A DNA stretch of 64,000 nt from Corynebacterium silvaticum (GTDB taxonomy: Bacteria; Actinomycetota; Actinomycetes; Mycobacteriales; Mycobacteriaceae), in NCBI RefSeq assembly GCF_004382825.2, contig NZ_SDQO02000001.1, positions 682,001-746,000 on the forward strand, given 5' to 3'. The notes beneath the pieces were generated by a model. The model was not told the origin of the DNA. It saw nothing but the letters and a program-made list of their open reading frames with translations, and made no database searches. Position numbers and translations under genes: made by a program. Positions 1 through 64,000 of the stretch are shown here, in pieces. Every line of letters begins with the position of its first letter. Position 1 is the stretch's first letter.

Positions 1-1
1 C

Positions 2-658
2 GCTATCTTGGCCCGTGATTACGGCGGCAGAACGCATATCTGCCATGCCTCTACTGAAGGCACCGTGGAGCTGCTTAAATGGGCAAAAGCGCAGGATATC
101 CCGCTGACTGCAGAAGTAACCCCGCACCATCTTTTGCTTACCGACGAGCGCCTGCACACCTATGACGGCGTTAACCGAGTCAATCCGCCGCTGCGGGAAG
201 CCCGGGACACACTGGCGCTGCGAGATGCGCTTTTGAATGGTTTTATCGACTGTGTTGCCACAGATCATGCACCGCACGGATCTGAGGATAAATGTTGCGA
301 ATTTGAGCATGCGAAGCCAGGAATGTTAGGGCTTGAAACATCGCTGCCGATCATTGCGCAGATTTTTGTGGATAGCGGCCTGGCTGACTGGAGATTCGTC
401 GCAAAGGTCATGAGTGAGCGTCCTGCGGAGATCCTGCGTCTTCCTGGACATGGGCGCCCCATCGCAGTGGGAGAACCAGCAAACTTGACTGTGGTTAACC
501 CCCATAGCCCTTGGACTGCGCATGGTTGCGATATGGCCTCCAAAGCAGAAAACACCCCCTTTGAAGGGATGGAGTTTACAGCCAAGGTAACCACCACGAT
601 CCTGCGCGGTCGGCTGACCTGCATTGATGGTCAACCGGCGAGCCCGCGATCCGCCTAG
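2..658 (+). CDS. pyrC: Dihydroorotase, C-terminal part (5' end outside window)
   Basis: This is the C-terminal ~218 residues of dihydroorotase, which interconverts N-carbamoyl-aspartate and dihydroorotate in pyrimidine synthesis. The reading frame is open to the left edge, so the gene starts outside the window. Family features seen are THICHAST (metal-ligand His region), [11 protein letters not shown] (second His), the substrate-binding NPPLR, and CVATDHAPH carrying the catalytic Asp. The carA, carB and pyrF genes follow on the same strand, so this is the middle of a pyr operon. The frame before the first possible in-window start (TTG at 8) is also coding, so that codon is not the true start. 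Confidence 0.95.
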
Positions 659-681
659 ATACTTTAGTGTTCTCTGATTTG

Positions 682-719
682 TTACCTCAGGTGCTGCAAA
701 ACACGTAAACCTGAGGTAA
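682..719 (+). promoter_or_regulatory. Hairpin between pyrC and carA without a U-tract
   Basis: Perfect 11-bp inverted repeat: arm TTACCTCAGGT at 682-692 and ACCTGAGGTAA at 709-719, with a 16-nt loop. No run of T follows, so it does not look like an ordinary intrinsic terminator. It lies about 115 nt before the proposed carA start and may be an attenuation or RNA-processing element inside the pyr operon. Function is inferred only from position. Confidence 0.5.
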
Positions 720-833
720 GCGGGTCCACAGCATGCTCCCCAAAATTTTTCAAGGGAAAACATGACCACAACTTATTCACCCCAGCGCGATTATCGCGGT
801 GCGGATATAAATACAGCTAAGAAAGGCGACACA

Positions 834-1994
834 GTGACGTCGACGTTCCAGAATCGATCCGAAGCCGTCCTTGTTCTTGCAGACGGACGCATCTTCCGAG
901 GTCAATCCTTTGGTGCTTTAGGAACCACGCTTGGCGAAGCCGTATTTACTACTGCGATGACTGGTTATCAAGAGACTATGACAGACCCTTCCTATCATCG
1001 CCAGATCGTTGTATCCGCGGCACCTCATATTGGTAACACCGGATGGAATGATGAAGACAGCGAGTCTTATGGGGAAAAGATATGGATCGCTGGTCTAGTA
1101 ATCCGCGATCTTTCTCACCGCGTTTCCAACTGGAGGGCTTCTCGTAGTCTTGAAGAAGAAATGCAGGCTCAAAATATTGTCGGAATCTCTAGCCTAGACA
1201 CCAGGACTATCGTCCGCCATCTCCGCAATTTTGGCTCGATCTCGGCAGGAATTTTCTCAGGGGAGGACGCTGCTCGGAGTCCTGAAGAACTCGTAGACAT
1301 TGTTAAAGGGCAGCCGAGCATGGCTGGTGCCGATCTTGCCGGTGAAGTATCAACCGATGCGCCGTATGTGGTCGAGGCAGAGGGGGAGACCACGTTTACG
1401 GTGCTCGCCTATGACATGGGCATTAAAACAAATACTCCTCGAAACTTTGCGGCGCGGGGCATACGGACAATCGTGGTTCCAGCCAACACCCCATATCAGG
1501 AGATTGTGGGATATAACCCTGACGGTGTGTTTATTTCCAACGGCCCTGGTGATCCTGCCACCGCAGACGTTATGGTCGGGATCGTCCAAGAAGTTCTTGA
1601 ACACAAAATCCCGCTATTCGGCATTTGTTTTGGCAATCAGATCCTTGGGCGTGCCTTAGGCATGAAGACTTACAAGATGAAATTCGGGCACCGAGGGATT
1701 AACGTTCCCGTCCTCAACCACCTCACGGGGAAAATCGACATCACAGCGCAAAACCATGGTTTCGCGCTAGAGGGCAAAGCCGGAGAAACATTTGAAACTC
1801 CGTTTGGGGACGCACACGTAACGCATACGTGCCTTAATGACGACACGGTAGAAGGCGTTGCCTTGGTCAACGGACTTGCTTATTCCGTTCAGTATCACCC
1901 CGAAGCAGCAGCTGGTCCTCACGATGCAAACCCGCTGTTCGATCAGTTTGTTGAACTGATGTCCACTCACAACTCCGCTGTTACTGCGAACTAA
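834..1994 (+). CDS. carA: Carbamoyl-phosphate synthase small subunit
   Basis: This is the glutaminase subunit of carbamoyl-phosphate synthase; it releases ammonia from glutamine and passes it to CarB for arginine and pyrimidine synthesis. The N-terminal CarA domain (ADGRIFRGQSFG, TGYQETMTDPSY) is followed by a class I amidotransferase domain with nucleophile Cys in PLFGICFGNQILG and His-Glu in QYHPEAAAGPHD. I place the start at GTG 834 because AAGAAAGG lies just upstream and homology begins with SEAVLVLADGR. The frame is open back to ATG 762, which would add 24 atypical residues. carB follows after 21 nt. Confidence 0.95.
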   Translation: MTSTFQNRSEAVLVLADGRIFRGQSFGALGTTLGEAVFTTAMTGYQETMTDPSYHRQIVVSAAPHIGNTGWNDEDSESYGEKIWIAGLVIRDLSHRVSNWRASRSLEEEMQAQNIVGISSLDTRTIVRHLRNFGSISAGIFSGEDAARSPEELVDIVKGQPSMAGADLAGEVSTDAPYVVEAEGETTFTVLAYDMGIKTNTPRNFAARGIRTIVVPANTPYQEIVGYNPDGVFISNGPGDPATADVMVGIVQEVLEHKIPLFGICFGNQILGRALGMKTYKMKFGHRGINVPVLNHLTGKIDITAQNHGFALEGKAGETFETPFGDAHVTHTCLNDDTVEGVALVNGLAYSVQYHPEAAAGPHDANPLFDQFVELMSTHNSAVTAN

Positions 1995-2015
1995 AACCAG
2001 GAAGGTTTTTAAAAT

Positions 2016-5000
2016 ATGCCTAAGCGTACTGACATTAAACACGTCCTGGTTATCGGATCCGGCCCTATCGTTATCGGTCAAGCCTGCGAATTCGACTATT
2101 CGGGTACTCAAGCATGCCGGGTGCTTAAAGAAGAGGGCCTTCGTGTGACCTTGATCAACTCCAATCCGGCAACCATCATGACGGATCCGGAGTTTGCAGA
2201 CCACACATATGTTGAGCCTATTCAGCCGGAATACATTGAAAAGATCTTTGAAAAAGAGATAGCTGAAGGTCACCCGGTCGACGCAGTGCTTGCTACCCTA
2301 GGCGGTCAAACAGCGCTGAATGCAGCCATCCAGCTTGATCGCCGTGGATCCCTGAAAAAGTATGATGTGGAGCTCATCGGCGCTGATATTGATGCAATCG
2401 AACGCGGCGAAGACCGACAGAAATTCAAAGATATCGTTACCAAGGTCGGCGGAGAATCCGCTCGTTCCCGCGTGTGCCACAATATGGATGAAGTCTATGA
2501 GACCGTCGAGGAGCTCGGTCTTCCAGTGGTGGTACGACCTTCCTTTACTATGGGCGGACTTGGCTCTGGCCTGGCGTTTAACCAAGAAGACTTGGATCGC
2601 ATCGCTGGTGGTGGCTTAGCGGCCTCACCGGAGGCGAATGTCTTGATCGAGGAATCGATTCTGGGATGGAAAGAATACGAACTTGAATTGATGCGCGATG
2701 GCGCGGACAACGTGGTTATTGTCTGCTCCATTGAAAACGTCGATGCATTGGGCGTTCACACAGGAGACTCCGTAACGGTCGCGCCTGCGCTTACTCTTAC
2801 AGACCGCGAGTATCAGAAGATGCGTGATCAAGGTATCGCGATCATTCGGGAAGTCGGCGTAGATACAGGCGGCTGCAACATCCAATTCGCAGTGAACCCG
2901 GCAGACGGTCGATTGATCACTATTGAGATGAATCCACGTGTGTCTCGCTCCTCGGCTTTGGCTTCAAAGGCCACGGGTTTTCCGATCGCAAAGATCGCAG
3001 CGAAACTCGCTATTGGCTACACGTTGGATGAAATCACTAACGACATCACGGGAGTCACTCCTGCAGCTTTTGAACCGACGCTGGACTACGTAGTAGTGAA
3101 GGCACCCCGTTTTTCCTTTGAAAAGTTTGTGGGGTCTGATGACACCCTGACTACCACGATGAAATCAGTCGGCGAGGCCATGGCGCTGGGACGCAACTAC
3201 ATTGCGTCGTTAGGCAAAGTCATGCGTTCTTTGGAGAACAAGCAAGCAGGTTTCTGGACCACCAGCGATGAGGCTTTCGCGAGGGAGCGAGCACAAGACG
3301 TTGCTGCAGTGCTGGAAGATCTGAAGCGTCCTACGCAAGGACGAATTTATGACGCAGAACTTGCGCTTCGCCTGGGCGCTAGCATCGAGCAAATGCATGA
3401 AGCCTCAGGGCTTGACCCATGGTTCCTCGCAGAGCTGCAAGCGCTTGTGGATTTCCGTGAGGAGCTAGTTGCTGCACCAGTTCTCGATGAGCCTTTGCTA
3501 CGTCGTGCGAAGTTCCTAGGACTGTCCGATAAACAAATTGCTGCTTTGCGTCCGGAGTTTGCGGGGGAGGACGGCGTGCGTCGTCTGCGCTGGTCTCTAG
3601 GCGTACGTCCTGTTTTCAAAACAGTAGATACGTGTGCTGCGGAGTTTGAAGCCACCACCCCGTACCATTACTCTTCCTATGAACTAGATCCGAATGCTGA
3701 GTCTGAGGTTCGCCCGCAGGTAGAAAAAGAGAAAATGATTATCCTGGGTTCGGGTCCGAACCGGATTGGTCAGGGCATTGAGTTTGACTACTCCTGTGTT
3801 CATGCCGCACTTGAACTTTCGCGCGTGGGCTATGAAACAGTGATGATTAACTGCAACCCTGAGACTGTCTCTACTGACTATGACACCGCTGATCGTCTTT
3901 ACTTTGAGCCGTTGACCTTTGAAGATGTCATGGAGGTTTATCACGCAGAGTCACAATCCGGCACGGTGGCAGGAGTTATCGTCCAGCTAGGCGGGCAAAC
4001 TCCACTGGGGCTTGCAGAGAAACTGAGAGATGCCGGACTTCCTGTTATCGGCACCAGCCCAGAGGCAATTGACCTGGCTGAGGATCGTGGCGAGTTTGGA
4101 AATGTCCTTAAAGCCGCACAGCTGCCAGCGCCGGAATTTGGCACGGCTACCTCGTTTGAGGACGCCAAGGAGGTCGCCTCCCGGATCGGTTACCCAGTGC
4201 TTGTGCGTCCTTCCTATGTCCTAGGCGGCAGAGGAATGGAAATCGTATATGACGAAAAAGCGCTGCATAGTTATATTGATCGCGCTACGGAGATCACGAG
4301 CGACCATCCGGTTCTTGTGGATAGATTCCTGGATAACGCCATTGAGATCGATGTTGACGCGCTGTGCGACGGCGAACATGTCTACCTCGCTGGCGTGATG
4401 GAGCACATCGAGGAAGCCGGAATCCACTCGGGTGATTCGGCTTGCGCGCTTCCCCCTATGACCCTGGGGGCAGAAGACATTGAGACCGTAAGGCGCTCTA
4501 CTGAGGCGCTTGCGCATGGTATTGGCGTGCGAGGACTAATGAACGTCCAATACGCACTCAAGGACGACATTCTGTATGTCATTGAGGCCAACCCTCGGGC
4601 ATCGCGTACGGTCCCGTTTGTTTCAAAAGCCACAGGAGTGCCACTCGCTAAGGCGGCTGCTCGCATTATGGCTGGTGCGACAATTCCTGAGCTGCAAAAA
4701 GAAGGCATGATTCCCACGGACTTCGACGGAGGCTCTTTGCCGGAGCATTCTCCTATCGCGGTCAAGGAGGCTGTCCTGCCGTTTAACCGTTTCCGCCGGA
4801 CAGACGGAAGCATGCTTGACACCCTGCTGAGCCCAGAGATGAAATCCACTGGCGAGGTCATGGGTCTCGCAGATAACTTTGGTGCGGCCTACGCTAAGGC
4901 AGAACAAGCTGCATTTGGGGCGCTACCTACCTCTGGCACCGTCTTTGTCTCGGTAGCTAACAGGGATAAAAGGACGCTCATCTTCCCGATTCAGCGTTTG

Positions 5001-5378
5001 GCGTCGTTAGGCTTTAAAGTGCTGGCCACATCCGGTACTGCGGGGATGCTACGACGTAATGGCATTGAGTGCGAGGTTGTCCTCAAACAGACGCAGGCGA
5101 GGGAAGCCGCAGAGCAGGGTGATCTAGGTGGGCGTCGTTCGATCGTCGACATCATCAATGCGGGTGAAGTTGATCTCATCTTAAACACGCCTGCCGGCTC
5201 GTCTGGTGCACGCCATGATGGCTACCAAATCCGTGCCGCGGCGGTCTCTGTGGGCGTTCCGCTGGTAACCACAGTTCAAGGTGTTACGGCTGCTGTGCAG
5301 GGCATCGAGGCGTTGCAGCAAGGCGAGCTCAGCGTGCGTCCGCTGCAAGAACTAGACCATTCATTGAGCGGAAAGTAA
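2016..5378 (+). CDS. carB: Carbamoyl-phosphate synthase large subunit
   Basis: This 1120-residue protein makes carbamoyl phosphate from bicarbonate, ammonia and two ATP. It has the family's duplicated architecture: first ATP-grasp half from [21 protein letters not shown], second half from [20 protein letters not shown] near residue 570, and a C-terminal MGS-like allosteric domain (from about residue 970) with [15 protein letters not shown]. Glycine-rich ATP-grasp loops ([14 protein letters not shown] and [15 protein letters not shown]) are present in both halves. The length is normal for the family. A ribosome site AGGAAGG precedes the ATG. It is co-transcribed with carA, and pyrF follows 6 nt later. 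Confidence 0.97.
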
Positions 5379-5384
5379 GACACA

Positions 5385-6224
5385 GTGGAACAACCACAGA
5401 TAACTTTCGGTGAGCGGCTTCGGCACGCTGGAGCCGCTCACGGCAGGCTTTGTGTGGGCATTGACCCACATGCAGCTTTGATGGAGCAATGGGGACTTAC
5501 TCCGGATGTCCGGGGCTTAGCAGCTTTCACGGAGATCTGCGTGGAGGCTTTTGCCGGAAATACTGCGCTGGTAAAACCACAGGTTGCCTTCTATGAATCC
5601 TATGGTTCCTCGGGATTCGCCATTCTGGAAGACGCGATCGCACACTTGCGTGACGCTGGCACGTTAGTGCTTGCCGACGCCAAGCGTGGAGACATTGGAT
5701 CCACAATGGCGGGTTATGCCACCGCATGGTTAGACGATGCGTCACCGCTGTGCTGCGATGCGGTGACGGTGTCTCCCCATCTGGGCTATGGTTCGCTGAA
5801 ACCTGTATTGGACATCGCAGAGCAGAAGAACCGAGGGGTCTTTGTCCTAGCTGCGACGTCTAATCCAGAGGCACGTGCATTACAAGACCAGCAGGATGGC
5901 CAGGGGAGAACGATATCCCAGCAGATCGTGGATTCAGTAGCTCAGACTAACTCTAGGCATGCTGAATCCGGTAACGCCGGAAATATCGGAGTAGTCGTGG
6001 GCGCAACCCTGGCGGAGCCTCCGCAGCTGTCTCAGCTTGCAGGGCCTGTTCTGCTCCCTGGAGTGGGCGCACAGGGTGCGACAGCGGAGGATATATCGCG
6101 GATTACTGAGGGAATAAGGGATCTTGCTTTCCCAAATATCTCTCGTGCGATTCTTGCGCAGGGCCCGTCGGTGGAGGCTCTTAAAGAAGCGGTAGATCTC
6201 GCCGTATTAGATTTTAGAGATTAA
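5385..6224 (+). CDS. pyrF: Orotidine 5'-phosphate decarboxylase (type 2)
   Basis: Catalyses the last step of UMP synthesis. The motif LADAKRGDIGSTMAGYATAWL carries the catalytic Asp-Lys-Asp set. The 279-residue length and the LCVGIDPH opening place it in the longer mycobacterial-type (type 2) OMP decarboxylases rather than the ~230-residue enteric type. The start is GTG 5385, six nucleotides after the carB stop, so translation is probably coupled. It is the last gene of the pyr operon: a hairpin followed by T5 comes about 30 nt after its stop. Confidence 0.95.
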   Translation: MEQPQITFGERLRHAGAAHGRLCVGIDPHAALMEQWGLTPDVRGLAAFTEICVEAFAGNTALVKPQVAFYESYGSSGFAILEDAIAHLRDAGTLVLADAKRGDIGSTMAGYATAWLDDASPLCCDAVTVSPHLGYGSLKPVLDIAEQKNRGVFVLAATSNPEARALQDQQDGQGRTISQQIVDSVAQTNSRHAESGNAGNIGVVVGATLAEPPQLSQLAGPVLLPGVGAQGATAEDISRITEGIRDLAFPNISRAILAQGPSVEALKEAVDLAVLDFRD

Positions 6225-6576
6225 TGTTTTCCCAGCTAGTGGGAGTTTGATAGATCGCAGTTTGCCGTTTGGTGAACTGCGGTTTTTCAACTTTTTAGGT
6301 TGATTACCTAGACTTTTGCGATCTGATGCTAGACTAAACCGGAAATCAACGCGGTGCCGCGGGTTTTAGTATGTTTCATCGCAGCGCGGTGGATGGCTAA
6401 AGCTCATTGGATGCGGCGCTAGGATTGAAGTTTTCAGTGTGGTGCTTTCAAAGAAACTGAGCAAAATTTTTTGAGAGTGTTTGTGCAGTGGAGACTTCAA
6501 GAAATGTGTATCGTTGATTGCCGGCGCATATAGCGTCACAAATCCCCAATAATAAATTTCGAATCGGAGGAACCCC
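6225..6576. other. 352-bp intergenic region pyrF-mihF
   Basis: Contains the pyrF terminator (6256-6286) and the probable mihF promoter and leader. A TGC-TAGACT extended -10-like element lies at 6327-6335; no convincing -35 is seen. The leader ends in a strong GGAGG before the mihF GTG. No open frame here looks like a gene. Confidence 0.5.
6256..6286 (+). terminator. Terminator of the pyr operon
   Basis: Stem CGCAGTT (6256-6262) pairs with AACTGCG (6275-6281). CC/GG extends it inside after a small internal loop, and GTTTTT follows. It is placed directly after pyrF, as expected for an intrinsic terminator. Confidence 0.8.
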
Positions 6577-6900
6577 GTGGCCCTTCCCAAGTTGACCGAC
6601 GAGCAGCGTAAGGAAGCCCTCGCTAAGGCTGCTGAGGCCCGCAAGGCACGTGCAGAGCTGAAAGAACAGCTCAAGCGCGGTGACATCACGCTCAAAGAGG
6701 TACTGAACAAGGCATCTTCTGACGAGATTATCGGCAAGACCAAGGTTTCCGCTCTCCTCGAGTCTCTTCCTAAGGTAGGCAAAGTTAAGGCCAAGGAAAT
6801 CATGGAGGAGCTGGAGATTGCTCAGACACGCCGTCTGCGCGGTCTTGGCGATCGTCAGCGTCGCGCTCTGCTTGAGCGCTTTGGCTTCTCCGAGGATTAA
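6577..6900 (+). CDS. mihF: Integration host factor mIHF
   Basis: A 107-residue, highly charged DNA-binding protein of the actinobacterial IHF family, a nucleoid-associated factor unrelated in sequence to enteric IHF. Seen are the long basic N-terminal helix (EALAKAAEARKARAELKEQLKRG) and a helix-two-turn-helix-like region, ALLESLPKVGKVKAKEIMEELEI, then RRLRGLGDRQRRALLERFG. The start is GTG 6577 with GGAGG at 6567-6571. It lies 3 nt ahead of gmk, the usual pairing in actinobacteria, and both are probably on one transcript. Confidence 0.95.
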   Translation: MALPKLTDEQRKEALAKAAEARKARAELKEQLKRGDITLKEVLNKASSDEIIGKTKVSALLESLPKVGKVKAKEIMEELEIAQTRRLRGLGDRQRRALLERFGFSED

Positions 6901-6903
6901 TCA

Positions 6904-7479
6904 ATGACAGGCGATAACCCAAAAGGTCGGCTAGTCGTTTTAGCTGGACCATCTGCTGTGGGGAAGTCCACGGTGGTTCATCGCCTTCGCGAGGAAGTAC
7001 CGAACCTTTACTTCAGTGTTTCGATGACCACGAGGGCACCGCGTCCAGGTGAAGTTGATGGTGTGGATTACTTCTTCGTGACTCCCGAGGAGTTTCAGTA
7101 TCGTATCGACGGTGGGGACATGCTCGAATGGGCAGAGATCCATGGTGGGTTGCAGAGGTCTGGAACTCCCGCGGGGCCTGTGGAAGACGCGTTATCAGCC
7201 GGCCGTCCTGTGCTGGTTGAGGTCGATCTTGTTGGTGCTCGTAACGTCGCGGCGTTGAAGCCCGACGCAGAGACCGTTTTCCTAGCTCCGCCATCGTGGG
7301 AAGTCCTTGTAGATCGTCTTACTGGGCGGGGAACGGAGCCCGAAGACGTGATCAAGAGGCGGCTGGAGACTGCTCGTCAGGAGCTGGCATCCCAGGATGA
7401 GTTTAAGCACGTTGTAACCAACGATAAGGTTAATGAGACGGTCGCTGAGATTCGGGATATCCTGCTCGGGTGTTGCTAA
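6904..7479 (+). CDS. gmk: Guanylate kinase
   Basis: Phosphorylates GMP to GDP. It has the P-loop GPSAVGKST near residue 15, the GMP-binding region [17 protein letters not shown] and the lid region [17 protein letters not shown]. The GMP-contacting segment reads GGLQRSGTP instead of the common YGTP form, as I recall for corynebacterial homologues. At 191 residues it has normal length. The ATG is 3 nt after the mihF stop, so translational coupling is likely. Confidence 0.95.
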
Positions 7480-7585
7480 TCTCCCGTTTTGGGTGTGCAG
7501 CAGGAACCGTGGCAACGCCGCAGAATGAAACCTTGAGGTTTTATGCGGCCTAGTACAGCACAACTACTAAGCTTTTTAAGAAAAG

Positions 7586-7879
7586 GTGTCAGTGAGCAAC
7601 GTGACCAACGTTACTGAGAACAACGATGGCGTTTATGATGCGCCAACCGGCATTACCGCTCCGCCGATCGACGATCTACTGAAGCGAGTATCGTCGAAGT
7701 ACGCATTGGTGATTTTCGCGGCAAAGCGGGCTCGCCAGATCAATAGCTACTACCAGCAGGCGGACGAAGGCGTCTTTGAATTCGTTGGTCCTCTGGTCAC
7801 GCCTGAGGCTCAGGAAAAGCCGCTGTCTATCGCACTCCGAGAGATCGAGCAGGGACTGCTTGATCACGAGGAAGGCTAA
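7586..7879 (+). CDS. rpoZ: RNA polymerase omega subunit
   Basis: A 97-residue omega subunit that helps assemble the beta' subunit. Typical features are [35 protein letters not shown] and the tail [16 protein letters not shown] 7586 follows AAGAAAAGG; a second in-frame GTG two codons later is an alternative. The gap to gmk is 106 nt and holds an imperfect stem around 7522-7554. A strong terminator follows at 7920-7960. Confidence 0.95.
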
Positions 7880-7919
7880 TAACCACCGCGGTGTAACCGC
7901 TCTGGTTTGCTCTTACTTG

Positions 7920-7960
7920 GACCCCTTTATCTCCGGTTTCGGTGTAAAGGGGTCTTCTTC
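7920..7960 (+). terminator. Terminator after rpoZ
   Basis: Perfect 10-bp stem GACCCCTTTA (7920-7929) / TAAAGGGGTC (7945-7954) with a 15-nt loop, followed by TTCTTC. It separates rpoZ from coaBC and rules out coaBC start codons upstream of it. Confidence 0.85.
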
Positions 7961-7975
7961 AATGAGAAAGGTCGG

Positions 7976-9238
7976 GTGCTTTCCGTGTCTAAACCTCGGA
8001 AGGTTGTAGTAGGTATCGCTGGGGGAGTCGCGGCGTATAAGGCTTGTCATGTGGTGCGAGCTTTCAAAGAGCTTGGCGATGATGTGCGAGTGGTCCCCAC
8101 CGCAAATGCATTAAAATTCATCGGCGCTGCGACTCTGGAAGCGTTGTCCGGCAACCCTGTTACCGCCAGCGTTTATGATCGCGTGGATGAAGTGCAGCAT
8201 GTGAACGTCGGCAATCAGGCGGATCTTATCGTCATAGCGCCTGCTACTGCGGATCTTCTCGCGCGGATGGTGGCAGGCCGTGCCGACGATCTCCTCACGG
8301 CCACGCTGTTGGTTGCTACATGCCCTGTGGTTGTAGCACCAGCTATGCACACGGAAATGTGGCTGCATCCGGCGACTCAAGAAAATGTTCGCACCCTTCG
8401 ACGCCGTGGAGTTAAGGTTCTTGATCCGGCTCATGGTCGCCTTACCGGGGCCGACTCGGGCCCTGGTCGGTTGCCCGATCCCCAGCAGATTGTCGATTTA
8501 GCATTAGCTGTGTATGAAGGTGCTGATCTGCCTCGGGACTTAGAAAACCGCAAAGTGGTGATCTCGGCCGGTGGAACGCAAGAACGGATAGATCCGGTGC
8601 GCTGTATTACCAATAGCTCTTCGGGTCGCCAGGGATTTGCATGCGCGGAAATTGCTGCACAGCGAGGGGCTGATGTTGTCGTAGTTGCAGGCTGTACGGA
8701 TGAATTGCCTGTTCCGTTGGGGTCGCGCGTGATTCGCGTGGCTTCTGCGCGGGAGATGCATGAGGCGTGCATGGCTGAAGCTACGGATGCGGATATCGTG
8801 GTGATGTCTGCGGCTGTTGCGGATTATAGGCCAGCGTCTGCGGCGCCTTTGAAATTAAAGAAGGGCTCAGCGGATGCTGCATTGTCTCGCATAGAACTGG
8901 TGGAGAATCCCGATATTCTTAAATCTCTCGTGGAAGCACGACATGATAGTCGGATCAAGGAATCGGCGGTTATTGTGGGGTTTGCCGCAGAAACCGGGGA
9001 TTCCTCACATAGTGCACTCGATTTCGCCCGAGAAAAAATCCTGCGTAAAGGCTGCGACCTTTTGATGTGCAATGAAGTCGGGGAGGGTTTGGTCTTTGGG
9101 GAGACACGTAACCGAGGCTTTTTGTTGCATCCTTCTGGTAAACATCAGGAAATTCCCGATGGTTCTAAACTGCGCGTGGCCTCTAGCATCTTGGATGCCG
9201 CAGTGAAAAACCTTGATCAACAACGTGCAGTGGACTAG
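7976..9238 (+). CDS. coaBC: Bifunctional phosphopantothenoylcysteine decarboxylase / synthetase
   Basis: A fused CoA-biosynthesis enzyme. The N-terminal flavoprotein CoaC half (KVVVGIAGGVAAYK, TATLLVATCPVVVAPAMHTEMW) decarboxylates phosphopantothenoylcysteine. The C-terminal CoaB half (VVISAGGTQERIDPVRCITNSSSGRQGFACAE, AAVADYRP) couples cysteine to phosphopantothenate. His replaces the usual Asn in PAMH, as in other actinobacterial Dfp proteins. GTG 7976 has GAAAGG 4 nt upstream and gives 420 residues; GTG 7985 is also possible. The frame continues upstream to 7907 through the rpoZ terminator, which I regard as non-coding. Confidence 0.93.
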   Translation: MLSVSKPRKVVVGIAGGVAAYKACHVVRAFKELGDDVRVVPTANALKFIGAATLEALSGNPVTASVYDRVDEVQHVNVGNQADLIVIAPATADLLARMVAGRADDLLTATLLVATCPVVVAPAMHTEMWLHPATQENVRTLRRRGVKVLDPAHGRLTGADSGPGRLPDPQQIVDLALAVYEGADLPRDLENRKVVISAGGTQERIDPVRCITNSSSGRQGFACAEIAAQRGADVVVVAGCTDELPVPLGSRVIRVASAREMHEACMAEATDADIVVMSAAVADYRPASAAPLKLKKGSADAALSRIELVENPDILKSLVEARHDSRIKESAVIVGFAAETGDSSHSALDFAREKILRKGCDLLMCNEVGEGLVFGETRNRGFLLHPSGKHQEIPDGSKLRVASSILDAAVKNLDQQRAVD

Positions 9239-9281
9239 ACCGGCCAGGTAGCGAAAGTAAGGTTCGTCTCATTCTTCGAGC

Positions 9282-9310
9282 TTGTCTTATTAGACAGCTT
9301 GGTCTATATT
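9282..9310 (+). promoter_or_regulatory. metK promoter with McbR-type operator in the spacer
   Basis: TTGTCT (9282-9287, -35) and TATATT (9305-9310, -10) are separated by 17 bp. The spacer holds TAGAC (9291-9295)-N6-GTCTA (9302-9306), which matches the published McbR operator consensus TAGAC-N6-GTCTA exactly; the last two bases overlap the -10. McbR represses sulfur amino acid genes in C. glutamicum. Binding here is inferred from sequence identity and position. Confidence 0.85.
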
Positions 9311-9406
9311 ATGTGTTGTATATAGGAGACTAGGAATCGTCTTGCGAGCGCACACCAGTTGTTATGGCGTAATGCCTTCAGCACTCTTAGGTAAGGACAA
9401 AACTTA

Positions 9407-10636
9407 GTGACTCAGCACTCTCAGGCGAAGCTTCGCCTGTTTACCAGCGAATCGGTGACCGAAGGCCACCCAGACAAAATCTGTGATGCTGTCTCAGACA
9501 CGATTTTGGATGCGTTGCTAACCGTCGATCCTCACGCACGTGTTGCGGTCGAGACTGTGACTACAACCGGTTTGGTCCATGTGGTTGGCGAGGTTCGGAC
9601 ATTGGGATATGTGGAGATTCCCAAGCTAGTCCGTGACAAACTGATCGAGATTGGATTCAATTCTTCCGAGGTCGGTTTCGACGGCCGCACCTGCGGAGTT
9701 AGCGTTTCTATCGGCGAACAGTCCCAAGAAATTGGTGCAGGCGTAGACCAGTCGCATGAGGTGCGTTCCGGTTCTCAAACGGATGAGGACGATCAGGCGG
9801 GTGCTGGCGATCAGGGGCTGATGTTTGGTTATGCAACCAATGAAACCACCACGCTGATGCCGCTGCCTATTGATCTGGCACATCGGTTGTCGCGTCGTTT
9901 AACGCAGGTTCGTAAAGAAGGCATTGTGCCAAACCTTCGTCCTGACGGAAAAACACAGGTTACCTTTGCTTATGATGAGGTCGGGAAACCGGTGCACCTG
10001 GACACCGTTGTGGTATCTACGCAGCACGATCCACAGGTCACCCAAGAATGGTTGCATGAGCAGATTCGCGAAAACGTTGTGGATTGGGTTCTCCGTGACG
10101 CCGGGATTGCTGGGAACCTAGCTGATAATGAGTACACGCTGCTGGTTAACCCTTCAGGTTCCTTTATTGTTGGTGGACCCATGGGCGATGCTGGTTTGAC
10201 TGGCCGCAAAATCATCGTGGACACGTATGGTGGAATGGCTCGGCATGGTGGCGGAGCTTTCTCCGGAAAAGATCCGAGTAAAGTTGACCGTTCTGGCGCT
10301 TATGCCATGCGATGGGTCGCTAAAAACATAGTGGCGGCCGGGCTTGCCGATCGCGCAGAAGTCCAAGTTGCTTATGCGATTGGTCGAGCTAAGCCAGTGG
10401 GACTCTATGTGGAGACCTTTGGCACCGCGCACGCTGAGCTTACCGACGAAAAAATCCAGCAGGCCGTGCTAGAGGTTTTCGACCTGAGACCAGCTGCAAT
10501 TATCCGTGATTTAGACCTACTACGCCCGATCTATGCTGATACCGCAGCATATGGGCACTTTGGTCGGGATGACCTTGATCTGCCGTGGGAAAAGACTGAC
10601 CGGGTGGACGCTTTGCGCTCAGCTGTGGGCTTCTAG
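9407..10636 (+). CDS. metK: S-adenosylmethionine synthetase
   Basis: Makes S-adenosylmethionine from methionine and ATP. The three-domain family signatures are present: [20 protein letters not shown] at the N-terminus, [12 protein letters not shown], and [20 protein letters not shown]. The length of 409 is normal. It starts at GTG 9407 with AAGGAC upstream. The preceding promoter contains a perfect McbR-type operator, fitting repression in response to sulfur metabolites. Two overlapping short hairpins lie between metK and priA. Confidence 0.96.
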
Positions 10637-10664
10637 ACCTCTCATGGTTGCGTAGAGAACCTCC

Positions 10665-10698
10665 GAGTGGTTTACCCACTCCACCACAATCGTGGAGT
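10665..10698 (+). promoter_or_regulatory. Two mutually exclusive hairpins between metK and priA
   Basis: GAGTGG (10665-10670) can pair with CCACTC (10676-10681). Alternatively ACTCCAC (10678-10684) can pair with GTGGAGT (10692-10698). The two structures share 10678-10681, so only one can form. The second would bury the GGAG that serves as ribosome site for priA at ATG 10703. There is no U-tract. Confidence 0.4.
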
Positions 10699-10702
10699 CA
10701 GA

Positions 10703-12748
10703 ATGTATGATTTCCACATGCCTAAGACCCGTGAACCTGCTCCGCATTTGCCAGTGGCACGGGTCTTACCCCTTTTGGGTATCGCTCACCTAGACCGCCC
10801 TTTTGAGTACCTCATTGATTCGGCGCAAGATGCACTAGCACAGCCAGGAGTGCGGGTGCGAGTCCGCTTTGGGGGGCGCTTAGTCGATGCCTTGCTGCTT
10901 GAGCGGACTTCGGACCAAGAACACCAGGGACAACTCAAATGGCTGGAACGAGTAATCTCTCCGGAAAAGGTCTTCACCCCAGAGATGCGGGAGCTTGTCG
11001 ACGCCCTAGCTGTCCGTTATGCAGCGGTTACTTCGGATCTTATCCGCGCTGCTCTTCCCTCACGTCATGCAAAGGCCGAAGAATCAGATACGGCTCAGCC
11101 GTGGGAAGACTTTGGCGAGGTAGAAGAGCCAGACTTATCTGCATGGGCTACATACGTGCACGGTCAGTCTTTTGTGGATGCGATAATTTCTGGCAAAACT
11201 GCCCGTGCAGCGTGGCAAATTACTCCAGGGGATGATTGGTCAGCCGCCATGGCAGCATTAGCAGCTAAAGTGGCCAAGGATGGCGGTGGGGTGCTCATCG
11301 TGGTCCCTGACCAACGTGACATAGATAAGATGGAGCAGGCGCTACGCAACCACGTTTCCGCGAAACACATCACTGTGCTCACATCTGCACTCGGCCCACA
11401 GGCTCGGTATCGCAGGTTTTTGAGCATCCTCCATGGTCAAGGCCGGTTGGTAGTAGGAACTCGTAGCGCGGCTTTCGCGCCGGTGGCCAACCTTGCACTG
11501 GCGATCATAAAAGATGACGGGGACGAGAATCTTTCTGATCCTAGAGCTCCGTACGTTCATGCTCGCGAAGTTTTGACCACGCGGGTAAGCCAACAACAGT
11601 GTTCACTGCTGATAGCAGGTCACTCGCGCACCGCAGAAACCCAGTTGTTGGTCGAGTCTGGATGGGCGCATGATCTTGTGGCTTCTCGTGACAGAATTCG
11701 CGCCCAGATGCCAAGGGTTCGTGCTGTTGCTGATTCCAATAGCGCATTGGAACGTGACTCTTTGGCGTTTTCCGCACGTATGTCCTCTGCCGCGTTTAAA
11801 GCATTACGAGCAGGGCTTCAGCGCGAAGAACCAGTGCTAATTCAAGTACCTCGCAAAGGATACGTTCCCACGCTTTCCTGTGGAACGTGCCGTTCTCCTG
11901 CCAGGTGCAGGCATTGCAATGGGCCGTTGGAGCTGCCTTCCGGGTCAGAGATGAATGGGATGACCTCTTTACCCACGTGTCGTTGGTGTGGACGTCCTGA
12001 TTCGCACTATCACTGCCCACAATGTGGTTCAAACAAATTGCGTGCCGTCGTGCTGGGCGCTGAGCGAACTGCTGAAGAAATAGGTAGGGCCTTTCCCGGA
12101 GTAAAAGTGATTACCTCTGGTGGTCAAAGGGTCATCGACCGGGTACCTAGTGAACCCGCTTTGGTTGTGTCCACCCCCGGTGCTGAGCCAGAAGTTATAG
12201 CGGGGCGCTACGGTGCTGCTGTGTTTTTGGATGCCTGGGCTTTGATCGGCCGACAGGATCTTCGGGCAGGAGAAGATACGCTCGCTAAGTGGGCGGCTGC
12301 AGCAACGTTGGTAGCCCCGCATGATGCGGGCGGGGAAGTCATCATTGCGGCGGATGCTAGTTTGCCGCAGGTTCAAGCACTTATCCGGTGGGATATGGTC
12401 GGTGCTGCCCATCGAGAACTGTTGGAGCGACGAGAAGTACACTTCCCACCTGCGGCGCATATGGCGGCTATCGACGGAGCACGCACTGCGTTGGACGCTT
12501 TTCTTTCGTTTACTGATTTGCCGCCTCACGCTGAGATTTTAGGGCCCGTTGATTTGCCCCCGGGAAGTAAACTTCCTGGTGAATATGATGAACGTGAGTA
12601 TGGGCCGCCCCAACGAATCTTGATTAGGACCCCACTGGCTGGGCGTAACCAATTAGGCCAAGTCTTACGCGCTGGGCTGATTGAACGTGGGGCGCGTAAG
12701 GAAGAACTGCCGCTTCGCATTAAGGTAGATCCCATTAAGGTGGGATAA
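10703..12748 (+). CDS. priA: PriA-like primosomal protein N' with degenerate helicase motifs
   Basis: Replication-restart protein of the PriA family, 681 residues from ATG 10703 (GGAG 5 nt upstream; the longer GTG frame at 10667 crosses a hairpin). The N-terminal DNA-binding domain (PFEYLIDSAQDALAQPGVRVRVRFGGR) and the Zn-binding clusters (CGTCRSPARCRHC, CRWCGRPDSHYHCPQCG) are conserved. The helicase ATPase motifs are not: where Walker A is expected it reads IISGKTARAAWQ without the glycine-rich loop, and the DEAH box is replaced by IKDDGDE. It probably binds forks and loads partners but does not unwind. Actinobacterial PriA proteins are known to be degenerate in this way. Confidence 0.88.
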   Translation: MYDFHMPKTREPAPHLPVARVLPLLGIAHLDRPFEYLIDSAQDALAQPGVRVRVRFGGRLVDALLLERTSDQEHQGQLKWLERVISPEKVFTPEMRELVDALAVRYAAVTSDLIRAALPSRHAKAEESDTAQPWEDFGEVEEPDLSAWATYVHGQSFVDAIISGKTARAAWQITPGDDWSAAMAALAAKVAKDGGGVLIVVPDQRDIDKMEQALRNHVSAKHITVLTSALGPQARYRRFLSILHGQGRLVVGTRSAAFAPVANLALAIIKDDGDENLSDPRAPYVHAREVLTTRVSQQQCSLLIAGHSRTAETQLLVESGWAHDLVASRDRIRAQMPRVRAVADSNSALERDSLAFSARMSSAAFKALRAGLQREEPVLIQVPRKGYVPTLSCGTCRSPARCRHCNGPLELPSGSEMNGMTSLPTCRWCGRPDSHYHCPQCGSNKLRAVVLGAERTAEEIGRAFPGVKVITSGGQRVIDRVPSEPALVVSTPGAEPEVIAGRYGAAVFLDAWALIGRQDLRAGEDTLAKWAAAATLVAPHDAGGEVIIAADASLPQVQALIRWDMVGAAHRELLERREVHFPPAAHMAAIDGARTALDAFLSFTDLPPHAEILGPVDLPPGSKLPGEYDEREYGPPQRILIRTPLAGRNQLGQVLRAGLIERGARKEELPLRIKVDPIKVG

Positions 12749-12877
12749 AGCTTACGCAGCCCTGCTACCTTAAATAAAAGGATGCTGGCGAGCGTCGACA
12801 AGCTTCATCGCGACGTGGCGCAGCTAGCAGGCAAAATTTTATGTGAACCTATGAACTTAAAAAGGAACTGTATTCTC

Positions 12878-13387
12878 TTGACCATTCGTGACATCAGATT
12901 TTTTGGCGATCCGGTCCTTACTACACGCGCAGATGAAGTAACCGTCTTTGACAAGAGTTTAGAAAACTTGGTCAACGATATGCTTGAAACAATGGACGCG
13001 GCGGGTGGCGTAGGGCTTGCCGCCAACCAAGTGGGAGTGACCAAGAGAGTATTTGTTTACGATTGCTCGCATATAGAAGACGGGCTGCGTGGGCACATCA
13101 TCAATCCGGTATGGGAGCCTATTGGGGAGGACACTCAATTAGGGCCGGAAGGATGTTTGTCGATCCCTGATATTCAGGAAGACACAGTTCGTTTTGAGAC
13201 AGTGAAAGTCACAGGTCAAGACGTGTCCGGAAAAACCTTTTCCATGGTGGCCTCCGGTTTGATGTCACGCTGCATTCAGCATGAGACGGACCATCTCGAC
13301 GGGATTTTGTTCCTTAAGCGGCTTGATAAAGAGCACCGTAAAGATGCAATGGCGACCATCAGACAGTCTGAGTGGTTCAACGCTTAG
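12878..13387 (+). CDS. def: Peptide deformylase
   Basis: Removes the formyl group from nascent proteins. All three family motifs are present: GVGLAANQVG, EGCLSIP with the metal-ligand Cys, and QHETDHLDG with two His ligands and the catalytic Glu. TTG 12878 has AAAGGAA upstream and gives 169 residues, the usual corynebacterial size; ATG 12851 would add nine residues and ATG 12782 many more, without homology. Fmt, which adds the formyl group Def removes, follows 41 nt later. Confidence 0.92.
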   Translation: MTIRDIRFFGDPVLTTRADEVTVFDKSLENLVNDMLETMDAAGGVGLAANQVGVTKRVFVYDCSHIEDGLRGHIINPVWEPIGEDTQLGPEGCLSIPDIQEDTVRFETVKVTGQDVSGKTFSMVASGLMSRCIQHETDHLDGILFLKRLDKEHRKDAMATIRQSEWFNA

Positions 13388-13428
13388 CCGGGACAATCAG
13401 TCGGATCAGCATACCCAAGAAGGATAAA

Positions 13429-14370
13429 ATGCGTCTTATATTTGCGGGCACTCCAGAACCCGCAGTCGTTGCTCTGGAAAAATTACTCGCCAGTGATCAC
13501 GAGGTGATCGCGGTTCTCACTCGCCCTGACGCGCCCAAAGGACGGGGGAGAACTCTCCAGCCTTCCCCCGTTTCTGCGCTCGCGCAACAACACGGTATAG
13601 AAATACTCACCCCAACCAGCATCAAGCCTGGCACCCCTGACGGGGAAGCCTTCCGTACTCGGTTGGAAGAGCTCTCCCCGGATTGTATCCCCGTGGTTGC
13701 CTATGGCAATTTGATCACGCAAGATCTGCTCGACGCAGTACCTCATGGGTGGGTTAACCTTCATTTTTCCCTACTTCCTGCGTGGCGTGGAGCAGCGCCA
13801 GTGCAATCAGCCATTCGCAATGGAGACACCATCACCGGTGCTACAACATTCCGCATAGACCAAGGGCTAGACACCGGTGACATCCTGGATACGTTGGAAG
13901 AACCCATCAACCCCACAGACACCGCAGATGATCTGCTCACCCGTCTGGCCTATGTCGGCGCTGACTTGTTGGTAAAAACGATGGACGACCTGGCAGCGGG
14001 GAAGGCAGAACCACGATCACAGGTCGGAGAACCCTCATACGCCCACAAAATTCTTACCGACGATGCACAAGTACAGTGGGACGCCCCCGGTGCAGATATC
14101 GACCGGCTCATCCGATCAGTCACTCCTGGCCCCGGTGCTTGGACAACACTAGATGGACAACGCTTTAAACTTGGCCCCGTGACGTACGTACCCGCAGAGG
14201 AATGCTCGATGGTGGCAGGGGAACTCATGATCGAGAAAAATCGAGTTCTGGTAGGCACAAATCATGGCTGCGTGAAGCTAGACATGATCCAGCCTCAGGG
14301 TAAGAAACGAATGCAGGCATCGGATTGGGCTCGTGGTCTACACAACAAGGAAGGACTGAGGTTCGAATGA
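13429..14370 (+). CDS. fmt: Methionyl-tRNA formyltransferase
   Basis: Formylates initiator Met-tRNA using 10-formyl-tetrahydrofolate. MRLIFAGTPEPAVVALEKLL opens the formyltransferase domain; HFSLLPAWRGAAPVQSAI carries the catalytic His and substrate loop. ATG 13429 follows AAGAAGGA and gives 313 residues, normal for the family. The stop codon overlaps the rsmB start (ATGA at 14367-14370), so the two are translationally coupled. Confidence 0.95.
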   Translation: MRLIFAGTPEPAVVALEKLLASDHEVIAVLTRPDAPKGRGRTLQPSPVSALAQQHGIEILTPTSIKPGTPDGEAFRTRLEELSPDCIPVVAYGNLITQDLLDAVPHGWVNLHFSLLPAWRGAAPVQSAIRNGDTITGATTFRIDQGLDTGDILDTLEEPINPTDTADDLLTRLAYVGADLLVKTMDDLAAGKAEPRSQVGEPSYAHKILTDDAQVQWDAPGADIDRLIRSVTPGPGAWTTLDGQRFKLGPVTYVPAEECSMVAGELMIEKNRVLVGTNHGCVKLDMIQPQGKKRMQASDWARGLHNKEGLRFE

Positions 14371-15881
14371 GCCAAGGAGGATTCAGATCTCGATCGCGAT
14401 CTGCAGGAAAAACTAATCCTGCTAGGACTGCAGGCAGGGATCCAGAAACGCAACGCACATACGGGCAAAAAAAGCGATCGCAGGGCAACCGCAGATCCGT
14501 CGATCGTGCCCGGGAAAACCGTGAACCACAAGGCGGATTCCGGAAACTATCCGGAGTGGACACCGCGCGAAGCGTCGCTTTTCATGTTCTCCACTGCGTA
14601 AGCTCAGAGAACGCCTTTGCCAACCTCACCCTGCCCAAACTTCTGAACAAAGCCAACGTGCACGGCAGAGACGCCGCCTTTGCCACTGAACTAACTTACG
14701 GAACATTACGCACACTAGGCGTGCTCGATGCGCTAATCGCGGAGTGCTCATCACGGGGACTCGATACGATTCATCCCGAACTATTGGATGCGTTGCGCCT
14801 TGGCGCTTATCAGCTGATGTACATGCGAGTGGAACCCCACGCAGCCGTAGACACAACAGTCCGTATCGTGGAAGCCCTAGGCCACGATAAAGCCAAAGGA
14901 TTCGCTAACGGAATCTTGCGCACCATTTCTCGGAGCACACCCGCAGAATGGATGGATCGACTCGCTCCACAGGGAGAAGTCGCAAACATCGCGTTCCGTA
15001 CCGCGCATCCCGAATGGATAGCACACAGCTTCTCGCGCGTCGTGGGACTCTCCAACCTGGAAGAAACACTTCGTGCAGACTCAGATCGCCCGATCGTGCA
15101 CCTGGTGGCCCGCCCCGGCGAGATCAGTGCATTGGAACTATCCCTCATCACCGGTGGGGAACAAGGCAAATACTCGCCTTATGCCGTCTACCTTGAAAGC
15201 GGCGATCCCGGCGAACTAGAACCCGTTCAACAACAACTAGCAGCCGTACAAGATGAAGGAAGCCAACTCATCGCACGAGCCCTAGTAGAAGCACCCGTTG
15301 ATGGCACTGACACTGGTCGATGGCTAGACCTATGCGCAGGACCAGGAGGCAAAGCAGCACTGCTCGGCGCACTCGCGCGTATCGACGTCGCCCACGTAGA
15401 CGCCATAGAGGTCTCCGAGCACCGCGCACGCCTGATAGAAAAGACCGTTGCCGGCCTACCCGTTCGAGTAAAAGTCGCCGACGGACGCAACCCAGGACTC
15501 AGCAGTGAGTACGACCGCGTCCTCGTCGACGCTCCCTGCTCAGGACTTGGGGCCCTGCGCCGTCGCCCCGATGCCCGCTGGCGTAAACAAGAATCAGACA
15601 TTACTGAGCTTGTCCCGCTCCAAAAGGAACTCCTGACCTCTGCATGCACACTCGTCCGCCCTGGCGGCGTCGTAGTGTACTCAACTTGTTCACCAGATCT
15701 ACGCGAGACCCGCGACATCGTTGATCACGCACTATCTCATCTAGGAATGGTGGAAGAAGACGCAGCAGCATTGATACCCGAGATGTCCCACACTGGAGAA
15801 TATAAATCCTTTCAAATGTGGCCGCATCAGCATGGAACCGATGCCATGTTCTTTGCCGTACTGAAAAAACCAAGCGCATAA
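14367..15881 (+). CDS. rsmB: 16S rRNA m5C967 methyltransferase (RsmB/Sun family)
   Basis: SAM-dependent rRNA cytosine-C5 methyltransferase of 504 residues. A very basic, Arg/Ser/Gln-rich N-terminal tail of about 60 residues precedes a NusB-like RNA-binding domain (TARSVAFHVLHCVSSENAFANLTL) and the catalytic domain. SAM binding is at LDLCAGPGGKAALLGALA; the two catalytic Cys are in VDAPCSGLGALRRRPDARW and YSTCSPDLRET. The start overlaps the fmt stop by 4 nt. Confidence 0.92.
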   Translation: MSQGGFRSRSRSAGKTNPARTAGRDPETQRTYGQKKRSQGNRRSVDRARENREPQGGFRKLSGVDTARSVAFHVLHCVSSENAFANLTLPKLLNKANVHGRDAAFATELTYGTLRTLGVLDALIAECSSRGLDTIHPELLDALRLGAYQLMYMRVEPHAAVDTTVRIVEALGHDKAKGFANGILRTISRSTPAEWMDRLAPQGEVANIAFRTAHPEWIAHSFSRVVGLSNLEETLRADSDRPIVHLVARPGEISALELSLITGGEQGKYSPYAVYLESGDPGELEPVQQQLAAVQDEGSQLIARALVEAPVDGTDTGRWLDLCAGPGGKAALLGALARIDVAHVDAIEVSEHRARLIEKTVAGLPVRVKVADGRNPGLSSEYDRVLVDAPCSGLGALRRRPDARWRKQESDITELVPLQKELLTSACTLVRPGGVVVYSTCSPDLRETRDIVDHALSHLGMVEEDAAALIPEMSHTGEYKSFQMWPHQHGTDAMFFAVLKKPSA

Positions 15882-15950
15882 ATCCATCGCTCACATCTGG
15901 ACTGGCCGCCCCCAATAACGCTTCTCGTTTCTTGCTGTTTAGGTCGCGGC

Positions 15951-15964
15951 TAAGATACTGAGTT
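15951..15964 (+). promoter_or_regulatory. Candidate leaderless promoter of rpe
   Basis: TAAGAT at 15951-15956 ends 8 nt before ATG 15965, and no ribosome site is seen. A start of transcription at or beside the ATG is likely, giving rpe and the riboflavin genes a promoter separate from def-fmt-rsmB. Confidence 0.5.
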
Positions 15965-16639
15965 ATGACTACAGAAGCGCGCCAACCCATTATCGCTCCG
16001 TCGATCCTTTCCGCTGACTTTTCCAAGTTAGGGGAAGAGATCGCAGAGGTGTCACACGCCGATTGGATCCATGTGGACATTATGGACGGCCATTTTGTCC
16101 CCAATCTCTCTTTTGGTGCTGACATCACCAAGGCCGCCCATAAATCGACGGAACAACCCCTTGACGTTCACCTTATGATCGAGGAACCCGAGAAATGGGT
16201 CGATGACTACATCGAGGCCGGCGCTAGCTGCGTGATCTTCCATGTAGAAGCCACCTCGAACCCCAGCGCACTGGCACAGCACATCAGAGAACGAGGCGTT
16301 CGCGCCGGGTTTTCTTTGCGCCCTGGCACGGCTATTGAGCCGTACCTTCCGCACCTGGAGGAGTTTGATCAGGTTCTGGTGATGAGCGTGGAACCTGGGT
16401 TCGGTGGGCAAAAATTTATGCCTGATCAGCTTGAGAAAGTTCGGACGTTGCGTCAAGAGATCGATACACGAAAGCTAGACGTCATTATCGAGATCGACGG
16501 AGGAATTTCCGCAGAGACCATAGCGCATGCCGCTGAAGCCGGCTGCGATGCCTTTGTGGCTGGTTCGGCGGTGTATAAGCACAGCGATCGCAATGCGGCG
16601 ATTGATGAGCTTAGAGAATTGGCGCAGCGTGCACGATAA
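15965..16639 (+). CDS. rpe: Ribulose-phosphate 3-epimerase
   Basis: Interconverts ribulose 5-phosphate and xylulose 5-phosphate in the pentose phosphate pathway. The TIM-barrel signatures are all present: APSILSADFSKLGEE, HVDIMDGHFVPNLSFG with metal ligands, DVHLMIEEPE, VMSVEPGFGGQKF and EIDGGISAETI. At 224 residues the length is normal. It stands just before the riboflavin genes, whose precursor ribulose 5-phosphate it consumes or supplies; its 3' end overlaps the likely ribD start. Confidence 0.96.
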   Translation: MTTEARQPIIAPSILSADFSKLGEEIAEVSHADWIHVDIMDGHFVPNLSFGADITKAAHKSTEQPLDVHLMIEEPEKWVDDYIEAGASCVIFHVEATSNPSALAQHIRERGVRAGFSLRPGTAIEPYLPHLEEFDQVLVMSVEPGFGGQKFMPDQLEKVRTLRQEIDTRKLDVIIEIDGGISAETIAHAAEAGCDAFVAGSAVYKHSDRNAAIDELRELAQRAR

Positions 16640-17714
16640 CAAGAAAATTGGCTTGCCCTTTGGACTTAACGGTCAAGGAGTGGGCCTTTTTAGTGAGCAT
16701 AGAGATTTAACCACCTATGGTCTTTCTGCGTCAGTCCTGGCTGGTTTATATGCAGCTGTTGAACAAGGAGAATTCGCCCAAGGATCGACGAGCCCTAACC
16801 CACCGGTAGGTGCGGCCGTGGTGTCTCCGCAGGGAGACATCGCTGGGGTCGGATATACCCAACCAGTAGGTGGACCACATGCTGAGGTCATGGCGCTTCG
16901 AGCTGCAGGCACTGCTGCTCGCGGTGCCACGATTGTGGTGACGCTGGAACCTTGTCATCACCAGGGAAGGACTGGACCTTGTACCCAAGCGCTTCTTGAT
17001 GCAGGAATCGCTGAGGTTGTCTACTGCCTTAAAGATCCAGGCGGAAAAGAAGGCGGTGGACACGAGTTTTTGCAGAAAAATGGAGTCCGCGTTAGCTTTT
17101 TGGATTTGCCTATTCGAGCCCTACGCCCCTGGCTTCAGTCTCAGCGCTTACAACGTCCCTATGTAGTGGGAAAATCAGCTCATACAATAGACGGGTTTAT
17201 TGCGGCAGCTGATGGCACCTCGCAATGGATTACTGGTGAAGCAGCACGCAGTTATGCAACTCACCAGCGGCAATTTTTTGACGCAATTGTCGTAGGAACT
17301 GGAACTGCCTTGGCAGATAACCCGAGGCTTACCGCGAGAGATCCCAAAGGGGAGGAGCACTTGTGCCAACCTCTTCGCGTTGTGGTCGGCTCGCAGAGCC
17401 TACCGGAGAATGCACACCTCAATGATCCGACTGTCTTGAAGTTTTTGGATCTGGATGAGGCTCTGCACAATCTGTGGGACAGAGGATGTCGATATGTGCT
17501 TTTAGAAGGAGGCGCAGGGCTTATTACCTCAGCGTTTGAGAGAGGCGTTATTAATGAATTCCATGATTATTCCGCACCTCTATTCCTAGGGGCGGGTAGG
17601 AACGCTCTTGCTCGCAGCATTTCTCCCACTCTGAGTACTGCCACGCACATGCATACGCAACGAGTGGAGCTGCTGGGCGAGGACGTCCTGCGGGTCTTAG
17701 TAAGGCAGCACTAG
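16629..17714 (+). CDS. ribD: Riboflavin biosynthesis deaminase/reductase
   Basis: Bifunctional enzyme of early riboflavin synthesis. The N-terminal cytidine-deaminase-like domain has the zinc signature GPHAEVMAL and EPCHHQGRTGPC. The C-terminal reductase domain begins near RPYVVGKSAHTIDGFIAAADGTSQWITG. The start is uncertain: GTG 16629 overlaps rpe by 11 nt and has only a weak ribosome site; TTG 16650 and GTG 16680 are in frame too. Homology begins clearly at about 16740. No FMN riboswitch is visible upstream. Confidence 0.88.
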   Translation: MHDNKKIGLPFGLNGQGVGLFSEHRDLTTYGLSASVLAGLYAAVEQGEFAQGSTSPNPPVGAAVVSPQGDIAGVGYTQPVGGPHAEVMALRAAGTAARGATIVVTLEPCHHQGRTGPCTQALLDAGIAEVVYCLKDPGGKEGGGHEFLQKNGVRVSFLDLPIRALRPWLQSQRLQRPYVVGKSAHTIDGFIAAADGTSQWITGEAARSYATHQRQFFDAIVVGTGTALADNPRLTARDPKGEEHLCQPLRVVVGSQSLPENAHLNDPTVLKFLDLDEALHNLWDRGCRYVLLEGGAGLITSAFERGVINEFHDYSAPLFLGAGRNALARSISPTLSTATHMHTQRVELLGEDVLRVLVRQH

Positions 17715-17859
17715 CGTTAGATCCCCAGGGAACAGGTGCCTTCGCAGAGCCGTGTGGTTGGCGGCTTTTCTTGCGGGGGCGCTAGTTCAGAATGCGTGGG
17801 ACGTCGATAAGCATTTTCGTAGTACAACAATCGTGGGCAAGAGAATCGATAAGGAAAAT

Positions 17860-18501
17860 ATGTTTAGCGGAATAGTAGAAGAAGTCGGTACCGTGGCAGC
17901 CTTGGAAGAGCTATCGGATTCTGTTGTTCTTTCCATTGCAGCGCATAAGGTGCTTGAGGGCACGTCGTTGGGGGACTCCATCGCTGTGAACGGGGTGTGT
18001 TTGACCGTTACTGATATCCAAAAAGGGTTTTTTAGCGCGGATGTCATGCAGGAATCACTCGTACGTTCGTCTTTAGGGGAGCTCAAGGTAGGTGCACCGG
18101 TTAATCTAGAACGCGCATTACGTGCAGATGGGCGTCTCGACGGTCATATTGTCCAAGGTCATGTGGACGGCACTGCAGAGCTGATAGCACGAGAGCAATC
18201 AGAACATTGGACTGTTCTGCGGTTTACCTTGCCTGAAAAGTTGTCTCGCTATGTAGTGGAAAAAGGTTCGATTTCTGTGGACGGAACCTCTCTCACCGTC
18301 TCTGGTCTGGGAGAAACCGAGGGCAATCATTGGTTTGAGGTATCCCTTATCCCTACTACTTTACAAGCAACAACACATGGGCAGCGTCAGTTGGGTGACC
18401 GTGTGAACCTCGAAGTAGACGTATTAGCCAAATACGTGGAACGGATGCTGAGAGCGCAAGCGGTTCCCCCGACGAGCATCGTGAATCTGGACGCGCGCTA
18501 G
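17860..18501 (+). CDS. ribE: Riboflavin synthase alpha chain
   Basis: Dismutates two lumazine molecules to riboflavin. The two tandem lumazine-binding repeats are clear: [15 protein letters not shown] with [15 protein letters not shown], then [16 protein letters not shown] with [16 protein letters not shown] 17860 follows AAGGAAA and gives 213 residues. An open frame continues upstream to 17752, but the extra residues do not match the family. ribBA starts 10 nt after the stop. Confidence 0.94.
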
Positions 18502-18511
18502 AGTTATCATC
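18499..18511 (+). promoter_or_regulatory. Candidate leaderless promoter of ribBA
   Basis: TAGAGT (18499-18504) overlaps the ribE stop and ends 7 nt before GTG 18512, which lacks a ribosome site. It may provide independent leaderless expression of ribBA. Confidence 0.4.
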
Positions 18512-20349
<1,838 letters not shown>

Positions 20350-20553
20350 AACTGCCACGGGAGTATGGTAGAGCGATAAGGTAAAATTTTTCTAAATATG
20401 GTGAAAAGAAACAGCTGAGCAGCCAACGAGTGTGTAGCTGGCTACGCAACCGAGTAGGATGTTCAGCGATTCGTGTAAAGCAGGTAAAGGTGCCGTATTA
20501 CCTGCCTCGCTGATCAGTGAAGACAACGTTGAGAAGGTCGTGGAGAACGTACA

Positions 20554-21120
20554 GTGGACGCACAGTCGGAAGAAAATGTGAAACTGGGTAGCCCGAGCTC
20601 CGAGGCACGGTCTGGGCGTCTCACTGAGGCGGAGATTCACCAGTACGTCGCGCAAGATGCGCCGCTGACTACGACTAAACCTTGGGAACAGGTTGTCACT
20701 TCCCGCAAGCTAAAAATATGGGCTTGGGTAAGTGCCGCTGTTGTTCTTGGCCTCCACATTTTTTTGGCAATCGTCGTTGCAATCGGGGATACCGGTACGA
20801 CTGTCACGCTGATTGACCAGTGGGGCTATCTCCTCGTCGGAGTCGTTTTTGCTGGGCTATTTTTCCTCGCTTTATCTCGCCCCCGGGTTCGGGTCAATGA
20901 AGATGGCGTCGATGTGCGTAACTTCATCGGGTCCCGGTTTTATCCGTGGGTTTTGGTGTACGGTCTTAACTTTCCAGAGGGAAGTCGCATGGCGCGACTT
21001 GAGCTTCCTGATTTTGAATACGTTCCATTGTGGGCTTTCCAATCCGCAGACGGTCTTGCCGGGCTGCAAGCCGTAGAACGCTTCCGGGCACTTGAAGCAA
21101 ACTATATGCCGGAGGATTAA
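20554..21120 (+). CDS. Membrane protein with bacterial PH-like domain
   Basis: A 188-residue protein of unknown role. An acidic N-terminal region of ~55 residues is followed by two transmembrane segments ([20 protein letters not shown] and [17 protein letters not shown]). A C-terminal ~85-residue domain ([41 protein letters not shown]) has the form of the bacterial PH-like domain found in actinobacterial membrane proteins. GTG 20554 has GGAG upstream. It sits between ribH and uvrC (gap of 8 nt), a conserved position that does not reveal its function. Confidence 0.75.
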
Positions 21121-21128
21121 GGCGAATC

Positions 21129-23156
21129 GTGGCTGATCCTTCAACGTATCGTCCTGCCCCTGGTTCCATCCCTACGGACCCAGGGGTCTATAAATTTCGG
21201 GATTCCCATGGCAGGGTAGTGTACGTGGGAAAAGCGAAGAATCTTCGCTCACGCTTATCCAATTATTTTCAGGATTTATCTGTACTACATCCGCGTACCC
21301 GCCAGATGGTGACCACCGCATCGTCCGTGGAATGGACTGTGGTGGGCAGCGAAGTGGAAGCGCTGCAACTGGAATATACATGGATTAAGAAATTCGATCC
21401 TCGCTTCAACGTGAAGTATCGCGATGATAAAACCTATCCGGTGCTTGCCGTTTCTGTGGAGGAAAGATTCCCTCGCGCATTCTTCTACCGTGGTCCACAA
21501 CGCAAAGGTATCCGCTATTTTGGCCCGTACTCCCATGCCTGGGCGGTGCGAGAAACCTTGGACCTATTAACGCGAGTATTCCCTGTCCGGACGTGTTCAA
21601 AAGGAGTCTTTAACCGGCACGAGTCTCTGGGACGTCCCTGTCTCTTGGGCTATATCGATAAGTGCTCCGCCCCTTGCATCGGCAGAGTGACTGAACAAGA
21701 GCATCGCGATATTGTCAACGGATTTTGTTCATTCATGGCGGGGAAAACGGATGCAGTGGTGGCTTCTCTTAACTCACAGATGCTTACAGCTGCCGAGGAG
21801 TTGGATTTTGAGCGCGCCGCTCGGCTGCGGGACGATCTTCAAGCTGTACAGAAAATCACGGAACAGCAGGCTGTGGTGTTGGGTGATGGGACCGACGCTG
21901 ACGTTATAGCGATGAGTGCAGATGACCTGGAAGCTTCCATTCAGCTTTTCCACGTTCGTGCGGGTCGAGTCAAAGGGCAGCGCGGGTGGATCGTAGAGCG
22001 CACAGATAATTCGGAAGAGGAGCTTCAAGAACTTTTACAGGCTTTTCTTATTCGTTTCTATTCAGATGCGGTGCAGCTGGAGGAAGAAACCAGTAAAGAA
22101 GAGGCGAATGTTGTACGGCGTGGGGTGGATCAGTTCTCATACGTCGATGAGCATTTAAGCTCCTATCAGTTACGAGGAAGCATGGTACCCAAGGAGGTAC
22201 TTGTAGAAATTGCGCCCTTGGACATGGAGCACACCAAAGCAGCTCTTTCGCACTTGCGTGGGAGTGCAGTAGACCTACGGGTACCGGCCCGTGGCGATAA
22301 ACGGGCGCTCACGGAGACCGTCCATGCGAATGCGATGGAAGCCTTGCGCCAGCATAAGCTCAAACGCGTTGGTGACCTTACTGCACGTTCGGCGGCACTG
22401 CAGGAACTGCAGGAAGCGTTATTTTTGGAGGAAGCACCGCTACGGATTGAGTGCATTGATATTTCCCATATTCAGGGAACAGACGTCGTCGCCTCTCTTG
22501 TTGTTTTTGAAGACGGTTTGCCCAAGAAATCCGATTACCGAAGGTACAAAATCAAGGATGCCGCGGGAGATGGGCATTCAAATGATGTGGCCTCCATTGC
22601 AGAAGTTGTGCGCCGGCGGTTTATTCGGCATCACAAGGATAAGCTCGTTGTTCCGGAGGCTGAAGAATTTGATGGCTATACGTTCTCAGATGAAACGGTG
22701 GAGCACAGTAAACGCTTTGCTTATCCGCCGCAATTATTCATCGTTGATGGTGGCGCGCCGCAGGTAGCGGCCGCTGATGAGGTCTTTGAAGAACTAGGCG
22801 TGAACGACGTTGCATTGGTAGGCATTGCGAAACGCTTGGAAGAGCTGTGGGTGGCTCAGGACGATGAGCCAGTCATTCTTCCGCGTAATTCGCAGGCGAT
22901 GTATCTCATCCAACAAATACGAGACGAGGCGCACAGGTTTGCCATTACGTTCCATCGCCAGCAACGCTCTAAGAGGATGCGTGCCTCTGCGTTGGACGAG
23001 ATCAAAGGCCTCGGTCAGACACGACGAAGCGAACTGGTCAAACATTTTGGATCGGTGAAAAAGCTGAAGGCTGCATCCGTGGAAGAGATAGCTGCGGTCA
23101 AGGGATTTGGCCCGCGATTAGCACAGAACGTGTTTGATGCTCTGCACACTGAATGA
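21129..23156 (+). CDS. uvrC: Excinuclease ABC subunit C
   Basis: The nuclease subunit of UvrABC nucleotide excision repair, making incisions on both sides of a lesion. Domains in order: N-terminal GIY-YIG nuclease ([26 protein letters not shown]), a Cys-containing linker ([15 protein letters not shown]), the UVR motif (near [14 protein letters not shown]), the RNase H-like UvrC domain ([34 protein letters not shown]) and C-terminal helix-hairpin-helix repeats ([30 protein letters not shown]). The length of 675 is typical. Confidence 0.96.
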
Positions 23157-23230
23157 CTTTTGGTTCAACCAGAATCGGCGCAATTCTTTCGGCTGCTGAT
23201 CAAACTGGGACAACGTAGAAGGTATCTCGC

Positions 23231-23243
23231 TACACTGGCCTTT
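23231..23243 (+). promoter_or_regulatory. Candidate leaderless promoter of rapZ
   Basis: TACACT at 23231-23236 ends 7 nt before GTG 23244. There is no ribosome site, so a leaderless transcript for the rapZ-yvcK group is likely. Confidence 0.5.
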
Positions 23244-24143
23244 GTGAATGTAAATGTTAAAACTGATAAAGAACCACAGATGAAGATTCCTCCCGTTGTT
23301 ATTACGGGGCTTTCCGGCGCGGGACTGAGCTCCGCTGCCCGCGTGCTAGAGGACATGGGCTGGTATGTTGCCCAGAATGTTCCGTCACAGCTGGTCGTTG
23401 AGTTTGTACAGCTATGTGCTGACCCGCATTCGCCAGTAGACAAAGTCGCTTTTGTTTCAGATGTTCGTTCGCGTGAGTTCAGCGGCAGCCTTGAACAAGT
23501 GATTACGGATCTCTCCGAGCTCGGCTTAAACCCGCTTGTGCTTTTCATGGATGCGCGTGACGACGTGCTCATTAAGCGCTTTGACAATTTGCGTCGTACG
23601 CATCCTCTGCAAGGAAGTGGCACGCTGTCCATTGGCATTGAGCGCGAGCGCGAAATCATGAATGAGATTAAAGAATCTGCTGATTTAGTCATTGATACTT
23701 CGGATTTATCTGTGCATGACCTGCGGCGTTCCATTGAGCTGAATTTTGCAGGCATTGCTACAAAGATTCAACACGTCACGGTGCAATCTTTTGGATTCAA
23801 ACATGGATCGCCGCGCGACACGGATGTGCTTGTCGACGTCCGCTTCCTCCCGAATCCCTTCTGGATTCCCGAACTCCGCCCATTCCGTGGTGTGGATAAG
23901 CCGGTATCCGACTACGTCCTTGCTGATGAGGGCGCAAAAAAATTCTTGGACAACTTCATCACCATGCTTTTGGACATGCAGCCAGGTTTTAAGCACGAGG
24001 GAAAGAACTTTATTACTGTTTCCATCGGCTGCACAGGCGGACACCATCGTTCGGTTGCCATCGCGGAAGAAATTGGTCGTAGGCTACGGGAAGTACCGGA
24101 GCTAGACGTGAGCGTGTCACATCGAGACATTCAGCGAGGATAG
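23244..24143 (+). CDS. rapZ: RapZ/YvcJ-family nucleotide-binding protein
   Basis: A P-loop protein of the RapZ/YvcJ family, which controls small-RNA decay or peptidoglycan precursor supply in other bacteria; its actinobacterial role is less defined. [32 protein letters not shown] opens the domain, and [22 protein letters not shown] closes it. Walker A reads GLSGAGLSS, lacking the usual Lys. GTG 23244 sits 7 nt after a -10-like TACACT; ATG 23280 is an alternative. The gene order rapZ-yvcK-whiA is conserved across Gram-positive bacteria. Confidence 0.9.
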
Positions 24144-24154
24144 GCGAGGCGAGT

Positions 24155-25183
24155 ATGGCATCTCAGAAAGTATCTGACTCTCTCTCCGCAACAGATGGCA
24201 AGGGGCTCAAAGTAGCAAGCCTTGGTGGCGGACACGGGTTGTTTCAGACATTAAGGGCTGTGAGGCTGCTTGAGCCCTCTGCCATCGATGCAATCGTGAC
24301 CGTTGCAGACGACGGAGGTTCCTCTGGCCGCATTCGTCGAGAACTAGGTCAAGTTCCTCCGGGCGATCTAAGAATGGCGCTTGCCGCTCTGGCTCCTTTC
24401 GACGAAGAAGGGCATGTGTGGGAACAAACACTCCAACACCGGTTTGGCGGACACGGTGCCTTAGCTGGGCATGCGGTGGGAAACTTACTGATCGCGGGGC
24501 TTTTTGCCACGCTGGGATGTGAGATCAAGGCATTAGATGTCGTCGCAAAGCTTATTCGTGCTGAGGGGCGCGTCCTACCGGTGTGCGCGGAAGCCCTTGA
24601 TATCGCGGCAGAGGTTTCCGGGCTCGACGAGGACCCTCGCATAATGCGTGAGGTCCGGGGACAGGTAGCTGTGGCATCTACCCCGGGGGCGGTTCGTCGT
24701 GTGCGCCTCATTCCCGAGCGCCCACGTGCCACAGAAGAAGCGATAGTAGCAATTAAGCAGGCAGATGTGGTCACTCTAGGGCCCGGATCATGGTTCTCTA
24801 GCGTAATACCGCATCTTCTTACTGACGGTGTTCCTGAAGCGCTAGAGGAAACGCAGGCCGTGCGAGTGATAGTCCTCAATCTCACCGCAGAGCCAGGGGA
24901 GACCGCAGGGTTTAGTGCTGAGCGCCATCTGCATATCCTTGCTCAACATGCGCAAAGTTTGCGAGCGGATGTTGTGGTGGTGGACTCTCAGATGCTTCCT
25001 AATAGTGCAGATCGCAAGCACTTGGAACGCGCTGCCCAAGCACTCGGTGCACGCGTTGCTTTTCATGATCTCAGTGAGATCGATGAACGCGGACGGGTTA
25101 TCCACCGGCATGATCCAGAAAAATTGGCACGTGCATTGCGCTTGGAAGTAAGCAGAGAAAGAGTGATGGGTAGGCCGTCGTAG
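24155..25183 (+). CDS. yvcK: YvcK/GlmR family protein (CofD-like fold)
   Basis: A 342-residue protein of the YvcK family, linked elsewhere to cell-wall precursor supply (CuvA in mycobacteria) and growth on gluconeogenic carbon. It shares the CofD fold. Signatures are VASLGGGHGLFQTLRAVR, VTVADDGGSSGRIRRELGQVPPGDLRMAL, GHAVGNLLIAGLFATLG and LGPGSWFSSVIPHLL. ATG 24155 lies 11 nt after rapZ with GGCGAGG upstream. It probably works with its neighbours in envelope homeostasis, by analogy only. Confidence 0.9.
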   Translation: MASQKVSDSLSATDGKGLKVASLGGGHGLFQTLRAVRLLEPSAIDAIVTVADDGGSSGRIRRELGQVPPGDLRMALAALAPFDEEGHVWEQTLQHRFGGHGALAGHAVGNLLIAGLFATLGCEIKALDVVAKLIRAEGRVLPVCAEALDIAAEVSGLDEDPRIMREVRGQVAVASTPGAVRRVRLIPERPRATEEAIVAIKQADVVTLGPGSWFSSVIPHLLTDGVPEALEETQAVRVIVLNLTAEPGETAGFSAERHLHILAQHAQSLRADVVVVDSQMLPNSADRKHLERAAQALGARVAFHDLSEIDERGRVIHRHDPEKLARALRLEVSRERVMGRPS

Positions 25184-25304
25184 GCTTAGTGCACCTGTGC
25201 TCTACTGCTCGATAGAAACAGGCTAAGCTAGCATTTTGTTTCCTTAACTGCTTTTTAACTGCTTTGCGGACAAGATTTGACTCACTAAAAAGGATGGAGA
25301 ATCC

Positions 25305-26294
25305 GTGCCCAACCTTTCAGACCAGGCTAAAGAAGAACTCATCAAAGTATCGGTGCCTCGGCAATCAGCTCGTATCGCTGAGCTGGCAGCCGTGATCCGC
25401 TTTGCAGGGGCTATCGACGCTGTGGCTGGGCGAGTTGTCGTGGATATTGAGTTAGGCGAGGAGGCGCCGGCCCAAAGAATTGCTGCTGAGATTAAAGACC
25501 TATTTGGTGTGGAATCGCAGGTGCTTGATTTGGGTCCTCTGAATAGCAGCAGGAAGGCGCCGCGGCAGGTTGTTCGAGTAGCAGACAATGCCGATAACCT
25601 CATTCGTAGAGTGGGGTTGGTTACGCGAAGTGGGCATCAGGTTCGAGGCCTTCCTCCACATATCATTGCCGGATCTATTGCGGACTCAGAAGCCGCATGG
25701 CGAGGAGCCTTCCTAGCGGCTGGAAGCCTATCCGATCCCGGTAGAACGTCCGGTTTGGAAGTGGCCTGCCCCTGTCAGGAGGCCTCTTTGGCATTGGTGG
25801 GATGTGCGCGTCGTCTCGGTTTATCGGCAAAAACCAAAGAGACCCGTGGCGTGGAAAAAGTGGTGATTCGCGACGGAGACGCCGTGGGGGCTTTGTTATC
25901 GCGCATGGGAGCGCATGCTACGAGACTGCTATGGGATCAAAAGCGGCAACGCAGGGAGTCTCGCCCCGTAGGAAATCGGCTGGCAAATTTTGACGATGCA
26001 AATCTCCGACGTTCCGCGCGGGCTGCTGTTGCTGCTGCCGCTCGTGTAGAACGTGCCATGGCGATTCTTGGAGATGATGTTCCTGATCACCTTGCACAGG
26101 CCGGGCAACTTAGAGTGCAGCATCGCCAAGCTTCTCTAGAGGAGCTTGGTCGGCTGGCTGACCCTCAGATGACCAAGGATGCGGTCGCTGGACGCATACG
26201 CCGACTGCTCTCTATGGCCGATAAACGCGCGGAAGAACTTGGTATGCCGGACACTTCGGTGGCAGTTACAGACGATCTCCTTGATGAGGTTTAG
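25305..26294 (+). CDS. whiA: Sporulation/cell-division regulator WhiA
   Basis: DNA-binding protein with a degenerate LAGLIDADG endonuclease-like N-terminal domain ([34 protein letters not shown]-type segment at [19 protein letters not shown]) and a C-terminal helix-turn-helix ([34 protein letters not shown]). In Streptomyces it activates sporulation genes; in non-sporulating Gram-positives it affects division. The start is GTG 25305 with AAGGATGG upstream. A gap of 121 nt separates it from yvcK. A very strong terminator follows. Confidence 0.93.
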
Positions 26295-26308
26295 CGCATC
26301 TAGACACT

Positions 26309-26352
26309 AAAACTTCCCATTATGATACTAATCACAATGGGAAGTTTTTCCC
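26309..26352 (+). terminator. Terminator after whiA
   Basis: Perfect 13-bp stem AAAACTTCCCATT (26309-26321) / AATGGGAAGTTTT (26336-26348), 14-nt loop, with a T-rich tail. Confidence 0.9.
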
Positions 26353-26391
26353 TTTTCTGTCTCAACAAACTGCGGTAAATGTTTGTGGACT

Positions 26392-26414
26392 ATACCCCTC
26401 CGGTTAGGGGGTAT
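26392..26414. promoter_or_regulatory. RamA-like inverted repeat upstream of gapA
   Basis: ATACCCCT (26392-26399) and AGGGGGTAT (26406-26414) form an inverted pair of the AC4T / AG5T type. RamA, the acetate/sugar regulator of Corynebacterium, is reported to bind such A/C-G(4-6)-T/C motifs and to activate gapA in C. glutamicum. Binding here is inferred. Confidence 0.55.
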
Positions 26415-26666
26415 TCTCCCAGCTCTGTATGGATACAAACGGGCAAGATCGCAACAGAAACAACATTTCGCCCTGTGTTGCCCCCTGTAAAGGTGGGGCA
26501 GGGTTGCTAAAAATAGCGATCGAGGTGAGTGAAAACATCTGCGAGTTTCCGATTGTGTCGGTACACTATGAAATTGAGGTTGTAACGGGCATCAAAGTGG
26601 AAATTTTCGGACACATTCGGAAAAGAACACACAGCTCTTCTTCCAAACACGATCACTCTATTGTGA

Positions 26667-27683
<1,017 letters not shown>

Positions 27684-27722
27684 GCTTTCGATATAGAGCC
27701 AACTATGGCTCGTCTAACCCTG

Positions 27723-27765
27723 TAGCCCGGGGTGTGCCTCCCCGTGGTGCACCCCGGGCTATTTT
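27723..27765 (+). terminator. Terminator between gapA and pgk
   Basis: 12-bp stem TAGCCCGGGGTG (27723-27734) / CACCCCGGGCTA (27750-27761) followed by TTTT. It probably causes partial termination, giving more gapA than pgk mRNA. Confidence 0.85.
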
Positions 27766-27854
27766 GGGAGCATTATGCTTTGGTAGCGTGCCTATACGAG
27801 GGCTGCTTTATCCAAATGCAGCACTGCAGCACAAACGACGAAACGGAAGAATCA

Positions 27855-29069
27855 ATGACTGTAAAGACCTTGAAAGACCTGATGGCTGAAGGCGTGGAAG
27901 GACGGCACGTTCTCGTACGCTCGGATTTCAACGTTCCGCTTAACGACGCACGCGAGATCACAGATGCCGGGCGTATCACCGCATCACTGCCTACCATTAA
28001 GACGCTGGTCGATGGCGGCGCTCGCGTGATCTTGATGGCGCACCTCGGACGTCCTAAAGGTGAAGTGAATGAGAAGTTCTCCCTCGCTCCAGTAGCAGAA
28101 GCCCTATCAGAAGCTTTGGGACAATATGTAGCTCTGGCTGCTGACGTTGTTGGTGAAGACGCTCATGAGCGTGCTAATGGCCTTAACGACGGCGACGTGC
28201 TCCTGTTGGAAAACGTTCGTTTTGATCCTCGGGAAACCTCCAAAGACGAGGCCGAGCGCGGAGAGTTCGCAGATCGGCTTGTTGCACTAGCAGCAGAAAA
28301 CGGCGCATTTGTCTCGGATGGATTCGGCGTGGTTCACCGAGCACAGGCATCAGTCTACGATGTTGCCAAGCGTCTTCCTCATTACGCAGGCACGTTGGTG
28401 GAGAAAGAAATCACTGTGCTGCAGAAAGCAGTGGAGTCCCCAGGACGTCCTTACGTTGTGGTACTTGGTGGCGCCAAGGTCTCCGACAAGCTTGGTGTTA
28501 TTGAAGCCCTTGCTGCTAAGGCAGACAAGCTCATCATCGGTGGCGGAATGTGCTACACGTTCCTCGCTGCGCAGGGTATCAACGTGCAGAAGTCGCTTTT
28601 GCAGGAAGACCAGATCGAGAACTGCCAGCGTTTGTTGGAAGAACACGGAGAGAAGCTCGTTCTTCCAGTGGACCTCATCGCAGCAGACACGTTTGCAGCA
28701 GATGCAGAGAAAACTGTGGTGGCTCTCGACGGAATCCCAGAGGGCTGGCAGTCACTTGACGTAGGACCTGAGACTGTAAAGCGCTATGCAGAGGTGCTGT
28801 CTACTGCTAAGACCATCTTCTGGAATGGCCCGACGGGTGTCTTTGAGTTCCCTGCATTCGCCGCAGGAACTCAAGGCGTTGCGGAATCCATCATTGAGGC
28901 GACCGCTCACGGCGCATTCTCCGTTGTAGGCGGCGGCGACTCTGCTGCTGCAGTGCGCCTACTGGGACTTGATGAGGACGGCTTTAGCCATATCTCTACT
29001 GGTGGTGGAGCGTCTCTAGAATTCCTGGAAGGCAAAGAATTACCTGGCGTTGCAGTCTTGGAAAGCTAG
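27855..29069 (+). CDS. pgk: Phosphoglycerate kinase
   Basis: Glycolytic kinase making ATP from 1,3-bisphosphoglycerate. [39 protein letters not shown] and [15 protein letters not shown] with [13 protein letters not shown] show both lobes and the nucleotide site. ATG 27855 with GGAAGAATC upstream gives 404 residues, normal for the family. The frame is open back to 27732, but that part contains one arm of the preceding terminator. Confidence 0.96.
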
Positions 29070-29093
29070 TTCTACGTCTTTTTAACGCTTGAT

Positions 29094-29143
29094 GTGGTGC
29101 AGTGCAGCTCAACTAAAAGCCCGTAGCCTGCACCACTAGTTTT
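29094..29143 (+). terminator. Hairpin between pgk and tpiA
   Basis: GTGGTGCAG (29094-29102) pairs with CTGCACCAC (29128-29136) and is followed by TAGTTTTC. It may be a weak terminator or processing site within the gapA-pgk-tpiA group. Confidence 0.55.
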
Positions 29144-29188
29144 CTAGCGGGTCAACACTGATTTTGTAATAGAAAGGGAACCTTTCCA

Positions 29189-29968
29189 ATGGAACGTACG
29201 CCGCTCATCGCTGGTAACTGGAAGATGAATTTAGACCACATGAAAGCTGTGGCAACAGTTCAGAAGCTAGCATTCGCGCTTCCTAAGGAGTATTACGAGA
29301 AAGTCGACGTCGCAGTCACCGTGCCTTTTACAGATCTGCGTTCTGTCCAGACTGTGGTTGATGGCGATAAGCTTCGGATCACCTATGGTGCTCAAGACGT
29401 ATCAGAGCACGAATCCGGTGCTTATACCGGCGAGATCTCTGCCGATATGCTTGCCAAGCTCGGTTGCACATGGGTTGTGGTTGGTCACTCGGAACGTCGT
29501 GAATACCATGGCGAGTCATCGAAGCTTGTTGCTGCGAAGGCTAAGGCAGCGCTGGGCAAAGGCATAAGCCCGATCGTTTGTGTCGGTGAGCCTCTGGAGA
29601 TCCGGGAAGCCGGCACTCACGTAGATTTTGTTGTGGAACAAACCCGTGAATCGCTTGCAGGCCTGACTGAAGAGGAGCTTGCTAAGACCGTTATCGCGTA
29701 TGAGCCAGTGTGGGCAATCGGTACTGGCAAGGTCGCTTCTGCCGCTGATGCTCAAGAGGTGTGTAAAGCAATCCGTGGTTTGGTTCAAGAACTTGCCAAT
29801 GAGGAAATCGCCGCAGGAATTCGTATCCTTTACGGCGGTTCTGTAAAAGAGGAAACGGTCGCAGAGATAGTCGGACAGCCCGACGTAGATGGCGGCCTTG
29901 TCGGCGGTGCTTCCCTTGATGGCGAGGCATTTGCCAAACTTGCTGCCAACGCAGCGACCGGTCTTTAA
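29189..29968 (+). CDS. tpiA: Triosephosphate isomerase
   Basis: Interconverts the two triose phosphates. [12 protein letters not shown] (catalytic Lys), [13 protein letters not shown] (catalytic His), [15 protein letters not shown] (catalytic Glu) and [12 protein letters not shown] plus [16 protein letters not shown] (phosphate grip) are all intact. Length 259 is normal. ATG 29189 has AAAGGGAA upstream. It is followed by a terminator at 30022-30054. Confidence 0.97.
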
Positions 29969-30021
29969 AAAGCGGCCTTGAAAAATAAGTAGTGAGCCTT
30001 TAGCGGCCCACCTTATGAAAG

Positions 30022-30054
30022 AAAGCACCGTCATCATGTAGTGGCGGTGCTTTT
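30022..30054 (+). terminator. Terminator after tpiA
   Basis: AAAGCACCG (30022-30030) pairs with CGGTGCTTT (30045-30053) with a T-run at its 3' side. It separates the glycolytic genes from ppc. Confidence 0.85.
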
Positions 30055-30084
30055 GCACTGTATAACGTGAGGAGCTTGAGCTTC

Positions 30085-32904
30085 ATGCCTGTAAAAGCTA
30101 CATCTGCAGGTCCACTATCCGAACAGCTTGTTGAGGATATACGCTTTCTAGGCGCTCTTTTGGGGGAGGTGATCAAGGAACAAGAGGGGACAGCCGCCTT
30201 TGATCGAGTTGAGGCAGCGCGACAGCTGGCTTTTAAAATCTCGCGCAAAGACGCACAAGTTGAAGACTTAGTGTCATTGCTCAAAGACATTTCAGCAGCA
30301 GACGCTATTCCGATCATTAGGGCGTTTAGCCATTTTGCGCTGCTAGCAAACATGGTGGAGGACCTGCACGATGAACTGGGTAGACTCCGGCGACAAGAAG
30401 CTGGTGAACAGGATCCAGATTCCACTTTGGGCGCGACTTGGAAAAAGCTTGCTCAGGCTGGAGTAACAAGCGAAGAAGTATCCGGTTTGCTGAAGAACTT
30501 TCAAGTTGCTCCGGTTCTTACTGCTCACCCTACGGAAACCCGTAGACGTACGATTTTTGATGCGCAAGAACATATGACGGCTTTGCTCAAAGAACGTCAT
30601 GCGATCCTTAGCACAGATCCAAATGCGCTGACAGCTGCACGGCTGGAAGAGAATACTCGTCGGATTCGCCGGTGGCTGACTCTCATCTGGCAGACCGCGC
30701 TTATCAGAGTTGCCCGCCCTAGGATCGAGGACGAGGTAGAGGTTGGGCTGCGATACTATAAGCTCTCCTTGCTTACTGCGATTCCTGAGATCAATAAGCA
30801 AGTGGCGGATCATATTCAGCGAGAATATGGCGTTAGCTCCGACGACGCTCTGCGCTCCCTATTAATTAAACCGGGAAGCTGGATCGGCGGCGATCATGAC
30901 GGTAACCCGTATGTCACTGCGGAAACTCTGCACTATGCAACGACGCGCGCTGCCGAGACCGTATTAAAGTTTTATGTACGCGAACTGCATCAGCTTGAAC
31001 ATGAGTTATCACTGTCGGATAGGTTGACTGATGTGAGCCCGGCTCTGCGCGAGCTTGCTGATTTAGGGCATAACGACGTGCCATCGCGGGTTGATGAGCC
31101 TTATCGTCGCGCTGTCCACGGTGTGCGTGGCAGGGTACTTGCGACGCTAGCCTCTCGGATTGGCACAGAAGCGGTAGAAGGCTCGTGGTATACCCGCCAT
31201 GCTGCTTATTCTGACCCAGATGAGCTTGCGGCAGATTTGAATGTCATTGATGCTTCCCTGCGGAGAACGCACGATGAACTCATCGCAGATGATCGCTTAC
31301 TGCGTATCAGAACAGCCGTATCAAGTTTTGGTTTCCATCTCTACTCGATGGATTTACGCCAAAATTCTGAAAGCTATGAGGACGTGCTTACCGAGCTCTT
31401 TGAACGAGCCCACGTAACCAAGCACTATCGCGAATTGGATGAGAGCGAAAAGATCCGCGTTTTGACCGCTGAGCTATCATCACCACGACCCCTCATACCG
31501 CGCGATGGCGGGCCATATAGCGAGGTAACCCAGCGGGAGCTCGACATTATTGCTGAGGCAAAGCGTGCAGTGGATGCCTTTGGCACAATGATGCTCCCGC
31601 ATTCCATTATTTCGATGGCGGAATCTGCGAGCGATATTCTCGAGCCGATGGTCCTACTGAAAGAATTCGGATTAATCCGCATTCAGGAAGGGCAACTCAC
31701 CGGACACATTGATGTCATACCTCTTTTTGAAACAATCGATGATTTGCAAAATGGTGCAAAGATTCTTCAAGATCTCTGGCAGATACCGTTGTATCGCAGT
31801 TATTTGGAGCAACGGGACAACCTCCAGGAGGTCATGCTCGGCTATTCCGATTCCAATAAGGATGGTGGCTACCTCGCCGCAAACTGGGCGCTATATGCTG
31901 CAGAAACTGACCTAGTAAGTATGTGTAAACAGCACGGCGTAGCGTTGAGGCTTTTCCACGGCCGCGGTGGAACTGTGGGCCGCGGTGGTGGGCCCTCTTA
32001 TGACGCAATCCTTGCTCAGCCGCACGGTGCGGTGCAGGGCAGCGTGCGCGTTACGGAGCAAGGCGAGATCATTTCGGCAAAATATGGTTCGGTGGGCGCA
32101 GCTCGTCGTAACCTGGAAGCCTTGGCCTCAGCCACGCTGGAAGCATCGCTGCTCACAATCGATCAGGTAGAAGAGCAATATCCCGGGGCGTATGAGATTA
32201 TGGGCGAAATCTCGCGCTTGAGCCAGCAAAAGTATTCGAGGCTTGCTCATGAAGACCCTGGATTTATTGAGTACTTCACATCCTCGACTCCTTTGGAAGA
32301 GATAGGCGACCTCAACATCGGCTCGCGTCCTTCATCGCGAAAACAGACCAAAAGCATCGACGATTTACGTGCAATCCCATGGGTGCTTAGCTGGTCACAG
32401 TCCCGTGTCATGCTTCCTGGCTGGTACGGAGTAGGCAGTGCTTTGCATGAGTGGGTAGAAAAAGGCTGCGTGCGCACAGCGGAACTCTCAGTAGATGAGC
32501 GCCTTGCTATCTTGCAGGAACTTAATGCTTCCTGGCCGTTCTTCTCTTCTGTGTTATCCAATATGGCGCAGGTGATGAGCAAAGCTGAGATGCAACTCGC
32601 CAAGCTCTATTCGGGATTAGTAGCGGATCAGGAAGCTGCAAACAGGATATTTGCTGACATCTCTGCAGAATTCGATCTCACTAAGACGATGTTCCTCAAG
32701 ATCACCGGTTTCTCCGGGCTTCTCGACGACAACCCGATGCTTGCACGATCAGTTCGCTCGCGCTATCCGTATCTGTTGCCACTTAATACACTGCAACTTG
32801 AAATGCTGCGTAGGTATCGCGAGGGCGATACTGACCCAAAGGTGGTGCATGGTATTCGTTTGGCCATGAACGGCTTGGCTACCGCGCTGAGAAATTCTGG
32901 TTAG
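30085..32904 (+). CDS. ppc: Phosphoenolpyruvate carboxylase
   Basis: Anaplerotic enzyme forming oxaloacetate from PEP and bicarbonate. The catalytic motifs are intact: VLTAHPTETRRRTIF (essential His), SWIGGDHDGNPYVT and LFHGRGGTVGRGGGPSYDAILAQP, with YSDSNKDGG. The C-terminus ends RNSG rather than the common NTG, a conservative change. ATG 30085 with AGGAG gives 939 residues, as usual for corynebacteria. The position downstream of tpiA fits carbon-flow control at the PEP node. Confidence 0.96.
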   Translation: MPVKATSAGPLSEQLVEDIRFLGALLGEVIKEQEGTAAFDRVEAARQLAFKISRKDAQVEDLVSLLKDISAADAIPIIRAFSHFALLANMVEDLHDELGRLRRQEAGEQDPDSTLGATWKKLAQAGVTSEEVSGLLKNFQVAPVLTAHPTETRRRTIFDAQEHMTALLKERHAILSTDPNALTAARLEENTRRIRRWLTLIWQTALIRVARPRIEDEVEVGLRYYKLSLLTAIPEINKQVADHIQREYGVSSDDALRSLLIKPGSWIGGDHDGNPYVTAETLHYATTRAAETVLKFYVRELHQLEHELSLSDRLTDVSPALRELADLGHNDVPSRVDEPYRRAVHGVRGRVLATLASRIGTEAVEGSWYTRHAAYSDPDELAADLNVIDASLRRTHDELIADDRLLRIRTAVSSFGFHLYSMDLRQNSESYEDVLTELFERAHVTKHYRELDESEKIRVLTAELSSPRPLIPRDGGPYSEVTQRELDIIAEAKRAVDAFGTMMLPHSIISMAESASDILEPMVLLKEFGLIRIQEGQLTGHIDVIPLFETIDDLQNGAKILQDLWQIPLYRSYLEQRDNLQEVMLGYSDSNKDGGYLAANWALYAAETDLVSMCKQHGVALRLFHGRGGTVGRGGGPSYDAILAQPHGAVQGSVRVTEQGEIISAKYGSVGAARRNLEALASATLEASLLTIDQVEEQYPGAYEIMGEISRLSQQKYSRLAHEDPGFIEYFTSSTPLEEIGDLNIGSRPSSRKQTKSIDDLRAIPWVLSWSQSRVMLPGWYGVGSALHEWVEKGCVRTAELSVDERLAILQELNASWPFFSSVLSNMAQVMSKAEMQLAKLYSGLVADQEAANRIFADISAEFDLTKTMFLKITGFSGLLDDNPMLARSVRSRYPYLLPLNTLQLEMLRRYREGDTDPKVVHGIRLAMNGLATALRNSG

Positions 32905-32944
32905 CTCTTAGCGATTGAAAGTGAGTTCCTGAACTTAGGTGGTG

Positions 32945-32950
32945 TATAGT
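32945..32950 (+). promoter_or_regulatory. Candidate -10 element of secG
   Basis: TATAGT lies 62 nt before the secG start. TGAGTT (32922-32927), 17 bp upstream, could be a weak -35. A short inverted repeat GAACT-CT-AGTTC lies in the leader near 32966-32977. Confidence 0.4.
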
Positions 32951-33012
32951 TGCCTCGAGAAAAGGAACTCTAGTTCTGATAAAAGTACTTTTGTTAACAA
33001 TTAAGGAAATCC

Positions 33013-33249
33013 ATGGCACTTGCACTTCAGATCATTTTGGTCATCTCTTGCGTGCTGATGACCGTGTTCGTGCTGCTACATAAGGGCAAGGGCGGCGGAC
33101 TTTCGAGCCTCTTCGGCGGTGGCGTTCAGTCCAACCTATCTGGTTCCACTGTGGTGGAAAAGAACCTTGACCGGGTCACTATTTTCATGGGCATCATCTG
33201 GATTGCCTGCATCGTAGGACTAAACCTGATTCAGGCTTACGCTCGCTAA
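33013..33249 (+). CDS. secG: Preprotein translocase subunit SecG
   Basis: A 78-residue auxiliary subunit of the SecYEG channel. It has two transmembrane helices (LALQIILVISCVLMTVFVLLHKG and FMGIIWIACIVGLNLIQAYA) around the conserved GKGGGLSSLFGGG loop. ATG 33013 follows AAGGAAAT. The gene order tpiA-ppc-secG is normal for the genus. Confidence 0.95.
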   Translation: MALALQIILVISCVLMTVFVLLHKGKGGGLSSLFGGGVQSNLSGSTVVEKNLDRVTIFMGIIWIACIVGLNLIQAYAR

Positions 33250-33267
33250 TAGTGAGATAGCACGAAG

Positions 33268-33301
33268 AAAAGCGTCGGTAAGTGATTACCGACGCTTTTT
33301 G
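33268..33301. terminator. Terminator after secG (bidirectional)
   Basis: Perfect 14-bp stem AAAAGCGTCGGTAA (33268-33281) / TTACCGACGCTTTT (33286-33299) with a 4-nt GTGA loop and a T-run. A-rich sequence on the left side gives a U-tract for the opposite strand too, so it may also terminate the pgl transcript. Confidence 0.92.
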
Positions 33302-33316
33302 TCTGCTCAAGGAGGC

Positions 33317-34027
33317 TTAAGGAGCCGCATCCTGAGCGACAATGAGCAGGGTTTCTTGGGCACCACGTGCGCCTGCAGCCGGCCAATCAAGAGGATTCGA
33401 TCCAACGGCTACATGATGGGCGGCCTCTGCCTTTTCAGCCCCCGCAACAAGTAACCACACACGCTGAGCGCGGGCGATCGCTGGAAACGTAAGGGTTGCC
33501 CTTTCCGCTGGAGGCTTAGGAGAGTCCGTTACCGGAATGACCAAGCGAGTTTCTTCAGCAGCAGCCTCAGCGTAAGGAAATATCGAGTTGATATGACCTT
33601 CGCCTCCCATCCCGAGCAGGTGGAGATCAAACCCCTGAGGGGCATAGCTGTGGAGTACCTGTGCGTATTCTTCTGCGGCATCGGAGAGTGAAAGTTCTCC
33701 TAAACGATACCCATGGATGTTGTCTTCGGGAATATCTATACGATCTAGTAGCGCTTGCCGCGCTTGGCCCTCGTTGGACTCAGGGTCCGTGACCGGAACA
33801 TTGCGCTCATCCCCAAAAAAGACATGAACTCGTGACCAGGTGATGGGGGCGTCGACAAGCTTTTCTAGCGTCCGGATACCTGCGCCGCCGCCAGTAAGGA
33901 CTATGCGTACCGTGCCGTCGCCGGTTACGCCGCCAGTTTCGGCAGCAGATTGACATAAGTCAATGATCTTTTCAGCGGCTGTTTCGGCGATTGCGTCAAG
34001 ATCAGATACTGGGCAAACAGTAACCAT
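33317..34027 (-). CDS. pgl: 6-phosphogluconolactonase
   Basis: Hydrolyses 6-phosphogluconolactone to 6-phosphogluconate. IVLTGGGAGIRTLEKL, VHVFFGDERNVPVTDPESNEGQARQALL and LHLLGMGGEGHINSIFP are the family signatures. ATG at 34027 (AAAAGGGGACC upstream) gives 236 residues; an open frame extends further upstream but overlaps opcA. It is the last gene of the tkt-tal-zwf-opcA-pgl cluster. Confidence 0.93.
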   Translation of the reverse strand: MVTVCPVSDLDAIAETAAEKIIDLCQSAAETGGVTGDGTVRIVLTGGGAGIRTLEKLVDAPITWSRVHVFFGDERNVPVTDPESNEGQARQALLDRIDIPEDNIHGYRLGELSLSDAAEEYAQVLHSYAPQGFDLHLLGMGGEGHINSIFPYAEAAAEETRLVIPVTDSPKPPAERATLTFPAIARAQRVWLLVAGAEKAEAAHHVAVGSNPLDWPAAGARGAQETLLIVAQDAAP

Positions 34028-34047
34028 GAGGTCCCCTTTTTTTGAGG

Positions 34048-35007
34048 TTAGATGGTAGGGTAGCTGATTCTGCTGAGACCACGAAGCGCTCGTGCGTATG
34101 CTGCGTCGGGGTCGAGGTGCCTTAGCTCTTCTGCCAGGCAATCTGCTTGGCTGCGACGATTGATAGCAACAAGGGCTGCCTCACGTCCTGGGACTGTGAC
34201 GGACAGCGTTTGCTCGTCTTCAAGAGCCTCCACGATCACAGTGCCAGATGGGCGTTCAAGTTCGATCCTACGAATCGGAATCTCTGAGAAGCCATCAGCA
34301 TCAAAGGGAACAGATTCTCCCTCTGTATTGAACCGCTGAACCGAGACACCAAGGCGCTCAGAAAGCCAACCTGCGGCGAGATCGACGCTAGGACAATCAG
34401 ATTCTCCATACAGTCGGACACTCTGGATCGGCTCATGAGGCGGCTGTTCCAGCGTTGATGCCAGGACTCCGCGCCACGGGGTCAAACGGGCCCAGGACAC
34501 ATCCGAGTCTCCTGGAGCATAGTGGTTGCGTCGGTTGTAGAGGGCGTCAACCGGCGGGTCATAATGAGCATCGGTGATCCGGCGTTGCGCAATCTTTCCG
34601 ATCGGATCCTCGCTGGGGTTTATCGGGGCTGAGGTAGGCCACCATGCGACGATTGGAGTATCCGGAAGCAACAGGGGAGTAACCACGTGCACAAGGTGTT
34701 TGGCCACACGCCCACGAAGTCGGATCAAGATTATCTCCGAGGCTCCAGCATCGCCGCCAATGCGGACCTCTGCGTCGACCTGCGAGTCGCCTTCTACTGA
34801 GCCGGTGATTAATACGATGACACGAGAAGGGTGCTCTCGGGAGGAATCGTGGGTGGCATTTGTGATTGCCGTAATGTCATCCGACTCTTTGGCCACCACA
34901 ATAAGGGTCAGTACTCTGCTAGTAGTGACTTGCCCACCTTTATCGCGGAGGCGGACGAGAGCCTTGGAGATCTCGCGCGTATCGGTATCGGGAAGTTCAA
35001 AGATCAC
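34048..35007 (-). CDS. opcA: Glucose-6-phosphate dehydrogenase assembly protein OpcA
   Basis: A 319-residue actinobacterial/cyanobacterial OpcA protein that assembles or allosterically activates glucose-6-phosphate dehydrogenase. Seen: MIFELPDTDTREISKALVRLRDKGGQVTTSRVLTLIVV, a central PDTPIVAWWPTSAPINPSEDPIGKIAQRRITDA, and WARLTPWRGVLASTLEQPP. It starts at GTG 35005-35007. It sits between zwf and pgl, consistent with joint action in the oxidative pentose phosphate branch. Confidence 0.93.
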   Translation of the reverse strand: MIFELPDTDTREISKALVRLRDKGGQVTTSRVLTLIVVAKESDDITAITNATHDSSREHPSRVIVLITGSVEGDSQVDAEVRIGGDAGASEIILIRLRGRVAKHLVHVVTPLLLPDTPIVAWWPTSAPINPSEDPIGKIAQRRITDAHYDPPVDALYNRRNHYAPGDSDVSWARLTPWRGVLASTLEQPPHEPIQSVRLYGESDCPSVDLAAGWLSERLGVSVQRFNTEGESVPFDADGFSEIPIRRIELERPSGTVIVEALEDEQTLSVTVPGREAALVAINRRSQADCLAEELRHLDPDAAYARALRGLSRISYPTI

Positions 35008-35072
35008 TTCAGCGTCTCTTTTCTAAAAGGAAATGCGTACACAGGGGGAAAACGGAATACAACTGACACTGG

Positions 35073-36680
35073 TTAAGGTCGACGCCATGCGCGATCTACC
35101 CGCTCTAGCATGCGGTCTGCTGAAGCCGGGCCCCACGTTCCTGCCGCATATTCCTCTGGCTGTCCGCGCTCTGCCCAAAAATTAAGGATGGGGTCCAAGA
35201 TATTCCAGCTGAGCTCAACCTCTTCATTTGTGGGGAAAAGGCTGGCCTCATCAAGGAGCGCATCTAATATCAGACGCTCGTAGGCCTCGGGAGACTCCTC
35301 GGTAAACGCTTCTGAATAGGAGAAATCCATATTCACGTCGCGTACTTCCATCGTCGAGCCTGGAACTTTAGAACCAAATCGCATCAGCATGCCTTCATCA
35401 GGTTGAACGCGAATGACCACAACGTTTTGTCCTTGGGAGTGGCGCGTGCCCTCGCTGAAAGGCTGGTGGGGAGCATCTTTGAAGACCAAAGCGATCTCAG
35501 TGACGCGTCGGCCTAAGCGCTTACCTGTGCGCAGATAGAACGGAACCCCAGCCCAGCGGCGAGAATTGATTTCCAAAGTGCACGCTGCGTAAGTCTCTGT
35601 GGTCGATTGTGGATCAAAATCGTCTTCTTCGCGCAGTCCCTTGACTAGCTCCGAGCCCTGCCATCCGCTGGCATATTGGCCGCGAGCGGTTGTCTTGGCA
35701 AAAGGACCGACAGGACGGGTTGCTCGTAACACCTTGATTTTTTCTGCCTGCAGCTGCTGTGGCGTGAAATCAATGGGTTCTTCCATCGCCACGAGGGCGA
35801 GAAGCTGGATCAGGTGATTCTGAATAACATCGCGAGCTGCTCCGATGCCGTCGTAATAGCCAGCACGGCCACCCAATCCGATATCTTCTGCCATCGTAAT
35901 CTGCACATGGTCTACATAATGAGAGTTCCACAATGGGTCAAAGAGTTGGTTTGCAAAGCGGAGCGCCAGAATATTCTGGACGGTCTCTTTTCCTAGATAG
36001 TGATCGATACGAAAGACCGATTTTTCCGGGAAAACTGAGTTAATCAGGGTGTTGAGCTTACGTGCGGACTCTTGATCGTGGCCGAATGGTTTCTCTACGA
36101 TCACTCGGCGCCATGAATTACCCTCAGCTTGAGCCATGCCGGAGCGCTGCAGCTGGTGACAGACATCGGAGAAATAATCTGGTGGTACAGAGAGATAGTA
36201 TGCCCAGTTTCCTGCGGTTCCTTGTTCCTTATCCAAACGGCTCAAGAGTGCGGCAAGATCATCAAAGGATTGATCGTCGTCAAAGTTTCCGCGAGCAAAA
36301 TGGATTCCCTCGGCCAACCTGGACCAGACGTTTTCACGAAACTCCGTACGCGCACCGGCCTTGACTGCCTCGTGTACGTAGTCCTCAAAATCTTGTTTGG
36401 ACCACTCTCGGCGACCATAGCCCACTAGTGCAAAACCTGCAGGTAGCAGGCCACGGTTGGCAAGATCATAAATCGCGGGAAGGAGTTTTTTCCGCGCCAA
36501 GTCTCCGGTTACTCCGAAAATAACCATGCCGCTTGGTCCGGCAATCCGTGGAAGACGTTTGTCCTCAGAATCACGAAGCGGGTTAACCCAAGGATTCACC
36601 GATATAGGGGCCTCGGTTTGGTCTTGGTGTTCGGATATACCGAAGCCAGTAGTGTCTTCTGAAGTCACAGGTTCAATCAC
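35073..36680 (-). CDS. zwf: Glucose-6-phosphate 1-dehydrogenase
   Basis: First enzyme of the oxidative pentose phosphate pathway and a main NADPH source. MVIFGVTGDLARKKLLPAIYDLANRG binds the nucleotide; RIDHYLGKETVQNILALRFAN is the active site with catalytic His. The first 40 residues (VTSEDTTGFGISEHQDQTEAPISVNPW) are a variable extension, so the start (GTG 36678-36680) is the least certain part; a -10-like TAGAAT 8 nt upstream supports it. 535 residues. Confidence 0.94.
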   Translation of the reverse strand: MIEPVTSEDTTGFGISEHQDQTEAPISVNPWVNPLRDSEDKRLPRIAGPSGMVIFGVTGDLARKKLLPAIYDLANRGLLPAGFALVGYGRREWSKQDFEDYVHEAVKAGARTEFRENVWSRLAEGIHFARGNFDDDQSFDDLAALLSRLDKEQGTAGNWAYYLSVPPDYFSDVCHQLQRSGMAQAEGNSWRRVIVEKPFGHDQESARKLNTLINSVFPEKSVFRIDHYLGKETVQNILALRFANQLFDPLWNSHYVDHVQITMAEDIGLGGRAGYYDGIGAARDVIQNHLIQLLALVAMEEPIDFTPQQLQAEKIKVLRATRPVGPFAKTTARGQYASGWQGSELVKGLREEDDFDPQSTTETYAACTLEINSRRWAGVPFYLRTGKRLGRRVTEIALVFKDAPHQPFSEGTRHSQGQNVVVIRVQPDEGMLMRFGSKVPGSTMEVRDVNMDFSYSEAFTEESPEAYERLILDALLDEASLFPTNEEVELSWNILDPILNFWAERGQPEEYAAGTWGPASADRMLERVDRAWRRP

Positions 36681-36694
36681 GTCCCTAGATTCTA
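36681..36694 (-). promoter_or_regulatory. Candidate leaderless promoter of zwf
   Basis: On the minus strand TAGAAT (36694-36689) is 8 nt from the zwf GTG, with no ribosome site. Together with the hairpin at 36771-36823 it suggests that zwf-opcA-pgl can be transcribed separately from tkt-tal. Confidence 0.5.
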
Positions 36695-36770
36695 CCTACA
36701 AAGTAATCATTGCCCTATAGTCCGTGGCGTAGGCAGCCACAACAAAGCTTTAGTGGTGTGGAATTTATAA

Positions 36771-36823
36771 CGTGGGATACGGAAAATTATTCCTCTGTGT
36801 CCTTGGACAACCCGTATCCCACG
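36771..36823 (-). terminator. Hairpin between tal and zwf
   Basis: 12-bp inverted repeat CGTGGGATACGG (36771-36782) / CCGTATCCCACG (36812-36823) with a 29-nt loop. On the minus strand the stem is followed by TTATAAATTCC, a weak U-tract. It probably terminates or attenuates the tkt-tal transcript. Confidence 0.6.
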
Positions 36824-36842
36824 CTTTTAATAATGATGGCGC

Positions 36843-37925
36843 TTAGCTCAAGCGAGCTTTCATAGAATCGAGCAATTCATCCCACGCTGCCACGAACTTG
36901 TCGACGCCTTCTTGCTCAAGAACTGCAAAAACATCCTCGAAATCGACGCCGGCTTGAGAAATAGCAGAGAACGTCTCTTCAGCTTCCGCAGCGGTATCAG
37001 TCAACGTGTCACCTGCACCATCGTTGGCCTCTAGTACCGCGTCGATGGTTGCTTCTGGCATAGTGTTGACGGTATCCGGCCCCGCGAGTTCTGTGACATA
37101 CAGCGTAGGGGAGTAGTCGGGGTTCTTAACACCAGTGGATGCCCAGAGTGGACGCTGAATATTCGCATTGTCAGGGAGCTGCGCAGCGGAAAAAAGCTCT
37201 TTGAAAACTGCGTAGGCACGACGTGCGTTGGCTACGCCAGCTTTGCCGCGCAAAGCTAGAGCCTCATCCGTTCCGATGGCTTCTAGTCGTTTGTCTACTT
37301 CCGAGTCCAACCGCGACACAAAGAAAGAGGCCACAGAGTGGATGGTGGACACGTCCAGGCCATTGTCTGCTGCGCGGTTGATGCCTTCAACGTATGCGGC
37401 GATAACCTCGCGGTAGCGGGCCACGGAGAAAATAAGGGTGACGTTAACGCTGATGCCTTCTGCGAGTGCGCCGGCTATCGCGGGTAGGGAACCGGCAGTT
37501 GCTGGAATTTTGATCATGACGTTGGGGCGGCCTACCTGCTTCCACAGCTCACGTGCTTGAGCGAGGGTGGCTTCGCGATCTTCGGAGATACGGGGGTCTA
37601 CTTCGATGCTTACCCTTCCGTCAGCGCCGTGGGAAGACTCGTAGATATCAGCAAAAATATCGCATGCTTGCTGTACATCTTGGATGCTCATCGCGTAGAC
37701 AGCCTCGTCGACGCCAACAGCGCGAGCCTTGAGATCCGCAATCTGTGCGTCATAAGCGGTGCCTTTACTCATCGCCGCAGCGAAGATCGCTGGATTGGTT
37801 GTTACTCCAACGATGGACTTAGTGGTGATGAGTTCGGAGAGATTTCCAGAGGTAATACGTTCACGTGAGAGATCATCTAGCCAGGTAGAAGTTCCTGCTT
37901 GTGCAAGTACGTCGATTGCATTCAT
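36843..37925 (-). CDS. tal: Transaldolase
   Basis: Transfers dihydroxyacetone units in the non-oxidative pentose phosphate pathway. Features are [37 protein letters not shown] and [16 protein letters not shown] with the Schiff-base Lys region, and [19 protein letters not shown] at 37925 gives 360 residues, the usual size of the actinobacterial long transaldolase; the extra upstream frame (to 37982) runs into a hairpin. Located between tkt and zwf. Confidence 0.95.
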
Positions 37926-37971
37926 GTGGGGTAACAGTTTCTTTGTGAAAGTGGGGAGCTGAAACGAGTGC

Positions 37972-38009
37972 GTAAGCCGCATACATCTATGAGGTTGTAT
38001 GCGGCTTAC
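37972..38009 (-). promoter_or_regulatory. Strong hairpin between tkt and tal without a U-tract
   Basis: Perfect 14-bp repeat GTAAGCCGCATACA (37972-37985) / TGTATGCGGCTTAC (37996-38009), 10-nt loop. No T-run follows on either strand. It more likely protects the tkt mRNA 3' end or marks a processing site than terminates transcription. Confidence 0.65.
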
Positions 38010-38042
38010 ATGGGATCTAGTTAGGTTGTGATGACTTTAACT

Positions 38043-40136
38043 TTAGGCGTTCAGAGAATCGTGTGCTGCTGCGACGACGGCATCAGTGGTGATACCAAAT
38101 TCCTCAAAGAGCTTTTCATAAGGTGCGGATGCGCCGAAGTGCTCAAGAGAAACTGCGCGTCCGCGAGTGCCGAGGTGCCTGTACCAGGGCAATGCGAGAC
38201 CAGCCTCGACAGAGACACGAGCAGTAACCTCAGACGGCAAAATGGATTCTTGATAGTCGCGGTCTTGTTCCTCGAACCAGTCAAGGCAAGGAACGGAGAC
38301 TACACGAGTGGCAATTCCTTCTGCTTCTAGGCGTTGAGCAGCTTCAACTGCTAGCTGAACCTCAGAGCCGCTGGCCATCACGATGACGTCAGGAGTAGCC
38401 TTGGATGCCTCCACGAGGACATAAGCGCCTCGCTGTACTCCCTCGCGTGCCTTCTGCTTGGTGCCTTCCAAAACCGGAACATTTTGGCGGGTTAGTGCGA
38501 GGCCTTTGGGGCCTTCCTTATACATCAGAGCCGCGCGCCATGCCGCTGCTGTCTCATTAGCATCGGCGGGACGCAGCATGGATACGCCAGGAATTGCTCG
38601 GAGCGCAGCCATCTGCTCGATAGGCTGATGCGTAGGTCCGTCTTCTCCCAAACCGATGGAATCGTGGGTCCATACGTAGTAAGCGTCAGTGCCCATGAGA
38701 GCCGCGAGGCGAACTGCCGGACGCATGTAATCGGAGAAGATTAAGAAGGTTCCGGCATAGGGGCGTGTGGGCCCATGGAGCGAGATTCCGTTGACGATCG
38801 CACCCATGGCGTGTTCCCGAATTCCGAAGTGCAGGTTACGGCCATAAGGATCGGTCGACCACGTATCAGTAGTGATAGAAGTAGGGCCGAAAGATGGCTC
38901 GCCTTTGATCACCGTGTTATTGGAGCCTGCGAGATCCGCGGAGCCACCCCATAGTTCGGGCATGGTCTTGCCTAGAGCCTGAAGCGTAGCCTCGGAAGCC
39001 TTACGGGTGGCTACGCCCTTGTTGTCTGGTTCCCAAGTGGGCAGTTCGGCGTCGAAACCCTCAGGGAGTTCCCGACGAGAAAGACGGTCAAACAAGGCCT
39101 TGTTTTCTGGGTTCGCAGCGGCCCACGCGTCGAATTTCTCCTGCCAAGCTGCGCGAATATCTGCGCTGCGAGCAGAAAGTTTACGCGTGTGCTCTATGAC
39201 GCTCTCGGCTACGTCGAAAGATTTCTCAGGGTCGAAGCCCAAAACTTCCTTTGTTGCGGCAACTTCTTCCTCTCCTAAAGCCGCACCGTGAACAGCTCCA
39301 CTGTTCATCTTTGTCGGAGCAGGATAACCGATCACAGTGCGAAGCCGGATGAACGTGGGGCGCGTGGTGTCGGCTTTGGCTTCCGCTACAGCTTTTTCGA
39401 TGGACGCGATATCCTCGCCGCCCTCGATTTCAATGACCTGCCAGTTGTATGCACGGTAGCGTTCCACAACGTTTTCGTTGAAAGCGATTTCCGTGTCTTC
39501 CTCAATGGAGATGTGGTTGTCATCCCAGAAAACAATGAGGTTGCCCAGTTGCTGAGTTCCGGCTAGTGAGCTGGCTTCTGCAGTCACGCCTTCCTGCAGG
39601 TCGCCGTCAGAAGCAATAACGTATACATAATGATCGAAAGGCGAGGTTCTGGCCTCTGCTTGCGGATCAAAAAGCCCACGCTCGCGTCGAGAAGCCATGG
39701 CCATGCCAACAGCAGACGCCAAGCCCTGTCCTAGCGGACCCGTGGTAATTTCTACGCCCTTTGTATGGCGGTATTCCGGGTGTCCAGGAGTAAGTGCACC
39801 CCACGTGCGTAGGGCTTTCAGATCATCTAGCTCTAGGCCAAAACCACCTAAGTATAGCTGAATGTACTGAGTAAGCGAGCTGTGTCCGCAGGACAAAACA
39901 AAGCGATCTCGGCCAGTCCATTCGGTATCAGCGGGATCATGGTGCATGATGCGCTGGTAGAGGGTGTAGGCCAGAGGAGCCAAGCTCATAGCGGTTCCGG
40001 GATGGCCCGATCCACACTTTTGGACGGCGTCTGCCGCGAGCACACGTGCGGTATCGACTGCCAAAGTATCTACCTCAGACCAGCCGTCAGGGTAGTGGGG
40101 GGTTGTCAAAGCCTTGAGCTCTGGAGACAAAGTCAC
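38043..40136 (-). CDS. tkt: Transketolase
   Basis: Thiamine-diphosphate enzyme of the non-oxidative pentose phosphate pathway. GSGHPGTAMSLAPLAYTLYQ, GPLGQGLASAVGMAMASRRE, the ThDP motif region ASDGDLQEGVTAEASSLAG...FWDDNHISIE, and HDSIGLGEDGPTHQPIEQ are family hallmarks. 697 residues. GTG at 40134-40136 has AAGGA upstream. First gene of the minus-strand pentose phosphate cluster and divergent from ctaB. Confidence 0.96.
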   Translation of the reverse strand: MTLSPELKALTTPHYPDGWSEVDTLAVDTARVLAADAVQKCGSGHPGTAMSLAPLAYTLYQRIMHHDPADTEWTGRDRFVLSCGHSSLTQYIQLYLGGFGLELDDLKALRTWGALTPGHPEYRHTKGVEITTGPLGQGLASAVGMAMASRRERGLFDPQAEARTSPFDHYVYVIASDGDLQEGVTAEASSLAGTQQLGNLIVFWDDNHISIEEDTEIAFNENVVERYRAYNWQVIEIEGGEDIASIEKAVAEAKADTTRPTFIRLRTVIGYPAPTKMNSGAVHGAALGEEEVAATKEVLGFDPEKSFDVAESVIEHTRKLSARSADIRAAWQEKFDAWAAANPENKALFDRLSRRELPEGFDAELPTWEPDNKGVATRKASEATLQALGKTMPELWGGSADLAGSNNTVIKGEPSFGPTSITTDTWSTDPYGRNLHFGIREHAMGAIVNGISLHGPTRPYAGTFLIFSDYMRPAVRLAALMGTDAYYVWTHDSIGLGEDGPTHQPIEQMAALRAIPGVSMLRPADANETAAAWRAALMYKEGPKGLALTRQNVPVLEGTKQKAREGVQRGAYVLVEASKATPDVIVMASGSEVQLAVEAAQRLEAEGIATRVVSVPCLDWFEEQDRDYQESILPSEVTARVSVEAGLALPWYRHLGTRGRAVSLEHFGASAPYEKLFEEFGITTDAVVAAAHDSLNA

Positions 40137-40499
40137 GTAGTCCGTCCTTAAAATCGCGTAGGTCTTTGTTGCTGAAGCATAAGCAAGTGCAAGGGGCCAA
40201 AGCGCCCTTAACTTTTGTTACCTCTTCCTACCTTAATAGCGATAATTATCCAGGAGGGCAATGAGTGTGAGTTATTTGGCAGAAGCAGCGAAATAGATGT
40301 CATCAGAGGATAGCTTTTCGACGTCCCCTCCAACCCCCACAATTCACATAGCTACGGGGCCATCATCTCCACCTATGGGGTGTCGATGTGGGGAAAAAAC
40401 GAATGGACGTTAGACTTGTGGGGCTACACGCTTGCTGTATGAGAACCAGCCGGTGATGGGCACATCCTGTTTTACGCATATTTCTGTTGGAGGACTCCC
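40137..40499. other. 363-bp divergent region tkt / ctaB
   Basis: Promoter region for both genes. On the plus strand, AT-rich TAATAG and GATAAT elements near 40235-40246 precede a strong GGAGGG and a 12-codon frame (40261-40296), followed in frame by a 38-codon frame (40297-40413). Between 40320 and 40400 there are several CCCC/GGGG runs able to pair. The ctaB TTG start has its own GGAGG at 40486-40490. Confidence 0.4.
40261..40296 (+). CDS. Possible leader peptide upstream of ctaB
   Basis: An 11-residue frame (MSVSYLAEAAK, stop TAG) with an excellent ribosome site (AGGAGGG, 40252-40258). Its stop is immediately followed, in the same frame, by a new ATG (40297) opening a 38-codon frame. The good translation signal with no gene behind it suggests a translated leader, but coding evidence is minimal. 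Confidence 0.25.
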   Translation: MSVSYLAEAAK

Positions 40500-41432
40500 T
40501 TGGAGAAGATCAAGGCCTATATCGCGCTGACAAAGCCAAGGGTCATTGAGCTCCTATTGGTTGCAACCATTCCAGCCATGCTCCAAGCGGACCGTGGACA
40601 CAGCAACATTGGGCTGATTCTGCTTACTCTTTTAGGCGGTTGGATGGGAGCCGCGGCGGCTAACACCTTTAATATGGTCGCCGACTCGGACATCGATCAG
40701 AAAATGGGTCGCACACGTGCACGGCCGTTGGTTAAACACACTGTGAGTAATCGACATGCCAGCATCTTTGCGTGGATTCTCACGGTGACGAGCTTCCTGT
40801 GGCTCTGGTTGCTGTGCGATTCTTTGCTTGCAGGTTTGTTTGTCATGTTGACAATCTTCTTTTACATTTTTGTCTACACCAAGCATCTCAAGCGTAAAAC
40901 CCACCTGAATATTGTGTGGGGCGGGGCGGCTGGATGTATGCCCGTTGTTGTCGGTTGGGCCGTGATTACAGATAATGCGCCGGTGGGAACCCCAGCGCAA
41001 TGGTGGCAAGCGATTGTCTTGTTCTTGATTATCTTCTTCTGGACACCTCCGCATACATGGGCACTGGCCATGAAATACAAGGATGACTATGCGCGAGCCG
41101 GAGTCCCGATGCTTCCCGTGGTCAGAGAACCTGTAGAAGTGACGCGCCAAATCGTGTGGTACACGTGGGCCACTGTGATCACAACGTTCCTCATCATTCC
41201 TGCAGCAGGTTGGATTTACGGGAGCATAGCTGTGATCTCCGGAATCTGGTTCCTCATTATGGCGATCCGATTGCACCAAGGCATTAAAGCCGGCGGCGAG
41301 GTCAAACCGCTCAAGCTGTTTATTCTTTCCAACAACTATCTGTCGATACTCTTTGTAGGCTTGTCACTCGATGCGGTTTTAGGACTAGAAACTGTTGGAC
41401 AGATGCTGGGTTGGGTAACAACCTTCTTCTAA
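40500..41432 (+). CDS. ctaB: Protoheme IX farnesyltransferase (heme O synthase)
   Basis: Membrane prenyltransferase converting heme B to heme O for cytochrome aa3 oxidase. The Asp-rich site [23 protein letters not shown] and the second site [15 protein letters not shown] are present, within about nine hydrophobic helices. 310 residues. The TTG start at 40500 has a strong GGAGGA upstream. It faces ctaA, which acts on its product. Confidence 0.95.
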
Positions 41433-41510
41433 GAAAGACCTCTTGCATCCTCTACCGCGGAAATAATGCGATAACGCGGTGAGACTACCTGATGTTGAAA
41501 GCTCATACAC

Positions 41511-41561
41511 AAGGCGGGGTGTTGCAGACCACTACAGTGGTTTTGCAACACCCCGCCTTTC
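41511..41561. terminator. Bidirectional terminator between ctaB and ctaA
   Basis: Perfect 16-bp stem AAGGCGGGGTGTTGCA (41511-41526) / TGCAACACCCCGCCTT (41544-41559), and the loop itself contains ACCACT/AGTGGT that can extend the hairpin. T-rich tails occur on both strands. It serves the convergent genes on either side. Confidence 0.93.
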
Positions 41562-41579
41562 TTATGCACAGAAGGCTTG

Positions 41580-42578
41580 CTACATCTTATTAAGCAGAGT
41601 CCGTTTCTGGTCTCCGGTCGGCGAACCTGTGACGTAGTCTCCACCGTTGACGCGTTGGATACCCGATGCCCAAAGCAAAGAGCTATAAGCAACTACTACA
41701 GAGCACATGCCAATGTGAACCGGAACCGACCAACGAGGCACACCGAGTCGGTATTGGATTACCCCTATGGCAGCTTGGATAAGAATCATCAGAATGAGCA
41801 TCCAGCTGAGCTTTTGAGAACGCTGTGGTGCTAGCTGAAGAACAAGTCCCGCAGCGAGTAACACCGTAGCTGCTAGGTAAACATACATAGTCCAGGCGTG
41901 GACGTGTGCAATCCAGTCGATATCCACGTTAAGTCGGCCTTCCATGCCCACATTGCTATCGCCAGAATGCACGCCTGCGCCTGTGGTCATCGTTCCTGTT
42001 ACAAGAACAAGGGTCAGCAGCGCTGCGCCCAAGGCCGCAAGCCCACGAAGCGAACTTGAGTAAGTGCGCTCAGGGGTGCCGTCGTCAGGCTCGGAGATGC
42101 GGACATACAAAATAGCCGCGAGCCATACCAGAAGGACCGACGGCAGGAAGTGGATCGCAACTGCCCACCATTTAAGATCCAGGTGGACGGAGATGCCGCC
42201 AATGACGGCCTGCACGATAATTCCGATGCCCTGAGCTAAACCATGGTTAATGATCTCTTTTCGTCGCTGCGCAGAAACTATCGAGACAAAAAGGGAAACG
42301 GCAATGGCAACAAGAACAAATGTCAGAAGCCTGTTGCCGAATTCGATTGCCTGATGCAACCACGGGGCAGCGCCTTTAACCGGGACAAGCGAGCCGGGGT
42401 GGCAATTAGGCCACGTATTGCAACCTAATCCTGAGCCGGTAACTCGGACAATCGAACCTGTTACTGTGATCGATCCTTGAGCTACAAGGAGCGCCATAGC
42501 TAGCGCACGCTGCGTAGAAATCTTTGGGGCGAGAGTACGGAACCATCCCGCATTGGCTGGTTTGTCAACGGTAGTCAC
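41580..42578 (-). CDS. ctaA: Heme A synthase
   Basis: Membrane oxygenase converting heme O to heme A. About eight transmembrane helices in two related four-helix halves; conserved motifs are VTGSIVRVTGSGLGCNTWPNCHPGSLVP with the Cys pair, HQAIEFGNRLLT (heme His), GGISVHLDLKWWAVAIHF, and HVHAWTMYVYL. 332 residues. GTG 42576-42578 has no ribosome site; a TAGACT -10 sits 8 nt upstream (minus strand, 42592-42587), suggesting a leaderless mRNA. Confidence 0.93.
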   Translation of the reverse strand: MTTVDKPANAGWFRTLAPKISTQRALAMALLVAQGSITVTGSIVRVTGSGLGCNTWPNCHPGSLVPVKGAAPWLHQAIEFGNRLLTFVLVAIAVSLFVSIVSAQRRKEIINHGLAQGIGIIVQAVIGGISVHLDLKWWAVAIHFLPSVLLVWLAAILYVRISEPDDGTPERTYSSSLRGLAALGAALLTLVLVTGTMTTGAGVHSGDSNVGMEGRLNVDIDWIAHVHAWTMYVYLAATVLLAAGLVLQLAPQRSQKLSWMLILMILIQAAIGVIQYRLGVPRWSVPVHIGMCSVVVAYSSLLWASGIQRVNGGDYVTGSPTGDQKRTLLNKM

Positions 42579-42674
42579 GGCGTCAAAGTCTACCGAGTAC
42601 GCAGAGATTAGGCGATTTTATCGGGATAACTTCAGCGTGTGATGCGCCACCTCAGTAGTTTTATGGAGAAATAA

Positions 42675-43475
42675 TTAGCCAGCAAATTTAAACCAGCGGT
42701 TGGCCATCACAGAACCGAGCGATAACCAACCCAGCAAAATGATCACATCGGCGGTGGGGAAGGAACCACGAAAACCCGAATAGAGTCCGTCAGACAAGGC
42801 TACAGACGGGATTAGCTTTAGCCACATCGTTGGTTCCGCAGAGCCTCGAAACAAGATATAAGAGGCCACTCCGACGAGCACAACCCAAATTAAGTTAGCC
42901 AGGCCCAGAACCAGCTCGGAAGACAGGGTGCCACCCATCAGCAAACCGAGGGAGGTAAAGGCTGCTACTCCTATAAAAAAGACCAGGAGGCCTGTGGCCG
43001 CACCCGCTGCCGTGGTCGTCCACCCTAAAGCAAGTGCTACTGCCCCGAGAACCATTATCTGAATAAAACTGACCGAGAGAACACCCAGGACTTTGCCTGA
43101 AACGATCGTCCATGCAGGAACGCCGCTTGCACCAGTTCGCTGGAGAGCGCCGTAACGACGATCAAATGCCAGGGAGATGGCTTGACCGGTAAAACCTGAG
43201 CTCATGGAGGCGAGCGCAAGCATCATGGGAAAGCCCTTGGTCAGGGGGTTGGGATCGTCGAGAAGCGGTAGATAGGCCAGTGCCAGGAGCATTCCGAGGG
43301 GAATAATAAAGCTGAGAAGCTGTTGTTCTCCGTGCCTTAGGAATAATTTGGCCTCAACAAAACCCTGCGACCATACCATGCGTGCAATGCTGGCCCGTTG
43401 TGGATTGGGAGTGAATGTTCCAGGAGGGAAAAAATCAGCCGAAAGTGTGCTTTCTTGATGGGGATGTGGTGTCAC
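42675..43475 (-). CDS. ABC-2 type transporter permease
   Basis: A 266-residue membrane protein with about six hydrophobic segments and the ABC-2 exporter layout (FSLIIPLGMLLALAYL-like segment at LLSFIIPLGMLLALAYL, then QAISLAFDRRYGALQRTGASGVPAW). The start GTG lies 1 nt after the ATPase stop, so the two are one transporter. The substrate is unknown; homologues are often annotated as drug exporters, and this pair sits next to ctaA in the genus. Confidence 0.8.
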   Translation of the reverse strand: MTPHPHQESTLSADFFPPGTFTPNPQRASIARMVWSQGFVEAKLFLRHGEQQLLSFIIPLGMLLALAYLPLLDDPNPLTKGFPMMLALASMSSGFTGQAISLAFDRRYGALQRTGASGVPAWTIVSGKVLGVLSVSFIQIMVLGAVALALGWTTTAAGAATGLLVFFIGVAAFTSLGLLMGGTLSSELVLGLANLIWVVLVGVASYILFRGSAEPTMWLKLIPSVALSDGLYSGFRGSFPTADVIILLGWLSLGSVMANRWFKFAG

Positions 43476-43476
43476 G

Positions 43477-44433
43477 TTAACTCCTCAGCTCACGGCCGGT
43501 TAAGTCTAAAAATATGTCCTCAAGGCTTTTCGTCCTGGTTTCCCAAGACGTGATAAGAACGCTTTCTTTTGCTGCGGCTGCAGAGATCCTAGCGAGGGTA
43601 TCGGGGGATAGTTCGCCAGTGATGCCGTAATGAAGCGGCTTAATTTCCTGTACCGCAAGGTCTTTGAGGGAGTTGCTGCTCAGAGGAAGCGGAGTCGAAG
43701 TGGAAAAGACTGCGGAGGTTCCGCTCTTCTCGTTTGCGCGGAGTTCCTCTGTGGTTCCTTCTGCGACCAGTTGCCCTTGATTTATAATCGCGACTCGATC
43801 CGCCAGGGCTTGGGCCTCATCCATGAGGTGCGTGGTGAGGATGACTGTGACACCGTCCGTTTTTAGGGAGCGGATGAGTTTCCATACGACAAGGCGGGAT
43901 TGGGCATCCATGCCTGCGGTTGGTTCGTCCAGAAAAACGAGCTGTGGCCTGCCGACTAAGGCAAGTGCTAGGGATAACCGCTGCTTTTGCCCGCCAGAGA
44001 GGCGTCGATACGTTGTAGTGCGGTGTGAGTCCAGGCCTAGTACATGAAGCAGCCAGTCTGTGTCGAGCGGGTCTTTGCTGTAGGACGCAGTGAGGTTAAG
44101 CATCTCCTGCACGCGGATACCCGAATAGGAGCCCCCTCCTTGCAGCATTATTCCGACTTTCTGACGCACCGCATCGGGGTGTTGTGCTGGATCGATGCCA
44201 AGCACGCAGATGCTACCTGAAGTTGGTTTTTGAAACCCCTCGCACATCTCAATGGTGGTTGTTTTACCCGCACCATTGGGGCCTAGGAAAGCTAGCACCT
44301 GGCCTGGGTAAGCCCGAAGGCTTAAACCTGCAACGGCTTCCTTCGTGCCAAAACGCTTGACCACTTGAGTTAACTCAAGAACAGGAGAAGAAGACGCAGT
44401 TGGCTCGGAAGAAGTCGAGTTGAACGTAGTCAC
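43477..44433 (-). CDS. ABC transporter ATP-binding protein
   Basis: A 318-residue ABC ATPase of the ABC-2 exporter class: Walker A FLGPNGAGKTTTIEM, signature RLSGGQKQRLSLALAL, Walker B LVFLDEPTAGMD, switch TTHLMDEA. A C-terminal ~80-residue extension follows the nucleotide domain. GTG 44431-44433 is preceded at 7 nt by TACACT (minus strand, 44446-44441), a leaderless arrangement. Partner permease immediately downstream. Confidence 0.9.
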   Translation of the reverse strand: MTTFNSTSSEPTASSSPVLELTQVVKRFGTKEAVAGLSLRAYPGQVLAFLGPNGAGKTTTIEMCEGFQKPTSGSICVLGIDPAQHPDAVRQKVGIMLQGGGSYSGIRVQEMLNLTASYSKDPLDTDWLLHVLGLDSHRTTTYRRLSGGQKQRLSLALALVGRPQLVFLDEPTAGMDAQSRLVVWKLIRSLKTDGVTVILTTHLMDEAQALADRVAIINQGQLVAEGTTEELRANEKSGTSAVFSTSTPLPLSSNSLKDLAVQEIKPLHYGITGELSPDTLARISAAAAKESVLITSWETRTKSLEDIFLDLTGRELRS

Positions 44434-44451
44434 ACTAGAAAGTGTAAAACA

Positions 44452-46290
44452 TCAACGCCGAGCGCGTTTAAACGACCACCATAGGAGGAATAAAAGAACG
44501 GTCAAACCAAGGGCTGACGCAAAGTAAATCGAAAGTACGGTAGAAGGGGGCAGGGAAAGCCCTCGGGGCAGGACAAAGAAGGAAAGCAGTGCTGAATATA
44601 ACGTGACTCCCATGCGGAAGAAAGCTCTGTTTGCCCATGCTGATAGCGGAAGAATCGCCCATAGCATGTACCAAGGGTGAACCACAGGAAAGAAGACAAC
44701 CAAAACAAAAGTTGCAACCCCAAGACCGCCGATCGCGGGTATGCGACCCCAATATGTTGCAAGCAGCATTCTGAGCATGAAGATGCCCGCTAGTAAAACT
44801 CCGCAGCCGCGAGTTATCTGCAGCATGGCTTCCGTTTGATCACCAAGCCCAAGCAGCATGCCAAACCAGCCAGCAGCAACGCCGACGGCGGTAGACAAAG
44901 ACATCCAACTACGAATTACTACCGCGCCGCCCTGTGCGTGGATCCAGCCAAGCCCTATGCCTGAAATAAGAGTCACAGCCGCTATAGAAACCACTAATGC
45001 GGCAATTTGAATGCCCACGGCGCATAACAGGGAAAAAGTATGGCTGCGTTCACGGAACCGGAAAGAGCGTGCGATAGCCATGCCTGTGAAACCAAGACCA
45101 ATAAAACCGGTTACCTTCACCATGCCGGCGCATGAAATCAGCAAACCGGAAGCTCCAAGATAGAGCGCTGCATGTCCGAATATTCCCATCCGTAGGTAGT
45201 TGCAGCCGCGCAGTCCAAGCTCAAAACCGGCAAGAAGAAGCCCTAAGAGGATGGCTTCATTATGAATGCCGCCGACCAGATGCAAGATAGTCAAAGGGTT
45301 CAGTATTCCCAGCCATAAAGCCGCTTGGGGTGCCAATTTGCAGCGGATTGCTAGTCGAGAGATAGCCCAACCGGCAAGGGCGATGCCGGCGATAGAAAGA
45401 GTTCGGTGCAGAAATACTCCCCAGGCGATGCTGTCTCCGGTGATGTGGCTGATGAGGGATGCTAAGCCTAGGGCCACAGGGCCATAGGGGGAAGGAGAGT
45501 GAGCCCAGATAAAGGGGACGCTGCGCGCCAAGGGATGATCGGTGCCTAAAAGGTCTATCGGTCCTGCGGAATAGGGATCAAGGCCCATCCGGACTATCGA
45601 GCCATTGGCCAAATAAGAATAAATGTCTTGGGTGAACATAGGGGCGCTCAGCAGTATCGGAAGGCTCCATGCTGCAAAGGTTCGCCAGAGCAAAGACATG
45701 CTCACTATCCGAAGCCCATCGTTTTTGCCCGACTTGCGTGATCTTGAGGGGAGGGCGCCTGTAAACGGAGCTATGAGCAGCCAAGAGATGACTAGAAGTG
45801 CCACTCCGATGAAGCACACGATCATTGAGCTTTGGAGCATCCGGGCCATGATTGACCCGCCGATAAAGCTGGTATACGGGTTGTTGACCACTGGAAGTGC
45901 GCCAGCTCCGAGCGCTCCGAAACCGAGTAAGAGGGCCCCTAATGTTCCCATCCACCTGAACATTGCGAAGCGACGTAACTCTGCAAAAGTTAAATCCGAA
46001 GCAGCGCGTTCTCGCGGAAAAGCTGCGGGAGCACTTTCTGGCTTGTGCTTTGGTGGTGCTGCGGGGTCCAGAAGGTCGGCACCGGTAACCGCATTGATAA
46101 GCGGGGAGCCGCCTTGATAAGGATGATGCTCACCCAAAGTGGGGACTTGTGACCCATCTTTTACATCTGCACTATATGGCGATGCATCGTGCGTAGATAC
46201 GTGAAGTTCGGCAGAACGCGAACCGGGTAAGCCTAAAGACGGCAACTCATCGCGCAGGGACTGCCAAAGCTTATGGGGATTGAACTTCAC
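44452..46290 (-). CDS. mptB: Alpha-(1->6)-mannosyltransferase of MptB type
   Basis: A 612-residue polyprenyl-phosphomannose-dependent (GT-C) membrane glycosyltransferase. About 12 transmembrane segments follow a ~110-residue polar N-terminus. The first extracytoplasmic loop has FTQDIYSYLANGSIVRMGLDPYSAGP with the acidic residues usual for GT-C enzymes; VVHPWYMLWAILPLSAW is near the C-terminus. This context (ctaA, ABC pair, sufR) is that of mptB in C. glutamicum, which extends the mannan core of lipomannan. A TAGTAT -10 lies 7 nt before the GTG (leaderless). Confidence 0.88.
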   Translation of the reverse strand: MKFNPHKLWQSLRDELPSLGLPGSRSAELHVSTHDASPYSADVKDGSQVPTLGEHHPYQGGSPLINAVTGADLLDPAAPPKHKPESAPAAFPRERAASDLTFAELRRFAMFRWMGTLGALLLGFGALGAGALPVVNNPYTSFIGGSIMARMLQSSMIVCFIGVALLVISWLLIAPFTGALPSRSRKSGKNDGLRIVSMSLLWRTFAAWSLPILLSAPMFTQDIYSYLANGSIVRMGLDPYSAGPIDLLGTDHPLARSVPFIWAHSPSPYGPVALGLASLISHITGDSIAWGVFLHRTLSIAGIALAGWAISRLAIRCKLAPQAALWLGILNPLTILHLVGGIHNEAILLGLLLAGFELGLRGCNYLRMGIFGHAALYLGASGLLISCAGMVKVTGFIGLGFTGMAIARSFRFRERSHTFSLLCAVGIQIAALVVSIAAVTLISGIGLGWIHAQGGAVVIRSWMSLSTAVGVAAGWFGMLLGLGDQTEAMLQITRGCGVLLAGIFMLRMLLATYWGRIPAIGGLGVATFVLVVFFPVVHPWYMLWAILPLSAWANRAFFRMGVTLYSALLSFFVLPRGLSLPPSTVLSIYFASALGLTVLLFLLWWSFKRARR

Positions 46291-46476
46291 AGCGTAAATA
46301 CTAGCGGTAGACCCTCGGTGAGGGGTCGACGATCAAGGGCGAGTTCGAGGAATCTACTCAACGATATGGCATGAAGCGCTGTGGCAGGGTTTGCCTTTAG
46401 GACATGGCTATTCTTCTGGCCTCGCAGAAAGTTTTAACCGATAAATCTAAAGATGATGGTGAGAGGCGCCAAAGGT

Positions 46477-46496
46477 TGGTTAGGGTGCGCTAACCA
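46477..46496. promoter_or_regulatory. Interrupted palindrome upstream of sufR
   Basis: TGGTTAG (46477-46483)-N6-CTAACCA (46490-46496). It resembles half-sites of the DtxR box (GGTTAG/CTAACC) but agrees with only about 12 of 19 consensus positions. It could be an iron-regulator or SufR site. Confidence 0.4.
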
Positions 46497-46572
46497 GCAC
46501 TTTTTATGGTGTGTCCGTGTTGCCGGAATGAATACCGACATATTAATGTTGCTAAATGGTGTCCGCGGATAA

Positions 46573-46587
46573 CGTCTCGAGGAGACG
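46573..46587. promoter_or_regulatory. Perfect 15-nt palindrome before sufR
   Basis: CGTCTC-GAG-GAGACG lies 48 nt before ATG 46635 (24 nt before ATG 46611). Position suggests an autoregulatory operator for SufR. Confidence 0.4.
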
Positions 46588-46634
46588 ATCTATCCAACGA
46601 AACTTTTGGAATGGAAGAAGGTGACACACAGACT

Positions 46635-47408
46635 ATGAGAACCACACCAACCACGCGGGGTTTGTCGGCTTCTCGTGGCAAGGCATCACGAAAATCGAGT
46701 CGTCCTGTTGCGGAAACGCGAAGTACTGACGGCGAGACTCGTCGGCAGATCATGCTGGTTATGCTCAAGTCTGGTCCCGTCACCGCGACTCAACTAGGGG
46801 AAACCCTCGGGCTTTCTGCAACGGGCATTCGGCGTCACGTCGACATCTTGGTTGAGGAAGGCCTTGCCGAAGTATCTCGGCCTAGAAAAATGGCTGGTGA
46901 TAAAGCTCGTGGCCGACCCGCGAAAAGCTTCAGGCTCACAGCAGCCGGACGCGGACAATTTGGGCATGATTATGATTCTTTGGCCGCCCAGGCATTAGCC
47001 ACACTGAAAGAAACAGGTGGCGAAACTGCGGTGAAAGAGTTTGCACGTAGGCGCGTTGCGGCAATCGTTGAAGGAATTGAAATCCCTACGGTGGAAGACG
47101 CTAACTCTTTGGAAAAGGCGGCATCTGCTTTGGTGGAAGCGTTTTCTGAGAGCGGATATGCCGCAACATTGACCAACGCGGCGAATGGCGTCCAAATATG
47201 CCAGCATCATTGTCCCATCGCCGGTGTCGCCGCAGAGTTCCCGGAGCTCTGCGAGGCCGAGCATGAGGCCATCGCGATGTTGCTTGGGCATCACGTGCAG
47301 CCGTTGGCTTCGATTGCTGAAGGTCATGAAATATGTACGACCAACATTCCGATAACTCCAATTCTGACCCCCACAACTAAGACTCCCAATGAAAGGAGTG
47401 GTTCATGA
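46635..47408 (+). CDS. sufR: Iron-sulfur cluster-sensing repressor SufR
   Basis: A winged-helix regulator heading the suf operon. N-terminal helix-turn-helix: [48 protein letters not shown]. The C-terminal cluster-binding region [22 protein letters not shown]...GHEICTTN has the spaced Cys expected to hold an Fe-S cluster. The start is ATG 46635 (GAAGAAGG 13 nt upstream; 257 residues) or ATG 46611. Its stop overlaps the sufB start (ATGA), so repressor and target are translated together, implying autoregulation. Confidence 0.9.
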
Positions 47409-48859
47409 CTCAGGCGACGCCGAAGGCACCGAACCTTGGTGTAACTGCACCTTCGACTGACGACGAGATCATCGAGTCCATGGGCCCGTACAACTACGGC
47501 TGGCATGACTCTGACGAAGCAGGTCAGAATGCTCGACGTGGTTTGGATGAGGATGTTGTTCGCTATATTTCTGCTCAAAAGAACGAGCCGGAATGGATGC
47601 TAGAGCAACGCTTAAAGGCGCTCAATACCTTTGAGAAAAAGCCCATGCCAACATGGGGACCAGACCTTTCCTTTATTAATTTCGACGACTTTAAGTACTA
47701 TGTGCGGTCGACGGAAAAACAGGCGACAACCTGGGATGACCTTCCAGAAGATATCAAAAATACCTACGACAAGCTTGGTATCCCAGAGGCAGAGAAGCAG
47801 CGCCTTATTGCCGGCGTGGCAGCTCAGTACGAGTCTGAGGTTGTCTATCACCAGATCCGGGAGGATCTGGAAGAGCAAGGCGTTATCTTCCTTGACACGG
47901 ATACTGCTTTGCGCGAGCATCCGGAACTGTTCCGCGAGTATTTTGGGACTGTGGTTCCTGCCGGCGACAATAAATTCTCGGCGCTTAACTCCGCAGTATG
48001 GTCTGGCGGCTCTTTTGTTTACGTCCCCAAGGGTGTCCACGTAGAAATCCCACTTCAGGCGTACTTCCGTATTAACACGGAAAACATGGGACAGTTTGAA
48101 CGCACTTTGATCATCGTTGATGAGGGTGCGTATGTGCACTACGTCGAGGGATGTACCGCACCGATCTACCAATCTGATTCTTTGCATTCAGCGGTCGTGG
48201 AGATCATCGTTAAAAAGAATGCTCGTTGCCGCTATACCACCATCCAGAACTGGTCCAACAACGTTTTGAATTTGGTTACTCAGCGTTCCAAAGTCGAAGA
48301 AGGCGCGACTATGGAATGGGTTGACGGAAACATTGGTTCCAAGATCACCATGAAGTACCCAGCTGTATGGATGGTTGGCCCTCACGCTAAGGGCGAGGTT
48401 CTTTCAGCTGCTTTTGCTGGTGAGGGGCAGATTCAGGACACCGGAGCGAAGATGCAGCACATGGCTCCTTATACCTCCTCTAACATTGTCTCCAAGTCTG
48501 TTGCTCGTTCTGGCGGACGGGCCGCTTACCGAGGCCTGGTGCGCGTGTCCGCAAACGCACACCATTCCGTGTCCAACGTCGAGTGCGATGCGTTGTTGGT
48601 GGATAACATCTCTAGGTCTGATACGTATCCGTACAACGACATACGTAATGACCACGTTTCTCTCGGCCACGAGGCTACCGTGTCTCAGGTGTCGGAGGAA
48701 CAGCTGTTTTATCTACAGTCGCGTGGCATCGCAGAGGACGAGGCCATGGCGATGATTGTCCGTGGATTTGTTGAGCCAATCGCTAAGGAGCTCCCTATGG
48801 AATACGCGCTGGAGCTTAACCGACTGATCGAATTGCAGATGGAAGGATCGGTGGGTTAA
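47405..48859 (+). CDS. sufB: Fe-S cluster assembly scaffold SufB
   Basis: Core scaffold subunit of the SufBCD complex. Features are the beta-helix core ([50 protein letters not shown]) and the C-terminal [40 protein letters not shown], including the conserved Glu and His near the cluster site. 484 residues, normal; no intein is inserted, unlike in some mycobacteria. It overlaps sufR by 4 nt and is followed 5 nt later by sufD. Confidence 0.97.
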
Positions 48860-48864
48860 CTCCG

Positions 48865-50046
48865 ATGTCTCAGGTACAACAACAGTCTCGCGGTACTGTC
48901 CACAACAATAAGGGTGATTTATTCTCGTCCTTTGACGTTAATGATTTTGACGTTCCACGCGGCAAAGATGAGGTATGGCGTTTTATTTCGCTCCGTCGCC
49001 TCCGTGGGCTTCACGACGGCACCTTTGCCCCAGCAACCACTCCCAACGTAAGCATCACTATCCCTGCGGGAGCACAGGGAGTTACCCACGAGTCGGTGGA
49101 AAAGACGGACTCTAGGGTTGGACGCACGGGGGCTCCCATTGATCGTGTTGGAGCCCAAGCTTTCACATCGGCAGACAAAGCTAATCTCTTGACTATTACC
49201 GCAAATGCTGTGATAAACGAGCCGATTCGCGTTGAGGTAGAAGGCAAAGGCGACGGAAGCACGTCCTTTGGGCATCTGGTGGTAGAAGTCGGAACGAATG
49301 CTGAGGCTCTTATCGACCTGCGCTATACCGGATCCGGTACGCATGCGGACAACGTTGAATTCCTTGTGGGCGACGGTGCTCGATTGACAGTTATTGTTGA
49401 TGCTTCCTGGAACGATGATGCTGTTCACCTTTCAGGACATCAAGCTGTGCTTGGACGCGACTCCGTTTTCCGTCATAACGCTGCCGTTTTCGGTGGAGAA
49501 GTTGTGCGACTCGTTCCTCGTGTCCGTTTTACGGAACCAGGTGCGGATGCTGAGATGCTCGGCGTGTACTTTGCCGATGACGGGCAGTACTTTGAGCAGC
49601 GCTTGCTTGTAGATCATGCCGTTCCCAACTGCCGTTCTAACGTTTTATACAAGGGAGCGATCCAAGGCGACAAGAACTCCAAGCTTCCTGACGCTCATGC
49701 CACATGGGTAGGAGACGTTCTTATTCGCGCTGGTGCGCAGGGTACAGATACCTATGAAGCTAACCGAAATCTCGTTTTGACTGACGGTGCTCGTGCAGAC
49801 GCTATCCCTAACCTGGAGATTGAAACAGGGGAAATTGCGGGAGCCGGCCATGCCGCAACCGTTGGCCGGTTTGATGACGAACAAGAATTTTATTTGCGTT
49901 CCCGAGGAATCCCAGAAGATGAAGCTCGCCGGCTTATTGTCCGCGGATTCTTCTCCGAAGTCATTGGAAGAATTCCTGTGGAGTCGGTCCGAAATGATCT
50001 AGAAGAACGCATCACCGCCGAACTCAATACCCTTCAGCAGCGTTAA
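48865..50046 (+). CDS. sufD: Fe-S cluster assembly protein SufD
   Basis: Paralogue of SufB and third subunit of the scaffold. It shows the beta-helix repeats (FGHLVVEVGTNAEALIDLRYTGSGTHADNVEFLVGDGARLTVIVDASW) and the SufB/D C-terminal HAATVGRFDDEQEFYLRSRGIPEDEARRLIVRGFFSEVIGRIP. 393 residues. ATG 48865 is 5 nt after sufB. A 114-nt gap then separates it from sufC, unusually long inside this operon. Confidence 0.95.
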   Translation: MSQVQQQSRGTVHNNKGDLFSSFDVNDFDVPRGKDEVWRFISLRRLRGLHDGTFAPATTPNVSITIPAGAQGVTHESVEKTDSRVGRTGAPIDRVGAQAFTSADKANLLTITANAVINEPIRVEVEGKGDGSTSFGHLVVEVGTNAEALIDLRYTGSGTHADNVEFLVGDGARLTVIVDASWNDDAVHLSGHQAVLGRDSVFRHNAAVFGGEVVRLVPRVRFTEPGADAEMLGVYFADDGQYFEQRLLVDHAVPNCRSNVLYKGAIQGDKNSKLPDAHATWVGDVLIRAGAQGTDTYEANRNLVLTDGARADAIPNLEIETGEIAGAGHAATVGRFDDEQEFYLRSRGIPEDEARRLIVRGFFSEVIGRIPVESVRNDLEERITAELNTLQQR

Positions 50047-50064
50047 CGCTCAATGTGACCCCCA

Positions 50065-50130
50065 GGGCGCAGGATAAACGTCGATAAGCCTAGCCCGGAT
50101 CTTCCCACAGCACGCTAAAAAATTGCGCCC
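50065..50130 (+). promoter_or_regulatory. Long-range inverted repeat in the sufD-sufC gap
   Basis: GGGCGCA (50065-50071) can pair with TGCGCCC (50124-50130) across 52 nt. It may fold the only sizeable gap of the suf operon; its function is unknown. Confidence 0.3.
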
Positions 50131-50160
50131 ACAACACGAAGCGAAAAGAGAACAAACCCA

Positions 50161-52647
<2,487 letters not shown>

Positions 52648-52651
<4 letters not shown>

Positions 52652-53139
52652 ACGAAGAACACGTAGAAAATAAAGCTACGCAAGACCCGACAGACGCCCA
52701 AGCGGACACCCCGGTAGAGTCCCAATCGGAAGACCTATCTGAAGGCACTGCCACTGAGGCAACTTCCGAGGAGCAGTCGGATCTCGCAGCGGGTGCTTTG
52801 CGTCCGGAGCAATCAGAGAACGACATCGCTAAAGCTAGCGATGTGGAAGAGTATCTTCGCGATGTCATTGACCCCGAACTAGGCATCAACGTTGTCGATC
52901 TCGGTTTGGTATATGACGTATGGATGGTAGACGGCGTTCACGCACACGTGAACATGACTCTTACCTCACCCGCGTGTCCGCTTACCGACGTCCTAGAGGA
53001 TCAGGCGCAATCTGCAGTTGTAGGAAACAAGATCGCAGACTCCCTGAGCATTCATTGGGTATGGATGCCTCCATGGGGCCCGCATATGATTACGGAAGAT
53101 GGCCGTGACCAATTGCGTGCGCTCGGTTTCTCGGTTTAG
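52648..53139 (+). CDS. sufT: SufT / DUF59 (MIP18-like) Fe-S assembly factor
   Basis: A 163-residue protein with an acidic, Glu/Thr-rich and probably disordered N-terminal tail of ~65 residues, then a DUF59 domain: VEEYLRDVIDPELGINVVDLGLVYDV and NMTLTSPACPLTDVLEDQ with the conserved Cys. SufT proteins help mature Fe-S enzymes such as aconitase. GTG 52648 overlaps the sufU stop. It is the last suf gene; a GC-rich hairpin follows. Confidence 0.9.
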
Positions 53140-53152
53140 GTTCTTAACCTAA
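53136..53152. promoter_or_regulatory. Palindrome at the sufT stop codon
   Basis: TTAGGTT-CTT-AACCTAA. Each arm is identical to the outer DtxR half-site, but the spacing is 17 instead of 19 bp. It includes the sufT stop codon. It could be a regulatory site for the downstream gene or part of a transcript-end structure. Confidence 0.35.
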
Positions 53153-53170
53153 CGCGATAGCTCATCTATG

Positions 53171-53199
53171 TTCCCCTGCGCTCCATGATGCGCGGGGGA
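53171..53199 (+). terminator. GC-rich hairpin after sufT
   Basis: TTCCCC-T-GCGC (53171-53181) pairs with GCGC-G-GGGGA (53190-53199), leaving one mismatch. There is no T-run, so it is a weaker candidate terminator for the suf operon. Confidence 0.5.
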
Positions 53200-53232
53200 G
53201 CAGCCTGTTACAGGATAGGGATGGTTACTTGA

Positions 53233-53246
53233 TATAATCCGCCGTT
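53233..53246 (+). promoter_or_regulatory. Leaderless promoter of the ABC-F gene
   Basis: A consensus -10 TATAAT (53233-53238) ends 8 nt before GTG 53247; no ribosome site is present. The ABC-F gene is therefore probably independent of suf. Confidence 0.65.
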
Positions 53247-54878
53247 GTGATTGTGACCAATGATTTTGAAGTCCGCGTAGGGGCAAGAACCCTCCTAAAT
53301 GCTCCTGGCCAGCATCTTCGTGTACAGCCGGGAGATCGAATTGGACTTGTTGGCCGCAACGGTGCCGGCAAAACTACTACGATGCGAATTTTGGCGGGGG
53401 AGACTGAACCCTATGCCGGCGTAGTGACTCGTAGTGGCGACATTGGTTATCTTCCGCAAGACTCGCGAGAAGGCAATATCGATCAATCCGCGCGTGATCG
53501 TGTTCTTTCTGCACGTGGACTAGACCAGATCAAGACCTCCATGGAACGCCAGCAGGAAATCATGGAGACCACAACGGATGGTAAAAAGCGCGATGCCGCT
53601 ATTCGCAAGTATTCGCGGCTTGAGGAACGCTATCATGCGCTTGGCGGCTATGAGGCAGCTGCTGAAGCAGCACGTATCTGCGATAACTTGGGTCTTCCCG
53701 CACGGATTCTTGACCAACCACTCAAGACGCTTTCTGGCGGACAACGCCGTAGGGTAGAGCTGGCGCAAATCCTTTTCGCGGCGTCGGCAGGCTCTGGAAA
53801 ATCAAGCATCACGTTGCTTCTCGACGAGCCAACGAACCACCTTGATGCCGATTCCATTACGTGGCTGCGCGATTTTTTGAGCAAGCACGAAGGCGGGCTC
53901 ATCATGATCTCGCACGATGTAGAGCTGCTTGATGCAGTCTGTAATAAAGTGTGGTTCCTCGATGCCGTGCGTGGCGAAGCCGACATCTACAACATGAGCT
54001 TTTCTAAGTACAAAGATGCGCGAGCCACTGACGAGGCTCGACGTCGTCGCGAGCGGGCCAACGCGGAGAAGAAAGCCGCCGCACTGAAGGACCAAGCAGC
54101 TCGACTCTGCGCTAAAGCCACCAAAGCTGCCGCAGCTAAACAGATGCTGGCGCGCGCTGAAAAAATGATGGGCAACCTTGATGCGATCCGCATCGCAGAC
54201 CGCGTAGCCAACATCTCTTTTCCTGAGCCAGCGCCTTGCGGAAAAACCCCTTTGAACGCGACCGGGTTGACCAAGATGTACGGTTCATTGGAAGTATTCG
54301 CTGGCGTGGATCTCGCCATTGATAAAGGATCCCGAGTAGTGGTCCTCGGATTCAACGGTGCAGGTAAGACGACACTTCTGAAACTTCTTGCAGGCGTTGA
54401 AAGAACAGACGGCGAAGGCGGAATTGTTTCAGGGCATGGCTTGAAAATCGGCTATTTTGCCCAGGAAAATGACACCATCGATCCACAAAAATCTGTCTGG
54501 CAGAACACCATCGACGCTTGCCCAGAAGCCGGCGAACAAGACCTCCGCGGTCTCCTCGGCGCTTTCATGTTTACCGGTGAGCAGCTCGATCAACCTGCTG
54601 GGACGCTATCAGGCGGTGAGAAGACGCGATTGGCGCTGGCCGCCTTGGTTTCGTCGCGCGCAAACGTCTTGCTTCTCGACGAGCCCACGAACAACCTTGA
54701 TCCGGTTTCCCGAGAACAGGTACTTGACGCACTCCGAACCTATAAAGGGGCTGTGGTGCTTGTGACTCACGACCCTGGAGCAGTGCGTGCACTAGAACCC
54801 GAACGCGTCATAGTGCTTCCGGATGGAGACGAAGACCTGTGGAGCGAGGCCTACATGGAGATCGTCGAACTGGCTTAG
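53247..54878 (+). CDS. ABC-F family ATPase
   Basis: A soluble protein with two ABC domains and no membrane part, 543 residues. Walker A: GLVGRNGAGKTTTMRIL and VVLGFNGAGKTTLLKLL; signatures: LSGGQRRRVELAQ and LSGGEKTRLALAA; Walker B: TLLLDEPTNHLD and VLLLDEPTNNLD. An Arg/Lys/Ala-rich linker (TDEARRRRERANAEKKAAALKDQAARLCAKATKAAAAKQ) joins the halves, as in ribosome-acting ABC-F proteins. A role in translation or antibiotic protection is a family inference. Confidence 0.92.
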   Translation: MIVTNDFEVRVGARTLLNAPGQHLRVQPGDRIGLVGRNGAGKTTTMRILAGETEPYAGVVTRSGDIGYLPQDSREGNIDQSARDRVLSARGLDQIKTSMERQQEIMETTTDGKKRDAAIRKYSRLEERYHALGGYEAAAEAARICDNLGLPARILDQPLKTLSGGQRRRVELAQILFAASAGSGKSSITLLLDEPTNHLDADSITWLRDFLSKHEGGLIMISHDVELLDAVCNKVWFLDAVRGEADIYNMSFSKYKDARATDEARRRRERANAEKKAAALKDQAARLCAKATKAAAAKQMLARAEKMMGNLDAIRIADRVANISFPEPAPCGKTPLNATGLTKMYGSLEVFAGVDLAIDKGSRVVVLGFNGAGKTTLLKLLAGVERTDGEGGIVSGHGLKIGYFAQENDTIDPQKSVWQNTIDACPEAGEQDLRGLLGAFMFTGEQLDQPAGTLSGGEKTRLALAALVSSRANVLLLDEPTNNLDPVSREQVLDALRTYKGAVVLVTHDPGAVRALEPERVIVLPDGDEDLWSEAYMEIVELA

Positions 54879-55022
54879 CCCGACTGTAATAGTTTTGCGA
54901 ATAACCTCATCGGATACCACATACGTATTAATCGTTGCGACCGGTGAGGGTAGTTAGAAGCCTTTGACCACTTAGTCATCAAGCTAAGGGCCGAGCATTT
55001 TAGTGGATTCAGTGCCTAGAAG

Positions 55023-57179
55023 TTATTTCTTCTTTTTAGCGTTTGTAGTGTACATCATTACGCCGCCCAGGCTGACTAAGAGGATAGCTAACAAGGCGAT
55101 CCAAAGCACAGAAGCACCTGTTTTGGCTAGCACACCTTTACCGCGTTCTGGCTGCGGAGCTGTAGATGTTGGATGTGCTTGAGGGGTAGTTGTCGGAGCT
55201 GGGGTATTGGGTGAAGCAGTAGGTGCTGGCGGCAATACCGTAGGGACCGGGATAGGGATAGGAATTGGGATAATCGGCGGGACAGCGTGTGTCGTCGTCT
55301 TCGATGTCGTAGACGAGGACGACGTTGGTTCCGTGGTCTGCGTAGTGGTAGACGAAGAGGACGTTGGCTCTACAGGAGGTACCACGGGGGTGTACTTATT
55401 CACTGCAGTTACAACCAATGGAGTCTCGGAGCTGCTATCGCGAGGGGATACCGTGAACGGATTTTCAGAACCGCTCTTTTCGTCATTGGTTAGCCAGCTC
55501 AAAGAATGCGTATAGCTTACTAGCTCCACAGGGGCTTCAGTGATCTTACAAGTCGAATTGAGAGGAAGACCCTCAATCTTTACTTCTGAGTCATGGGAAA
55601 GCATGCTTTCACCGCTAACCTTTGTAGTCTCATTAGCGGTGCATTCCCATTTGAAAGTGAACTTCTCCGAGGTTTTTACACCCTCTACCTTTTTCTTAAG
55701 GGTGAAACTACCGGTTTGCTTTTGCTCAAATTTGTTGGTTGCAATGAGATGAACGGCCTCTTCGCTTGGATCCTCAATCGTGATATTCACGGTAGAGGTG
55801 GAATTGGAGCTAGTGACTTTGCCATCTTTGTCGATTACAACCCAAGATGTCGTAAGTTTCCTGCCTTCTTCTACCTGCAAGTCTTGCTCTTTGACTGTGC
55901 ACTTTAGACCTTTATCCAAGTCTTTAATATGGGCAAAATCGCCGGACTTTACAGCGACCGTACCCTTTTTCTCACTACCACCATTATCAGATGTGCACTG
56001 ATACTCAAATGTGTATTCTTTGGCTTTATCTTCTTCTGTGCCTACAACGTTTTTCTCAATGGTGAAACCACCTTTGCTGCCTCGCCCTAGGCCACCGGCG
56101 TTGGGGAAACGAACGTGTCCTTCAACATCAACGTTGTCGATTTTAGCTTTGTTCGTCACGATGCTACCTGGAGCAGGCTTGTTCTTTGTTACCGCTGTAA
56201 GCGTTACGATAGGGGCGGATTGATCAGACAAACCACGAGGGAATTCAACGAAGACTTCGTCTGGTGTGCAGTTCAGTTTGTAACTAGATCCACTTTGAGG
56301 AGCCTCGTTTTTTATATTGCTAAAACCTGTTAGCGTTCCCCCACTGGGGTAACGGGTGACATCGTAGATGGCATGACGGACTACTTCTGCTTGGCCATAA
56401 CCGTTCTTAATGATGGAAGAAACGTATGCTGGGTAATAACCATTGGCGTCATTACCGTCGCAGGTAAACTTCCATCCGTCAGGGGCTTTATCTGTAACAA
56501 GAACCTGATGATTATCGTTTTGGTGTTTTTTAGGATCGATTCCTACTGACCACTGGATCTTGTAGTTGCCAGTCTTCTCATCGTAGCCGGTGTATTCACC
56601 GATTTTTGAGTCATCGTGGAAAAGCCCACCCTCGCGCTGCTCAAATTTTCCTGACAAGCTCCCAGTACTGCAGCCGGTGAAGTTTAGGGCTCCGTCAAAA
56701 TTCTGGTTAGTGTCCCATGAGACAGAGACGAACGCGGTGCCTTCCACATTGAAGTTACGACTTTGAAAATCGGTCAGTTTGATAACGAAAGTTTTACCGG
56801 ACCACGTACCAGTAGCAACAACCTCACCAGTTTTATCCCGAAGAGCAACTGTTCCAGTGTTCACAGCTTTTAATTCTTTTGGAAGGGTGAAAGTGATAAT
56901 ATCGCCGGCTTTGGCCTCTTTGTTGGCTTTCCAATCAAATTGGACTTCTGAAAATCCGCTCGGACCTACGTATTTGCCGTCTTTGATGTTCGGGCTATCG
57001 TCTTTCCATTTGATATTCGACCAGCTACCGCCTGTGCATGTTTCTTGTGCGGTGGCTGAAGGCGATTGCACTAGGAGAGGGGTGAAACTTGCAATGAGTA
57101 GCAAGGCGAGCAACACACTAAGCCAAGGGTTTTTTGTTAAACGATTGGCTGAAGCGTGCTTTGTATTAGTAAGCATCAT
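55023..57179 (-). CDS. Sortase-anchored surface protein with LAKTG motif
   Basis: A 718-residue cell-wall protein. A signal peptide (hydrophobic WLSVLLALLLIASFTPLLV, cleavage near SATAQ) is followed by an adhesin-like N-terminal region of ~340 residues (FDWKANKEAKAGDIITFTLP and a Cys-containing SFTGCSTG-like stretch). Two related ~90-residue repeats come next: one starts GFTIEKNVVGTEEDKAKEYTF, the other GSFTLKKKVEGVKTSEKFTF, both with paired Cys (DUF5979-like). A Ser/Thr/Pro-rich stalk (IPIPIPIPVPTVLPPAP) leads to LAKTG at 684-688, a hydrophobic helix and a KKKK tail. It probably acts in adhesion. No sortase gene lies nearby. Confidence 0.88.
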   Translation of the reverse strand: MMLTNTKHASANRLTKNPWLSVLLALLLIASFTPLLVQSPSATAQETCTGGSWSNIKWKDDSPNIKDGKYVGPSGFSEVQFDWKANKEAKAGDIITFTLPKELKAVNTGTVALRDKTGEVVATGTWSGKTFVIKLTDFQSRNFNVEGTAFVSVSWDTNQNFDGALNFTGCSTGSLSGKFEQREGGLFHDDSKIGEYTGYDEKTGNYKIQWSVGIDPKKHQNDNHQVLVTDKAPDGWKFTCDGNDANGYYPAYVSSIIKNGYGQAEVVRHAIYDVTRYPSGGTLTGFSNIKNEAPQSGSSYKLNCTPDEVFVEFPRGLSDQSAPIVTLTAVTKNKPAPGSIVTNKAKIDNVDVEGHVRFPNAGGLGRGSKGGFTIEKNVVGTEEDKAKEYTFEYQCTSDNGGSEKKGTVAVKSGDFAHIKDLDKGLKCTVKEQDLQVEEGRKLTTSWVVIDKDGKVTSSNSTSTVNITIEDPSEEAVHLIATNKFEQKQTGSFTLKKKVEGVKTSEKFTFKWECTANETTKVSGESMLSHDSEVKIEGLPLNSTCKITEAPVELVSYTHSLSWLTNDEKSGSENPFTVSPRDSSSETPLVVTAVNKYTPVVPPVEPTSSSSTTTQTTEPTSSSSTTSKTTTHAVPPIIPIPIPIPVPTVLPPAPTASPNTPAPTTTPQAHPTSTAPQPERGKGVLAKTGASVLWIALLAILLVSLGGVMMYTTNAKKKK

Positions 57180-57194
57180 AGAATTTCCATATCG

Positions 57195-57211
57195 CCATCA
57201 TTAAATGATGG
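57195..57211. promoter_or_regulatory. 17-nt palindrome in the surface-gene leader
   Basis: CCATCATT-A-AATGATGG, perfect around one central base, ends 16 nt before the ATG of the LAKTG surface gene. It could be an operator or an RNA structure next to the ribosome site GGAA. Confidence 0.45.
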
Positions 57212-57312
57212 GTACTAAAATATTGAGATTTTCTTCAGGGTGAAGTGAGGGGAGTGCGGGGGAGATGGCACAAAAATAAGCGTTTTTGTTGATGTCTCAT
57301 ATGTAGCCTACT

Positions 57313-57341
57313 TTTATAGGGTCATGACAACAACCCAACAT
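57313..57341 (-). promoter_or_regulatory. Candidate promoter of the surface-protein gene
   Basis: On the minus strand ATGTTG (57341-57336) and TATAAA (57318-57313) are separated by 17 bp. This would give a leader of about 130 nt containing the 17-nt palindrome. Confidence 0.35.
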
Positions 57342-57537
57342 CGAAACGCTAAAAAATCTTTTATTTCACTAACAAACAGATGATATTAAGGGTCCCCCGT
57401 GCCCCTATTCGATGGTTTTGGGAACATCGAGTACATGTATTGTGGACTGATTTCCTATGATGGCTAACTGAATCGCAAGCGCTAGTGCCTGTAGCTACTC
57501 GCGCACTGCTGGTGTCACCTTATGGCGTGGAAGCCAG

Positions 57538-58647
57538 TTATAGATATTGCTCGGCATTGAGTCTCAAGTGCTCGCGCAGATAGGGGAGTGCAAAGTCTGC
57601 ACGCCCGCGCCCCGTGGCAACGATAACGCCACGGTCAAGGAGTCGCCTGCGGTATGTGGAAGGCTGACTTCCGGGGATACCTAATTCGGCTCCCAGTTCA
57701 TTAAAATTGGCAGGACCTTCGGCTTCTGCAAGCTTGATAAGGAATTGCATCTCGCGATAAGGGATTCCCTTCATTGCTGGCATATGTACTTGCTGGCCCA
57801 TGCGTTCGATAACTAAGGGGAGGGATCTGTCGACGTGTTCTTCAGATATGTCATGAGAGCCTGCCATGGTCCATGCGATCGACCCGCATAGTTGAATGAG
57901 GTAGGCATACCCATGGCATGCGTGGGTAAGAGTGCTGAGCGCCTGATCGTCGATATCTTTTCCGCCATGTTTGACCGTTTGGGCAATGGCGGTGCGAACA
58001 TCGTCATTATTCAAAGCTTCTATGGGGATGTGCATTGCGCGACGAAGAAACGTGGTGCCCTCATGGGCAAGGAGTTTTGATATCTCAAGTGGGAGGCCCG
58101 CCACAGCCAACGCGATATTGTATTCATTGCGCACGCAGTCTTGGATGGCATCCATGAGGAAATGAAGTGATTCGGGCAAAGCTGATTGCACCTCATCCAT
58201 CGTGATCAAAAGGCCGGATCCGCTTGCCGTGAGGTCTCTCGCAACATCATTCATTATCGACCATAGAGATACCTGTGGTGGCAACTGAGAAGGCTTATCA
58301 AAGGTGATCCCTCCAATATTAGCAATGGATACGCCTGATACCCCTACATGTGGTCCACGAGGTTGTCTTTGTCTAAGCAGTTGTGGCAATGAGACATGGA
58401 TGAGCTCGTGGTGTTCATGGTCGGACGCGCGGGCTCGAACGCATGTCCAATCTAATTCCTTGGCCCCTGCCTCTAGTTGATTTAGGAGGACGGTTTTACC
58501 GGTTCCGCGGGTTCCGCTAATAAGTATGAAACGATAGGGGGCGCCAATACCTTCTCTGAGTGCAAAGCCGAAATTATCCACGATCGAAGTTCTTCCGGCA
58601 ACAACAAGAGGGTTGACTCCAAAACTGGGACGGAAAGGATTGCGCAT
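57538..58647 (-). CDS. Orphan AAA/STAND-type ATPase with C-terminal winged helix
   Basis: A 369-residue ATPase of the Orc1/Cdc6-like or archaeal-type ATPase superfamily. It has Walker A SGTRGTGKT (residues 44-52), Walker B LLITMDEVQ, a sensor-like ALAVAGLP segment and a C-terminal ~65-residue winged-helix (YREMQFLIKLAEAEGPANFNELGAELGIPG...RRRLLDRGVIVATGRG). The start region NPFRPSFGVNPLVVAGR is typical of such ATPases. The gene stands alone, behind four TGTAGGT repeats that overlap its promoter, which suggests it binds its own control region. Function unknown. Confidence 0.8.
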   Translation of the reverse strand: MRNPFRPSFGVNPLVVAGRTSIVDNFGFALREGIGAPYRFILISGTRGTGKTVLLNQLEAGAKELDWTCVRARASDHEHHELIHVSLPQLLRQRQPRGPHVGVSGVSIANIGGITFDKPSQLPPQVSLWSIMNDVARDLTASGSGLLITMDEVQSALPESLHFLMDAIQDCVRNEYNIALAVAGLPLEISKLLAHEGTTFLRRAMHIPIEALNNDDVRTAIAQTVKHGGKDIDDQALSTLTHACHGYAYLIQLCGSIAWTMAGSHDISEEHVDRSLPLVIERMGQQVHMPAMKGIPYREMQFLIKLAEAEGPANFNELGAELGIPGSQPSTYRRRLLDRGVIVATGRGRADFALPYLREHLRLNAEQYL

Positions 58648-58664
58648 ATCCCCAACATACCTGA

Positions 58665-58710
58665 TGTAGGTTTTGTAGGTAATGAAGTCGCTTGTAGGTT
58701 TTGTAGGTAA
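58665..58710. repeat. Direct-repeat array TGTAGGT (four units)
   Basis: Two 18-nt copies of TGTAGGTTTTGTAGGTAA at 58665-58682 and 58693-58710 (period 28 bp). Each contains two TGTAGGT units 9 bp apart (starts 58665, 58674, 58693, 58702). The array lies 18-63 bp upstream of the orphan ATPase ATG and covers the expected -35 region of that gene (minus strand -10 candidate TATGTT at 58661-58656). Confidence 0.85.
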
Positions 58711-58740
58711 ATCTCTGTTGATACACCAAGAAACCCCGTA

Positions 58741-58751
58741 GTATCAGATAC
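58741..58751. promoter_or_regulatory. Short palindrome between the divergent genes
   Basis: GTATC-A-GATAC, a perfect 11-nt palindrome between the ATPase gene and the small membrane gene; possible operator. Confidence 0.3.
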
Positions 58752-58801
58752 AACAGGATTGTTTCTTCATCAGCAATAGCCATATGGAATGGAAAGAAAA
58801 T

Positions 58802-59011
58802 ATGAAAAAGTGGTTCACGCTAAACCCTACTGAACGAAAGATCGTTATTTCTGTTTTGGTTGCGGACGTGATAGGTAAGACTGCTGCATGGCATTTTCTC
58901 TATCACCTTCCGGCTCAAAAAATAATTGGGTCAAAGTGGTTGTGGTTACCAGTTACGTTTATAGGGGGACTGGGTGCACCAGCCTTTTTGGCTTTCGGAA
59001 TAAAAAAGTAG
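58802..59011 (+). CDS. Small two-helix membrane protein
   Basis: A 69-residue basic protein from ATG 58802 (GGAAAG upstream; ATG 58784 would add six residues). Two hydrophobic segments (IVISVLVADVIGKTAAWHFLYHL and WLWLPVTFIGGLGAPAFLAFGI) and a short Lys tail predict a small inner-membrane protein; the layout recalls phospholipase-D-nuclease N-terminal-like small proteins. I do not recognise it with certainty. Divergent from the orphan ATPase; its stop codon lies in a terminator stem. Confidence 0.6.
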   Translation: MKKWFTLNPTERKIVISVLVADVIGKTAAWHFLYHLPAQKIIGSKWLWLPVTFIGGLGAPAFLAFGIKK

Positions 59012-59054
59012 TGTGCTGAGCAGTTATCAGTAGATAACACAGGTCAGCACACTA
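59009..59054 (-). terminator. Terminator of the PFL/UPF0210 gene
   Basis: TAGTGTGCTGA (59009-59019) pairs with TCAGCACACTA (59044-59054), with an inner stem GTTATC/GATAAC (59023-59038). On the minus strand a run of six T follows. The left arm includes the stop codon of the small membrane gene. Confidence 0.85.
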
Positions 59055-59072
59055 TAAAACCGGAAGAAAAGA

Positions 59073-60437
59073 TTAGTTCCTAAAACCATGCACCGGCGCG
59101 GGGATAAAACCACCGCGCTGGATAAAGGTCGAATTATCAACGGTGGATACAGGGATAACGGGGGCATATCCCAGGAGGCCACCAAAGTTGACCTCATCGC
59201 CGGGGTGAGTGCCAGGAACCGGGATCACGCGGACGGCTGTGGTCTTATGGTTCATCACGCCGATTGCAGCTTCGTCGGCAATCATGCCAGAAATCAGCTC
59301 TGCCGAGGTATCTCCGGGAATAGCAATCATGTCTAGGCCGACTGAACAAATCGCTGTCATTGCTTCGAGTTTACCCACGGAAATATTCCCAGCACGTACT
59401 GCGTCGATCATTCCCTTGTCTTCTGAAACAGGGATGAAAGAGCCGGAGAGCCCTCCTACGCGGGAACATGCCATCATGCCGCCCTTTTTAACTGCGTCGT
59501 TAAGTAGCGCAAGGGCTGCGGTTGTTCCATGAGTTCCCACTTGGTCAAGACCCATGTGTTCCATAATGTGCGCAACAGAATCGCCTAGTTCCGCGGTTGG
59601 CGCCAGTGAGAGATCTACGATGCCAAAAGGCACGCCCAAACGTTCGGACGCCATATTTCCGACCAGTTGGCCTGCACGGGTGATTTTAAAAGCAGCCTTT
59701 TTAATGGCTTCTGCAACCTGGTCCAAGCTAGCTCCATCAAGAGAACCAAGCGCCCTATCCACAACACCAGGGCCGGACACGCCGACGCTTACCACGCAGT
59801 CGGGCTCTTCCACGCCATGGAAAGCTCCGGCCATAAATGGGTTATCACCCACGGCATTGGCAAAAACGACCAATTTAGCGCAAGCAATTGCGCTGTTATC
59901 TTTAGTCAGTTCTGCCGCTTCTTTAATTACTCTGCCCATTTCCCTTACTGCATCCATGTTGATGCCGGCACGGGAGGAACCAATATTAACGGAAGAGCAA
60001 ACAACGTCCGTGACAGTCAGAGCCTCAGGGATGGAGTCGATAAGCTTCTTATCTCCTGAAGTCATGCCCTTTTCGACTAATGCGGAATAGCCGCCAATAA
60101 AGTTGACTCCCACTGCCTTTGCGGCTCGATCGAGAGCCTTCGCAATTTCTACAGGGCTGCCATCGACAGCTGCAGCAATGAGTGCCACAGGTGTCACGGA
60201 AATACGTTTGTTAACGATGGGGATTCCGAGTTCACGCTCGATGCCTTCGCACTCGGATACTAGATCTTTAGCTACGGTTGTGATCTTGTTATAAATCGCA
60301 TCGCACGTATCCTCCATTGTTCCCCGGACACAATCCAGAAGGCTGATGCCCATAGTCACGGTGCGAATATCAAGACGATATTTTTCAATCATCTCGATTG
60401 TTTCCAAGATATTGCTGCTTGAATGAAGCGTAGTCAT
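59073..60437 (-). CDS. PFL-family protein (UPF0210/DUF711)
   Basis: A 454-residue soluble protein of the UPF0210 family, which shares a fold with pyruvate formate-lyase/ribonucleotide reductase but has no proven activity. Seen: [61 protein letters not shown], and the C-terminal [29 protein letters not shown]. It follows an ACT-domain gene by 21 nt in the same transcript, a pairing conserved across many bacteria that hints at amino-acid-controlled metabolism. Confidence 0.85.
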
Positions 60438-60458
60438 GTGTCTGAAGTTCCTCAGGAG

Positions 60459-60728
60459 CTAGATTGTGTTCATAGCATCGAAAATGGCTTGGGACTGAAT
60501 CCGGATGACCAGATTTTGATCCTTTTCCACTTCTGCCATGTGCTCTTGAATCGTTGCGATGTCTGTCGCAGAATCATCAAAGGAGACATGGAGAATCATG
60601 GTGAAATAGCCGTCCATGATTGTCTGCGACACATTATTAATATTGATTTCAAGCTCTGCGCACTTGGTAGCGACTGCGGCAATGATTCCGGTGTGATCTG
60701 CACCGGTGACGGAAATAATGGCGAACAT
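60459..60728 (-). CDS. ACT-domain protein (UPF0237)
   Basis: An 89-residue single ACT-domain protein: MFAIISVTGADHTGIIAAVATKCAELEININNVSQTIMDGYFTMILHV. ACT domains bind amino acids and control partner proteins; this one probably acts on the adjacent PFL-family protein. TAAGAT on the minus strand (60740-60735) ends 6 nt before its ATG without a ribosome site, suggesting a leaderless transcript for the pair. Confidence 0.88.
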   Translation of the reverse strand: MFAIISVTGADHTGIIAAVATKCAELEININNVSQTIMDGYFTMILHVSFDDSATDIATIQEHMAEVEKDQNLVIRIQSQAIFDAMNTI

Positions 60729-60780
60729 GACGCTATCTTAGCGGGAGGCCGAATATATGGATCTTTCGGGGGAGAGTTAC

Positions 60781-61500
60781 CTAGCGGTTATTTCGGCAGA
60801 CCTCAATAAAATTCTGTAGCACTCTGTTGGAATACGTCGTGTCAATATGAGGGAGAATTGCAACGATAGAATCGTAGTCTTCCGGGGTGAAGTACCCATA
60901 GTCGAAATAGAAATCCATACGCGTTTTCATCGCGGCGGCATCCATTTCTGCATGGAACTGGCACGCCCATGTGGAGCTGTTGATTCGAACCATCTGGATC
61001 GGGCAGGTGGGTCCCGTAGCTAACAGCGTAACGCCTTCGCCGAGTTTTTCACCGCTTTCTGTGTGTCCGGTGAGCGAGCTAAACTCTGCGGGAAGATCGC
61101 GGGTGATTCTGTCTTGTTTCCCCTCAGCAGTGAGCTGAACGATCGTAGGACCAGATGCTTCAGGATAGGAGCGCCCGACTGTTCCGCCTGTCAGGGATAT
61201 GGCAAGCGCCGTACCGTAACAAATAAAAAATACCGGGAGGGGAGCGTCGATAAGCTTCTGTATCTCTGAATGGACTTGAAGCTGCCATTGGTCATAGGAA
61301 TCGTTGGTAACGTTGAGCGGACTCCCGCCAACGATTACTCCGTCAAATCCTTCCAGAGACCCCACAGTTGCTTCGGCGGTATCTAACATTCGTTGCGTGA
61401 GCTGTTCGGAAGAAAGTCCAGTAGCGCGAAGGACATCGTTGTATTCAGCGTGTGCAACTGATTCACCAGACCGCGGAGAAACTAAGAGAACGGAGACCAT
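60781..61500 (-). CDS. Glutamine amidotransferase-like (class I GATase) protein
   Basis: A 239-residue free-standing class I amidotransferase-like protein. The nucleophile Cys is in VFFICYGTALAISL, and His-Glu in ACQFHAEMD; GFDGVIVGGSPLNVTND is the oxyanion-side loop. Acceptor substrate unknown; related proteins are labelled GMP-synthase-like. The large McbR-type palindrome 4 nt upstream of its start suggests a role in sulfur or methionine metabolism. I recall the C. glutamicum homologue being listed as an McbR target, which should be verified. Confidence 0.82.
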   Translation of the reverse strand: MVSVLLVSPRSGESVAHAEYNDVLRATGLSSEQLTQRMLDTAEATVGSLEGFDGVIVGGSPLNVTNDSYDQWQLQVHSEIQKLIDAPLPVFFICYGTALAISLTGGTVGRSYPEASGPTIVQLTAEGKQDRITRDLPAEFSSLTGHTESGEKLGEGVTLLATGPTCPIQMVRINSSTWACQFHAEMDAAAMKTRMDFYFDYGYFTPEDYDSIVAILPHIDTTYSNRVLQNFIEVCRNNR

Positions 61501-61504
61501 AGAA

Positions 61505-61534
61505 GCAACTCTAGACTACTTGGTCTAGAGTTGC
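61505..61534. promoter_or_regulatory. McbR-type operator overlapping the GATase promoter
   Basis: Palindrome with perfect 12-bp arms GCAACTCTAGAC (61505-61516) and GTCTAGAGTTGC (61523-61534). Its centre is TAGAC-N6-GTCTA (61512-61527), the McbR consensus. On the minus strand TAGAGT (61513-61508) is a -10 hexamer 7 nt from the GATase ATG, so repressor binding would cover the promoter of a leaderless transcript. Confidence 0.8.
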
Positions 61535-61577
61535 AGAATGCGGTGTCATGATCATGCGGTTTGTCTGGTGCGGAGCC

Positions 61578-62156
61578 CTATGGCGTAGGTTTTGGGTGGG
61601 AGCGCACAGTTTCTTCTACAAGGTCGAGAACTTGATCAAGATCCTCTGTAGCGGTGCCGGAGGCTAGTCGGGAAATGAAGCCATCCATTACTGTTTCTAG
61701 GTAGGTGTGAAGAACCTGTATGGGAACGTCGTCACGCATTCTTCCTAAATGCGCATTTCGCTCAAGACGAGTTACCACCGCTTCATCTAACACTCGCTGA
61801 TGCTCTTGCCACCGAGCTCTGAAAGCTGGATCTGTGCGGAGCATTTTGGCGATCTCTAGCCGTGTGGCTAGCCAATCGTGGCGCTCTGGATGGTCAAGCA
61901 TATCTCGCATGACTTCAACCAAGCCGTTTTCTGCAACAACTTCCGCCATTCGTGCAGCATCTTCTCGCGCTAAAGCCAGAAAAAGATTTTCTTTGTCGTT
62001 GAAATGGTGAAAAATCGCGCCGCGAGACTTTCCTATGGTCTCTTCCAGACGACGTACGGTCGCTCCCTCGTAGCCGTGCTCAGCGAAACACCTGCGAGCC
62101 CCTTCTAGGATCTCTTGGCGACGCAGCGTCAGTTCGGTGCTACTTACAACGGGCAC
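61578..62156 (-). CDS. acnR: TetR-family aconitase repressor AcnR
   Basis: A 192-residue TetR-type regulator. The N-terminal helix-turn-helix is LRRQEILEGARRCFAEHGYEGATVRRLEETIGKSRGAIFHHFNDKENLF; the C-terminal ligand domain is variable. It lies directly downstream of acn on the same strand, as acnR does in C. glutamicum, where it represses acn. GTG 62154-62156 has AAGGAAGGGG upstream. The acn promoter with its AcnR operator lies outside the window. Confidence 0.93.
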   Translation of the reverse strand: MPVVSSTELTLRRQEILEGARRCFAEHGYEGATVRRLEETIGKSRGAIFHHFNDKENLFLALAREDAARMAEVVAENGLVEVMRDMLDHPERHDWLATRLEIAKMLRTDPAFRARWQEHQRVLDEAVVTRLERNAHLGRMRDDVPIQVLHTYLETVMDGFISRLASGTATEDLDQVLDLVEETVRSHPKPTP

Positions 62157-62185
62157 GAAGGACCCCTTCCTTCTGGTCTAAAGAA

Positions 62186-62220
62186 TCGAGGACTCCGCTC
62201 AACGAGAATGGAGTCCTCGA
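62186..62220 (-). terminator. Terminator between acn and acnR
   Basis: Perfect 11-bp stem TCGAGGACTCC (62186-62196) / GGAGTCCTCGA (62210-62220), followed on the minus strand by TTCTTT. It probably causes partial termination, so acnR is less transcribed than acn. Confidence 0.8.
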
Positions 62221-62252
62221 AGTTCATGATCCTAAACGACTAAGGCTGCACA

Positions 62253-64000
62253 CTAGCCCTTAATCATCTGACGGAGCACGAATTGCAGGATACCGCCGTT
62301 ACGATAGTAATCAGCCTCACCTGGTGTATCGATACGAACAACTGCATCGAATTCAACCTTGTCGCCGGAATCCTTTGTAGCCGTCACATGAACGGTCTTT
62401 GGAGTAACTCCGTTGTTCAGCTCTTCGATGCCTTCGATGTCAAAGACCTCAGTGCCGTCCAAACCGAGGCTTGCATGCGACTCGCCCTCAGGGAACTGAA
62501 GCGGAATCACACCCATACCGATGAGGTTAGAGCGGTGAATGCGCTCGAAAGACTCGGTGATGACAGCCTTGACACCCAGGAGGTTAGTACCCTTTGCAGC
62601 CCAGTCACGCGATGAACCAGTACCGTACTCTTTTCCGCCTAGAACGACCAGCGGAATGCCAGCAGCCTTGTAGTTTTCGCATGCATCGAAGATAAAGGCC
62701 TGAGGCGCATCATTCTGTGTAAAGTTGCGCGTATAGCCGCCTGCCACATCTACCAGCTGGTTCTGCAAGCGGATGTTGGCAAACGTGCCTCGCATCATGA
62801 CCTCGTGGTTACCACGGCGAGATCCCAAAGAGTTGTAGTCATTGCGGGATACACCGTTGGCATCGAGGTACTGCGCAGCAGGAGTGCCTGGCTTGATGGA
62901 CGACGCAGGAGAGATGTGGTCGGTGGTTACAGAGTCACCTAGCTTTGCCAAAACACGAGCGCCCTTGATATCCGTGACCGGGGAAGTCTCCAGAGTCATG
63001 CCATCAAAGTAAGGCGCCTTGCGGATGTAGGTAGAGGACTCGTCCCACTCGAAAGTCTTGCCTTCTGGTGTGGGGAGGTTTTGCCACTGCTCGTCACCTT
63101 TGAACACATCGGCGTAGTCAGCTTCGTAGAGCTCACGAGAGATAGCAGACTCGATGGTGGATTCGATCGCCTCGGTAGAAGGCCAGATATCCTTCAGGAA
63201 GACGTCATTTCCGTCCTGGTCTTTGCCAAGTGCTTGAGTCTCAAAGTCAAAGTCCATTGTTCCCGCGATGGCATAAGCGATAACCATGATCGGGGATGCC
63301 AAGTAATTCATCTTGACATCTGGGGAGATGCGACCTTCAAAGTTGCGGTTACCAGACAGCACAGCGGTTGCGGTCAAGTCGTGCTCATTGATCGCGGTGG
63401 AAATCTCTTCTGGAAGCGGGCCGGAGTTACCGATACACGTGGTGCAACCAAAACCAGAGAGGTAGAAGCCCAGTGCCTCAAGGTCTTTCCAGAGGTCAGC
63501 GCGGCGGTAGTATCCGTCGACAACCTGGGAGCCAGGCGCACAAATGGTCTTGACCCATGGCTTAGCTTTAAGTCCCTTTTCGGCAGCCTTACGGGCGATC
63601 AGGCCAGCGCCAATCATGACGGATGGGTTAGATGTGTTGGTGCAAGAGGTAATGGAAGCGATAGCGACCATGCCGTGATCGAGCGTGTACTCACCACCGT
63701 TTGGAGAGGTTACTACTACAGGGTTGGACTGGCGTCCGGCAGCACCTGCGGCAGCGGACTCGCCATGGCCGGCGCGGGAAGCGTTGTAGTTAACGTTGGA
63801 GTCTCCCTCTTCCTGGGCAGCACCCTCGGCGTCCATGCGCTTTGCCGGAAGCGACTTATCAGCAGGTTCCGCAGAGCAGTAATCGGGGAGATCTTTACGG
63901 AATTGCTCTTTTGCCTCGGTGAGTAGGATGCGGTCCTGCGGGCGCTTGGGGCCAGCGATCGAGGGGACAACCGTGCCAAGATCTAGCTCTAGGTACTCGG
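62253..64000 (-). CDS. acn: Aconitate hydratase, C-terminal part (5' end outside window)
   Basis: The C-terminal ~582 residues of aconitase (AcnA type), which isomerises citrate and isocitrate in the TCA cycle. The Fe-S Cys ligands are in [20 protein letters not shown] and [14 protein letters not shown]; the swivel domain has [26 protein letters not shown] and [16 protein letters not shown]. The frame runs off the right edge; the ATG at 63836 is internal, since residues before it ([18 protein letters not shown]) continue the family sequence. Its cluster would be supplied by the Suf system in this window. Confidence 0.96.

Follow-up and report, generated by a model that had tools for sequence, protein, structure and literature searches.

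A gene for a free-standing class I GATase-family protein in Corynebacterium silvaticum is very probably controlled by the sulfur repressor McbR (TetR family), as judged from an operator-like palindrome that lies directly before its start codon and whose core recurs upstream of most orthologues. The gene lies in a 64,000-nucleotide stretch of contig NZ_SDQO02000001.1 (positions 682,001 to 746,000 of the forward strand), hereafter the window. Since a McbR-type operator is kept in most of the related species compared, the enzyme probably serves sulfur supply. Our best single guess for its activity is a gamma-glutamyl hydrolase for sulfur compounds, because the operator is one of sulfur control and no recurrent partner gene was recognised. 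On balance we favor the combined explanation of McbR control and gamma-glutamyl-sulfur hydrolysis; for the substrate taken separately, hydrolysis of gamma-glutamyl sulfur compounds stands just short of an even chance. The regulatory part by itself is an extension of the described McbR regulon, and of a target that had already been predicted. Added here are the conservation throughout the genus, a clade in which the operator precedes a paralogue instead, and a structural model with Arabidopsis gamma-glutamyl peptidase 1 (GGP1) as its top match. An enzyme family without known substrate is in this way tied to sulfur control across a genus with industrial and medically important species.

Palindrome and promoter

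The putative operator is a 30-bp palindrome at 61505-61534, a feature of neither strand called from its sequence and its footprint across genomes. It reads GCAACTCTAGAC-TACTTG-GTCTAGAGTTGC, with 12 of 12 arm pairs perfect and a spacer of 6 bp, and is one of four perfect-arm repeats in the window (arms of at least 10, spacer of at most 12). Its core, TAGAC-N6-GTCTA, occupies 61512-61527 without a mismatch, again on neither strand, and reads TAGACCAAGTAGTCTA on the minus strand. Four nucleotides (61501-61504) separate the palindrome from the GATase ATG at 61500. A putative -10 box, TAGAGT (61508-61513, minus strand), lies inside the gene-proximal arm, with its end 7 nt from the ATG. The sequence-only reading had described this element with its 12-bp arms, its core, its distance of 4 nt from the ATG and the -10 TAGAGT within it, all of which the sequence bears out. 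A sigma-70 consensus scan of 61300-61700 returned no -35/-10 pair. Based on these positions we infer that the GATase promoter may be leaderless and overlapped by the operator.

Compared with the McbR operators of C. glutamicum (metK, cysI, fpr2 and others), the element has a metK-type core and a placement over the promoter in common, whereas here the perfect arms reach 12 bp and the gene-proximal arm holds the -10-like box. McbR sites are described as often lying between -35 and -10 in PMC2580772. The outer arms read GCAACTC/GAGTTGC in the window and GTAACTC/GAGTTAC upstream of L059:7984, palindromy being kept via changes on two sides; among 101 upstream regions, no more than three were noticed to have such an extended outer arm, namely those of the window, L059 and L060.

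Relation to the McbR regulon

The window holds a second exact core, as had been claimed, at 9291-9306 (neither strand), ending 100 nt before the reading frame of metK (S-adenosylmethionine synthetase, 9407-10633, plus strand). We take TAGAC-N6-GTCTA, as given in the sequence-only reading, to be the McbR motif. The letters of this core were not found in the available parts of PMC2580772 and PMC1266029. In loci from the best 30 of 151 genomes, the core precedes metK in 28 cases, 27 of them exact. The metK core is oriented opposite to the GATase core and a CAAGC-type spacer is common to both, TAGAC-AGCTTG-GTCTA being TAGAC-CAAGCT-GTCTA on the other strand. In the table of PMC2807442, metK stands under McbR with no asterisk, which marks it as an experimentally proven target.

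The 2.55-Mb genome contains four exact cores, and these stand before metK, a ROK-family gene, a gene for a PF04143 sulphur transporter (Sulf_transp) and the GATase gene. The genome-wide scan did not uphold the claim that rarity of the core makes chance unlikely: the reversed-pattern control has seven exact matches, and 44 one-mismatch cores compare with 100 for the control. Rarity was consequently rejected as proof, and chance is excluded because of the position of the core and its conservation. Before the PF04143 gene, two McbR-type sites lie 33 bp apart, start to start (L001:1468-1516), the one with a single mismatch preceding the exact one. In C. glutamicum, McbR targets include the ROK regulators CysR (cg0156) and SsuR (cg0012), according to PMC2580772 and PMC1266029. 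In case of the ROK gene found here (locus L004), the mechanical open reading frame begins upstream of the exact core, which lies 19 nt before the first internal ATG; we take this ATG as the likely start. An additional one-mismatch core lies 88 bp further upstream.

A TetR protein encoded in locus L052 (G000:C7:392900-393514) is presumably McbR itself, going by the C. glutamicum sequence. Matches to this protein occur in 148 of 151 genomes (E <= 0.001; weak in the half-complete G119), and its presence therefore discriminates nothing between genomes. Between this McbR candidate and its divergent neighbor, at L052:1785-1806, TAGAC and GTCTA occur 12 apart instead of 6, and these half-sites may possibly reflect autoregulation of the candidate. 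A table in PMC1180825 gives mcbR as one of the regulators that four corynebacteria share.

Conservation before GATase orthologues

The footprint was determined in 101 Corynebacterium genomes (that of the window and 100 others), out of 112 with a GATase match. Left out were G046, where the gene is cut by a contig end, G076, G079, G081, G098, G126 and G134, as well as the weak matches in G011, G037, G128 and G138. Gene starts were assigned by script to whichever start codon lay closest to the aligned first residue. Within the 57 nt before the start and the start codon itself, 73 of the 101 genomes carry a core with at most two mismatches (7 with none, 44 with one and 22 with two), and 28 have no such core before their best-matching GATase copy. 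At the same threshold, 1.3% of random 60-nt windows from the same loci matched, and none of the 101 regions contained the reversed pattern. When 110 nt were searched and loci were sorted by genus, the core was present in 14 of 18 named Corynebacterium loci and in 1 of 62 loci of other genera. Retention of the putative operator through the genus Corynebacterium is an addition to earlier knowledge. Together with the four exact genomic cores and the sites before metK, it strongly supports, at the level of sequence, the methionine/cysteine control of McbR type that had been proposed for this gene.

Taken together, the 73 sites have the consensus TAGAC-CAAGCG-GTMTA. At position 14, A occurs in 37 sites, C in 31 and T in 5, perhaps because that operator arm doubles as promoter sequence. 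In 62 of 101 genomes, 50 of which have the operator, a TANANT motif ends 5-9 nt upstream of the start; the commonest spacing is exactly 7 nt (46 of 101), which points to leaderless transcripts. In 11 of 101 loci (L065-L068, L070, L071, L107, L110, L112, L120 and L121), the start codon ATG itself falls within the second operator arm (GGTATG). The operator is also kept with the gene in 12 loci in which the best acnR match is 1.8-7.3 kb off (L129, L131, L134, L136, L139, L141-L143, L148, L150, L151 and L154).

These data bear on two other accounts of the palindrome. Instead of an operator, it could be a transcription terminator or an RNA hairpin in the stretch that separates acnR from the GATase gene, given its 12-bp stem, the folding of the 91-nt RNA (-26 kcal/mol, z -2.25, with 3 of 200 shuffles as good) and the outer arms of L059, which stay palindromic despite changes on either side. 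This is very unlikely, however: what is conserved across genomes is the 5+5 core with some of the spacer and not a long stem, the element accompanies the gene even at loci with acnR elsewhere, and the unlinked metK is preceded by an identical core. The terminator form of this account was rejected, with 0 terminator-like sites and no T run. Alternatively, the operator might be bound by another TetR-type repressor, for example the adjacent AcnR. TetR operators are similar palindromes and acnR adjoins the GATase gene in most of the 101 loci, but the operator persists in the 12 loci with a distant acnR and its core is also found before metK, which is known to be controlled by McbR, and we consider this possibility highly improbable as well.

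McbR as regulator of the GATase gene is less new than the sequence-only reading implied. In PMC2807442, cg1739 ('GMP synthase-Glutamine amidotransferase domain') is listed as McbR*, where the asterisk stands for a predicted target, with a value of 1.36 at pH 6. This value is termed an induction factor and is probably a log ratio, because other entries of that source are negative. The McbR regulon is reported there to be induced at pH 6 and McbR to be inactivated by raised SAH. From its number beside acnR (cg1738) and the conserved gene order, we infer that cg1739, which is raised at pH 6, is the orthologue of the GATase gene of the window. The available passages of PMC2807442 give neither a function nor a sulfur role for cg1739, and no paper on its function was found among the literature matches listed.

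Gene neighborhood

The GATase gene follows acn-acnR in the gene order. The gene for the TetR repressor AcnR (61578-62156, minus strand) was named from its place behind acn and from the table of PMC1180825. On its other side, genes of the opposite strand or ACT/DUF711 genes often come next. In the window, an ACT-domain gene and a DUF711 gene lie downstream at 59073-60728, and the corresponding clusters occur in 35 (ACT) and 71 (DUF711) of 101 GATase loci. Neighbor clusters were built from mechanical open reading frames, with Pfam annotation on the window's neighbors, and no recurrent sulfur-metabolism gene was recognised by eye among them. The neighborhood was rejected as a hint to function, as nothing of sulfur metabolism recurs. 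An AAA ATPase (PF13191) gene at 57538-58647 belongs to a cluster present in only 3 of 101 loci, and PADLOC gave no match for it.

Protein family and fold

The assignment of the 239-residue protein (60781-61500, minus strand) to the free-standing class I GATases, made in the sequence-only reading, was confirmed by PF00117 (39.5 bits, cut-off 22.8), NF005743 (316 bits, cut-off 264) and a Cys-His-Glu triad. The triad residues C94, H183 and E185 are invariant across 41 aligned sequences; in alignment A1, residue 185 is Asp in 3 of 19 rows. An AlphaFold2 model based on the 41-sequence alignment had a mean pLDDT of 96.4. The best PDB match found by Foldseek was GGP1 (E 1.5e-17), which also ranked first among 1000 chains compared by VIA-align (Z 24.1, rmsd 2.9, 233 aligned residues, 18% identity). 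TM1158 (Z 23.1), 2a9v (a GMP synthase-type subunit, 22.9), SMU.1228c (22.5) and DnfC (21.9) followed, and lower scores were obtained for the MetA-type structures 2ghr (20.9) and 2vdj (20.7), SpuA (20.1) and PuuD (19.3). The fold match to GGP1 is not exclusive, because TM1158 scores only 1.0 lower. In a profile comparison, GGP1 aligned over residues 36-236 with E 2.3e-18 and GMP synthase subunits over 82-193 with a best E of 2.6e-21; by sequence, the latter thus outscore GGP1, over a shorter stretch. A GATase subunit of GMP synthase was rejected as identity of the protein, with 54.5 bits for TIGR00888 (cut-off 172.15) and 49.2 for PRK00758 (cut-off 198). GMP synthase-type subunits and the free-standing TM1158, SMU.1228c and DnfC thus share the fold (Z of about 21-23) and differ in that TIGR00888 is far below its cut-off here.

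With GGP1 (PDB 9k7i-9k7l) the protein has in common a class I GATase fold over the whole length, the stand-alone form and a sulfur context, while identity is 18-20% and GGP1 belongs to a plant pathway. With GGP1 as the closest solved fold, the gamma-glutamyl hydrolase activity proposed in the sequence-only reading is plausible. A MetA-like homoserine acyltransferase would likewise share the fold (2ghr and 2vdj) and would fit methionine synthesis. Still, its Z-scores are below that of GGP1, and a Pfam scan at E<=5, in which HMMER filters drop most weak matches, gave no MetA/HTS family. The role of metX in corynebacteria also counts against a MetA-like enzyme, which we regard as barely credible. 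The gene metX is named for corynebacteria in PMC2807442. GGP1 acts on glutathione conjugates (PMC11449216) and actinomycetes use mycothiol (PMC4360819). Corynebacteria are not known to make glutathione.

A more serious competitor accepts control by McbR and holds that the enzyme is a plain glutaminase or amidotransferase, or that its gamma-glutamyl substrate contains no sulfur (polyamine, folate or other amides). This is a substantial possibility, though below an even chance. GMP synthase-type, SpuA, PuuD and DnfC chains have the same fold with Z of 19-23, and the NCBIfam name of NF005743 is merely 'glutamine amidotransferase'. On the other hand, the operator belongs to a sulfur regulon, GGP1 is the best match over the whole length, and the clustered neighborhoods show no recognised recurrent partner gene.

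If the preferred explanation holds, with McbR control of a gamma-glutamyl-sulfur hydrolase, McbR bound under good sulfur and methyl status would sit over the -10 box and the leaderless start and thereby block GATase transcription. When S-adenosylhomocysteine rises, McbR would leave the operator, and the GATase would be expressed alongside metK, the ROK regulator and the sulphur transporter. The GATase-fold hydrolase would then strip gamma-glutamate from gamma-Glu-Cys, glutathione, S-conjugates of either, or gamma-Glu-Met, so that cysteine or methionine could be salvaged.

Distribution and paralogues

At E <= 1e-30, a GATase match is present in 108 of 151 genomes (112 matches less 4 weak ones). 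A match to PF01507 (PAPS reductase family) is lacking in 15 genomes, namely the window's own (G000) and 14 of 150 other Corynebacterium genomes. The GATase is kept in 14 of these 15 compared with 94 of the 136 genomes with PF01507, a difference that is not significant (Fisher two-sided p 0.068, relatedness ignored). The comparison gives no more than a hint of salvage as opposed to sulfate reduction. The findings as a whole suggest a route by which species without sulfate reduction may obtain sulfur from gamma-glutamyl thiols, for example host glutathione. PF04107, which stands for gamma-Glu-Cys supply, occurs in 149 of 151 genomes and therefore discriminates nothing.

In a FastTree tree of 134 proteins, two subfamilies, A with 98 rows and B with 36, are set apart with a local support of 100; in B, 3 of 36 rows are the best GATase match of their genome. 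The search for the operator covered the start codon together with the preceding 90 nt in paralogues and the preceding 57 nt in best-matching copies. It is present in 73 of 98 rows of subfamily A, spread over the subfamily. In subfamily B it is found in one clade only, in 6 of 8 rows (L072, L074, L076, L077, L079 and L092), where the McbR-type operator before the second GATase reads TAGACTRCYYGGTATG; the remaining two rows, L084 and L087, have three mismatches each. The second GATase of these six genomes is 30-33% identical to that of the window and lies 3.9-6.6 kb downstream. In five of the six, the acnR-linked A copy is without operator, and the A copy of L074 has a two-mismatch site of doubtful quality. 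Judging from this quick tree, sulfur control may have been handed over between the paralogues. The fullest version of our explanation is a tentative one, which we would sooner doubt than accept: a GGP1-like peptidase induced by sulfur starvation would salvage cysteine or methionine from gamma-glutamyl compounds including host glutathione, with the operator being ancestral to one paralogue subfamily and present on the other instead in one clade. As part of that version, the occurrence of the operator on one paralogue or the other would mean that sulfur control of one of the copies is maintained by selection.
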